IMG/VR virus record: IMGVR_UViG_3300044846_003660
Location: 1 to 34,073 of that record
Reading direction: 5' to 3' (one strand)
Source of the DNA: a virus
Length of the DNA: 34,073 bases
Translations under genes and position numbers: made by a program
Part shown: piece by piece, positions 1-34,073 of the stretch
How the letters are laid out: the number at the start of each line of letters is the position of its first letter
Position numbering within the stretch: the first letter of the stretch is position 1
Notes under the pieces: generated by a model
Database searches by the model: none
The model's input: only the letters and a program-made list of their open reading frames with translations
What the model was told of the DNA's origin: nothing

Positions 1-205
1 TACATCTACAGCTAATGATGTTAGTCAGGTGGAAGCAGGAGAATGGCTATGTCATGTATGCAATTATTTGACAAAAGACCATCCCCTAGAAAACATAAAT
101 CATGCTTATTATATTGAGAAGGCAGAAAGAATAATCAGGAAAATTGAAACAAAAGGAAAGAAGACAAAAATTAACATTAACCCCAACCAAATTTCGTTAT
201 GGTAA
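1..205 (+). CDS. 3' end of an unrecognised protein (partial, 67 residues visible)
   Basis: Reading from base 2, an open frame runs to a TAA at 203-205, so this is the tail of a gene that starts outside the window. The visible part is mostly helical and Lys-rich near its end. It finishes in NPNQISLW, and the last five residues (QISLW) resemble the bacterial sliding-clamp-binding pentapeptide QL(S/D)LF. The stop overlaps the ATG of the next gene at 199, a tight overlap typical of this operon. I do not recognise the family. A replication or repair role is only suggested by the C-terminal motif and by the replication genes downstream. Confidence 0.7.
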   Translation, partial: TSTANDVSQVEAGEWLCHVCNYLTKDHPLENINHAYYIEKAERIIRKIETKGKKTKININPNQISLW

Positions 206-699
206 CTATTAAGAAAGGTACACACAGCTCATTTAAACTTCCTTCTCTTGTAATAGGACAGAATAGGATTACCTACAAGGTGAGGTTTACACCTAGTTGT
301 AGGTATGAAATAGGACTTGCTGATCAGCTAGACATCAATAAACTATTTGGTATAGGCTATTTCCCTCATCATCATAAGAACAGTATGAGATTTGGATGGA
401 GATATCTTCCTCACATGGATGCTATTGAAATCATGGCTTATTACTATGCAGATGGACAAAGGATGTATGAGCATGTAGCATTCTTGAAAATTGATGGGAA
501 TTACACTCTCATTATGTATATTCTTCCAGATGGTCATTTGTTGACAGTATTGGATGATGACAATAAATATGTTGCAGGAGATGTTCTTATTAATCGTCTA
601 AAGGGAAGAAACTTTGGTTATCTTTTATGTCCTTATTTTGGAGGTAATCAAACAGCACCACATAATGTTCAGATTGAAATGAAAAAGGTGAAAGAATGA
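199..699 (+). CDS. Hypothetical phage protein, 166 aa
   Basis: The frame starts at an ATG overlapping the end of the preceding gene, and its own end overlaps the next start (ATGA at 696-699). This chain of overlaps supports co-translation. The protein is rich in aromatic residues and predicted beta strands. It has a HHHK stretch near residue 57 and a Gly/Asn-rich end before a basic C terminus. There is no signal peptide or membrane segment, and I recognise no family or catalytic motif. It is likely an accessory gene of the early operon. Confidence 0.75.
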   Translation: MVTIKKGTHSSFKLPSLVIGQNRITYKVRFTPSCRYEIGLADQLDINKLFGIGYFPHHHKNSMRFGWRYLPHMDAIEIMAYYYADGQRMYEHVAFLKIDGNYTLIMYILPDGHLLTVLDDDNKYVAGDVLINRLKGRNFGYLLCPYFGGNQTAPHNVQIEMKKVKE

Positions 700-1037
700 A
701 ATACCCAAAGCCTACAAGAGAAAACATAGCTATGCACTTGGTAGAAGTGCAGATGGAGATGATTGGGAAGACATTTGAAGATGCAGAAACTAACCAAAAT
801 TGGTTTCATGACTACACAATGACATCTGAGCAGTTTTTGGAATTCAGGAATAAGGCTATTCCTCTTATTAAGAAAGTGTACAGATGTAACAAAGCCACAG
901 CATCAAAGAATTTTGATTGGTGGAATCTCAATTGGGGGCTTAGAATATTTCCTGTTCCTGAAGACGTAGTAACAATGAGAAACATTTTAACAGCATCAAG
1001 AAATGGGACAAGGAAAGACCCCACAGCAGATGAATGA
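696..1037 (+). CDS. Hypothetical phage protein, 113 aa
   Basis: The ATG at 696 overlaps the preceding stop by four bases (ATGA). The protein is mainly helical, with a Trp-rich middle (DWWNLNWG near residue 74) and a charged tail. It resembles the many small accessory proteins of phage early operons, but I do not recognise it. Its end overlaps a possible 28-residue membrane peptide starting at 1030. Confidence 0.7.
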   Translation: MKYPKPTRENIAMHLVEVQMEMIGKTFEDAETNQNWFHDYTMTSEQFLEFRNKAIPLIKKVYRCNKATASKNFDWWNLNWGLRIFPVPEDVVTMRNILTASRNGTRKDPTADE

Positions 1038-1116
1038 TAGTGAGAACATTATTCTGTTTGCAATACTTATGATCGTAAGTTGTTTTTTAGCATTTCTTAT
1101 TTATACAATCATTTAA
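1030..1116 (+). CDS. Possible 28-aa single-pass membrane peptide
   Basis: An ATG at 1030 opens a 28-codon frame ending at TAA 1114-1116. After a short polar start (MNDSEN) it is one continuous hydrophobic segment of about 20 residues (Ile, Leu, Phe, Ala, Cys), as in a single transmembrane helix. It overlaps the previous gene by 8 bases and ends 2 bases before the ATG at 1119, which fits the local operon style. Small phage membrane peptides of this size occur, but the frame is short and I recognise no homologue. Confidence 0.45.
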   Translation: MNDSENIILFAILMIVSCFLAFLIYTII

Positions 1117-1118
1117 AC

Positions 1119-1664
1119 ATGGGAGCTACAGATTTTAGACTGACATCAAGAGGTGTCTCTGTTAGAGAAGCGTTTCAAGATGCTGTAGAAGCAGCAGAGT
1201 TTGAAAATGGACATGACAGTTACAATGGAACCATCTCCACTACAGAGTATTATGGAGATTTGACAGACAAGTTTAAGAAGAGTGGGAAATCTATTAACTC
1301 ATTTATTGATGAGTTTTTAGAAAGTTGTTCTAAACATCATTGCTACAGTATTTGTATTGAAAGTCCTGAAATAGACAAAGGGAAGATAAAGTCAAAAGTG
1401 GAGCACATTGTTTCACCGGGGACAAAGAAATGGATATTGAAATACGTGGTTCATTGTCTCAGGGAAGATAAAGTGGTGGGGTCATTTCTCACCAAAGGAT
1501 GTGCTGTTGAGAAAGCAAGAAAGTTTACAGAGGAGACAAGACTTCCTACATCTATTGAGATGACAAAAGTGTTGGAAAAGGGAAACACCACTGTTGCAAG
1601 GGTGTCATATAAGGGAAAAGATAAACTAGGTAAGTGGATGTTCTTTGGTATGGCAAGTATTTAA
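1119..1664 (+). CDS. Hypothetical phage protein, 181 aa
   Basis: I place the start at the ATG at 1119 (MGATDFRLTS). The frame could be extended upstream to a TTG at 1080, but that would run across the membrane peptide, and the ATG lies 2 bases after its stop. The protein looks alpha/beta, with a helical N-terminal half (REAFQDAVEAAEFENG) and a Lys-rich C-terminal half. No motif is recognised. It belongs to the early operon. Confidence 0.7.
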   Translation: MGATDFRLTSRGVSVREAFQDAVEAAEFENGHDSYNGTISTTEYYGDLTDKFKKSGKSINSFIDEFLESCSKHHCYSICIESPEIDKGKIKSKVEHIVSPGTKKWILKYVVHCLREDKVVGSFLTKGCAVEKARKFTEETRLPTSIEMTKVLEKGNTTVARVSYKGKDKLGKWMFFGMASI

Positions 1665-1674
1665 ACAATAATAT

Positions 1675-1875
1675 ATGAATCTAGTACAGGCAGTAGAGTA
1701 CATGCAGAAAAGTGAAAATGTTGCAGACTGGAATGCAAGAAGATCCTTTGTTTTCAGTAGATTTGCAGGTGATGTCAAAGAGCTTATTCTTGCTGTTGAC
1801 AGCCCTGATGAAGAAGGTAAAGGTCTCATTGTCAAGACATTAGGGAAAGATGAGGAATATATAACACAAGTATAA
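1675..1875 (+). CDS. Hypothetical small protein, 66 aa
   Basis: This short helical, acidic protein starts at ATG 1675 ten bases after the previous stop. Its stop overlaps the next start by one base (TAATG at 1875). It has no recognisable domain. It sits immediately upstream of the probable helicase-loader-like gene and is probably translated with it. Confidence 0.65.
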   Translation: MNLVQAVEYMQKSENVADWNARRSFVFSRFAGDVKELILAVDSPDEEGKGLIVKTLGKDEEYITQV

Positions 1876-2483
1876 TGAATATTACAAGTGAACAATTTAA
1901 AGTGTTGATTTCCAAGGGTTATTCTTTGGATGTACTCTTTATATTGAAGATGATAGACGAAGGACAAGACATAAGTTCTCTAACAGAAAACAAAAAGATT
2001 GAGCTTCTTTATCACACACTTGTTCGCAAAGGTTTAATCACAGAAGATAACAAGGTTACATTGGAAGGGAGGTCTTTATTGGGCTTCCTTTCCAACTCTG
2101 AAGTTGTTATTCAAAAGAGGAAGCCTGTTGCAGATGATGGATTTACTAAATGGTGGTCCACATATCCGGGCACTGATACTTTCACTCATAAGGGTAGGAC
2201 ATTTTCTGGAACTAGAGGGTTGAGAGTGAAGAAAGATGATTGTAAACTCCTTCTCACTAAGATAGTGGGAGAGGGAGAATATACAATTGATGAATTGATA
2301 AAGGCTCTTGAGATTGAGGTGACACAGAAGAAAGACAATTCTGTAAAGACAAGCACTAATAAGCTGACATATATGCAGAATAGTTTGACATACCTCAATC
2401 AAAGAACATTTGAACCATTCATTGAACTTGCAAGAAAAGCAATCCCTATTGAAGAATCTGTAATTGGAGGAACTGATATATGA
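1875..2483 (+). CDS. Probable replication accessory or helicase-loader-like protein, 202 aa
   Basis: Residues 1-75 look like a winged-helix region. From about residue 88 the protein has FTKWWSTYPGTDTF, then a Gly/Arg-rich turn, a conserved-looking LRVKKDDCKLLL segment and helical repeats with YMQNSLTYL. This W-x-YP architecture followed by an Arg/Lys-Asp-Cys helix is like the C-terminal region of some phage replisome-organiser or helicase-loader proteins. The stop overlaps the start of the DnaB-like helicase by four bases, a genomic position typical of loaders. The function is inferred from layout and weak similarity; no catalytic motif is present. Confidence 0.5.
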   Translation: MNITSEQFKVLISKGYSLDVLFILKMIDEGQDISSLTENKKIELLYHTLVRKGLITEDNKVTLEGRSLLGFLSNSEVVIQKRKPVADDGFTKWWSTYPGTDTFTHKGRTFSGTRGLRVKKDDCKLLLTKIVGEGEYTIDELIKALEIEVTQKKDNSVKTSTNKLTYMQNSLTYLNQRTFEPFIELARKAIPIEESVIGGTDI

Positions 2484-3544
2484 CAGAATTTGATCTTCTC
2501 AAGAAGGAAGTTGACAACGGTATACAAGGAAGGAACAGCGGTATTCCTATGGGATTTCGTAGGTTGAACAAGTATATTGGTATAAGGAAACGTATATATA
2601 CAGTGATATTCGGTGCTACAGGTAGTGGTAAGTCTGCATTTTGTCATTCTGCTTACATTCTTCATCCTTTTGATTGGTGGTATGCCAACAAGAACACTAG
2701 TAATGTAAAGCTCAAGTTTATTCTTTTCTCTATGGAGAGGAGTAAGGTGTACACATTAGCCAAGTGGACCAGTAGGAAGATATTCCTAGACCAAGGAGTG
2801 AATATTCCTATTGCTAAACTGCTAGGTTGGTGGGATACAAAGCTTACAAAGGATGAGCATGATTTGTTTCTGATGTACGAAAACTACATCAATGAACTAA
2901 CGGCTATTTGTGATATCATAGAAGGTGCTCAAAACCCTACAGGTATATACAAATATGTTAGAAAGTATGCAGAAGCCAATGGTACAATAGAGAATATTAA
3001 CGAGTATGACAAGATTTATCATCCTCGTCATCCAAATGAAATCGTAATACCTATTGTAGATCATTTTGGTCTCATCAAGATGGAGAAGGGTATGACCAAG
3101 AAAGAAGCCATTGACAAGACTAGCGAGTATTTTCAATGGATGAGAGACTTCTTAGGATATACACCAATAGGTGTGAGTCAGATTAATAGAGACCTTAGCA
3201 ATCCCATCTATCAAAAGATGGATGCCTTTGAGCCAAATCTAGATCAAATTAAGGAAAGTGGTAGACCAGCAGAAGATTCTGATGTTGTTATTTCTCTTTT
3301 CCAACCTTCTAGGTATAAGACTAATGATGCTAGTTACAACAATGTAAGTAAGTTTATTAGTCCTGAAGGTGCTGATTGTTTTAGAAGCATCAAGATACTT
3401 AAGAACACCTATGGAGAATCTGATTTGAGGATAGGTATGGGTTTTCATGGTTCTACAGGTACATTTGCAGAACTTCCAAAGCCTAAAGACATGGACTCAT
3501 TTGATTATGAAACCCTGTTTACAGGACAATTCTTCTTACCATGA
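2480..3544 (+). CDS. DnaB-like replicative DNA helicase
   Basis: This is an ATP-driven, ring-type helicase that would unwind DNA ahead of the phage replisome. Walker A is GATGSGKS at residues 45-52. ILFSMERSKV near residue 81 matches the DnaB/RadA segment with the catalytic Glu. Walker B is PIVDHFG, with Asp194. GVSQINRDL near residue 231 is the DnaB sensor Gln motif. At 354 aa it has the RecA-like C-terminal domain but lacks the N-terminal primase-interaction domain of bacterial DnaB (about 470 aa), as is common in phages. It overlaps both neighbours by ATGA junctions, between the putative loader and an SF2 helicase. I leave the gene symbol blank because phage naming varies. Confidence 0.9.
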   Translation: MTEFDLLKKEVDNGIQGRNSGIPMGFRRLNKYIGIRKRIYTVIFGATGSGKSAFCHSAYILHPFDWWYANKNTSNVKLKFILFSMERSKVYTLAKWTSRKIFLDQGVNIPIAKLLGWWDTKLTKDEHDLFLMYENYINELTAICDIIEGAQNPTGIYKYVRKYAEANGTIENINEYDKIYHPRHPNEIVIPIVDHFGLIKMEKGMTKKEAIDKTSEYFQWMRDFLGYTPIGVSQINRDLSNPIYQKMDAFEPNLDQIKESGRPAEDSDVVISLFQPSRYKTNDASYNNVSKFISPEGADCFRSIKILKNTYGESDLRIGMGFHGSTGTFAELPKPKDMDSFDYETLFTGQFFLP

Positions 3545-4623
3545 CACTAAGAGACAAAAGACAGAAAGAGTTTGCTGATGTATGGATGAAGACAAAGTTT
3601 GGCATTCTCAATCTCTGTCCTAGGTTTGGAAAAATCAGGACAAGCATAAACATCTTCAATAACTTTCCTCCTCATTCCACAATTCTTATTGCCTACCCAG
3701 ATGGAAAGATTAAGGAGTCTTGGCTAGCAGATTTTGAAACATTAGGATATAACAATCCTAATGTGTCATTCACCACACATCTATCACTTAAAAAGCATGT
3801 TGATCACATATTTGACATTGTTGTGATAGATGAGATACATCTGTTGAGTGAAGCTCAATTAGAGGTGTGTAGTGAGTTGTTTGAACACAATTTTAATGTA
3901 TTAGGGCTGACAGGAACAATGACATCCTATACAGAGAATGACATCTATCAAGCAACACTACTTACAGTGGTGGCTGAATACCCTATTGAGAAAGCAATTG
4001 AAGAAGGTGTCATTGTTGATTATGAAATAACAGTGTGCACTATTCCATTAGACAACAAGAAGGTGTTAGACTTCAAGGGTAAGAAGAGAACAGAGAAAAA
4101 GCAATTTGATGCTGTCTCTTGGGCAATTGATAAGATGGAGAGAGAAAGCAGGAATACAATGTTCATGCGCCTTGGAAGAATGAGGCTTATTCAGAAGAGC
4201 TACGCTAAGGTTGAGGCTACAAAGAAGCTTCTGAATAAATATGCTGATGAAAGGGTGTTAGTGTTTTGTGGGGTGACAGAGGTGGCTGATAGTCTTGGAT
4301 GTCCTTCCTATCACAGCAAAAGCACTGAGAAGCAAATGTTTGCAGACTTTGCAGAAGGAAAAGGGAAACACATGGCAGTTGTCAAGATTGGCAACACAGG
4401 TGTGACATATAAGCCTCTGAATAAGGTGATTATTAATTATTTCGACAGTAATGGAGAAAACATGGCCCAGAAGATATTTCGATGTATGGCTATGGAATAT
4501 AATAATCTCAATAAGAAAGCAGAGGTGATAATTGTTAGTAGCAATGAGCCTGTTGAGCTTAAATGGCTTAAAAGAGCTCTTGAATTTTTTGACAAAACCA
4601 AAATAAAATTCGTATCTTTATGA
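3541..4623 (+). CDS. SF2 DNA helicase (UvsW-like/DEAH-type)
   Basis: This 360-aa superfamily 2 helicase or translocase probably acts on branched or recombining DNA at the phage fork. Motif I is PRFGKIRT (residues 27-34), a variant of the usual GxGKT in which the small residue after GK is Ile. Motif II is DEIH (97-100), motif III-like is GLTGTMT (122-128), and motif VI-like is QKIFRCMAMEY near the C terminus. It starts at the ATGA junction with the helicase gene. The promoter of the next gene is embedded in its last 35 bases. Confidence 0.85.
   Translation: MTLRDKRQKEFADVWMKTKFGILNLCPRFGKIRTSINIFNNFPPHSTILIAYPDGKIKESWLADFETLGYNNPNVSFTTHLSLKKHVDHIFDIVVIDEIHLLSEAQLEVCSELFEHNFNVLGLTGTMTSYTENDIYQATLLTVVAEYPIEKAIEEGVIVDYEITVCTIPLDNKKVLDFKGKKRTEKKQFDAVSWAIDKMERESRNTMFMRLGRMRLIQKSYAKVEATKKLLNKYADERVLVFCGVTEVADSLGCPSYHSKSTEKQMFADFAEGKGKHMAVVKIGNTGVTYKPLNKVIINYFDSNGENMAQKIFRCMAMEYNNLNKKAEVIIVSSNEPVELKWLKRALEFFDKTKIKFVSL
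4588..4620 (+). promoter_or_regulatory. Bacteroidota-type promoter for the ATPase gene at 4640
   Basis: TTTG (4588-4591), 21 bases, then TATCTTTA (4613-4620) match the Bacteroidota housekeeping sigma consensus TTTG / TAnnTTTG with one mismatch and normal spacing. It lies inside the end of the SF2 helicase gene and would start transcripts about 16 bases before the ATG at 4640. Confidence 0.6.
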
Positions 4624-4639
4624 GCTAAACACAGAAAAC

Positions 4640-5311
4640 ATGAGTTCAAAGTTAATCGGAATTGTAGGACAAACAGGAACAGGGAAATCTACATCAATCA
4701 AGTCATTGGATTCTAAGGAAACGTACATCATCAATGTTGCTAAGAAGGAACTTCCCTTCAAAGGATCAGAAAGGTTGTATAACGCAGAAAACAAGAATTA
4801 CAAGGAAGTAGATGACATCAATGAAATCACACGTTTATTGCTGACACTTTCTGAAAAAGCCTCACACATCAAGAACATCATTATTGAGGACAGTAATTAC
4901 ATGATGTCCTTTAGGATGGCTGATAAGGCTACAGAAATAGGGTTTACAAAATTCACCATCCTTATGAAAGACATGGTGGATTTGTTTAAGACAGCAAGGA
5001 AACTTAGAGATGACATTAAAGTGTTTTATTTCACACATCCTGAAACCATTGAAGATGGTGGAGAGATAGTGGGATATAAAATGAAGACTTCGGGAAAAGC
5101 ATTAGATAATCAGATTACACTTGAGGGACTTTTCACCATTTGTCTCTATACACATGTAGAAGAGAACAAAGATGGAACTAATGGCTATTTCTTTGTAACC
5201 AACAGGTTCAAGAAATATCCTGCAAAAAGTCCTGCTGGAATGTTTAGTGATATAAAAATTGCTAACGATCTGAGTATTGTATGTAAAAATGTAGATGAGT
5301 ATTATTCTTAA
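4640..5311 (+). CDS. RecA-fold/AAA ATPase (Sak4-like)
   Basis: This 223-aa P-loop ATPase has GQTGTGKST near residues 10-18 as Walker A. Walker B is IIIEDSNYM near residue 80. A hydrophobic strand ending in FYFTHPE resembles the sensor strand of single-strand-annealing Sak4-type and AAA_24 ATPases found next to phage replication genes. It probably promotes recombination or annealing with the nearby ssDNA-binding protein. A GIY-YIG homing nuclease separates it from that gene, and without the insertion the two would be adjacent. The exact family is inferred; the ATPase call is firm. Confidence 0.75.
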   Translation: MSSKLIGIVGQTGTGKSTSIKSLDSKETYIINVAKKELPFKGSERLYNAENKNYKEVDDINEITRLLLTLSEKASHIKNIIIEDSNYMMSFRMADKATEIGFTKFTILMKDMVDLFKTARKLRDDIKVFYFTHPETIEDGGEIVGYKMKTSGKALDNQITLEGLFTICLYTHVEENKDGTNGYFFVTNRFKKYPAKSPAGMFSDIKIANDLSIVCKNVDEYYS

Positions 5312-5323
5312 AAAAGTTGGTCT

Positions 5324-5363
5324 AATATTTGTAAATTCAAATATTTTATTTACTTTTAGTAAA
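5324..5363 (+). repeat. Two adjacent hairpins ending at the homing nuclease start codon
   Basis: AATATTTG (5324-5331) and CAAATATT (5338-5345) form an 8-bp stem with a 6-base loop. TTTACT (5349-5354) and AGTAAA (5358-5363) form a 6-bp stem that ends on the A of the ATG at 5363. The left arm of the first stem is also a 7/8 match to a TAnnTTTG -7 box. The stems are AT-only or nearly so and therefore weak. They may act in termination or in control of the nuclease. Confidence 0.4.
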
Positions 5364-5953
5364 TGAAGACAACTTTTATATATTCTTTATCAGATCCTGA
5401 TACTTTTGAAATTAGATATATTGGAAAAGCTAATAATCTAAAATATAGATTGTGGGCACATCTAAATGAAGCAAAAAGTGATAAGAAAAATCTGCACAAA
5501 TGTAATTGGATAAACTCTTTATTAATAAAAGGAAAAAAACCAATTATTGAAATTGTTGAAGAAGTTTCTATTACTGATTGGCAATTTTACGAAAGATATT
5601 GGATATTGCAATTCTCTGCTTGGGGATTTAATTTAATAAATAAAACCAAAGGAGGAGAATGTGGTATAATATCAGAAAATTGTAGAAAAGCATTATCTCT
5701 TTCTAAAAAAAGAGGTCATGTTAAAGGAACATTTAAACATTCAGAAGAAACAAAAGCTCTTATTAGAGCAAAGCGATCTCTTCAAGTTATTACAGAAGAG
5801 CAAAAAATAAAAGTTTCCCAAAAAATGTTAGGTGTTAAAAAATCAGATTCTCATAAAAACAATATATCTAAATCAAGAAAAGGTATAAGATTTACTGAAG
5901 AACATATAAAAAAAATTGTAGAAAGTAGAATTAATAACAAGTTAAAAAATTAA
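5363..5953 (+). CDS. GIY-YIG homing endonuclease with NUMOD3-type tail
   Basis: The N terminus shows the nuclease core: FIYSLSDPD then IRYIGKA (a GIY-YIG variant), LKYRLWAH with the catalytic Arg, and WQFYERYWI with the metal-binding Glu. The C-terminal half has repeated HSEETKALIRAKR-like, SDSHKNNISKSRKG-like and TEEHIKKIVESR-like units, the NUMOD3 DNA-binding module. Such free-standing nucleases cut alleles lacking them and spread by repair. The gene is clearly more AT-rich than its neighbours. It was inserted between the ATPase and ssDNA-binding genes and ends 4 bases before the next ATG. Confidence 0.88.
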   Translation: MKTTFIYSLSDPDTFEIRYIGKANNLKYRLWAHLNEAKSDKKNLHKCNWINSLLIKGKKPIIEIVEEVSITDWQFYERYWILQFSAWGFNLINKTKGGECGIISENCRKALSLSKKRGHVKGTFKHSEETKALIRAKRSLQVITEEQKIKVSQKMLGVKKSDSHKNNISKSRKGIRFTEEHIKKIVESRINNKLKN

Positions 5954-5957
5954 AATT

Positions 5958-6830
5958 ATGTCAACTATTGGAGGTAAAAAAAGAGAAAATTCAGGAAATG
6001 TTGATCAATTTGTAAAACGTGTAGGTTTATTTGAAGCAAGCGTGATTGCCATCAATCCTAACATGGAAGAGTATGCAGAGGTGTTGGGTATGGAACTCAA
6101 AGAAGGCAGTAAAGCCACTGAGTATCTTGGTACATCTAATGATGGTAATACATCTCTTCGTGTAGACATTTGGCTTCAGGAGATCAAGAGTGGTGATAAG
6201 TTTAAGGTGAACTTCTTTCTTGAGAACAAACTCAAGACTAACAAGGATGGCACTAAGGCTCAATATATTAACAATGTAGGCACTACATCTTGGGCATCTG
6301 ATGAGAATACTCTTCCTGAATGGTTTAAAGGAAGGGAATATCGTCAAGCTTATGTAGGAGAAGAGGAGATGTATGGCTTCCTTCGCACATGGTTGGGCAA
6401 TCTTGACTACAGAGATGCAGATACAGTGCTTGAGCTTGATTGGAAAACCCTGATGAAGGGTAATGTAAAAGACATTAAGAGTCAGATTGATGGTGAATAT
6501 TGCACAAATGTTGTAGCTCTTGCCACCATTAAGACTGTTGAGAAGGATGGAGAAGTGAAGGAGTATCAAGGCGTGTATAACAAAGGATTTCTTCCTGCCT
6601 ATGCTCTCAAGCAATTCCGTCTTGTCAACTATGCTGATGGTAAAGTGCTTGATAGTCTGAGGACTAAAAAGAATAAGGATTTGAAAACCCATGAGCGTTT
6701 TGTAGTTCAGGTGACCGGAGAATATGGATGCCGTGATTTCTATGTTCTGAAGGACATCTGTGAGTATAACGCTGATGATAATGTCGTGGCTTCGGATGCT
6801 GTCATCACCACTGATGGTGACGACTATTAA
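5958..6830 (+). CDS. Putative ssDNA-binding protein (gp32-like role)
   Basis: This is a 290-aa, soluble, beta-rich protein. It has a basic, flexible N terminus (MSTIGGKKRENSG) and an acidic C-terminal tail rich in Asp (ending TTDGDDY), a hallmark of single-strand DNA-binding proteins that recruit partners through the tail. It sits between the recombination ATPase and the primase, where phage SSBs are usual, and is followed by a strong terminator. It also has less AT-rich codons than nearby genes, consistent with high expression. I see no diagnostic OB-fold motif, so the call rests on layout and tail chemistry. Confidence 0.5.
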   Translation: MSTIGGKKRENSGNVDQFVKRVGLFEASVIAINPNMEEYAEVLGMELKEGSKATEYLGTSNDGNTSLRVDIWLQEIKSGDKFKVNFFLENKLKTNKDGTKAQYINNVGTTSWASDENTLPEWFKGREYRQAYVGEEEMYGFLRTWLGNLDYRDADTVLELDWKTLMKGNVKDIKSQIDGEYCTNVVALATIKTVEKDGEVKEYQGVYNKGFLPAYALKQFRLVNYADGKVLDSLRTKKNKDLKTHERFVVQVTGEYGCRDFYVLKDICEYNADDNVVASDAVITTDGDDY

Positions 6831-6851
6831 TGACCCTCTACTCTGTCAAAC

Positions 6852-6887
6852 AAATCCCCATTGTTGAAACATACAGTGGGGATTTTT
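6852..6887 (+). terminator. Rho-independent terminator after the SSB-like gene
   Basis: AAATCCCCA (6852-6860) pairs with TGGGGATTT (6877-6885). Four more pairs, including a T-G wobble, extend the stem inward, and a T run follows (6883-6887). It lies between the SSB-like stop and the primase ATG at 6905, which argues against the earlier in-frame ATG at 6830 as the primase start. Confidence 0.8.
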
Positions 6888-6890
6888 CTT

Positions 6891-6898
6891 TACATTTG
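6891..6898 (+). promoter_or_regulatory. -7 promoter box of the primase gene
   Basis: TACATTTG is an exact TAnnTTTG match directly after the terminator. No convincing TTTG is seen 19-21 bases upstream, because that space is the hairpin. By consensus geometry, transcription would start at about 6902, three bases before the ATG at 6905, implying a nearly leaderless mRNA. Confidence 0.5.
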
Positions 6899-6904
6899 TT
6901 TATT

Positions 6905-7900
6905 ATGATAAAGGGTAGTTTGAAAGTGAAACTCACTAAGGAAGCTATTCTTAGTAGAATTAGTGAATACGACATCTTTAGGTATTATATGCCTACAAGA
7001 GATTGGAAGATTAATAGTGTAACTTTCTCCCCTTTCAGAGATGAATCCCATCCTTCTTTCCTCATAGGCAATAGACATGGCTTTATGTCGTTTATTGACT
7101 TTGCTGATACATCCAAGAGAGGTGATTGCTTTTGGTTTGTGAAGATGTTGTTTCATCTTTCTACATTGGATGATGTTCTCAAGAAGATAGATGGGGATTT
7201 TGGATTGGGTATATCAGGAGGAGAGAAGAAAGACTATCAACGGATAGTGGGAGAATATAAACAACCTGAGGCAGTGAAGAGGTATTCTCTTATTCAGGTG
7301 GTTACACGAAAGTTTACTAATAGTGAACTTGAATACTGGAACAGTTATCACCAATCTCTTGATGACTTGAGAGCAAACAACATTTATGCTGTAAAGCATG
7401 TCTATCTTAACAGGCAGAAGTTTCCTCTTCCTGAGAAGGAGATGGTGTTTGGTTATTTGTATGATGGAGGACATTGGAAAATCTATCGTCCATTTGGAGA
7501 TAGGAAGAACAAGTGGGTTCCTAATAATGTACCTATTACATCTATGGATGGGAAAGAGAACATAAATGGTTGTAATGTAGCCATCATCACTAAATCGAAG
7601 AAGGACTATATGGTGTTGAAAAAGATTTATGAGAATGTGTGTGCTGTTCAAAATGAAGGCATTGCATGTTTCTCACAAGAGAATGTTCAACATCTTAAAG
7701 ACAATTCACAAAAGCAAATATTGGCTTTTGATAGTGATGTAGCAGGTGTTACAAACAGTCAGCAGATTACAAAGATTTTTGATTTCTCTTATGTCAATGT
7801 ACCTAGAAAGTATTTGGAAGAATACATCAAAGATTGGAGTGATTGGGCAAAGGTTTATGGAATGAAACATGTAGAAGATTATCTAAACCAGAAATTATGA
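6905..7900 (+). CDS. DnaG-like DNA primase
   Basis: This 331-aa enzyme would make RNA primers for the helicase-led replisome. The N-terminal part has FSPFRDESHPSFLI and a GFMSFIDFAD...GDCFWFVKM segment, the CHC2-like primase fold without zinc cysteines that is common in phages. The Toprim region keeps the DxD acidic pair in ILAFDSDVAG. At the usual EG site it has IITKSKKD, so the first catalytic Glu is replaced by Lys. I chose ATG 6905 because the upstream terminator and promoter lie before it. The end overlaps the next gene (ATGA at 7897). Confidence 0.8.
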   Translation: MIKGSLKVKLTKEAILSRISEYDIFRYYMPTRDWKINSVTFSPFRDESHPSFLIGNRHGFMSFIDFADTSKRGDCFWFVKMLFHLSTLDDVLKKIDGDFGLGISGGEKKDYQRIVGEYKQPEAVKRYSLIQVVTRKFTNSELEYWNSYHQSLDDLRANNIYAVKHVYLNRQKFPLPEKEMVFGYLYDGGHWKIYRPFGDRKNKWVPNNVPITSMDGKENINGCNVAIITKSKKDYMVLKKIYENVCAVQNEGIACFSQENVQHLKDNSQKQILAFDSDVAGVTNSQQITKIFDFSYVNVPRKYLEEYIKDWSDWAKVYGMKHVEDYLNQKL

Positions 7901-8046
7901 CAAATGAAGAATTATTCAGGGTGATTAAAGAAGACATTGAAAGTCAAACAGAATATCTATCTACTACTGATGAAGATGAGATAGAATGTATTAGCATTGA
8001 AAATGTAATTGGAATTTTAAAAAGGCATCTTAACATTAAAAACTAA
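7897..8046 (+). CDS. Small acidic protein, 49 aa
   Basis: The start is the ATG at 7897, overlapping the primase stop by four bases. An upstream in-frame start at 7843 lies inside the primase and is unlikely. The protein is acidic and helical, with a central TDEDEIE stretch and a C-terminal helix (ENVIGILKRHL). No family is recognised. It is probably co-translated with the primase. Confidence 0.65.
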   Translation: MTNEELFRVIKEDIESQTEYLSTTDEDEIECISIENVIGILKRHLNIKN

Positions 8047-8051
8047 AGTTT

Positions 8052-8801
8052 ATGTACAACACAAGTAGTAGCTTTTTGGCATCTGTAACTGTTCCCAATG
8101 AAACTCGCACTTACAAGCCTGTCAGTCATTCTCAGATAATTGATTTGACACTTGCATCTATTGAGAGTGCAGGATTTAAAGTGCAAAATCAATATTACAC
8201 ATCTACATTTGATGGACTTGTTGCAAATGGTAAATACACTATTGCAAATGTCAATGATGATGAGATGGTGTTGCAGATTGGATGGCAGAATAGCTACAAT
8301 AAAACCAAGAGCCTCAAGTTTGCTATTGGTGCAATGGTGATTATTTGTGGCAATGGTATGGTGTATGGTGATCATGGCAACTTCCGTAAGAAGCATAGTG
8401 GTGATATTCAGGAGTTTACACCTGCAAAGATTCAGGACTACATCAAGAGTTCTGGAGATGTATTCTCTCTTATGCAGAATGATAAAGTAGGGATGAAGAA
8501 TGTACATCTTGAGGACAATGTTAAAGCTCGTCTTCTTGGTAAACTGCTTATTGAGGACAGCTTTATTAAGCCCACACAAGCAAACATTATTGCTCGCGAA
8601 ATCAATAAGCCTACACATTCTTACAATGCTCCTGACAGCTTGTGGGAATTCTACAATCACACCACGTTTGCAATGAAGGGTGTTCACCCAAGTATGTGGA
8701 TGGATAATCACATTGCTGCCCATGAGTGGTTTGTTAATGAGATGGGAGAATTGACAGGCAATATCAAAACAGAGAATTTCACACAACTTGAATTATTCTA
8801 A
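8052..8801 (+). CDS. DUF932-like phage protein with a clamp-binding C terminus
   Basis: This 249-aa protein has the features of the phage/plasmid DUF932 family: an early segment with PVSHSQIIDL, then YTIANVNDDEMVLQIGWQNSYNKT, then FAIGAMVIICGNGMVYGD, followed by a helical C-terminal half. DUF932 proteins are widespread in phages and plasmids beside replication genes, and their biochemical role is unknown. The last five residues, QLELF, closely fit the bacterial beta-clamp-binding consensus QL(S/D)LF at an exposed C terminus, suggesting recruitment to the host sliding clamp. It overlaps the next gene by one base (TAATG). Confidence 0.7.
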   Translation: MYNTSSSFLASVTVPNETRTYKPVSHSQIIDLTLASIESAGFKVQNQYYTSTFDGLVANGKYTIANVNDDEMVLQIGWQNSYNKTKSLKFAIGAMVIICGNGMVYGDHGNFRKKHSGDIQEFTPAKIQDYIKSSGDVFSLMQNDKVGMKNVHLEDNVKARLLGKLLIEDSFIKPTQANIIAREINKPTHSYNAPDSLWEFYNHTTFAMKGVHPSMWMDNHIAAHEWFVNEMGELTGNIKTENFTQLELF

Positions 8802-9517
8802 TGAATTGGGATAAGTTTCATTCACAGTTTCATGAGAGTTGGCATCACAAGATGAGACCTTTTATTGAATCTGAAGAGTGTGACAAGATGTATGAACATT
8901 TGAAGCAAAGAAGCAGGAAGGGGCACATTGTTGCCCCTTCTTCTTCTAATACCTTCAGGTGTTTTCTTGAGACACCTTTAGATGAAATGAAAGTGGTGTT
9001 GATGGGTATGGCTCCCTATCACACCAAAATAAAGACAATGAATGGTGATGTCATTGTAGCTGATGGTTTATTAATGGGATGTAGTAATACAAACTATTTA
9101 CAGCCTAGTCTTACTAATTTCTATGGAGCCATAGAAAGAGAGTTGTATGAAGGAGCAGCGATGGACAGAAATCCTGATGTTAGCTATCTGGCTAAACAGG
9201 GAGTATTAATGTTCAATGCTTCTTTGACAACAGAAATAAATAAGGCAGGAGTGCACTTAGACTTATGGCATCCTTTCACAAAATATGTGATAGAGGAAGT
9301 GATTAATTATTCAGGTGTGCCTATAGTGTTTTTGGGAAAAGATGCAGCTGTGTTTCATAAGTATATAGGCCCTTTTCAATGGGCTTTTAAACTTTCACAT
9401 CCTGCTGCTGCTGCATATAAAGGAATAGAATGGGACAGTGAAGGGGTATTTAAGAAGGTGAATAAAATACTGAAGGACAACAACAATTTTGTAATTAACT
9501 GGATGCATAAAAATTAA
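8801..9517 (+). CDS. Uracil-DNA glycosylase-like protein lacking the catalytic Asp
   Basis: This 238-aa protein keeps most of the UDG superfamily layout. The water-activating loop is GMAPYH (residues 69-74) where family 1 has GQDPYH. The strand QGVLMFNASLT has Asn139 in the uracil-recognition position. The C-terminal motif is LSHPAAAAYKG, with His200-Pro201. UDGs normally remove uracil from DNA. Here both Gln and the catalytic Asp of motif 1 are replaced (Met70, Ala71). The loop therefore looks more like the GLAPG motif of family 5 enzymes, or like an enzyme adapted to bind rather than cut. Residues 39-47 are encoded by a strong hairpin. Confidence 0.75.
   Translation: MNWDKFHSQFHESWHHKMRPFIESEECDKMYEHLKQRSRKGHIVAPSSSNTFRCFLETPLDEMKVVLMGMAPYHTKIKTMNGDVIVADGLLMGCSNTNYLQPSLTNFYGAIERELYEGAAMDRNPDVSYLAKQGVLMFNASLTTEINKAGVHLDLWHPFTKYVIEEVINYSGVPIVFLGKDAAVFHKYIGPFQWAFKLSHPAAAAYKGIEWDSEGVFKKVNKILKDNNNFVINWMHKN
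8917..8940 (+). repeat. Intragenic hairpin in the UDG-like gene
   Basis: GAAGGGGCA (8917-8925) and TGCCCCTTC (8932-8940) form a perfect 9-bp, GC-rich stem with a 6-base loop, followed by TTCTTCT. It resembles a terminator but lies 116 bases into the open frame. Confidence 0.6.
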
Positions 9518-9521
9518 AACT

Positions 9522-11801
9522 ATGATCTTAGAGAAACAAACAGAGGTGGTAGTAGTTGAGGAAGGTATTGAAAATGATGCAATTGGAATGTCGCTTGACT
9601 TAGATTCTGCTAACATGCTTATGCAGATGTTAAGTAAAAACCTGTATTCTGATAGTGTGGGTAGCACTATACGAGAAACATGTTCTAACGCTCTTGATAG
9701 TCACAGAAGAGCTGGCGTAAATCTTCCTATTATTGCATCTATTGAAAGAGATGATAGAACCTACAATTATTCTTTCTGTGTAGAAGACTTCGGTATAGGC
9801 TTGGATGATGATGATGTTAGAAACATTATTTCTAAGTATGGCAAAAGTACAAAGAGGAATAGTGCTACAGAGCTTGGTATGTTTGGCTTGGGCTTCAAAG
9901 CTCCTCTTGCTTACAGCTCTTCTTTCTATTTTGTATGTAGAAAGGATGGAATAGAAAGGAAATACATGATGCATGAGAATGATGAAGGTAATTCCATCAA
10001 CCTCTTGTATGAAACTGCTACATCTGAAAGGAATGGTGTAAAGGTGATTATTCCTATGAAGAGTGGAGACAGATATACATTTGAAAAGAAAATAAGTGAG
10101 CAATTGGCTTATTTTGAGAATGTACATGTCTCTATACTTGGAGAAGTGAAAGAGTTCAAGATATTCAGACATGAGCTTTTCCAGTATAGTGAAATGATAA
10201 CAGACAGTTATGTTCATTTGTGCTTGGATAATGTCTACTATCCTCTTGACTACAGCAAGTTTAGCTTTCTACGCATTGATGTTCCTGTTGGTATTCGACT
10301 TTCTCTTAATGATGGTGTATATCCTACGCCTAACAGAGAGGCTATTCGATATACAGACACTGCTAAGAAGGTGATAGAGGAGAAGTTGAAGAAGGTGGCT
10401 GATTATTTTGTTACAAAATATAACAATGCCATCACTAATGCAGAAATAAAAGACATTTCTATTATGCATTCACATTATTGTGGAATAAGAGAGATTAGTA
10501 TTCTTGACAATAACAAACGTCATGATGCTAAAGAATTGATGAAGCTGTCTAAGATTCCTGTACAGTCTCCTTCTATGCCCAAATATCCTCTTCTTAACAT
10601 GAAGCAGATTCTCTATTCTGATTCAACGCAAGTGTTTAGAGACTATGACATAGCACTGTCTATTCATCATAGATCATCTAGTAAGAGAGAAGGGATGTTT
10701 ATGTTCAATGAATTCATCAATCAATTTGATACTTTTAAGTGGTTTTTAAAGGACACTCCTCGTATTCCTGAATACATTAAGTCTCATCTGAAAAGTATAA
10801 ACAAGAGTGTAACAAAGGTGATTACGCCTAATTCTTTCAAAAGAACATTAAAAGATTATAGAACAGGGTATATTCCTGTTCTTGGTTTGAGGAATGTTCC
10901 AAAGACAGAATGGAGAAACACTATTGTTCAGTTTGAGGAATTCAGGAAAGAAATCCTTTCTACAATGTTTGTTCCTATTAGTGGCTTTGAACGTGAAGAC
11001 AGTGTTGTTACAAAGCCTAACAGTGTTCGCAAACAGCGAATTAAACTAGCTGATGGTGAGTTTTCTGCAAGGATGGGTAGAAAGAAGAGTGGATATCAAG
11101 GAGGGATGATGTTTGAAAAGACAGCTCCTGTACAGCTTAAAGGATTTCATAAGCGTCCTTTTGTTCTTGTATATGGTAGGGAAGAACAGGAAAGCATATT
11201 GAAAAACATATACATTTATACACAAGGTAAAGTGGGAGTGGCTCTTGTTGGAGAACGAGCTTACAATTCTTTGAAAAATGTAAATATTCACAATTTAATT
11301 AGTGTAGAAAAGTTTATGGAAGGATCACATGTTTCTTTTAGAAGGATAGCTACAGCCACTCTTGTTCATAAGAAGATGGTGCAAAAGTATGACAATGGTC
11401 TTTACATGCTTAGATGTTGTAAGTTTATGAAGAATATCATTTCTAGCTTAGGAAATGATTTGGAAACTTTGCGTGATTATCATCATAAGTATAATGACTG
11501 TGTATCACAAGTTGATGAAGATTTCAGAGATTCTCTTATTGAAATTGCTCAAAGAAACAATTTGATTGATACATCTGTCATAGCAGCTATTGCTAGAGTG
11601 GAGAAATTCGTAGAGGAAAATTCATGGTTTCCTAAAATGTCTCGTCAGATATACAGGGAGGATATATCTGAACCAATTGTAGAGCTTATTGTAACAAGTT
11701 TGAAATATAAGAAATACAGGCTTAATGCCATTCATTATGCACCTGTAGTTGAACAGGGAAAACAAGACATACAATCATTGGAAGACGAATTAATTGGCTA
11801 A
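9522..11801 (+). CDS. rIIA-like GHKL ATPase
   Basis: This 759-aa protein has an N-terminal GHKL (Hsp90/gyrase B/histidine-kinase type) ATPase domain. The N box is RETCSNALDSHRR, with Glu52 and Asn56. Motif G1 is EDFGIGLDD, with Asp89. Motif G2 is ELGMFGLGFKAPLAYSS near residue 118. T4 rIIA is a similar-sized GHKL protein, and the next gene is rIIB-like, so this is an rIIA homologue. T4 rII proteins affect lysis timing and exclusion by resident prophages, but their mechanism is unresolved. The gene ends before a strong terminator. Confidence 0.85.
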   Translation: MILEKQTEVVVVEEGIENDAIGMSLDLDSANMLMQMLSKNLYSDSVGSTIRETCSNALDSHRRAGVNLPIIASIERDDRTYNYSFCVEDFGIGLDDDDVRNIISKYGKSTKRNSATELGMFGLGFKAPLAYSSSFYFVCRKDGIERKYMMHENDEGNSINLLYETATSERNGVKVIIPMKSGDRYTFEKKISEQLAYFENVHVSILGEVKEFKIFRHELFQYSEMITDSYVHLCLDNVYYPLDYSKFSFLRIDVPVGIRLSLNDGVYPTPNREAIRYTDTAKKVIEEKLKKVADYFVTKYNNAITNAEIKDISIMHSHYCGIREISILDNNKRHDAKELMKLSKIPVQSPSMPKYPLLNMKQILYSDSTQVFRDYDIALSIHHRSSSKREGMFMFNEFINQFDTFKWFLKDTPRIPEYIKSHLKSINKSVTKVITPNSFKRTLKDYRTGYIPVLGLRNVPKTEWRNTIVQFEEFRKEILSTMFVPISGFEREDSVVTKPNSVRKQRIKLADGEFSARMGRKKSGYQGGMMFEKTAPVQLKGFHKRPFVLVYGREEQESILKNIYIYTQGKVGVALVGERAYNSLKNVNIHNLISVEKFMEGSHVSFRRIATATLVHKKMVQKYDNGLYMLRCCKFMKNIISSLGNDLETLRDYHHKYNDCVSQVDEDFRDSLIEIAQRNNLIDTSVIAAIARVEKFVEENSWFPKMSRQIYREDISEPIVELIVTSLKYKKYRLNAIHYAPVVEQGKQDIQSLEDELIG

Positions 11802-11810
11802 CACAAACAT

Positions 11811-11837
11811 GGAGGGAGAGCAATTCTCCCTCCTTTT
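11811..11837 (+). terminator. Rho-independent terminator between the rIIA- and rIIB-like genes
   Basis: GGAGGGAGA (11811-11819) and TCTCCCTCC (11825-11833) form a perfect 9-bp stem with a 5-base loop, followed by TTTT. It would separate or lower expression of the rIIB-like gene relative to the rIIA-like gene. Confidence 0.85.
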
Positions 11838-11857
11838 AACAAACAAAAAACACAATT

Positions 11858-13183
11858 ATGGATTTTTCATTTAACTGGTTCCGTAAGAACAAACAGAAAG
11901 AAGAAGAGAAACCTCTCAAGGTGGTAGTGACAGATGGTATATTTTCTGAGGCTACGGTATTACCTAAGCCCTATATGTCTTTGAAAATGGTGGGAAAGGT
12001 GCTGACAGTGGTGCTTAATGACGGAAGTATTCTTTCAAAAGAAGATGCAAATGTAGATGATTTTAATAGAATAAGGTTTTCCACCAATGAGAATGATGTA
12101 GTGAAGGTGTTGTTGAATGAGGAAAATAGGAAAGAAGCAGAGAAACATCAAGAAGAAATTAAAGCTGTTGAAGCTATTCTTGATGGTATTTCTATTCTTA
12201 AATCATGTGATGATTTTATTGTAGAAGGAAATAGTGTAAGAATGGTGGAGACAAACAGAACACTTCCTCAAATTCTTGTTGAGAAGTTTGCCAGTATTGT
12301 TTCTAGTGACAACAGTTACAAAGAGAACGAGGAGTACATAGCTCTCAAGAGGTTCTTTATGTGGTGTTGCCTTAATCCAAGAGCTGAAGTGGCAGATAAA
12401 TTGTATGAGTTTCTTCAGAAGAACGGAATGAAGATTACAAAACAAGGACTGTTTGTAGGCTTGAGGAATGTTGTAAAGGTGGCAGATGTTGATACATCCT
12501 TTGTAGAATTCATCACTAATGCTCATCACAAGGTGAAAGCTGTGTGGAAGAAACATCCTCGTATATACACTGTATATCAAAATGATGAAGGAGAATATGG
12601 TTTGACAACAAATGTTTTTATAGCTCAGTCTAAGAACAATGTTGTAAAAGGTAATCTACTTGAATTGTACAACACTCTTCCTGAGAATGAAGGGAACAGG
12701 TTTACAGATGATTATTCAAGAACTTTTGACATTCGCATTGGACAAGTGGTGAGTATGTCTCCTGATGATTGCAGTTGGTCCACAAAAGATTGTGCTGAAA
12801 GAGGCTTACACTTTGCAGGACATACAGCTCCTTATGTTCTTTGTGGTGACACCACTGTATTCACTCTGCATAATCCTATGAAGGTGGTGGGTATTGGAAA
12901 TGAGAAAGGTAGGTGTTATGAATATCTTCCTTTCATGACCACTTCTGTTGAAGAAGCTAATGACATTATGCACTCTAGAGATTTTGATTTCCTTCAGCTT
13001 GATGAGCAATATGCTATTGATGAGCTTGCTAATCTGGAAGAGAATGTGAAGAAGGGATTTGCAGCAGAAGCCAAGAAGCATGAATTCAATCTTCCTACAC
13101 TGTCTTCTAAAGAAATGAGGAATATTATTTCTTCATTGGAAGACATTCAGAAGGAAGTGGAGAAGCGAGTGGTAACATTGTAA
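11858..13183 (+). CDS. rIIB-like protein
   Basis: This 441-aa soluble protein starts with a short charged region (NWFRKNKQKEEEKP). A helical central domain follows, with LKRFFMWCCLNPRAEVADKLYEFL, then ITKQGLFVGLRNV, and later a Cys-containing DDCSW...CAERGLHFAG motif. This order (a folded domain beginning with a substrate-like GLFVGLRNV and ending at GLHFAG) is what phage rIIB-like proteins show. Position immediately after the rIIA-like gene supports it. It is longer than T4 rIIB (about 312 aa), with a coiled-coil-like C terminus. A terminator hairpin follows. Confidence 0.75.
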   Translation: MDFSFNWFRKNKQKEEEKPLKVVVTDGIFSEATVLPKPYMSLKMVGKVLTVVLNDGSILSKEDANVDDFNRIRFSTNENDVVKVLLNEENRKEAEKHQEEIKAVEAILDGISILKSCDDFIVEGNSVRMVETNRTLPQILVEKFASIVSSDNSYKENEEYIALKRFFMWCCLNPRAEVADKLYEFLQKNGMKITKQGLFVGLRNVVKVADVDTSFVEFITNAHHKVKAVWKKHPRIYTVYQNDEGEYGLTTNVFIAQSKNNVVKGNLLELYNTLPENEGNRFTDDYSRTFDIRIGQVVSMSPDDCSWSTKDCAERGLHFAGHTAPYVLCGDTTVFTLHNPMKVVGIGNEKGRCYEYLPFMTTSVEEANDIMHSRDFDFLQLDEQYAIDELANLEENVKKGFAAEAKKHEFNLPTLSSKEMRNIISSLEDIQKEVEKRVVTL

Positions 13184-13189
13184 TAACAA

Positions 13190-13220
13190 AAAGGGGAGGG
13201 AATAAGTGTCTCTCCCCTTT
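13190..13220 (+). terminator. Terminator after the rIIB-like gene
   Basis: AAAGGGGAG (13190-13198) pairs with CTCCCCTTT (13212-13220) across a 13-base loop. It lies between the rIIB-like stop and the ATG at 13233. A GTG at 13206 that could extend the next gene falls inside its loop, so I reject that start. Confidence 0.7.
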
Positions 13221-13232
13221 AAATATTCTAAA

Positions 13233-13877
13233 ATGCAATTGACAGAAGGGTTTCCTTATTTGTATCAGCATCCTTTGATAATGGTGAATAACATTCAGAG
13301 AGTGTTTGAGAATGCTACAATTAAAGATTATCAGGAAGGGCTAAAATGGTATTCAGAGGCTCATGATTTTGCTAATGATTTAGCAAAGACATATGGAATA
13401 GGAAAGATGAAAGTGGCAGGAATCATAGCTGCAATGTCTCCTATGAAGGCTTGGAAGACTAACAAGGAAATATCAGAGCAGTTTATTAGTTGTGGAACAT
13501 CTGGACATACGGTTAGTCAAACAGAGAAAGCAAAGAGTATATACTGTGGAGATGAAACCAAAGAATACATAGAAAGCAAACTTGGAGGACTGAAAACCAT
13601 TAACTTCTTTAACAATATTTACAATCCTTCTGACGAAGAGTATGTAACCATTGACAGACATCATCTGTACATTTCTACAGGAATGGATGTACAGGTGTGT
13701 ACAACAAAGCAGTATCAATTTATTAAAAAACACACTGTTATGTTTTCAAAAAGTGTTAACTTGACCCCTTGTAATCTTCAGGCAGTTCTGTGGGTTACAT
13801 GGAAACGCATGAAAAAAGAATCGGAATGCCAAAGAAAAAACAAAGAGTTGAAAGAACTAGGAACAATGGCACTATGA
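13233..13877 (+). CDS. Phage protein with helix-hairpin-helix-like N-terminal part, 214 aa
   Basis: The first 70 residues contain a helix pair followed by LAKTYGIGKMKVAGIIAAMSP and KAWKTNKEIS, a pattern seen in a conserved phage family near HhH DNA-binding and glycosylase-like proteins. Further on, EEYVTIDRHHLYIS resembles the conserved Asp-His region of those proteins. This suggests DNA binding or base processing, but I see no proven catalytic residue set. The start is the ATG at 13233, after the terminator. The end overlaps the next gene by ATGA. Confidence 0.55.
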   Translation: MQLTEGFPYLYQHPLIMVNNIQRVFENATIKDYQEGLKWYSEAHDFANDLAKTYGIGKMKVAGIIAAMSPMKAWKTNKEISEQFISCGTSGHTVSQTEKAKSIYCGDETKEYIESKLGGLKTINFFNNIYNPSDEEYVTIDRHHLYISTGMDVQVCTTKQYQFIKKHTVMFSKSVNLTPCNLQAVLWVTWKRMKKESECQRKNKELKELGTMAL

Positions 13878-14215
13878 CAGAGAGCATGTTCTGGAGTATG
13901 ATAAGAGCCACACTTAGAAACAAGAGTAGATGGTGGAAACCTATTGCACAATGTAAACTTGATGCAAGAAGGAAATATAAAGGAACTAATAAGAGACAAC
14001 AATGGGAATACCAATGTGCTCAGTGTAGTGAATGGTTCTCTGAAAAGAACATTAATGTAGATCATAGAATTCCAGCAGGTCAATTACAAAGTGGTAAAGA
14101 CCTTGAAGGATTTGTTGACAGACTATTTTGTGAAGTGGACAACTTACAGGTACTTTGTATTAATTGTCATGACATCAAAAGCCAAAATGAGATGAAAAAA
14201 AGAAAAGAAAAATAA
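13874..14215 (+). CDS. HNH endonuclease, 113 aa
   Basis: The start is the ATG at 13874, four-base overlap with the previous gene; upstream in-frame starts would be embedded in that gene. The N terminus is a basic DNA-contacting region (MIRATLRNKSRWWKP). A zinc pair CAQC is followed by INVDHRIPAG with the catalytic DH, then FCEVDNLQVLCINCHDIKS with the second zinc pair and final His. This arrangement is common in phage nucleases that may be either host-type or mobile. Base composition is like its neighbours, so it may be a resident phage enzyme rather than a recent invader. Confidence 0.82.
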   Translation: MTESMFWSMIRATLRNKSRWWKPIAQCKLDARRKYKGTNKRQQWEYQCAQCSEWFSEKNINVDHRIPAGQLQSGKDLEGFVDRLFCEVDNLQVLCINCHDIKSQNEMKKRKEK

Positions 14216-14223
14216 AAATTGTC

Positions 14224-14254
14224 TTGTTTAATTTGTCATAATTTTATAACTTTG
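14224..14254 (+). promoter_or_regulatory. Promoter of the homing nuclease at 14269
   Basis: TTG (14224-14226), 20 bases, then TAACTTTG (14247-14254), an exact TAnnTTTG -7 box. Transcription would start about 11 bases before the ATG at 14269. The whole 53-base gap is AT-rich, like the nuclease gene, so the promoter probably came with the mobile gene. Confidence 0.6.
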
Positions 14255-14268
14255 TAAAAACAATTGTT

Positions 14269-15189
14269 ATGAAATATTACATTTATCAACATATTAGATT
14301 AGATAATAATACAGTTTTTTATATAGGGAAAGGTACAAAGAAATTTAAAGGGAATGCTTATTATAGAGCATATACTAAAAGCTCTAGAAATACATATTGG
14401 TTAAATATTGTTAACATCACTTGTTATAAAGTAGAAATACTTGAAGAGTTTGAAACAGAAGAAGAATGTTTATTAAAAGAAACAGAATTAATTATAAAAC
14501 ATGGATATTCTTGGAACAATACAGGAACTTTATGTAATATAGTTAAGGATGATTCTGAAATAAAATTACTAGCTAGAAACGGAGCTAGTAAAAAAAATTC
14601 TAAGGAAGTACATCAGTATTCTTTATCTGGAGATTACATACAATCTTTTAATAGTGTAACAAGAGCTAAAAAAGAATTTCTTTGTGATATTTATAATGCT
14701 GCAAAAGGTAGAGTACCTTCCGCAGGAGGTTATCAGTGGAGGTTTATAAAATATGATAAGATAGATTCTTATTCTTTGAAACATTCTCATATAAATAGAA
14801 GTAAAATTATTTATCAATATGACAAAGAAGAAGTTTTTATAAAAGAATGGAAGGGATCAAAAGAACCTTCTGAAATGTTAAATATTAACAGAACAGCTAT
14901 TAGAAACTGCCTTTCTGGATTAGTTAAGACTGCTGGTGGATTTATATGGTCTTATCATAAACTTTTAAAAACTGATAAACTAAAAAAATACACGGTTTAT
15001 AGAAATAATGAATTAATTTTTTCTGCTGATACTTTAAAAAAATGTGCAGATTATTTGAACTTAAATCAATATTCTGTCTCAGTTTATTTACAAAGAGGTA
15101 AATCGTATAAAGGTTATATGTTTTACTATAATGATGTTAAAACCAAAAACGAAAGAGATGATAAAGGGAAGAACAGAAAAGGAGTATAG
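14269..15189 (+). CDS. GIY-YIG homing endonuclease with two NUMOD1-like repeats
   Basis: Residues 1-90 form the GIY-YIG domain (YYIYQHIR then VFYIGKGT; catalytic Glu in ECLLKETELI). Two related DNA-recognition units follow. VHQYSLSGDYIQSF leads to AAKGRVPSAGGYQWRF, and IYQYDKEEVFIKEW leads to CLSGLVKTAGGFIWSY. Both are NUMOD1-type modules. A third partial unit may begin at KYTVYRNNELIF. The gene is strongly AT-rich. Its last 10-20 codons run in another frame through the start of the nuclease gene downstream, so its tail was probably acquired from the insertion site. Confidence 0.88.
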   Translation: MKYYIYQHIRLDNNTVFYIGKGTKKFKGNAYYRAYTKSSRNTYWLNIVNITCYKVEILEEFETEEECLLKETELIIKHGYSWNNTGTLCNIVKDDSEIKLLARNGASKKNSKEVHQYSLSGDYIQSFNSVTRAKKEFLCDIYNAAKGRVPSAGGYQWRFIKYDKIDSYSLKHSHINRSKIIYQYDKEEVFIKEWKGSKEPSEMLNINRTAIRNCLSGLVKTAGGFIWSYHKLLKTDKLKKYTVYRNNELIFSADTLKKCADYLNLNQYSVSVYLQRGKSYKGYMFYYNDVKTKNERDDKGKNRKGV

Positions 15190-16189
15190 GGATGTCAATA
15201 TGGACAGCAGTAGCAGTCTTAAAGAGTTTAGTGTAGACAGAAGGAAGTATTACAAAAGATATATTCTTGGAGAGAAGACAGAGGAGAAAGATACACAAGC
15301 TGCTCTTATGGGTAGGGTGGTAGAAACTCTGTTGATGGAGCCTGAAGAGTTTGACAATAGGTTTTATATGTCAAGCTTGGTGAGTGCTCCTACAGGATTG
15401 ATGTTAGAATTTGTAGAGGCTCTGTATAAATATACAGTTGAGGCTACGGATGGAGAGGGAAATGTTACACGCAGTTTTGAGGATATAAGCAGAGAGGCTT
15501 ATGTTGCTAGTGGGTTTAAGATTAAATACGATGCTGTAATTAATAAGTTTATAGGAAGTGATGCTGAGATATTCTATAATGAGATTAGGCAAGTGAGGAG
15601 CAAGGGATTGTCTGTTGTTACAGCTGACGATGCTTCTATGGCTGAAAGGATTGTAGAAGAGCTGAAAACCAATGATTTCACATCTCAAATTGTCAATCTT
15701 GTAAACAGTAGCAGATATTCTGTGTTTAATCAGATGCAGGTGGAAGGCTATTCTATAGATGGTTTGAAGCTCAAGAGTATGCTTGACAAAGTGGTGGTAG
15801 ACCACAAAGAGAAAACCATACAAATTTATGACCTAAAATGTGTGTGGGCTGTAGAGAATTTCTATGAGGAATACTATCTTTACAGGAGAGCATATATTCA
15901 AGCCTATCTCTATCATCAAGCAGTGTTGCAAACCACTAGTTTACATGATTATGAAGTGCTCTATCCCAAATTCATTGTATGTGATAGTGGAAATTACAAT
16001 GCTCCTCTGGTATATACACTAGACATGGATGATATGGAGGATGCATACAATGGATTTGAATACAAGGGTAGGACATATCCCGGAGTGAAGTCTATTATTG
16101 AAAACTTGAAATGGGCAGTTGCCAATGACAAGTGGAACATAAGTAAGCAGAATTATGAGAAGAAAGGAATGTTGAACATAAAAGGTTGA
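15158..16189 (+). CDS. PD-(D/E)XK exonuclease (RecB/ExoVIII-like)
   Basis: This 343-aa protein starts with a helical SSSSLKEFSVDRRKYYKRYI region and ALMGRVVETLLMEPEEF (Glu56). It then shows the nuclease core: MLDKVVVD with Asp210, IYDLKCVW with Asp225 and Lys227, and QAYLYHQAV with Gln249. These fit the RecB-family PD-(D/E)XK fold of phage recombination exonucleases. It likely processes DNA ends for the RecA-like and Sak4-like proteins. The start is uncertain. ATG 15158 is preferred, with ATG 15131 an alternative; both lie inside the end of the homing nuclease gene. Confidence 0.8.
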   Translation: MIKGRTEKEYRDVNMDSSSSLKEFSVDRRKYYKRYILGEKTEEKDTQAALMGRVVETLLMEPEEFDNRFYMSSLVSAPTGLMLEFVEALYKYTVEATDGEGNVTRSFEDISREAYVASGFKIKYDAVINKFIGSDAEIFYNEIRQVRSKGLSVVTADDASMAERIVEELKTNDFTSQIVNLVNSSRYSVFNQMQVEGYSIDGLKLKSMLDKVVVDHKEKTIQIYDLKCVWAVENFYEEYYLYRRAYIQAYLYHQAVLQTTSLHDYEVLYPKFIVCDSGNYNAPLVYTLDMDDMEDAYNGFEYKGRTYPGVKSIIENLKWAVANDKWNISKQNYEKKGMLNIKG

Positions 16190-16749
16190 TGCTGATGACT
16201 GTAGAAAAAAATATAACCTCGATATTTATGGTCCCTACATTGAAGATAGGGAAGGAAGTGCTTATGGCTAATGGGTTTATTAATGCCTATGTTAAGGATG
16301 CAATGAAGGAAGTGCAGTATGAGAATTGCATATATCTCTTGTTCAAACCTGCAAATAATAATCTCTTCAAGGAGTTTCTAGATGCAGAGTATGAGAGAAC
16401 AACAGCATTAATAGATGACTATGACTACAATGGAGGTTATGTTGTTTTGGTGTATACGTTAGATGACAAATGGAAAAGTGATTTTGATCTTATAAGACAG
16501 GGAAAGTATTCCAAAACATCTAAAGATTTCCAGTCTGTATTTACAAAGATTGTAAAGATTGTAAAGAATGGACTGAGAAGAGATGAAATATCTTTGCAAT
16601 ATCGTGTTTTCAATAAATCTGAAGACATCAAGAAATATTGGGAGGATAGAATAGGAGTGGCATTCTCTGATGATATGGAAGTGTGGGAAGGATTTATTGA
16701 GGAAAATGAAACATTGTACATTGAAAAATTCAAAAAGCAGCATGTATAA
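16189..16749 (+). CDS. Hypothetical phage protein, 186 aa
   Basis: The ATG at 16189 overlaps the exonuclease stop (TGATG); a second ATG lies at 16195. The protein is alpha/beta, starting with ITSIFMVPTLKIG. Its middle is acidic and Tyr-rich (DDYDYNGGYVVLVYTL), and its C-terminal half is charged and helical. I recognise no motif. Because it is translationally coupled to the exonuclease, an accessory role in the same process is possible but unproven. Confidence 0.7.
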   Translation: MLMTVEKNITSIFMVPTLKIGKEVLMANGFINAYVKDAMKEVQYENCIYLLFKPANNNLFKEFLDAEYERTTALIDDYDYNGGYVVLVYTLDDKWKSDFDLIRQGKYSKTSKDFQSVFTKIVKIVKNGLRRDEISLQYRVFNKSEDIKKYWEDRIGVAFSDDMEVWEGFIEENETLYIEKFKKQHV

Positions 16750-16993
16750 TCAAATAATGTGTGACACCATTCTTAATAAATACGGTGTTGAGAAGGCAAT
16801 TGATTTCTGTCAAATGATGAGTGAAGCAAATCAAGAAGTGTACAATGTTCTCAATAGTGAGAAAGACAGAGTGTATGAAACATGTATGGACTACGGATAT
16901 GATGCTCTTTGGTGGAGAGAAAAGGGAGCAGCTCTTCTCAGAGAAAGGAATGAAAGGGTGTTTAATGTTAGTAGTGGGAGAAATGTCTACTAA
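16742..16993 (+). CDS. Hypothetical small protein, 83 aa
   Basis: I use ATG 16742, which overlaps the previous gene by 8 bases; ATG 16757 (MCDTILN) is possible. The frame extends further upstream, but that part overlaps the previous gene extensively. It is a charged helical protein with MCDTILNKYGVEKAIDFCQ and GYDALWWREKGAALLRER. No family is recognised. The stop overlaps the next ATG by one base. Confidence 0.6.
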   Translation: MYNQIMCDTILNKYGVEKAIDFCQMMSEANQEVYNVLNSEKDRVYETCMDYGYDALWWREKGAALLRERNERVFNVSSGRNVY

Positions 16994-17436
16994 TGTTAGA
17001 ATTTAAGCAGCCCATACCTGTTGTCATTCCTGAAGAAGGAAAAGAAGGATATGCTATTTATGTCACAAATAGTGGTATGTTTGAGAATGATGTATGGTGT
17101 GTTGCTCTTTGTGATGGTGGAATAATTAGACACTATACCACAAATCAACTTAGAATTTATGCAAATGCCACATTTACAATCAAAAAGGAGGACAATATGA
17201 AGGACAAAATTGTTCAACAAGTGGTTGAAAAGTATCAGCAAAGGAGTGATGTGGGTATTAGAAAATACGGCACTACACTTGAGGGAAACAACACTGACAA
17301 TTTCTTCAATCATTTATTAGAAGAACTGATGGATGCTAGCTTATACATCCAAAAAATAATGGATGTGATTAGAAATGAACCCAATGATACAGTGTTGGGA
17401 GAGAAAATAAGAGACATGGTTAGACAGAAAGTTTAA
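16993..17436 (+). CDS. Two-part protein ending in a MazG/dNTP-pyrophosphohydrolase-like domain
   Basis: This 147-aa frame has a beta-rich N-terminal part (residues 1-68, with EGYAIYVTNSGMFENDVWCVALCDGG). The helical C-terminal part contains RSDVGIRKYGTTL and HLLEELMDASLYIQ, the signature of MazG-like all-alpha NTP pyrophosphohydrolases (EExxD metal site). These hydrolyse nucleotide triphosphates and fit beside the dUTPase and ribonucleotide reductase. An internal ATG at 17197 (codon 69), preceded by a Shine-Dalgarno, lies exactly at the domain boundary. The second domain may therefore also be made alone. A terminator follows. Confidence 0.7.
   Translation: MLEFKQPIPVVIPEEGKEGYAIYVTNSGMFENDVWCVALCDGGIIRHYTTNQLRIYANATFTIKKEDNMKDKIVQQVVEKYQQRSDVGIRKYGTTLEGNNTDNFFNHLLEELMDASLYIQKIMDVIRNEPNDTVLGEKIRDMVRQKV
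17185..17199 (+). promoter_or_regulatory. Internal Shine-Dalgarno and start codon at the domain boundary
   Basis: AAGGAGG (17185-17191) lies 5 bases before ATG 17197, in frame with the larger gene. Most genes here start without such a sequence, so this one stands out. It would give a 79-aa stand-alone MazG-like protein. Confidence 0.5.
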
Positions 17437-17455
17437 CTATGTCTTGGTTATATGG

Positions 17456-17491
17456 AAAGGGGGCGATAATTTTGTCGTCCCCCTTTTTTTT
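17456..17491 (+). terminator. Rho-independent terminator before the ribonucleotide reductase gene
   Basis: AAAGGGGGCGA (17456-17466) pairs with TCG-T-CCCCCTTT (17475-17486) with one bulged T, followed by a run of eight T (17484-17491). It ends the upstream operon. Confidence 0.88.
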
Positions 17492-17512
17492 AACCATTTA
17501 AAATAGAGAAAT

Positions 17513-19435
17513 ATGAATTTGGAACAGTTGAGTAAAGAAATACCTACTCCTTGGGGAGAAATAGGTTATGTAGTTTTTAAAAGAACTTATGCTAGGAGAC
17601 TTAAAGAGGATGATCCTAATAGTCCCACTGAAGAATTTTGGCAAGTTATTGAACGAGAATTAGAAGCTTGCAGGAGACAACTTAACGTTGGATTTACTCC
17701 TGAAGAAGAACTTCAATATGCTAAATATCGACTTGGATTGAAGTTCTCTACGGCAGGAAGGTTTATGTGGCAACTTGGAACAAAAACAGTCGATAGATTA
17801 GGGTTACCTTCTCTTCAAAACTGTGCATTTGTTACTATAAATAGTCCTATTAGACCTTTTACTTGGGCTTTTGAAATGTTAATGTTAGGTTCTGGTGTCG
17901 GTTTTAATATTCAGAGAGAGAATGTTTATCAACTTCCAAAGCTAAAAGAAAAACTTAAAATTGAAAGAAAGGATACAAACGATGCTGACTTTCTTGTTCC
18001 TGACAGTAGAGAAGGATGGGTGAAACTTTTAGGGAAAGTATTAAAAGCTCACTTTTATAGTGGAGAAGGTTTTACATATTCTACTGTGTGTGTAAGAGGT
18101 AAAGGAGCTCCTATTAAAGGATTTGGTGGAACAGCATCTGGCCCAGAAGAATTATGTTGGGGAATACAAGAGATTCATAAAATACTTAATAGTAGATCCA
18201 ACAAAAAGCTTCGTCCTATTGATTGTTTAGACATCATGAATATTATAGGGTATGTTGTTGTAAGTGGAAATGTAAGACGTTCTGCTGAAATAGCCATAGG
18301 TGACTATGATGATATTGATTATCTAAAAGCTAAACGATGGGACATTGGACAAATTCCCAAGTGGAGAAGCATGAGTAACAATTCTATATATGCTCCTAAG
18401 AACATAGATGATCTTCCCACTGAATTCTGGCAGACTTATAATCAAGGAGAACCTTATGGACTAATAAACATTGATCTTGCTAAGACTTGTGGTAGAACAG
18501 GAGAGACAAAATATCCTGATCCTGATGTTGAAGGTTTTAATCCATGTGCAGAACAATCATTAGCAAATTTTGAAACTTGTTGTCTTTCAGAGGTGTATCT
18601 TCCTAATATTGAGTCTTTTGAAGAATTGTTAGATGTGTTAAAATATACATACAGAGTAAATAAACATTCTCTTGCTTTACATTGCTCATTGTCTGAAACA
18701 GAAGACATAGTTCATAAAAATATGAGAATGGGTATAGGAATGACAGGAATATTACAAGCATCTCCTGAACAAAGAAGTTGGTTAAAAGATGCTTATATAG
18801 AATTGAGACAATATGATGGATATTACTCTAACTTGAAAGGGTTTCCTAAATCTGTTAAACTCACTACAGTGAAGCCAAGTGGAACTCTAAGTTTGCTTGC
18901 TGGAGTTACTCCGGGAGTACATCCTAGTCCTGCTGGACCTTATTACTACAGACGTGTAAGAATGAGTTCAGAAAGTCCTTTAGTAGATGTTTGTAGAAAC
19001 AATGGTTATCATGTTGAACCTGTTATAGAACTAGATGGCACTAATAGTAAAACTACAATGGTGGTAACTTTTCCTTGTAAGATACCAGAAGGAGTACCTG
19101 TAGAAAGTAGTTTCACTTATGATCAACAACTTGATATGGTAAGAAGAATGCAAAAAGAATGGTCTGATAATGCTGTAAGTTGTACAGTGTATTATAAGAA
19201 AGATGACATAGAAGGTATTAAACAATATTTAAGAGATTATTTTAGTAATGAAATGAAAAGTGTTTCGTTTCTTCTTTCACAAGGACATGGATTTGTACAA
19301 GCTCCTTACGAAACCATTACAAAAGAGCAGTATGAAAAAGATGTAATAAATGTGAAACCTATTAATTCTATTGACGTAACAGAAGACACATTTGATATAA
19401 TGGATTGTGATTCAGGAGCATGTCCTATAAAATAA
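17513..19435 (+). CDS. nrdJ: Class II (adenosylcobalamin-dependent) ribonucleoside-triphosphate reductase
   Basis: This 640-aa enzyme would convert ribonucleotides to deoxyribonucleotides using a B12-generated thiyl radical. The key cysteines align with the monomeric Lactobacillus leichmannii type. Cys104 lies in LQNCAFV. Cys345 is in NPCAEQSL (radical site), with Cys356 in ETCCL. The C-terminal redox pair is Cys632/Cys637 in CDSGACPIK. KPSGTLSLLAGVTPG is also conserved. At 640 aa it is about 100 residues shorter than the Lactobacillus enzyme. It follows a terminator and is followed by an HNH homing nuclease, a common neighbour of phage reductase genes. Confidence 0.93.
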   Translation: MNLEQLSKEIPTPWGEIGYVVFKRTYARRLKEDDPNSPTEEFWQVIERELEACRRQLNVGFTPEEELQYAKYRLGLKFSTAGRFMWQLGTKTVDRLGLPSLQNCAFVTINSPIRPFTWAFEMLMLGSGVGFNIQRENVYQLPKLKEKLKIERKDTNDADFLVPDSREGWVKLLGKVLKAHFYSGEGFTYSTVCVRGKGAPIKGFGGTASGPEELCWGIQEIHKILNSRSNKKLRPIDCLDIMNIIGYVVVSGNVRRSAEIAIGDYDDIDYLKAKRWDIGQIPKWRSMSNNSIYAPKNIDDLPTEFWQTYNQGEPYGLINIDLAKTCGRTGETKYPDPDVEGFNPCAEQSLANFETCCLSEVYLPNIESFEELLDVLKYTYRVNKHSLALHCSLSETEDIVHKNMRMGIGMTGILQASPEQRSWLKDAYIELRQYDGYYSNLKGFPKSVKLTTVKPSGTLSLLAGVTPGVHPSPAGPYYYRRVRMSSESPLVDVCRNNGYHVEPVIELDGTNSKTTMVVTFPCKIPEGVPVESSFTYDQQLDMVRRMQKEWSDNAVSCTVYYKKDDIEGIKQYLRDYFSNEMKSVSFLLSQGHGFVQAPYETITKEQYEKDVINVKPINSIDVTEDTFDIMDCDSGACPIK

Positions 19436-19437
19436 CA

Positions 19438-19468
19438 TTTAGGAGTTAAATAAAATAACATATATTTG
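19438..19468 (+). promoter_or_regulatory. Promoter inside the left arm of the homing nuclease hairpin
   Basis: TTTA (19438-19441), 19 bases, then TATATTTG (19461-19468), an exact TAnnTTTG -7 box. The predicted transcript start is near 19472, at the end of the hairpin's left arm, so transcripts from here would lack nearly all of that arm. Confidence 0.5.
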
Positions 19469-19503
19469 CTGTTATTAACCAAAAACAGCAAATATATGTT
19501 ATT
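19454..19503 (+). repeat. Perfect 20-bp inverted repeat covering the HNH gene start codon
   Basis: Arms at 19454-19473 and 19484-19503 are exact reverse complements, with a 10-base loop (19474-19483). The start codon ATG (19496-19498) lies in the right arm and pairs with CAT at 19459-19461. Transcripts reading in from the reductase gene would fold and hide the start. Confidence 0.9.
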
Positions 19504-20032
19504 AAAAGAAAATGCTATAAGAAAAGAAAAAATAAAAGCAAAAAATTCTGATTATTATGTTTATTATTTTCATTGCTTGGAATGCAACAAAGAGATAAAA
19601 GCTCAAACATCTCAATTACTCAAACATTCAGGAAAATGTCAAAGATGTGGACATTTAGGTGAGCCTTATTTATTTATTTATAATGAGTTAAAAAATCATA
19701 GAAATCGAAAGATAGAATTCTCACTTACTTTTGAAGAATTAAAAACTTTAATAACACATTTTCCTAAATGTCACTATTGTGATATAGATCTTGTCTATAA
19801 TGAACATTCTAGACATTGGAGTAAAAACTTAACAAGAGCTCATCAACTTGATAGAAAAGACAATTCAAAAGGTTATTTTTTAGATAATATAGTAACATGT
19901 TGTTGGACATGTAACAGATTAAAATCAAATGCATTTACATATGAAGAGTTTTGTTTATTAAAACCTGTTTTAAAAAATATACAAAAAATAAGAAAAATTA
20001 AAAATTGCTCATTAGAGCATAATACGTTATGA
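19496..20032 (+). CDS. HNH homing endonuclease with N-terminal zinc ribbon
   Basis: This 178-aa protein has a zinc ribbon (FHCLECNKE then CQRCGH) for DNA binding. An HNH-type domain follows: CHYCDIDL, TRAHQLDRKDNSKGY with the catalytic His and Asp/Asn region, and NIVTCCWTCNRLKSN with the second zinc pair. The start is the ATG at 19496; the frame can be opened upstream only from a TTG at 19466 inside the hairpin. The gene is AT-rich, inserted directly after the reductase gene, and its stop overlaps the next ATG by four bases. Confidence 0.85.
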   Translation: MLLKENAIRKEKIKAKNSDYYVYYFHCLECNKEIKAQTSQLLKHSGKCQRCGHLGEPYLFIYNELKNHRNRKIEFSLTFEELKTLITHFPKCHYCDIDLVYNEHSRHWSKNLTRAHQLDRKDNSKGYFLDNIVTCCWTCNRLKSNAFTYEEFCLLKPVLKNIQKIRKIKNCSLEHNTL

Positions 20033-20220
20033 AAAAGGAATTCATAGAAGGCGTACATTACTATTTGGAAAATGGAAGGGTGATTATGACAGCAAAATAT
20101 CTCCTTGAAAGAGGAGCATGTTGTGGAAATAATTGTGTAAATTGCCCCTACCATCCAAGAGCTACTAAAGGAAGTAAAGATTTGCGTAAAGTAGCAAATA
20201 ACGATACCTTTAGCAAATAA
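20029..20220 (+). CDS. Small Cys-rich protein of DUF5522 type, 63 aa
   Basis: The sequence GVHYYLENGRVIMTAKYLLERG followed by ACCGNNCVNCPYHP matches the pattern of a small Bacteroidota protein family (DUF5522: Y-x-E-x-G, then RG-x-CC-x3-C-x2-CPY). Four cysteines suggest a metal site. The function is unknown. Its ATG overlaps the homing nuclease stop, so it now depends on nuclease translation or on its own initiation. Its presence suggests acquisition from a Bacteroidota host. A terminator follows. Confidence 0.65.
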   Translation: MKKEFIEGVHYYLENGRVIMTAKYLLERGACCGNNCVNCPYHPRATKGSKDLRKVANNDTFSK

Positions 20221-20237
20221 TTTGTCTTTTGCATTTT

Positions 20238-20269
20238 ACCCCCGGTTGTGTCTACATCTGGGGGTTTTT
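20238..20269 (+). terminator. Rho-independent terminator upstream of recA
   Basis: ACCCCCGG (20238-20245) pairs with CTGGGGGT (20258-20265), with one G-T wobble, across a 12-base loop. A T run follows at 20265-20269. Confidence 0.85.
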
Positions 20270-20286
20270 ATTTGTAGCCTTCTTGA

Positions 20287-20294
20287 TAATTTTG
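20287..20294 (+). promoter_or_regulatory. -7 promoter box of recA
   Basis: TAATTTTG is an exact TAnnTTTG box. Transcription would start about 22 bases before the recA ATG. A TTTG lies at 20271-20274, only 12 bases upstream, and no -33 box is visible at the usual 19-21 spacing. Confidence 0.45.
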
Positions 20295-20319
20295 TAAATT
20301 TGATAAAACGCAAACGCTT

Positions 20320-21345
20320 ATGGCAAAGACAAAAGAAGCTGTGTCTTCTAACAAACTGCAAGAGACATTAGACAAGCTTAACAAGACTTATGGACAGGGA
20401 AGCATCATCACTCTTGATAGCAAGATTGGTGGAGATTATGAGTTGATTTCTTCAGGAAGTATTGGATTTGATTGGGTGACATTGGGTGTTGGTGGATTTG
20501 TAAAGGGAAGATTGTATGAATTAATGGGATGGGAAGGCTCTGGTAAGTCTACTATTTGTGGACATGCTGCTGCCAATTGTCAAGCAAGTGGAGGAAAGGT
20601 GTTGTATATTGACGGAGAGCATGCATTGGACAAGAAATATTTCCAAGCTCTTGGTGTTAATACATCAGAGATGTTGATTGCTCAACCAAGTTGCGGTGAA
20701 GAGGGCTTTAACATTGCTTTGGAAATGATTAACACAGGAGAGCTTGATTTGGTTATTATTGACAGTGACAGCTCATTGATTCCTAAGAAGGTGTTAGATG
20801 GTGAAGTGGGTGATTCAGCTATTGGTAAGAAAGCTGTTCTCAATAGCAATGCATATCCCAAGCTCAAAACTGCTCTTTCAACCAAAAACACATGTGTCAT
20901 TGTTGTTAGTCAGTATCGTGAGAAGATAGGTGTGATGTTTGGCAATCCTACAACTACACAAGGTGGACATGCTCTCAAGTTTTATTCTGATGTAAGGATA
21001 GAGGTGAGTAAGAGTTTGTCAAAAGATGGAGATGTAGTGGTGGGTAACACTACTAAAGTGAAAGCCATTAAGAACAAAATGGGCAATCCTTATAGGCAAT
21101 CTCAATTTGACATCATCTATGGTCAAGGCATTGATAAGATGGCTGAGATAATGGAGTTTGGCAATGAGCATGAACTGTTTAAGAAATGGGGTAAAACCAT
21201 TACATACAATGAGCAGAAGTATGACATAGAAGAGTTTAAGCTCATGATTCTTGATAATGAGGAATTCTATAATGCACTTGTTGAACAAATAAAAACTAAA
21301 ATCAATGACACCGTTAAAAGTGAAAATGAAGAGACTGTGGCCTAG
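20320..21345 (+). CDS. recA: RecA recombinase
   Basis: This 341-aa strand-exchange protein is close in length to bacterial RecA (about 350 aa). It has KTYGQGSII and SSGSIGFDWVTLGVGGF near the N terminus. Walker A is GWEGSGKST (residues 70-78), where bacteria have GPESSGKTT. VLYIDGEHALDKKY carries the catalytic Glu, and LDLVIIDSDSSLIP is Walker B. VIVVSQYREKIGVMFGNP precedes the DNA-binding loop, and TTQGGHALKFY is the loop 2 region. It would drive recombination-dependent replication with the Sak4-like ATPase and exonuclease. Its end overlaps the dUTPase gene by 41 bases. Confidence 0.93.
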   Translation: MAKTKEAVSSNKLQETLDKLNKTYGQGSIITLDSKIGGDYELISSGSIGFDWVTLGVGGFVKGRLYELMGWEGSGKSTICGHAAANCQASGGKVLYIDGEHALDKKYFQALGVNTSEMLIAQPSCGEEGFNIALEMINTGELDLVIIDSDSSLIPKKVLDGEVGDSAIGKKAVLNSNAYPKLKTALSTKNTCVIVVSQYREKIGVMFGNPTTTQGGHALKFYSDVRIEVSKSLSKDGDVVVGNTTKVKAIKNKMGNPYRQSQFDIIYGQGIDKMAEIMEFGNEHELFKKWGKTITYNEQKYDIEEFKLMILDNEEFYNALVEQIKTKINDTVKSENEETVA

Positions 21346-21748
21346 TACAAAGATTCCTATGAAAGGATCTCCTGAAGCTGCATGTTATGATGCATTTGCA
21401 AGTAGTATTACATTTGATCAGAAGGGTAATGTTGTAATTGGTCTAGGCTTTTCCACAGAAATCCCTGTTGGATACAAAGGAATTATTGTTCCTAGGAGTG
21501 GCTTTAGCAATTACAAATGGGTGATGAATAATAATGTAGGACAAGTGGACAGCGACTATCGTGGAGAGTGGATGATGAAAATCAAACCTCTTAATAACGC
21601 ATTAGGAGAAGAACCTCTTCCTTTTGCTGTTGGTGATAGGTGCTGTCAGATATATTTTGAGAAGGTGCTTGATGTAGAATTTGAAGAAGTGGAATCATTG
21701 AATGACACACAAAGAGGACAAGGAGGCTTTGGAAGCACAGGAAAATGA
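21305..21748 (+). CDS. dut: Trimeric dUTPase (dUTP pyrophosphatase)
   Basis: This 147-aa enzyme hydrolyses dUTP to dUMP, keeping uracil out of phage DNA. All five motifs are visible: AACYDAFA; PRSGFS; GQVDSDYRGEW with the catalytic Asp/Tyr; GDRCCQIYFEKV; and RGQGGFGSTG. The start at 21305 gives PLKVKMKRL, which fits the family's first strand (KVKIKKL). ATG 21326 is an alternative that would shorten it. The 41-base overlap with recA is unusually long here. The stop overlaps the next ATG by four bases. Confidence 0.93.
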   Translation: MTPLKVKMKRLWPSTKIPMKGSPEAACYDAFASSITFDQKGNVVIGLGFSTEIPVGYKGIIVPRSGFSNYKWVMNNNVGQVDSDYRGEWMMKIKPLNNALGEEPLPFAVGDRCCQIYFEKVLDVEFEEVESLNDTQRGQGGFGSTGK

Positions 21749-22125
21749 AATGTAAAGTTTGTGGAAAGAACGCAGATAGTGAATATTGCTTCTCTCATAA
21801 ACCAAGAAAACGTTTCAGTAAAAGTGAAATAAAGCCAAAAGTTTCACAAAAAGTGAAACAAACAGAGGACATGTTTCATTTCTTTGAAGACGTTTGGAAG
21901 GAAAGAAAACATGAATGTTACAATTGTGGAAAGTGGCTTGGCAACGAGCCACTTTCCTATATGTTTGATCATGTATTGGAGAAAAGCAAATATCCTGAGC
22001 TTAGACTAGAAAGAGAGAACATTGCTTTAATGTGTCTACAATGTCATGATAATAAGACCAGAGGTATTCTAACTGAGAAGGTTATAGCAAAAATACAAGC
22101 TGTCAAAGAAAAGTATGATAAATGA
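21745..22125 (+). CDS. HNH endonuclease with N-terminal zinc knuckle (NinG-like)
   Basis: This 126-aa protein starts with a knuckle, MKCKVCGKNADSEYC, then a basic linker (HKPRKRFSKSEIKPK). The nuclease part has CYNCGKWLG, SYMFDHVLEKSKYPEL with the catalytic His, and ENIALMCLQCHDNKTRG with the second zinc pair. The layout resembles recombination endonucleases such as lambda NinG, so a resident recombination role next to recA is as likely as homing. The coding region contains a perfect 11-bp hairpin at 21928-21957. Confidence 0.78.
   Translation: MKCKVCGKNADSEYCFSHKPRKRFSKSEIKPKVSQKVKQTEDMFHFFEDVWKERKHECYNCGKWLGNEPLSYMFDHVLEKSKYPELRLERENIALMCLQCHDNKTRGILTEKVIAKIQAVKEKYDK
21928..21957 (+). repeat. 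Intragenic hairpin in the HNH/NinG-like gene
   Basis: GGAAAGTGGCT (21928-21938) and AGCCACTTTCC (21947-21957) form a perfect 11-bp stem with an 8-base loop, entirely within the coding sequence, around the codons after the first HNH cysteine pair. Confidence 0.75.
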
Positions 22126-22151
22126 CTATCTTTATATTTTAATATCTAAAT

Positions 22152-22802
22152 ATGGAAAAGAAGGTCTTGAAAGGAGAAATTAAGTTTCAAATACCCTTAA
22201 CAGAAGAGCAAAAACAAGCAAAACTCACTATTCTTAATAATGTAATCACTGTATTAAAAGGTGCTGCTGGTAGTGGTAAGTCTACATTAGCAGCTCAAGT
22301 GGGGCTAGATCTTTTATTTAAGAAAGAAGTAGAGAAGATAATAATTACAAGACCTATGGTTTCCTCTCCTGATGAAATGGAGGTAGGTATTCTTCCCGGA
22401 GGTATAAATGAGAAACTTAGTCTTTACACTGCTCCTGTATATGATAACATGTACAGGCTTTATCGTAGAGAAAAGATTGAAGAATTAGTAAGAGAGGGTA
22501 AGATTGAAGTTATTCCTATGTCAATGTTAAGAGGAAGAAACTTTTCCAATACATTACTGATTGGAGATGAAATGCAAAACTGCACAGATAGAGCTTTGGA
22601 AATGTTGTTAACACGAATATGTAGTGGAACAAAAGTGATATTGTGTGGAGACAGTTCTCAAATTGATTTAAAAGATAGAAAACATAGTGGTTTTGAATAT
22701 TTATGTAAACATCTATCTTTGATAAAAGAAGCAGCAGTTGTAAAACTTACAAGTAATCATAGACATCCCATCATAGAAGAAATTATAAAAATTTATCAAT
22801 GA
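22152..22802 (+). CDS. phoH: PhoH-like ATPase
   Basis: This 216-aa P-loop protein has GAAGSGKST (residues 37-45) as Walker A. IIITRPMVSS follows, then LPGGINEKLSLYTAPVYD, typical of PhoH. LLIGDEMQNC is Walker B (Asp139-Glu140; PhoH usually has DEAQN), and VILCGDSSQIDL is the sensor motif. PhoH proteins are RNA-helicase or ATPase-like and common in phages; their phage role is unknown. The gene begins after a 26-base gap with a weak TATCTTTA -7-like box (22127-22134) and ends 1 base before a homing nuclease. Confidence 0.9.
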   Translation: MEKKVLKGEIKFQIPLTEEQKQAKLTILNNVITVLKGAAGSGKSTLAAQVGLDLLFKKEVEKIIITRPMVSSPDEMEVGILPGGINEKLSLYTAPVYDNMYRLYRREKIEELVREGKIEVIPMSMLRGRNFSNTLLIGDEMQNCTDRALEMLLTRICSGTKVILCGDSSQIDLKDRKHSGFEYLCKHLSLIKEAAVVKLTSNHRHPIIEEIIKIYQ

Positions 22803-22803
22803 C

Positions 22804-23412
22804 ATGCCAGCTAGAAAAACAAAAGATGAATTTATAGAAACATCTATAAAAATTCATAATAACAAGTATGATTATTCTAAAGTAGAATATTCATCAAATA
22901 AAGTTAAAGTTTGTATAATTTGTTCTATTCATGGTGTGTTTATGCAAACTCCAAATGATCATATTGGAGGACATGGCTGTAGAAAATGTTCTGAAGAAAA
23001 CAACATAAACTACAATATGAAAGATTCATTTACAGAAGAAAACAAACACAAACCTTTAGATCTCTATGTTATAAATTTAATGTCTTCTGATGAATCTTTT
23101 ATAAAAGTGGGAATATCTAAACAAACTAGATTAAGACACATTAACATAAAAACAAAAAGTGGATATGATTATAATTCATTTTTGACATTTCCTTGCACAA
23201 TTGAAGAAGGAACAATTATTGAGAGAAATATATTATCTTCGTTAAGAGAAGTATATAGATATATCCCAAAAATAAAGTTTCCGGGATATAAAGAATGTCT
23301 AACACTTTCTGCAAAAGATGTTATTTTAGAAAAGATTCAGAAAATATTAACTGAAGATTATCACAGAAGTGATTTAGTTGCTAGGATATTAGAATTTGAA
23401 TACGGTAAATAA
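22804..23412 (+). CDS. Homing-type endonuclease: DUF723 repeat plus GIY-YIG-like domain
   Basis: Residues 6-65 form a DUF723-type DNA-binding unit: IHNNKYDYSKVEYSSNKVKV, CSIHGVFMQTPNDH, and a final GCRKC. The C-terminal half resembles a T5orf172/GIY-YIG fold: LYVINLM then FIKVGIS, an Arg-rich helix (TRLRHI) and IEEGTIIERNIL with a possible catalytic Glu. This combination is typical of free-standing mobile nucleases in phages. The gene is AT-rich and lies 1 base after phoH and 10 bases before the RyR-domain gene start. Confidence 0.78.
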   Translation: MPARKTKDEFIETSIKIHNNKYDYSKVEYSSNKVKVCIICSIHGVFMQTPNDHIGGHGCRKCSEENNINYNMKDSFTEENKHKPLDLYVINLMSSDESFIKVGISKQTRLRHINIKTKSGYDYNSFLTFPCTIEEGTIIERNILSSLREVYRYIPKIKFPGYKECLTLSAKDVILEKIQKILTEDYHRSDLVARILEFEYGK

Positions 23413-23422
23413 AACCATACAC

Positions 23423-23770
23423 ATGACAGTGGAACAGATTGCCCAAGTGGCACATGAAATCAACAGAGCCTATTGCCAAGCTATTGGCGATGACAGTCAA
23501 CCTACATGGGAGAAAGCTCCTGAATGGCAGAAATCTTCTGCTATTAAGGGTGTAGATTTCCATCTTACAAATCCTCATGCAGGTCCTGATGCAAGTCACA
23601 ATTCATGGCTTAAACAGAAAGAGGAAGAAGGATGGCAATGGGGTCCTGAAAAAGATGCTGAAAAGAAAGAACATCCATGCTTTGTACCTTACAATCAATT
23701 GCCTACAGAGCAACAAGCAAAAGATTATTTATTTAGACAAGTGGTACATTCATTAAAAAACCAATTATGA
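23423..23770 (+). CDS. RyR-domain protein, 115 aa
   Basis: The sequence shows the ryanodine-receptor-type (RyR) domain seen in many phages. VAHEINRAYCQAIGDDSQPTW is followed by APEWQKSSAIKGVDFHL, SHNSWLKQKEEEGWQWGP and HPCFVPYNQLPTEQQAKDY. In phages these small proteins may bind ligands or nucleotides; no phage function is established. I start at ATG 23423. The frame can be opened from a TTG at 23396, but that lies inside the homing nuclease gene. Confidence 0.82.
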   Translation: MTVEQIAQVAHEINRAYCQAIGDDSQPTWEKAPEWQKSSAIKGVDFHLTNPHAGPDASHNSWLKQKEEEGWQWGPEKDAEKKEHPCFVPYNQLPTEQQAKDYLFRQVVHSLKNQL

Positions 23771-24036
23771 ATCAATTCTTTTACAAAAGGACAGAAGGAG
23801 AAAGCGTGTTTACAGACAGCTTTAACATTAACAAGGTGATTAGAACTATTGAGAATGCTGATGGTACAACATTAGTGTTGTTGGATGATTTGCATGAACG
23901 TTCTCACGATGTTCCTGATGTTGATATTAAGAGTAATAAGGTGAAAGGTGTAAAGCGTCAAAGGGATGTATTTCAAAGTGAAATCATTCTCAATAAAGAA
24001 GATGCTGAAAGGTTTCAATCAATAACCAAAATCTGA
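23767..24036 (+). CDS. Hypothetical small protein, 89 aa
   Basis: The start overlaps the RyR gene stop by four bases. The protein is beta-rich (INKVIRTIENADGTTLVLLDDLHER), then Lys-rich (SNKVKGVKRQRDV), ending in a helix. I recognise no family. It is likely co-translated with its neighbours, the RyR-domain and GroES-like genes. Confidence 0.65.
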   Translation: MNQFFYKRTEGESVFTDSFNINKVIRTIENADGTTLVLLDDLHERSHDVPDVDIKSNKVKGVKRQRDVFQSEIILNKEDAERFQSITKI

Positions 24037-24040
24037 GAAA

Positions 24041-24328
24041 ATGGAATTCAAAAGACTAAAAGGTAATCGCATCTATCTTAGCATCCCTGAATTTAAGGAA
24101 AGTCCTATATACCTGTCAGAGGAGCTCAAAGAAGCATTCATTCTTGAGGAGAAGAAGAAATACACAAAGCTTGAAGTGTATGCTGTAGGAGATATTGTAC
24201 ATGATGTAGAGCGTGGAGATGTGGTTCTTGTAGATCCTAACGCTCTTCAGAATGCTCCTGTTATTAGCCTTAGTGAGAATAAGAAAGTGATTCTTATTTC
24301 ACCATTTGACATTATACATATTTGGTAA
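24041..24328 (+). CDS. Possible GroES-like co-chaperonin, 95 aa
   Basis: The C-terminal part, EVYAVGDIVHDVERGDVVLVDP and VILISPFDIIHIW, matches the order of strands in GroES-type co-chaperonins (V-Y-A-V-G...V-x-x-GD-x-V-L...I-x-x-F-D-I). Its length is close to that of GroES (97 aa). A mobile loop (SIPEFKESPIYLSEE) may be present. T4 gp31 is a phage example that helps GroEL fold the capsid protein. The call is from pattern similarity; an SH3-like or other beta-barrel protein is also possible. Confidence 0.45.
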   Translation: MEFKRLKGNRIYLSIPEFKESPIYLSEELKEAFILEEKKKYTKLEVYAVGDIVHDVERGDVVLVDPNALQNAPVISLSENKKVILISPFDIIHIW

Positions 24329-24329
24329 T

Positions 24330-25064
24330 ATGTTATCAGCAAAATGCATTACATATGGAAGAGTGGAGTTTCTGGAAGAGTCACTCCACTCTTTCCTTAC
24401 GCAAGACTACGATGGTCCTAAAGAGATGGTGATTGTTAATGACTACCCTCTCCAAAAGCTTATATTTGACCATCCTGATGTACGTATAATCAATCTTGAT
24501 TATACGTTTGATAACTTAGGAAAGAAGGAGAACTTTGCTACAGAACAATGTAGAGGAGAGATTATTATGCAATGGGATGATGATGATGTAGCTATGCCTT
24601 GGCATCTTAAAAATGTAGAGAAGTATTTTACAGATGATGTAAATATTCTTCATTGGGCTGTAGGAGTGTATTACAATGAGCCTAGTATTACTGATGTAGG
24701 ATGGATAGGTAATTCAGGTATTGTATTTAGAAAGTCAACATGGGAAGCTATAGGAGGTCATCCTATTGAGAATGCAGGATATGACATGACTTTTATACAT
24801 AAACTTGCAGACTATGGAGGAAGACTACTTGCACATCCTCCTAGAGAAGAAGCTAGTTGGTTTTATATGTGGGGAGGGAGAGGCTATCATTGCAGTGGCG
24901 CAGGAACAGACACTCCTGATAGAATGAATGTAATACAAAGACATAGTGGATATATTGAGAGCTTGAGACAGCAGAATAAGATTCCTACAGGAGATGTCTA
25001 TCTACAGCCTCATTGGAAATATGACTATGAACAAAAACTAAAAGACTTTACCAATGCTCGTTGA
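24330..25064 (+). CDS. Family 2-like glycosyltransferase (GT-A fold)
   Basis: This 244-aa protein has LSAKCITYGRVEFLEESL at the N terminus, the entry to the nucleotide-sugar fold. QWDDDDVAMP follows, with the metal-binding acidic cluster at residues 83-86, then IGNSGIVFRKSTWEAIGG, an acceptor-site-like segment. It would transfer a sugar to an unknown target. The start is the ATG at 24330, one base after the preceding stop. The coding sequence carries two strong hairpins near its start. It overlaps the next glycosyltransferase by 11 bases. Confidence 0.82.
   Translation: MLSAKCITYGRVEFLEESLHSFLTQDYDGPKEMVIVNDYPLQKLIFDHPDVRIINLDYTFDNLGKKENFATEQCRGEIIMQWDDDDVAMPWHLKNVEKYFTDDVNILHWAVGVYYNEPSITDVGWIGNSGIVFRKSTWEAIGGHPIENAGYDMTFIHKLADYGGRLLAHPPREEASWFYMWGGRGYHCSGAGTDTPDRMNVIQRHSGYIESLRQQNKIPTGDVYLQPHWKYDYEQKLKDFTNAR
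24359..24393 (+). repeat. Intragenic hairpin 1 in the glycosyltransferase gene
   Basis: AAGAGTGGAGT (24359-24369) and ACTCCACTCTT (24383-24393) form a perfect 11-bp stem with a 13-base loop, 29 bases into the gene. Confidence 0.75.
24482..24507 (+). repeat. Intragenic hairpin 2 in the glycosyltransferase gene
   Basis: ACGTATAATCA (24482-24492) and TGATTATACGT (24497-24507) form a perfect 11-bp stem with a 4-base loop, about 90 bases after the first hairpin. Confidence 0.75.
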
Positions 25065-25626
25065 ATTCATTATTCCCACTTATTACAGACCTGCTCCTCT
25101 CAAGTCAATGTTGGCAAGTTTAATTGCTCAAACAGATGGAGATTGGGGAGCTCTTATTATGATTGATAATGAGAAGAATGAGGAGATAGAATCAATCATT
25201 AATAGCTTTAATGATGAGAGAATCAGACATCATTATATGGACAAAAGATATAATGATTGGGGACATACGCCTAGACAATTAGGAAAGCAAATGAGTGATG
25301 CTGACTACATCATTATGACTGGAGATGATAATTATTACACTCCTAATTTTGTAGAGGAGCTTAAAAAAGCTGTTTTACAATACAACCATCCGGGAGTGGT
25401 ATATTGGGATATGGTGCATTCTCATTATAGATATGAGTATTTTGAATGCAGACTTGGAGGAGGGCAGATAGACATGGGAGCATTTGCTACAAGAAAAGAC
25501 ATTGCTCACGACTTAGTGCTGAATACAGAATATGCAGCTGATGGTTTTTTCATAGAAGAATACAAAAGAAAATACTTCATGGAAAGATCTATCAAAATTA
25601 ATAAGGTGTTATTTGTACATAATTAA
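25054..25626 (+). CDS. Family 2-like glycosyltransferase, 190 aa
   Basis: The N terminus, FIIPTYYRPAPLKSMLASL, is the classic GT2 start. DADYIIMTGDDNYYTPNF holds the metal-binding Asp91-Asp92 pair, and EYAADGFFIEEY may contribute the catalytic acid. At 190 aa it is a minimal catalytic domain. It starts 11 bases inside the previous glycosyltransferase gene and lies 2 bases upstream of the methyltransferase, so the four genes form a single unit. Confidence 0.8.
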   Translation: MLVEFIIPTYYRPAPLKSMLASLIAQTDGDWGALIMIDNEKNEEIESIINSFNDERIRHHYMDKRYNDWGHTPRQLGKQMSDADYIIMTGDDNYYTPNFVEELKKAVLQYNHPGVVYWDMVHSHYRYEYFECRLGGGQIDMGAFATRKDIAHDLVLNTEYAADGFFIEEYKRKYFMERSIKINKVLFVHN

Positions 25627-25628
25627 TT

Positions 25629-26141
25629 ATGAAAAGACTAACAGAAATAGCCAACAAGTATAATTGTGACAAAGGATCTGTAGCTTTTGAAGCACATGGT
25701 TATACAGAGATGTACGAAGAGTATATTCCTTCTAAAGAAAAATTTACACTTCTTGAGATAGGTGTTTGGAAAGGAGACAGTTTAAAGATGTGGAGAGAGT
25801 ACAATCCTCAGCTTATTATTCATGGAGTGGATATTAATCCTCTGATAAAACATGTAGAAAACACTCAAATACATATAGGGAGTCAAACTGATTATAAATT
25901 CATTACAGAATTAGTAACAGAAATATCTCCAGACTTTGTAATAGACGATGGTAGTCATAGATACTCAGATATCATGTCTACGTTTATATTTTTATATCCT
26001 CTGTTAAAGAAAGGAGCATATTATTTTATTGAGGACTTACATGCTTCTTATGCTCATAGAGAGAAGGTGATGAATGACATTGGTGAAATGACAGAATTTA
26101 TTATGGAATGCAATGATAAGCTTCTTATTGTAAAAAAATGA
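25629..26141 (+). CDS. Class I SAM-dependent methyltransferase, 170 aa
   Basis: The Rossmann-like core is visible. TLLEIGVWKGDSLKMW is the SAM-binding Gly motif I. IIHGVDINP has the acidic residue at the end of strand 2. PDFVIDDGSHRYSD is the later motif, with an Asp-Asp-Gly-Ser-His that recalls the cephalosporin-hydroxylase-like sugar and macrocin O-methyltransferases. Between glycosyltransferases it probably methylates the sugar or the acceptor. The stop overlaps the next start by four bases. Confidence 0.78.
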   Translation: MKRLTEIANKYNCDKGSVAFEAHGYTEMYEEYIPSKEKFTLLEIGVWKGDSLKMWREYNPQLIIHGVDINPLIKHVENTQIHIGSQTDYKFITELVTEISPDFVIDDGSHRYSDIMSTFIFLYPLLKKGAYYFIEDLHASYAHREKVMNDIGEMTEFIMECNDKLLIVKK

Positions 26142-26788
26142 AAATCCCTGTCATTATAAATAACAGAGATTTGTACACATGGCCTGTGGCTATGTTGCAT
26201 AGAATCATGAAATATGATGGTGTTGGAGACATTATTATTGTAGACAACGGCTCTACATATCCTCCATTAATACATTGGTATGACAGACAAACTCTTGTTC
26301 ATGTAAAAAGGTGTGAGAATTTAGGACATGGAGGAGCATGGGTGAGCAATGCTGTCAGTGAATTGGGAAGTGATTATTATGTAGTGACAGACAGTGACAT
26401 GGGACTACAAGACACTCCTGATGATACACTAATGGTGTTGTTAGAAAAACTTCAAAACCATTCAGAGCTTGAGAAAATAGGACTAGGACTTAACTGGCAA
26501 ACTGTTCCTGTTGAAAGTCCTTATTATCATAGACTTAATTTATACGAAAAAGATAGATGGGAGAAGTCAAAAGTAGTGGATGATGTATATGTAGATGTAC
26601 AAATAGACACTACGTTTGCTTTATACAACAAACCTCATTATTTTATTGGAGGAGGTAGTATGTCATCTCCTTATGTGGCTAGACATTATCCTTGGGAGAT
26701 TATCAATTATTCTGATGATGAAGAGTTTAAATATTATATTGACAATGCTTCTAGTTCTAGCTCTTATAAGACATTACTAAAACTATAA
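26138..26788 (+). CDS. Glycosyltransferase-like protein, 216 aa
   Basis: The start MKIPVIINNRDLYTWPVAML and GDIIIVDNGSTYPPL have GT2 character. YYVVTDSDMGL provides a DxD motif (Asp85, Asp87). The C terminus ends in a Ser-rich stretch (NASSSSSYKTLLKL). It is the last gene of the rightward unit and ends exactly at the bidirectional terminator. The acceptor is unknown. Confidence 0.72.
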   Translation: MKIPVIINNRDLYTWPVAMLHRIMKYDGVGDIIIVDNGSTYPPLIHWYDRQTLVHVKRCENLGHGGAWVSNAVSELGSDYYVVTDSDMGLQDTPDDTLMVLLEKLQNHSELEKIGLGLNWQTVPVESPYYHRLNLYEKDRWEKSKVVDDVYVDVQIDTTFALYNKPHYFIGGGSMSSPYVARHYPWEIINYSDDEEFKYYIDNASSSSSYKTLLKL

Positions 26789-26813
26789 AGCCCTAGATGT
26801 TCTCTAGGGCTTT
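26787..26813. terminator. Bidirectional terminator between convergent operons
   Basis: AAAGCCCTAGA (26787-26797) and TCTAGGGCTTT (26803-26813) form a perfect 11-bp stem with a 5-base loop. The stem ends in A and T runs on either side, so it can stop the rightward early unit and the leftward late unit. Confidence 0.88.
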
Positions 26814-26838
26814 ATTCATTTAGAAAGACGTTTTTGCT

Positions 26839-27399
26839 TCATGGGCCATTGAGGACTCTTGAGCTTGAACGATTATAATTTCTTCTTTTTGTATAAGAAG
26901 GTTCTATTCCTTTTTTTATCTCCTCTAAAGCCTTTAAATAATATTGATGTACTAAATTTTGGTCTTTTGAGTTACCTAATGTATAGTTTTTACCATTATA
27001 GTAAATTGAGGAAGTCCATAATTTAGTACGTTTATTCCAAAAGACTCCTGTAAAATTACTAGTTTTTCGCACTCTATCTTTAGAAGAATTCTCTCTGTTA
27101 GATAAAAGTTGAAGATTGGATAAATTATTGTTGTCTTTGTTATTATCAATATGATCTACACAAATAGAATTTTTTCCGTTAGGAAAATGATTCAAAAAAG
27201 CCATAGCTACCAAAACAGAAAGTTTAAAACACTTTCTTCCGTTTTGATTGAATAAATATACTATATGATATCCTTTTTTGTTTACGTAAGTACGTAGTGT
27301 CTGATTTTTTCTAGAGTTGTTTTTTAAACTTTTAACTCTACCTAAATCAGACACTACGTACTCTTCATAGTTGGGTACTTGTTTCCAATTTTCTTCCAT
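26839..27399 (-). CDS. NUMOD4-HNH homing endonuclease
   Basis: The N terminus, WKQVPNYEEYVVSDLGRVKSL, is a NUMOD4 DNA-binding module. VLVAMAFLNHFPN is followed by CVDHIDNNKDNNNLSNLQLL with the HNH catalytic core (DHIDNN), and SNFTGVFWNKRTKLWTSSIY resembles an AP2-like DNA-binding domain. The C terminus is basic. It is the last gene of the leftward unit, 1 base after the preceding stop (27401) in transcription order, and is AT-rich, consistent with a recent mobile insertion. Confidence 0.88.
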   Translation of the reverse strand: MEENWKQVPNYEEYVVSDLGRVKSLKNNSRKNQTLRTYVNKKGYHIVYLFNQNGRKCFKLSVLVAMAFLNHFPNGKNSICVDHIDNNKDNNNLSNLQLLSNRENSSKDRVRKTSNFTGVFWNKRTKLWTSSIYYNGKNYTLGNSKDQNLVHQYYLKALEEIKKGIEPSYTKRRNYNRSSSRVLNGP

Positions 27400-27400
27400 G

Positions 27401-27538
27401 TTACTTGGATAAACGTTTAGATTTTAGTGGAAACATAGGACTTTTAAGCCTAAGTTTAGAGTCACTCTCACGCATGTAATTGTCCTTTGGTCTAGGATTA
27501 TTTACCTTAGGAGCTTTCTTTGGCTTTCCACTTTTCAT
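27401..27538 (-). CDS. Small basic protein, 45 aa
   Basis: A frame from ATG at 27538 down to TAA at 27401-27403 encodes a Lys/Arg/Pro-rich protein with no hydrophobic core (MKSGKPKKAPKVNNPRPKDN at the start, LKSKRLSK at the end). Its start overlaps the stop of the next gene upstream in the operon (TAATG). It fits the run of short basic proteins here and may be a nucleic-acid-binding virion protein. The function is not recognised. Confidence 0.65.
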   Translation of the reverse strand: MKSGKPKKAPKVNNPRPKDNYMRESDSKLRLKSPMFPLKSKRLSK

Positions 27539-27699
27539 TACATTCCTTTTTTGCTCTTAGAAGCTTTTACAAGCCCTACAGGCTTGGTAGCTTTACCAGT
27601 TTGATTCTTACCAATTGTTCTCTTAGTTTGATTGTAAGAAGCCAATTTGGTAGATGTGCTGCTCTTAGAAGGAGCCAACGTTCCTGCTTTCTTTGCCAT
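27538..27699 (-). CDS. Small basic protein, 53 aa
   Basis: The ATG is at 27699 and the stop at 27538-27540 overlaps the next start. The product is rich in Lys, Ser and Thr (SKSSTSTKL and KASKSKKGM), with no acidic residues. It is a further member of the basic-protein cluster. The function is unknown. Confidence 0.68.
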   Translation of the reverse strand: MAKKAGTLAPSKSSTSTKLASYNQTKRTIGKNQTGKATKPVGLVKASKSKKGM

Positions 27700-27714
27700 T
27701 GTATTTGTTTTTAA

Positions 27715-28092
27715 TTATTTACAACCGTATTTACACTTCTTCATTTTACCACCGCTCTTCATTTTCCCTGCATTCATCTTTGCTCCTGCAATCCTATCAG
27801 CAGCTGTAGGCTTAGGATTTTTGTCTACGCCAGCCTTAACACTGAGCATACCAAATGATCCACCATCCTTAAACTTCTTCTTAGGAACAGACTTCTTAGC
27901 AGGTGTAGATGTCTTCTTAGCAGGTTTGTCGTACATTCCTGTAGCAATGTTAAACCCACTCTCATACGTTGACTTGGATTTAGGAATCATTTTGCCGGGG
28001 AACATTTCACTAGGAACAGAATCTACAGCAGCTCTCTTTTTTGCTACAGATTTTCCCATCTGCGCTTTCTTAACTTTTTTAACAGTAGCCAT
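27715..28092 (-). CDS. Lysine-rich protein with MATVKK head and GGKxKK tail, 125 aa
   Basis: It begins MATVKKVKKAQMGK and ends GGKMKKCKYGCK, ends shared with other genes in this cluster. The middle contains FPGKMIPKSKSTYESGFNIATGMYD and KKFKDGGSFGMLSVKAG, rich in Gly and Lys and probably flexible. The composition suggests a nucleic-acid-binding or packaged virion protein, but no known domain is seen. The shared ends suggest gene duplication or a common targeting signal. Confidence 0.72.
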   Translation of the reverse strand: MATVKKVKKAQMGKSVAKKRAAVDSVPSEMFPGKMIPKSKSTYESGFNIATGMYDKPAKKTSTPAKKSVPKKKFKDGGSFGMLSVKAGVDKNPKPTAADRIAGAKMNAGKMKSGGKMKKCKYGCK

Positions 28093-28093
28093 G

Positions 28094-28429
28094 TTATTTA
28101 GATTTTTTTAGTTTACCACCTTTTTCCATCATAGATGTAGTCTTTTTAGACCCCACCTTACCACCATGCTTTTGTCTTTCGACTGCTTTAATAGTCTTTC
28201 CTTTAATGAAGTCTTTCACTGCACCTCTTGGAACCCTAACCTCTCCTTCAAAATCTTTTATATTTTTCTTACCTATAGTGGTTTTTACATTGGCAGGGAA
28301 GCTTTTCTTTCCTGCTGCATAACCTGTAGTGTCAACAGAATAGTCAATATTTTTACCGCCCCTGCCAATCATCCTACCTGTTAGTCGTTCTCCACTTTGG
28401 GCTTTTTTAAGTTTTTTTACAGTAGCCAT
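28094..28429 (-). CDS. Lysine-rich protein with MATVKK head and GGKxKK tail, 111 aa
   Basis: It starts MATVKKLKKAQSGER, nearly identical to the start of the gene at 27715-28092, and ends EKGGKLKKSK. Between lies a more structured part, NIDYSVDTTGYAAGKKSF and DFEGEVRVPRGAVKDFIKG. It lies 1 base from its neighbour in the operon. The HNH gene at 28467-29105 sits directly upstream and interrupts the cluster. Confidence 0.72.
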   Translation of the reverse strand: MATVKKLKKAQSGERLTGRMIGRGGKNIDYSVDTTGYAAGKKSFPANVKTTIGKKNIKDFEGEVRVPRGAVKDFIKGKTIKAVERQKHGGKVGSKKTTSMMEKGGKLKKSK

Positions 28430-28466
28430 TATTATATATTTTTGATTGTTAGCAATTCCATTTGTA

Positions 28467-29105
28467 TTAATTTAATATTTTTGAACCTTTACTCAAATTA
28501 TCTAAAGCCCATAATGGTTGTAGATTTGTGTAATGATTTAGTCTTATAACATCTTCTTCTGTTTTAGCAGTAGCTAAAGGTATTATATGATCTATATGCC
28601 ATTCTCCATGATTCTCTAAAGTCATTCCTTCTGTAAATTTTTTAGAGATATGATTTATAAACTCTTTAATTGTACATCCTAAAATAACTTCTGTTCTGTC
28701 TGATTTTTTAAAATTTCTTTTACTTCTTTTAAAAGAATGTAAAATTAAACGTCTAATATTATTTTTAAACCTAAAAATAGGTTCATTATCAAATCTTTTT
28801 TTAAAGTAATTTTTAGCATTTAATTTATTGTCTTGTCTATATTCTTTAAAATAATCTTTATTTTTCTCTTTCCATTTTATAATTTTATCACAATTTTCTT
28901 CTCTATATTTTTTATTTTTAAGTTTTAAGTTTTCTTTGTTTGTTTGTTTATAATTTTTTAAATATTCTTTTTTTATTTCTTTATTTTTTTCTTCGTAATT
29001 TTTAATGCATTCTTTACATATAGCTCGATAACCGTCTTTATAACCTTTTCCTTTATAAAAATTTTCAAAGGATTTTAAATCTTTACATTTGCTACATGTT
29101 TTCAT
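28467..29105 (-). CDS. HNH homing endonuclease inserted in the basic-protein cluster
   Basis: The N terminus has a zinc finger (MKTCSKCKDLKSFENFY and CKECIKNY), followed by a very Lys-rich helical linker. The C-terminal part is HNH-like: GEWHIDHIIPLATAKTEEDV with the catalytic DH, and NHYTNLQPLWALDNLSKG. It is extremely AT-rich compared with its neighbours and separates basic-protein genes that would otherwise be adjacent, as expected for a mobile nuclease. Confidence 0.85.
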   Translation of the reverse strand: MKTCSKCKDLKSFENFYKGKGYKDGYRAICKECIKNYEEKNKEIKKEYLKNYKQTNKENLKLKNKKYREENCDKIIKWKEKNKDYFKEYRQDNKLNAKNYFKKRFDNEPIFRFKNNIRRLILHSFKRSKRNFKKSDRTEVILGCTIKEFINHISKKFTEGMTLENHGEWHIDHIIPLATAKTEEDVIRLNHYTNLQPLWALDNLSKGSKILN

Positions 29106-29117
29106 ATTTTATGAAGT

Positions 29118-29408
29118 TTAATTGCAATTCCACTTCTTCAAAGCTAATGCTTTTCTTGTAGGCTTGCCATTTTTTCTCATAGGACCTTTTACTCCTGACA
29201 TTCTAGCGCAAAAACTTTTTCTACGATTGGCAGATTTACTCCCTTTTTTAAGCTTAGAAGGAGGCGTAGTTACAGCCATAGAAAGTTTACTTCCGGGATT
29301 CTCTCTTCTATAAGAGGCAATTCCTTTCTTATTAAGACCACCAGATGCACTCTTTCCCTCTTTACGAGTCCAAGCAGCAGTCTTATGTGATTTCTTTACA
29401 CTAGCCAT
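29118..29408 (-). CDS. Basic Cys-containing phage protein (DUF6321-like), 96 aa
   Basis: The sequence SGGLNKKGIASYRRENPGSK, then NRRKSFCARMSGVKGPM and a C-terminal PTRKALALKKWNC, matches a short family found in several unrelated phages, which I recall as DUF6321. The head MASVKK resembles the MATVKK of neighbours. It is highly basic and may bind DNA. The exact role is unknown. Confidence 0.7.
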   Translation of the reverse strand: MASVKKSHKTAAWTRKEGKSASGGLNKKGIASYRRENPGSKLSMAVTTPPSKLKKGSKSANRRKSFCARMSGVKGPMRKNGKPTRKALALKKWNCN

Positions 29409-29410
29409 GA

Positions 29411-29827
29411 TTATTTCTTTTTATACTTGTAGTCAGGATTGTCCTTATGCCATTTCTTTGTAGCAGCAGCTCCTTGCTTGACAGTTTTGGCTTTACCTAT
29501 TTTACTGAGGTTGATGGTGTCCCATTTTCCTTTATCCATTGTAGGATGGTTCACCATGACATCTCCTTTCTTACCTTTAGGAGAATCCTTCTTGGCTTTA
29601 TACACTACATGCTTTTCACCTCCAGCTTCCACTTTTAGCTTTCCTCCGTTCTTGAGGGCAGAACCTTTGAATACACCTTTCTTTTTAATAAGAGGTCCAT
29701 TGGGTACAGGTGTAATTGCTCCTTTTATGGCAGGGATGGTGTCTCCGTATTTGAGAACACCTTTTCCAACATAAGCTTCTGCTTTCTGTGGATTGTAAGG
29801 ACCAGCTTTTTTAATACTCTTAGCCAC
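29411..29827 (-). CDS. Lysine-rich protein, 138 aa (GTG start)
   Basis: The start is a GTG at 29827 (MAKSIKKAG), overlapping the stop of the gene upstream in the operon by 8 bases. The protein contains VGKGVLKYGDTIPAIKGAI, NGGKLKVEAGGEKHVVYKAK and ends KWHKDNPDYKYKKK. A Gly/Lys-rich centre with some beta character is seen. It shares the GGKLK element with its neighbours. The function is not recognised. Confidence 0.7.
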   Translation of the reverse strand: MAKSIKKAGPYNPQKAEAYVGKGVLKYGDTIPAIKGAITPVPNGPLIKKKGVFKGSALKNGGKLKVEAGGEKHVVYKAKKDSPKGKKGDVMVNHPTMDKGKWDTINLSKIGKAKTVKQGAAATKKWHKDNPDYKYKKK

Positions 29828-29969
29828 CTTTTCTAGCTTTAGCCATTTTCTTTAGTGTCTTTGCAAGTGCTTTCCTCTTAGGAGTACATGTAGTTTTAGT
29901 CATGGGGGTGCAATAGCCCTTGTGCTTAGGGTTAATTGTCTTCTGTATCCATTTCTTATCTGTAGCCAT
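29820..29969 (-). CDS. Small basic protein with Cys pair, 49 aa
   Basis: ATG 29969 to TAA 29820-29822. The sequence has HKGYCTPMTKTTCTPKRKAL, with two cysteines and a Lys-rich C terminus (KTLKKMAKARKGG). It starts 2 bases after the upstream gene stop. The CTPMTK...CTPKRKAL pattern occurs in other short phage proteins, which supports a real gene. The function is unknown. Confidence 0.68.
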   Translation of the reverse strand: MATDKKWIQKTINPKHKGYCTPMTKTTCTPKRKALAKTLKKMAKARKGG

Positions 29970-29971
29970 TG

Positions 29972-30421
29972 TTATTTCTTTTTAGCTATCTTGCCACCCT
30001 TCTTATAATTAGTGCCCATCATTTTATTGACAGAACCTCTAAGTTGTTGACCCATTTGAGGGAATGAGAGTTTAGCAGCTTCCATTTGACCAAGACCTGC
30101 TTTTTTTCTAAGCTTTTGAGCTTTAGAATAATCTCTTGCTAAATCAACAGTGTTATAAGGTTTTCCACCGCCAAGATCTTCAAGTGCCTTCTTATCATTC
30201 TTACCTATTGCTTGTCTCCCTGCTTTATGTTTAGCATACGCTTCATCATATTCTTTTTTAGCAGAAGTTCCTGATTGGGCTTTTTTGATAGTGCCACCTT
30301 TCTTCATGTTACCAAGAGTGCGTTCTTGCACTTTTGTCCAAGCACCTTTAGGATCAACCATAGGAGCTTTTTTCTTTTTGCTAGCTACACCGCCAGCTTG
30401 GTATTTTTTCACGGTTGCCAT
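29972..30421 (-). CDS. Lysine-rich protein with MATVKK head and GGK tail, 149 aa
   Basis: It begins MATVKKYQAGGVASKKKKAP. Internally GGTIKKAQSGTSAKKEY repeats the KKAQSG element found at the start of its neighbour, as if heads had been duplicated. It ends YKKGGKIAKKK. The middle is helical (DLARDYSKAQKLRKKAGLGQ). A nucleic-acid-binding or packaged virion role is an inference from charge and context. Confidence 0.72.
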   Translation of the reverse strand: MATVKKYQAGGVASKKKKAPMVDPKGAWTKVQERTLGNMKKGGTIKKAQSGTSAKKEYDEAYAKHKAGRQAIGKNDKKALEDLGGGKPYNTVDLARDYSKAQKLRKKAGLGQMEAAKLSFPQMGQQLRGSVNKMMGTNYKKGGKIAKKK

Positions 30422-30422
30422 G

Positions 30423-30569
30423 TTATTTCGTTTTAGCTTTTATTTTCTTTTCCTGCTTGAGCATTGCAGCTGTAGGCTTCTTTCCTGAGCCTTTGTTTGC
30501 ACGAATGGAATCCCACAATCCCCATTGAGATGTAGATCCATCTTTTCTCTTAACCATTTTCTTTGCCAT
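30423..30569 (-). CDS. Small basic protein, 48 aa
   Basis: I start at ATG 30569 (MAKKMVKRKDGSTSQWGLWD). The frame is open further upstream to 30614, but that part is the terminator of the holin-like gene, so it is rejected. It is Lys-rich, with a single aromatic patch (SQWGLWDSIRANKG). It is the first gene of the basic cluster in transcription order. Confidence 0.65.
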   Translation of the reverse strand: MAKKMVKRKDGSTSQWGLWDSIRANKGSGKKPTAAMLKQEKKIKAKTK

Positions 30570-30585
30570 CACCTGTAAATTGAAA

Positions 30586-30613
30586 AAGGGTGTTGCCGTG
30601 GAGACAACACCCA
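30586..30613 (-). terminator. Terminator after the holin-like gene
   Basis: On the minus strand GGGTGTTG pairs with CAACACCC across a 9-base loop and a T run follows. It separates the holin-like gene from the basic-protein cluster, which must then be reached by read-through or its own promoter. Confidence 0.75.
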
Positions 30614-30618
30614 TTAGA

Positions 30619-30879
30619 TTAAGAAATCTTTCCTTCGGCTTTCATTCTACCATAGATGGCAAGGACACTACCAACTGCTGCAATTGCTTGGCTGATGATT
30701 ACAGTGACATTTCCTTGAGCTGCTTTCACTGCATCTGCATAAGCTTTCAGTTGATTGAAATCAGCATTCTCAGGGAGCTGAACATCAGGAACTTTAAGCA
30801 CTTCACTGATTACATAACCAAGGGCTGCAATAAGAATGCCCCAAATGGTCTTAGACTGATACCATGATTTTGTTTCCAT
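30619..30879 (-). CDS. Holin-like protein with two membrane segments, 86 aa
   Basis: I start at ATG 30879 (METKSWYQSKTIWG). An upstream in-frame start at 30957 would overlap the neighbouring gene. Hydrophobic segments lie near residues 11-28 (KTIWGILIAALGYVIS) and 59-78 (VTVIISQAIAAVGSVLAIYG). A polar middle and a charged tail (RMKAEGKIS) complete the layout. This two-helix pattern with SWYQSKTIWG at the start is common in phage holins, which form lysis pores in the inner membrane. A terminator follows. Confidence 0.65.
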   Translation of the reverse strand: METKSWYQSKTIWGILIAALGYVISEVLKVPDVQLPENADFNQLKAYADAVKAAQGNVTVIISQAIAAVGSVLAIYGRMKAEGKIS

Positions 30880-30889
30880 ATTGATTGTT

Positions 30890-31135
30890 TTATTCGGTTT
30901 TTTCCACTGCCACTCCTGACCTAACAGCTTTAGCCAATTGTTCTTCAACAATATCATTTGCTGTCATAGCAAGGAATATTTTTTGTGCTTCAGGTGTAGA
31001 GAGTGTTGCTCTCAATGCGTTTAGAATAATTCCAAACTCTCCTGCATTCAATGTGAATGTTGCATCAGGCTTCCATGTATATGCCTTTGAAGGGTCAAAT
31101 TGATTAGAAGCCTCATCATTTTTAACTACGTTCAT
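30890..31135 (-). CDS. Hypothetical late protein, 81 aa
   Basis: The sequence has YTWKPDATFTLNAGEFGIIL, then NALRATLSTPEAQKIFLAMTAND, a helical stretch. It is acidic, with no membrane segment. The promoter at 31155-31185 lies just upstream. The position next to the holin-like gene gives no firm role, and the family is unrecognised. Confidence 0.65.
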   Translation of the reverse strand: MNVVKNDEASNQFDPSKAYTWKPDATFTLNAGEFGIILNALRATLSTPEAQKIFLAMTANDIVEEQLAKAVRSGVAVEKTE

Positions 31136-31154
31136 GTTATTTGGTTTTAATGCG

Positions 31155-31185
31155 TAAATGTATGTTATTCAATTGAAATATCAAA
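31155..31185 (-). promoter_or_regulatory. Bacteroidota-type promoter in the late unit
   Basis: On the minus strand TTTG (31185-31182), 19 bases, then TACATTTA (31162-31155) match the consensus with one mismatch. It overlaps the end of the gene at 31165-31452 and would start transcripts about 16 bases before the ATG at 31135. Confidence 0.45.
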
Positions 31186-31452
31186 GACAATTGTTCCACC
31201 ACTTGATTTAATACTTTTAGACATGTCCAATCTTATATTGAGCATTGTGTGAAACCTCAACAGCTCCTCTACAATTGCATTTGTATATTTAGGAGCAGAA
31301 GGAACAAGTCTGAAGTGATAACCCTTAGGAACCTTTGTCACTTCTAATATTGCAAACTCATCTACAGAATCAATAATTCCCTCAAGATGTAAGAAATAGA
31401 CAACATCATTGTCTTTCATCACTTCAGGAAGAAACTTTGTGTGCAATTGCAT
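31165..31452 (-). CDS. Hypothetical late protein, 95 aa
   Basis: A mixed alpha/beta protein with DVVYFLHLEGIIDSVDEFAI and GYHFRLVPSAPKYTNAIVEE. Its ATG overlaps the Dps-like gene's stop region by one base. No motif is recognised. It is probably co-translated with the Dps-like gene. Confidence 0.65.
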   Translation of the reverse strand: MQLHTKFLPEVMKDNDVVYFLHLEGIIDSVDEFAILEVTKVPKGYHFRLVPSAPKYTNAIVEELLRFHTMLNIRLDMSKSIKSSGGTIVFDISIE

Positions 31453-31868
31453 CAGCTCAGTGTAAGGAGATAGAGAGTTTTAGCTGCTTCACCACTCAGG
31501 CTGTCAGCAAGATTACAAATGTCATGATATGAATTTGCTTCTCCATATGCCTTCAAATCAGAGGCAAATTGTTTAAGCTCATTCACAACACCCATTGCAC
31601 TAGCGTTATTAACAACAGGTTCCATTTTAGGAGCCTGTACACGCTTTCCTGCATATCCCATAAGCTTCTCCATCACTCCATCTTTGAAGTCATGTACATA
31701 GTCATACAATCCACCAGTTGCTTGATGTTCTGCATAGCTACTAGTTTGCCAATGTATGAGATGCAATTGTTCGTGGAAAAATGTGAGCTTTCCTGCAATG
31801 CTCTCAAGTGTCATTCCTGAAGACCCTTGTTGCATCATTTCTTTAGGGAATATGGTTTTCATTATCAT
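31452..31868 (-). CDS. Dps/ferritin-like protein (DUF5856-like), 138 aa
   Basis: The pattern LTFFHEQLHLIHWQTSSYAE followed by GLYDYVHDFKDGVMEKLMGY resembles the first helices of the Dps/ferritin-like fold (HxxHWQT, then helices with Asp). Phage members of this family, which I recall as DUF5856, are known. The full set of iron ligands is not evident, so iron binding is not claimed. It starts at ATG 31868, overlapping the stop of the Thr-tailed gene, and the next gene follows with a one-base overlap. Confidence 0.65.
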   Translation of the reverse strand: MIMKTIFPKEMMQQGSSGMTLESIAGKLTFFHEQLHLIHWQTSSYAEHQATGGLYDYVHDFKDGVMEKLMGYAGKRVQAPKMEPVVNNASAMGVVNELKQFASDLKAYGEANSYHDICNLADSLSGEAAKTLYLLTLS

Positions 31869-32062
31869 CTAGGGGTTGTAGTGGTGGTAGATGTTGTTGT
31901 AGGAGCTATTGTAGTGGTGGAGGGAAGACAACACTCATAAGCATCAATCTCCTGCCAATCACCTACCTTGGGCTTTGTCCTCTGTAAAATAAGACTTCCT
32001 GCTATCACTCTACCTGTAGCATCATATCTTACAAATGCTTTTAAATCTTTTCTGTTTGACAT
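31865..32062 (-). CDS. Thr-tailed small protein, copy 2 (65 aa)
   Basis: Residues 1-45 (KDLKAFVRYDATGRVIAGSL, then LQRTKPKVGDWQEIDAYECC) are about two-thirds identical to the gene at 32074-32259. After the CC pair the C terminus is a Thr/Pro-rich tail (TTTIAPTTTSTTTTTPR). The folded part looks like a small beta domain, and the tail could act as a linker or be glycosylated. The two genes are tandem duplicates separated by 11 bases. Confidence 0.72.
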   Translation of the reverse strand: MSNRKDLKAFVRYDATGRVIAGSLILQRTKPKVGDWQEIDAYECCLPSTTTIAPTTTSTTTTTPR

Positions 32063-32073
32063 TGTAATATAGT

Positions 32074-32259
32074 TTATCCAATGGATGCGGTGGTGGTGGT
32101 ACTAGTGGTGGTGGTGGGGTTGCAGCACTCATATGCTGTAATCTCTTTCCATTTGCCTACTTTAGGCTTGTTTCTCCTGAGGATGAGACTCCCCGGAACT
32201 ATGCGTCCACTGCCATCAAAACGCACATACGCTTTTAAATCCCTGCGTGAATTTGCCAT
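32074..32259 (-). CDS. Thr-tailed small protein, copy 1 (61 aa)
   Basis: This gene encodes RRDLKAYVRFDGSGRIVPGS, then ILRRNKPKVGKWKEITAYEC and a CNPTTTTSTTTTASIG tail. It is a paralogue of the gene at 31865-32062. The DNA encoding the tail is a near-triplet repeat (GGT/GTA on the plus strand), so its length may vary by slippage. The glycosyltransferase at 32261 precedes it by one base in the operon, raising the possibility that the tail is modified. Confidence 0.72.
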   Translation of the reverse strand: MANSRRDLKAYVRFDGSGRIVPGSLILRRNKPKVGKWKEITAYECCNPTTTTSTTTTASIG

Positions 32260-32260
32260 G

Positions 32261-33277
32261 TTAATCGTATTTTAAATGATACTTATTGTTTAGCTCAATG
32301 AGCTTTTTTACATAATAGTTGTTGCACAATGTTTGGTTTTGTTCGTTGTTGAGAATGTTAGTGAGATTGTCTGTGAAAGGAATCATTCCTGCATGGTATT
32401 TTCCTTTGTAGAACATTGGTGTTTCTCCATGCATTTCTCCTGTCACACCTGCATTGTGGAATATTCCCACAGTGTCAAGTTTATGAATATGATCAGTGCT
32501 CCATGCAAAGTCCATCTCTTTCACCACCTTAGATTCCATTCCTCTAGCCCAGATGTTCCAAAGCACAGCCCACATGTCTGCACACCAACTTTGAAATCCT
32601 CTGTTCTCATTCTCAAAGAATCTTCTATTTATAGATTGGAGATAGGTGCGAATGTTTATACAATCCGTAATCACCTTTTCCCAAAACTTATCATCTATGT
32701 TCTTGAGAAGATATTGCGCTCCTCCAGAGTTAAGATTGTTTAATTCACATGTTTCTCTTGACACACCAACAGGAGCTGTAATCTCTGCTAATACATCAAT
32801 TGTTTTATATTCTTCAAGCCTTTCAGGAAGTACATCCCTAACCTTGCTGTCAAAATAACTTGCATTAATGTAGCTATTTGTATCACTGACATAACAAACA
32901 TCGTCATCCAAATACTTATCAAGGTTAAAATTGGATGTGAAAAGAATATCACAATCACAATATAACACTGCATGATTTTTCATTTCAGGCTTTGCCTTGA
33001 AATATTTCATCAATGTGTAAGGTCTAAGAATTGGAATGTAAATGGGAATAAGCTTTGAAACATCATCCTCATCTATTTGATAAAAGAATTCAGCTTCTGG
33101 ATATAAATCCTCAAGTCTTTTCCAATTCTCATTTGGCTTTCTGAAGTTTGGTGTGAAAACAAGGACAATAGCTTTATCAGAATGTCCTATTTCTTTCAAG
33201 CTTTCAAGCCAAGCATGTGTTTGCCACATGTAATATGTGTCATCAGGCTGCGAGCATATTATCTTTAGTTGTCTCAT
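32261..33277 (-). CDS. Glycosyltransferase (GT-A, DxD type), 338 aa
   Basis: HAVLYCDCDILF carries a DxD metal motif (Asp108, Asp110), preceded by alternating strands and helices typical of GT-A folds. TSNFNLDKYLDDDVCYVSDT and SWCADMWAVLWNIWARGM follow, and GIFHNAGVTGEMHGETPMFYKG is a Gly-rich acceptor-loop candidate. It would transfer a sugar, probably to a virion protein since it lies in the late unit between a small coiled-coil gene and the Thr-tailed genes. The target is unknown. Confidence 0.78.
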   Translation of the reverse strand: MRQLKIICSQPDDTYYMWQTHAWLESLKEIGHSDKAIVLVFTPNFRKPNENWKRLEDLYPEAEFFYQIDEDDVSKLIPIYIPILRPYTLMKYFKAKPEMKNHAVLYCDCDILFTSNFNLDKYLDDDVCYVSDTNSYINASYFDSKVRDVLPERLEEYKTIDVLAEITAPVGVSRETCELNNLNSGGAQYLLKNIDDKFWEKVITDCINIRTYLQSINRRFFENENRGFQSWCADMWAVLWNIWARGMESKVVKEMDFAWSTDHIHKLDTVGIFHNAGVTGEMHGETPMFYKGKYHAGMIPFTDNLTNILNNEQNQTLCNNYYVKKLIELNNKYHLKYD

Positions 33278-33295
33278 TTTTTTGTTGGTTTATGT

Positions 33296-33324
33296 AGGAG
33301 GGAAGAACATTATTCCTCCCTCCT
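33296..33324 (-). repeat. Intercistronic hairpin before the glycosyltransferase gene
   Basis: On the minus strand AGGAGGGAGGAA pairs with TTCTTCCCTCCT over 12 bp (one G-T wobble) with a 5-base loop, between the small coiled-coil gene and the glycosyltransferase. It lacks a T run, so it may be a processing site or weak terminator rather than a standard terminator. Confidence 0.65.
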
Positions 33325-33331
33325 GTAATAA

Positions 33332-33469
33332 TTATTCAGCAACAACAGCTTCTTCAGCTTCTTTGTAATTCTGAATTTGAGAATTCACTTCAGCCAATAC
33401 CCTTTGCAGGTATTCAATCTGAGCAAGAACATCATAAGCTTTAGCTTTCAATTCTACGAGACTGTTCAT
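33332..33469 (-). CDS. Small coiled-coil-like protein, 45 aa
   Basis: ATG 33469 to TAA 33332-33334. The product (MNSLVELKAKAYDVLAQIEY then LQRVLAEVNSQIQNYKEAEE) has leucine/valine heptad spacing, suggesting a short coiled coil, and an acidic Ala/Val end. Similar short helical proteins accompany phage tail genes. It has no catalytic motif. Confidence 0.6.
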   Translation of the reverse strand: MNSLVELKAKAYDVLAQIEYLQRVLAEVNSQIQNYKEAEEAVVAE

Positions 33470-33490
33470 AAACATATGGTTTTTAAATGA

Positions 33491-33794
33491 TTAAACAAGA
33501 ATAAGACCAAGTTTGGAAGCAACATATTCATATGCTGCAAGATTGACATTAGATGCATCACCCCAAACGTCATAATCCTCTCCACTAATGGTCACATTAC
33601 CTTCTGCAAGCGTGGCTCCGGGAGTGACAATTGTAGTTTTTCCTTCAGCATCTGTAGCTTCTACAGGAGACTGAGAAATAGAATAATAAAACGTAGCCTG
33701 TAGCCAAATCATCATTAACAATCCTTACAGACAATTCATCTGCTTGATAATTAGCTCCGTCTTTCCATACGGAGAATGTTTCAATTTTTGCCAT
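33491..33794 (-). pseudogene. Late gene frameshifted by a 7-bp tandem duplication
   Basis: From ATG 33794 (MAKIETFSVWKDG) the frame reads to DDLAT and then runs to a premature stop at 33645, giving 49 aa. A second frame continues with FYYSISQSPVEATDAEG to the stop at 33491. The junction holds a direct repeat, GTAGCCT then GTAGCC (33693-33705). Removing one 7-bp unit joins both parts into a single 98-aa frame (L-A-T-F-Y-Y-S-I). The intact protein would be a small beta-rich virion-type protein next to the tail-fibre gene. This could be true mutation, phase variation or an assembly error. Confidence 0.75.
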
Positions 33795-33828
33795 TTTTAT
33801 TTTATTTTATGTTTTGTAAAATTATACA

Positions 33829-34073
33829 TTAATTCAAATCAACCCAAGAGGTTCCATCATACAATTTCAATTTATTTGTAGCTGTGTCATAATACAATGT
33901 TCCTGCACTTGCTGTTGGAACTGTTGATGTTGGAATAAGACGTAAGCTACTGTTAATTTGCACTGTTTGACCACTATCAGTAGTAGTGCCAACAACAAGT
34001 TTACTACTTATGTATTGGTTGCCGACTACTTGGAGTTTATAGTCGCCTGCGTCTGTGGTGGTGTTGATGAGGC
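33829..34073 (-). CDS. 3' end of a tail-fibre-like protein (partial)
   Basis: The visible 81 residues (starting at the window edge, ending at TAA 33829-33831) read LINTTTDAGDYKLQVVGN, then LVVGTTTDSGQTVQI and end AGTLYYDTATNKLKLYDGTS-type strands with a final WVDLN. This short beta-repeat style (TTDAGDYKLQV and YYDTATNKLKLYDG) is typical of the C-terminal regions of Bacteroidota phage tail fibres and receptor-binding proteins. The bulk of the gene lies outside the window. Confidence 0.75.
   Translation of the reverse strand, partial: LINTTTDAGDYKLQVVGNQYISSKLVVGTTTDSGQTVQINSSLRLIPTSTVPTASAGTLYYDTATNKLKLYDGTSWVDLN

Follow-up and report, generated by a model that had tools for sequence, protein, structure and literature searches.

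Our analysis of an IMG/VR record from an uncultured aquatic phage suggests that nine consecutive short basic genes at the end of its late gene block encode what is best seen as a family of late, basic proteins that is built from cassettes and has a candidate motif for cargo loading. The window, that is the whole stretch of DNA analysed (34,073 bases), is only a fragment of this apparently distantly crAss-like phage, which comes from water. Within the literature searched, the pattern does not seem to have been described previously, and nothing was found there on DUF6321, to which one of the nine proteins belongs, or on a KAQxG-type motif.

The nine ORFs are arranged head to tail on the minus strand, from position 30569 down to 27401, and are mostly separated by gaps of a few bases or overlap slightly (Table 1). 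Their products have a pI of 10.1–11.6 and a lysine content of 20–27%. The initial annotation had given the coordinates, sizes and strand of these genes correctly, as well as their interruption by one homing nuclease, a single HNH ORF at 28467–29105, and a second internal copy of KKAQSG, which is present in 29972–30421. The HNH ORF has a homologue in only one of the 80 related loci (L004) and is absent from the near-identical L002, and is therefore probably a recent insertion. In the window, the cluster is adjoined by a small ORF (30619–30957) that contains a hydrophobic stretch.

Table 1. Features of the lysine-rich cluster, in the order of the genes on the minus strand
Feature	Position	Strand	Sequence characteristics	Homologues and selection
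ORF, 48 aa (MAKKMVKRKDGSTSQWGLWDSIRANKGSGKKPTAAMLKQEKKIKAKTK)	30423..30569	minus	in relatives a separate cassette or one fused behind K-x-GG (fusion in L006)	58 of 80 loci, median identity 80%; dN/dS 0.07
ORF, 149 aa	29972..30421	minus	head MATVKKYQAGG, internal IKKAQSG, tail KKGGKIAKKK, DPKGAWTKVQE cassette	33 loci, mostly across the cassette (median 28% of length)
ORF, 49 aa (MATDKKWIQKTINPKHKGYCTPMTKTTCTPKRKALAKTLKK...)	29820..29969	minus	cassette joined to other proteins in relatives L014 and L068	41 loci, median identity 82%; dN/dS 0.04
ORF, 138 aa, GTG start	29411..29827	minus	C-terminal domain GGEKHVVYK...NHPT.DKG.WDT...TKKWHKDNPDY	relatives of the domain encoded on 121 IMG/VR contigs, up to 114 kb
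ORF, 96 aa, DUF6321	29118..29408	minus	AWTRKEGK...RRKSFCARMSG...KKWNCN	PF19846, 1.3e-20
HNH-like homing nuclease ORF	28467..29105	minus	insert in the cluster, outside the system	
ORF, 111 aa	28094..28429	minus	head MATVKKLKKAQSG, tail EKGGKLKKSK	5 loci only (E <= 1e-4)
ORF, 125 aa	27715..28092	minus	head MATVKKVKKAQMG, GMLSVKAG...ADRIAGA cassette, end KSGGKMKKCKYGCK	30 loci; dN/dS 0.18
ORF, 53 aa	27538..27699	minus	basic, without head or tail motif	8 loci; dN/dS 0.27
ORF, 45 aa	27401..27538	minus	basic, without head or tail motif	33 loci, median identity 74%

All nine ORFs are real genes, and they are under purifying selection wherever this is measurable: dN/dS was 0.04–0.36 in seven of them, dS was saturated for the ORF at 27401 and the ORF at 28094 had no suitable pairs. 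The locus is conserved across 80 related contigs. Most of the mapped clade-1 loci keep the order of the flanking genes and of several cluster genes, with some rearrangement, and in clade-1 relatives the homologue of 27401..27538 is the final gene of the cluster. In clade 2 fewer cluster genes are recognisable, 29411 and 29118 remain adjacent and the cluster sits between the MCP and the tail genes.

The eight genes other than the DUF6321 member gave no convincing family in Pfam, PHROG or NCBIfam; matches to KH, SSP160, dockerin and EF-hand were weak, fell under the cut-off and were discarded. When the non-DUF6321 ORFs were compared with isolated phages by tblastn, no match was obtained for 28094, 29411 or 29972. 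The C-terminal domain of 29411..29827 shows 34 invariant columns (alignment A1), with strands and a helix predicted at residues 62–135. No relative of this domain was confirmed in the GTDB genome contigs, in which a cellular home was sought, and a fold search with a query model of moderate confidence only gave no match at E <= 0.001.

The description of the cluster as nine proteins with shared heads and tails proved overstated, because the full pattern of a MATVKK head, a KAQxG or YQAGG element and a GGK..KK tail is found in three of them only (27715–28092, where CKYGCK follows GGKMKK, 28094–28429 and 29972–30421). The ORFs 29118–29408 and 29820–29969 begin with MASVKK and MATDKK, respectively, without the other elements, and the remaining four have neither head nor tail. 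The motifs as such are far from random. Among 307 non-redundant basic proteins of the 80 related loci, K[AY]Q.G occurred 115 times compared to 2.4 in residue shuffles, MA.[VIK]KK was present within the first 40 residues of 55 proteins (1.2 in shuffles) and a terminal GGK..KK in 15 (0.56 in shuffles), counts which include homologues and are not independent events. A lack of motif conservation in relatives had been named beforehand as a refuting test; the motifs are conserved across the 80 loci, and this refutation fails. Of the 92 small proteins that carry the motif, 70 have their first copy no more than 20 residues from the start, and further copies are found internally or several times within one protein.

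The cluster proteins are mosaics, built from exchangeable cassettes that meet at K-x-GG or KAQxG. Cassettes that stand alone in one phage are fused in another, including DUF6321, GGEKHVVYK...KKWHKDNPDY, KWIQ..., GMLSVKAG...ADRIAGA, SFPDLNKDGKITKADILKGRG, GPVDPKGAWTKVQE, KLPTPVRNKMGY and others. For five of the nine cassettes tested, K-x-GG or KAQxG was found immediately upstream more often than expected. In detail, GG or KAQxG was located within 10 residues upstream of DUF6321 in 15 of 26 cases (4.3 expected), of an EF-like loop in 19 of 20 (7.2 expected) and of KWIQ in 19 of 29 (4.1 expected); the KLPT and DPKGAW cassettes, whose search pattern begins within the unit, showed no such enrichment. 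The similarity of this loop (DLNKDGKITKAD), found in relatives, to an EF-hand is a resemblance only. As the heads and tails resemble these internal junctions, 'cassette mosaic' is a better description than the earlier 'shared ends, variable middles'. Some cassettes occur in unrelated phages as well, e.g. in gp44 of HTVC027P, which consists of an EF-loop-like unit, KKGGS and a KWIQ unit and is encoded in the region that separates the TerL and capsid genes.

The ORF 29118–29408 scores 74.2 bits against a curated cut-off of 28.5 for DUF6321 (PF19846). Members of this family were detected in 542 phage records and in all 15 large relatives of the phage. Elsewhere they occur in the head and packaging gene blocks of cyanophages and pelagiphages, where they stand by themselves or form the C-terminal cassette of a longer protein. 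In cyanophages DUF6321 forms the C-terminus of a protein encoded between gp16 and gp17, which in S-SM1 also contains a CW.GY unit, and in two T7-like phages, a pelagiphage and a cyanophage, it is flanked by the scaffold and capsid genes. S-SCSM1, a phage with a virion proteome, encodes DUF6321 at the C-terminus of gp29, which is annotated as a virion protein. The S-SM1 protein (SSM1_115, T4-GC119), however, is annotated as hypothetical and not as structural, despite a measured virion proteome. DUF6321 was also encountered, probably as phage DNA, in 73 contigs of GTDB, almost all of which belong to MAGs or single-cell genomes. The structure model of DUF6321 reached a pLDDT of 71 and a pTM of 0.41.

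The window contains none of the TerL, MCP, ring or muzzle genes, and the affiliation of the phage was deduced from its relatives. A large relative encodes TerL, crAss ring proteins 1 and 2, the crAss muzzle (matched in relatives at 2.5e-33) and an MCP with a distant likeness to those of Lbo-JY46 and FpV4, and this combination of ring proteins, muzzle and MCP places the group, on the basis of gene content, as distantly crAss-like. In the relatives the muzzle is followed by two or more large proteins and then by ORFs of up to ~4,250 aa, so that the large proteins occupy the slot between muzzle and giant ORFs that corresponds to the Crassvirus cargo slot. In crAss001 the slot next to the muzzle encodes the cargo proteins gp45 and gp46, which were found in virions by mass spectrometry and cryo-EM, are stored both in the capsid and in the tail and are thought to be ejected (PMC10172136). 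In phi14:2, proteins in the cargo slot also have mass spectrometry support.

V973, one of the cargo-position proteins, has a similar counterpart at this slot in cr8_1 (score 113, compared to at most 55 in shuffles). In weak local alignments with the portal-bound domain of gp45, V973 homologues mostly scored above shuffles (p <0.001 to 0.094), but hhalign aligned only a short and different stretch, and the profile comparison gave no convincing homology to gp45. The gp45 profile PF25725 (CARG1) gave no match in the relatives and V866, which also lies in the cargo slot, gave none to gp46 profiles. The C-terminal end of crAss001 gp45 reads KKAKGGKVRTKKKKGLTYG / KKAKGGKVRTKKKK. The Leptolyngbya phage Lbo-JY46, which by its MCP is the closest isolate, encodes a cargo-position protein with PKAQIG at residue 9.

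KAQxG was first noticed in two large cargo-position proteins of genome G003, whose homologues in six other genomes contained 12 motif matches compared to about 2.8 expected. The motif was then fixed as K[AYM]Q.G|P[KQ]AQ.G and counted in 13 relative genomes in all (69–114 kb), in which it was enriched about 40-fold in small basic proteins. In the first seven genomes 16 matches were obtained in small basic proteins (0.41 expected), 16 in large proteins (0.89 expected), a class chosen partly with the motif in view and hence not independent, and 4 in other proteins (4.95 expected). For this reason the count was repeated on six genomes which had not been used to define the motif, with the cargo class defined motif-blind by its position between muzzle and giant ORF. 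Here small basic proteins contained 21 matches compared to 0.44 expected and cargo-position proteins 15 compared to 1.28 (maximum of 200 shuffles 5), whereas the 566 other proteins contained 2 compared to 3.10, i.e. chance level; as the genomes are related, matches in homologues are not independent and the shuffles ignore kinship. This positional test is our strongest evidence, and it confines the head motif almost entirely to small basic proteins and large predicted cargo proteins. Members of both classes can lack it: in G003 all 11 small basic proteins are without the strict motif, as are six of the nine ORFs in the window and V866.

A loading signal would be expected to appear as a peptide near the N-terminus of otherwise unlike proteins, limited to presumptive cargo and late small basic proteins; this is the pattern seen here, and it hints at such a signal, with the T4 capsid targeting sequence as the precedent (PMC9026906). 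We infer that the cluster proteins may be made late, packed together with DNA and cargo inside capsid or tail, from where they would enter the cell by ejection, with KK-x-K-[AMY]-Q-x-G serving as a docking or sorting peptide common to small proteins and large cargo proteins, an account that we rank first and consider plausible while stopping slightly short of calling it probable. The head peptide would direct structurally unrelated cassettes to one storage zone, and the positive charge, from which alone this role is suggested, could plausibly bind or neutralise the packaged DNA. It is further conceivable, though rather doubtful, that a KKxKAQxG code loads large ejection proteins and fast-evolving small cassette proteins in aquatic crAss-like phages, independently of the cleaved T4 CTS, and that these phages exchange some of the cassettes with cyanophages and pelagiphages to which they are unrelated.

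The main rival is that KAQxG and K-x-GG(K) are mere flexible linkers at cassette boundaries, shared through cassette exchange and devoid of sorting information, which we regard as possible but unlikely. The enrichment of GG or KAQxG upstream of several cassettes and the fusion of cassettes at these sequences are in line with it, and it accounts well for internal and multiple copies; a linker would, however, require neither a strict K-[AMY]-Q-x-G nor the position close to the start, and would not be expected to be missing from the remaining multi-domain proteins of these genomes. Less probable still, the proteins could be late but non-virion factors for DNA condensation or packaging, scaffold-like head assembly or lysis, whose motif contacts cargo or assembly proteins. 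Their late-unit position beside the ORF with a hydrophobic stretch and, in clade 2, beside the MCP, the adjacency of DUF6321 to scaffold genes in pelagiphages and the S-SM1 annotation all fit this alternative, but the motif is shared with proteins whose slot is that of known ejected cargo, and in S-SCSM1 the homologue carries a virion-protein annotation.

Sorting, cleavage and DNA packing had all been suggested initially as functions of a shared signal. Sorting gains indirect support from the six-genome motif test, whereas a head that is removed as a propeptide by a prohead protease appears very unlikely. Such a head would match the short common N-terminal peptide of the basic, unlike-bodied T4 internal proteins (PMC9026906), and the protease might be of an unknown type, but neither S77 nor S78 was found in the 15 relatives, with the S77 of S-SM1 detected as positive control at 1.8e-33, and internal motif copies argue against it as well. 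That low-complexity, Lys- and Gly-rich composition has produced chance similarity or spurious ORFs is refuted by the shuffle tests, the purifying selection and the order and identity kept across dozens of contigs, and its probability is negligible.

The cargo protein of crassviruses amounts to several MDa. The part of the structural paper considered here makes no statement of how cargo is chosen for loading (PMC10172136). The sorting peptide proposed above, limited to predicted cargo and small basic proteins, would be a directly testable candidate for the loading signal, and foreign proteins might possibly be loaded into such phages with it as a tag. Hundreds of aquatic phages encode DUF6321 and other orphan cassettes, for which a role is suggested as well.

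Comparable basic proteins are known from other viruses. The large algal viruses reportedly contain lysine-rich basic virion proteins, proposed to neutralise packaged DNA, and the lysine-rich character in common with the cluster is an analogy and not based on sequence. The Crassvirus cargo proteins gp45 (C1, PF25725) and gp46 (C2, PF25712) share their post-muzzle slot with the KAQxG-bearing large proteins of the relatives; the nine small proteins, in contrast, are not gp45 or gp46 homologues and gave no crAss_CARG1 or crAss_CARGO2 match in a Pfam scan. T4 internal proteins differ in that the cluster has another peptide, internal copies, cassette mosaics and no family match, is known from genes alone and is accompanied by no detected gp21-type (S77) protease in 15 relatives. 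The likeness to IPI, IPII and IPIII of T4 is that these are small basic proteins with a short common N-terminal peptide, the capsid targeting sequence, on unlike bodies and with a gene set that varies among relatives (PMC9026906), and the position of the KAQxG motif near the start of most motif-bearing small proteins, though of only three of the nine in the window, resembles that of the capsid targeting sequence.

The position of the basic-protein cluster depends on the clade, as one clade (contigs G007, G011, G012 and G014) has it between the tail genes and the gene for the major capsid protein (MCP), and in the other (contigs G001, G003 and G005) it ends the late unit. Just upstream of the cluster lies an ORF with a DUF5856 match, which is kept in 43 of the 80 related loci.

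A T-run hairpin (GGGTGTTGTC-TCCAC-GGCAACACCC TTTTTC) also precedes the cluster and may act as a terminator or an attenuator. Among the relatives this hairpin is limited to the near-identical loci L002-L005 and is therefore not a general feature. Another, terminator-like hairpin is placed where two convergent gene units meet. Reading by eye, several glycosyltransferase-like ORFs (24306-26788 and 32261-33277) and a methyltransferase-like ORF (25629-26141) were noted; such ORFs flank the late/early junction, and different ones are found at the same place in relatives.

Features of the window and of related loci (L-numbers)
Feature	Position	Strand	Remarks
Hairpin with T run	30588-30612	minus	10 pairs; 18 bases upstream of first cluster gene
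Terminator-like hairpin	26785-26815		13 pairs
DUF5856 ORF	31452-31868		PF19174, 1.4e-12
SHEE/THEE protein, G003	L087:2338-5259
SHEE/THEE protein, cr8_1	L096:11440-14988
SHEE/THEE protein, crAss001 gp45	L094:41987-44515
SHEE/THEE protein, Lbo-JY46	L091:1868-3322

DUF6321, the family of one cluster ORF, was present in 73 GTDB genome contigs (L139-L211), nearly all of them from MAGs or single-cell genomes and spread over many phyla, which probably represent co-binned phage DNA. The closest of these contigs are labeled Flavobacteriaceae and Sphingobacteriales, labels which hint weakly at a Bacteroidota host.

Proteins encoded in the cargo slot, between the muzzle homolog and the giant ORFs, have a short SHEE/THEE element in common in G003, cr8_1, crAss001 and Lbo-JY46, and the copy in crAss001 gp45, a cargo protein, falls within the portal-bound CARG1 domain.
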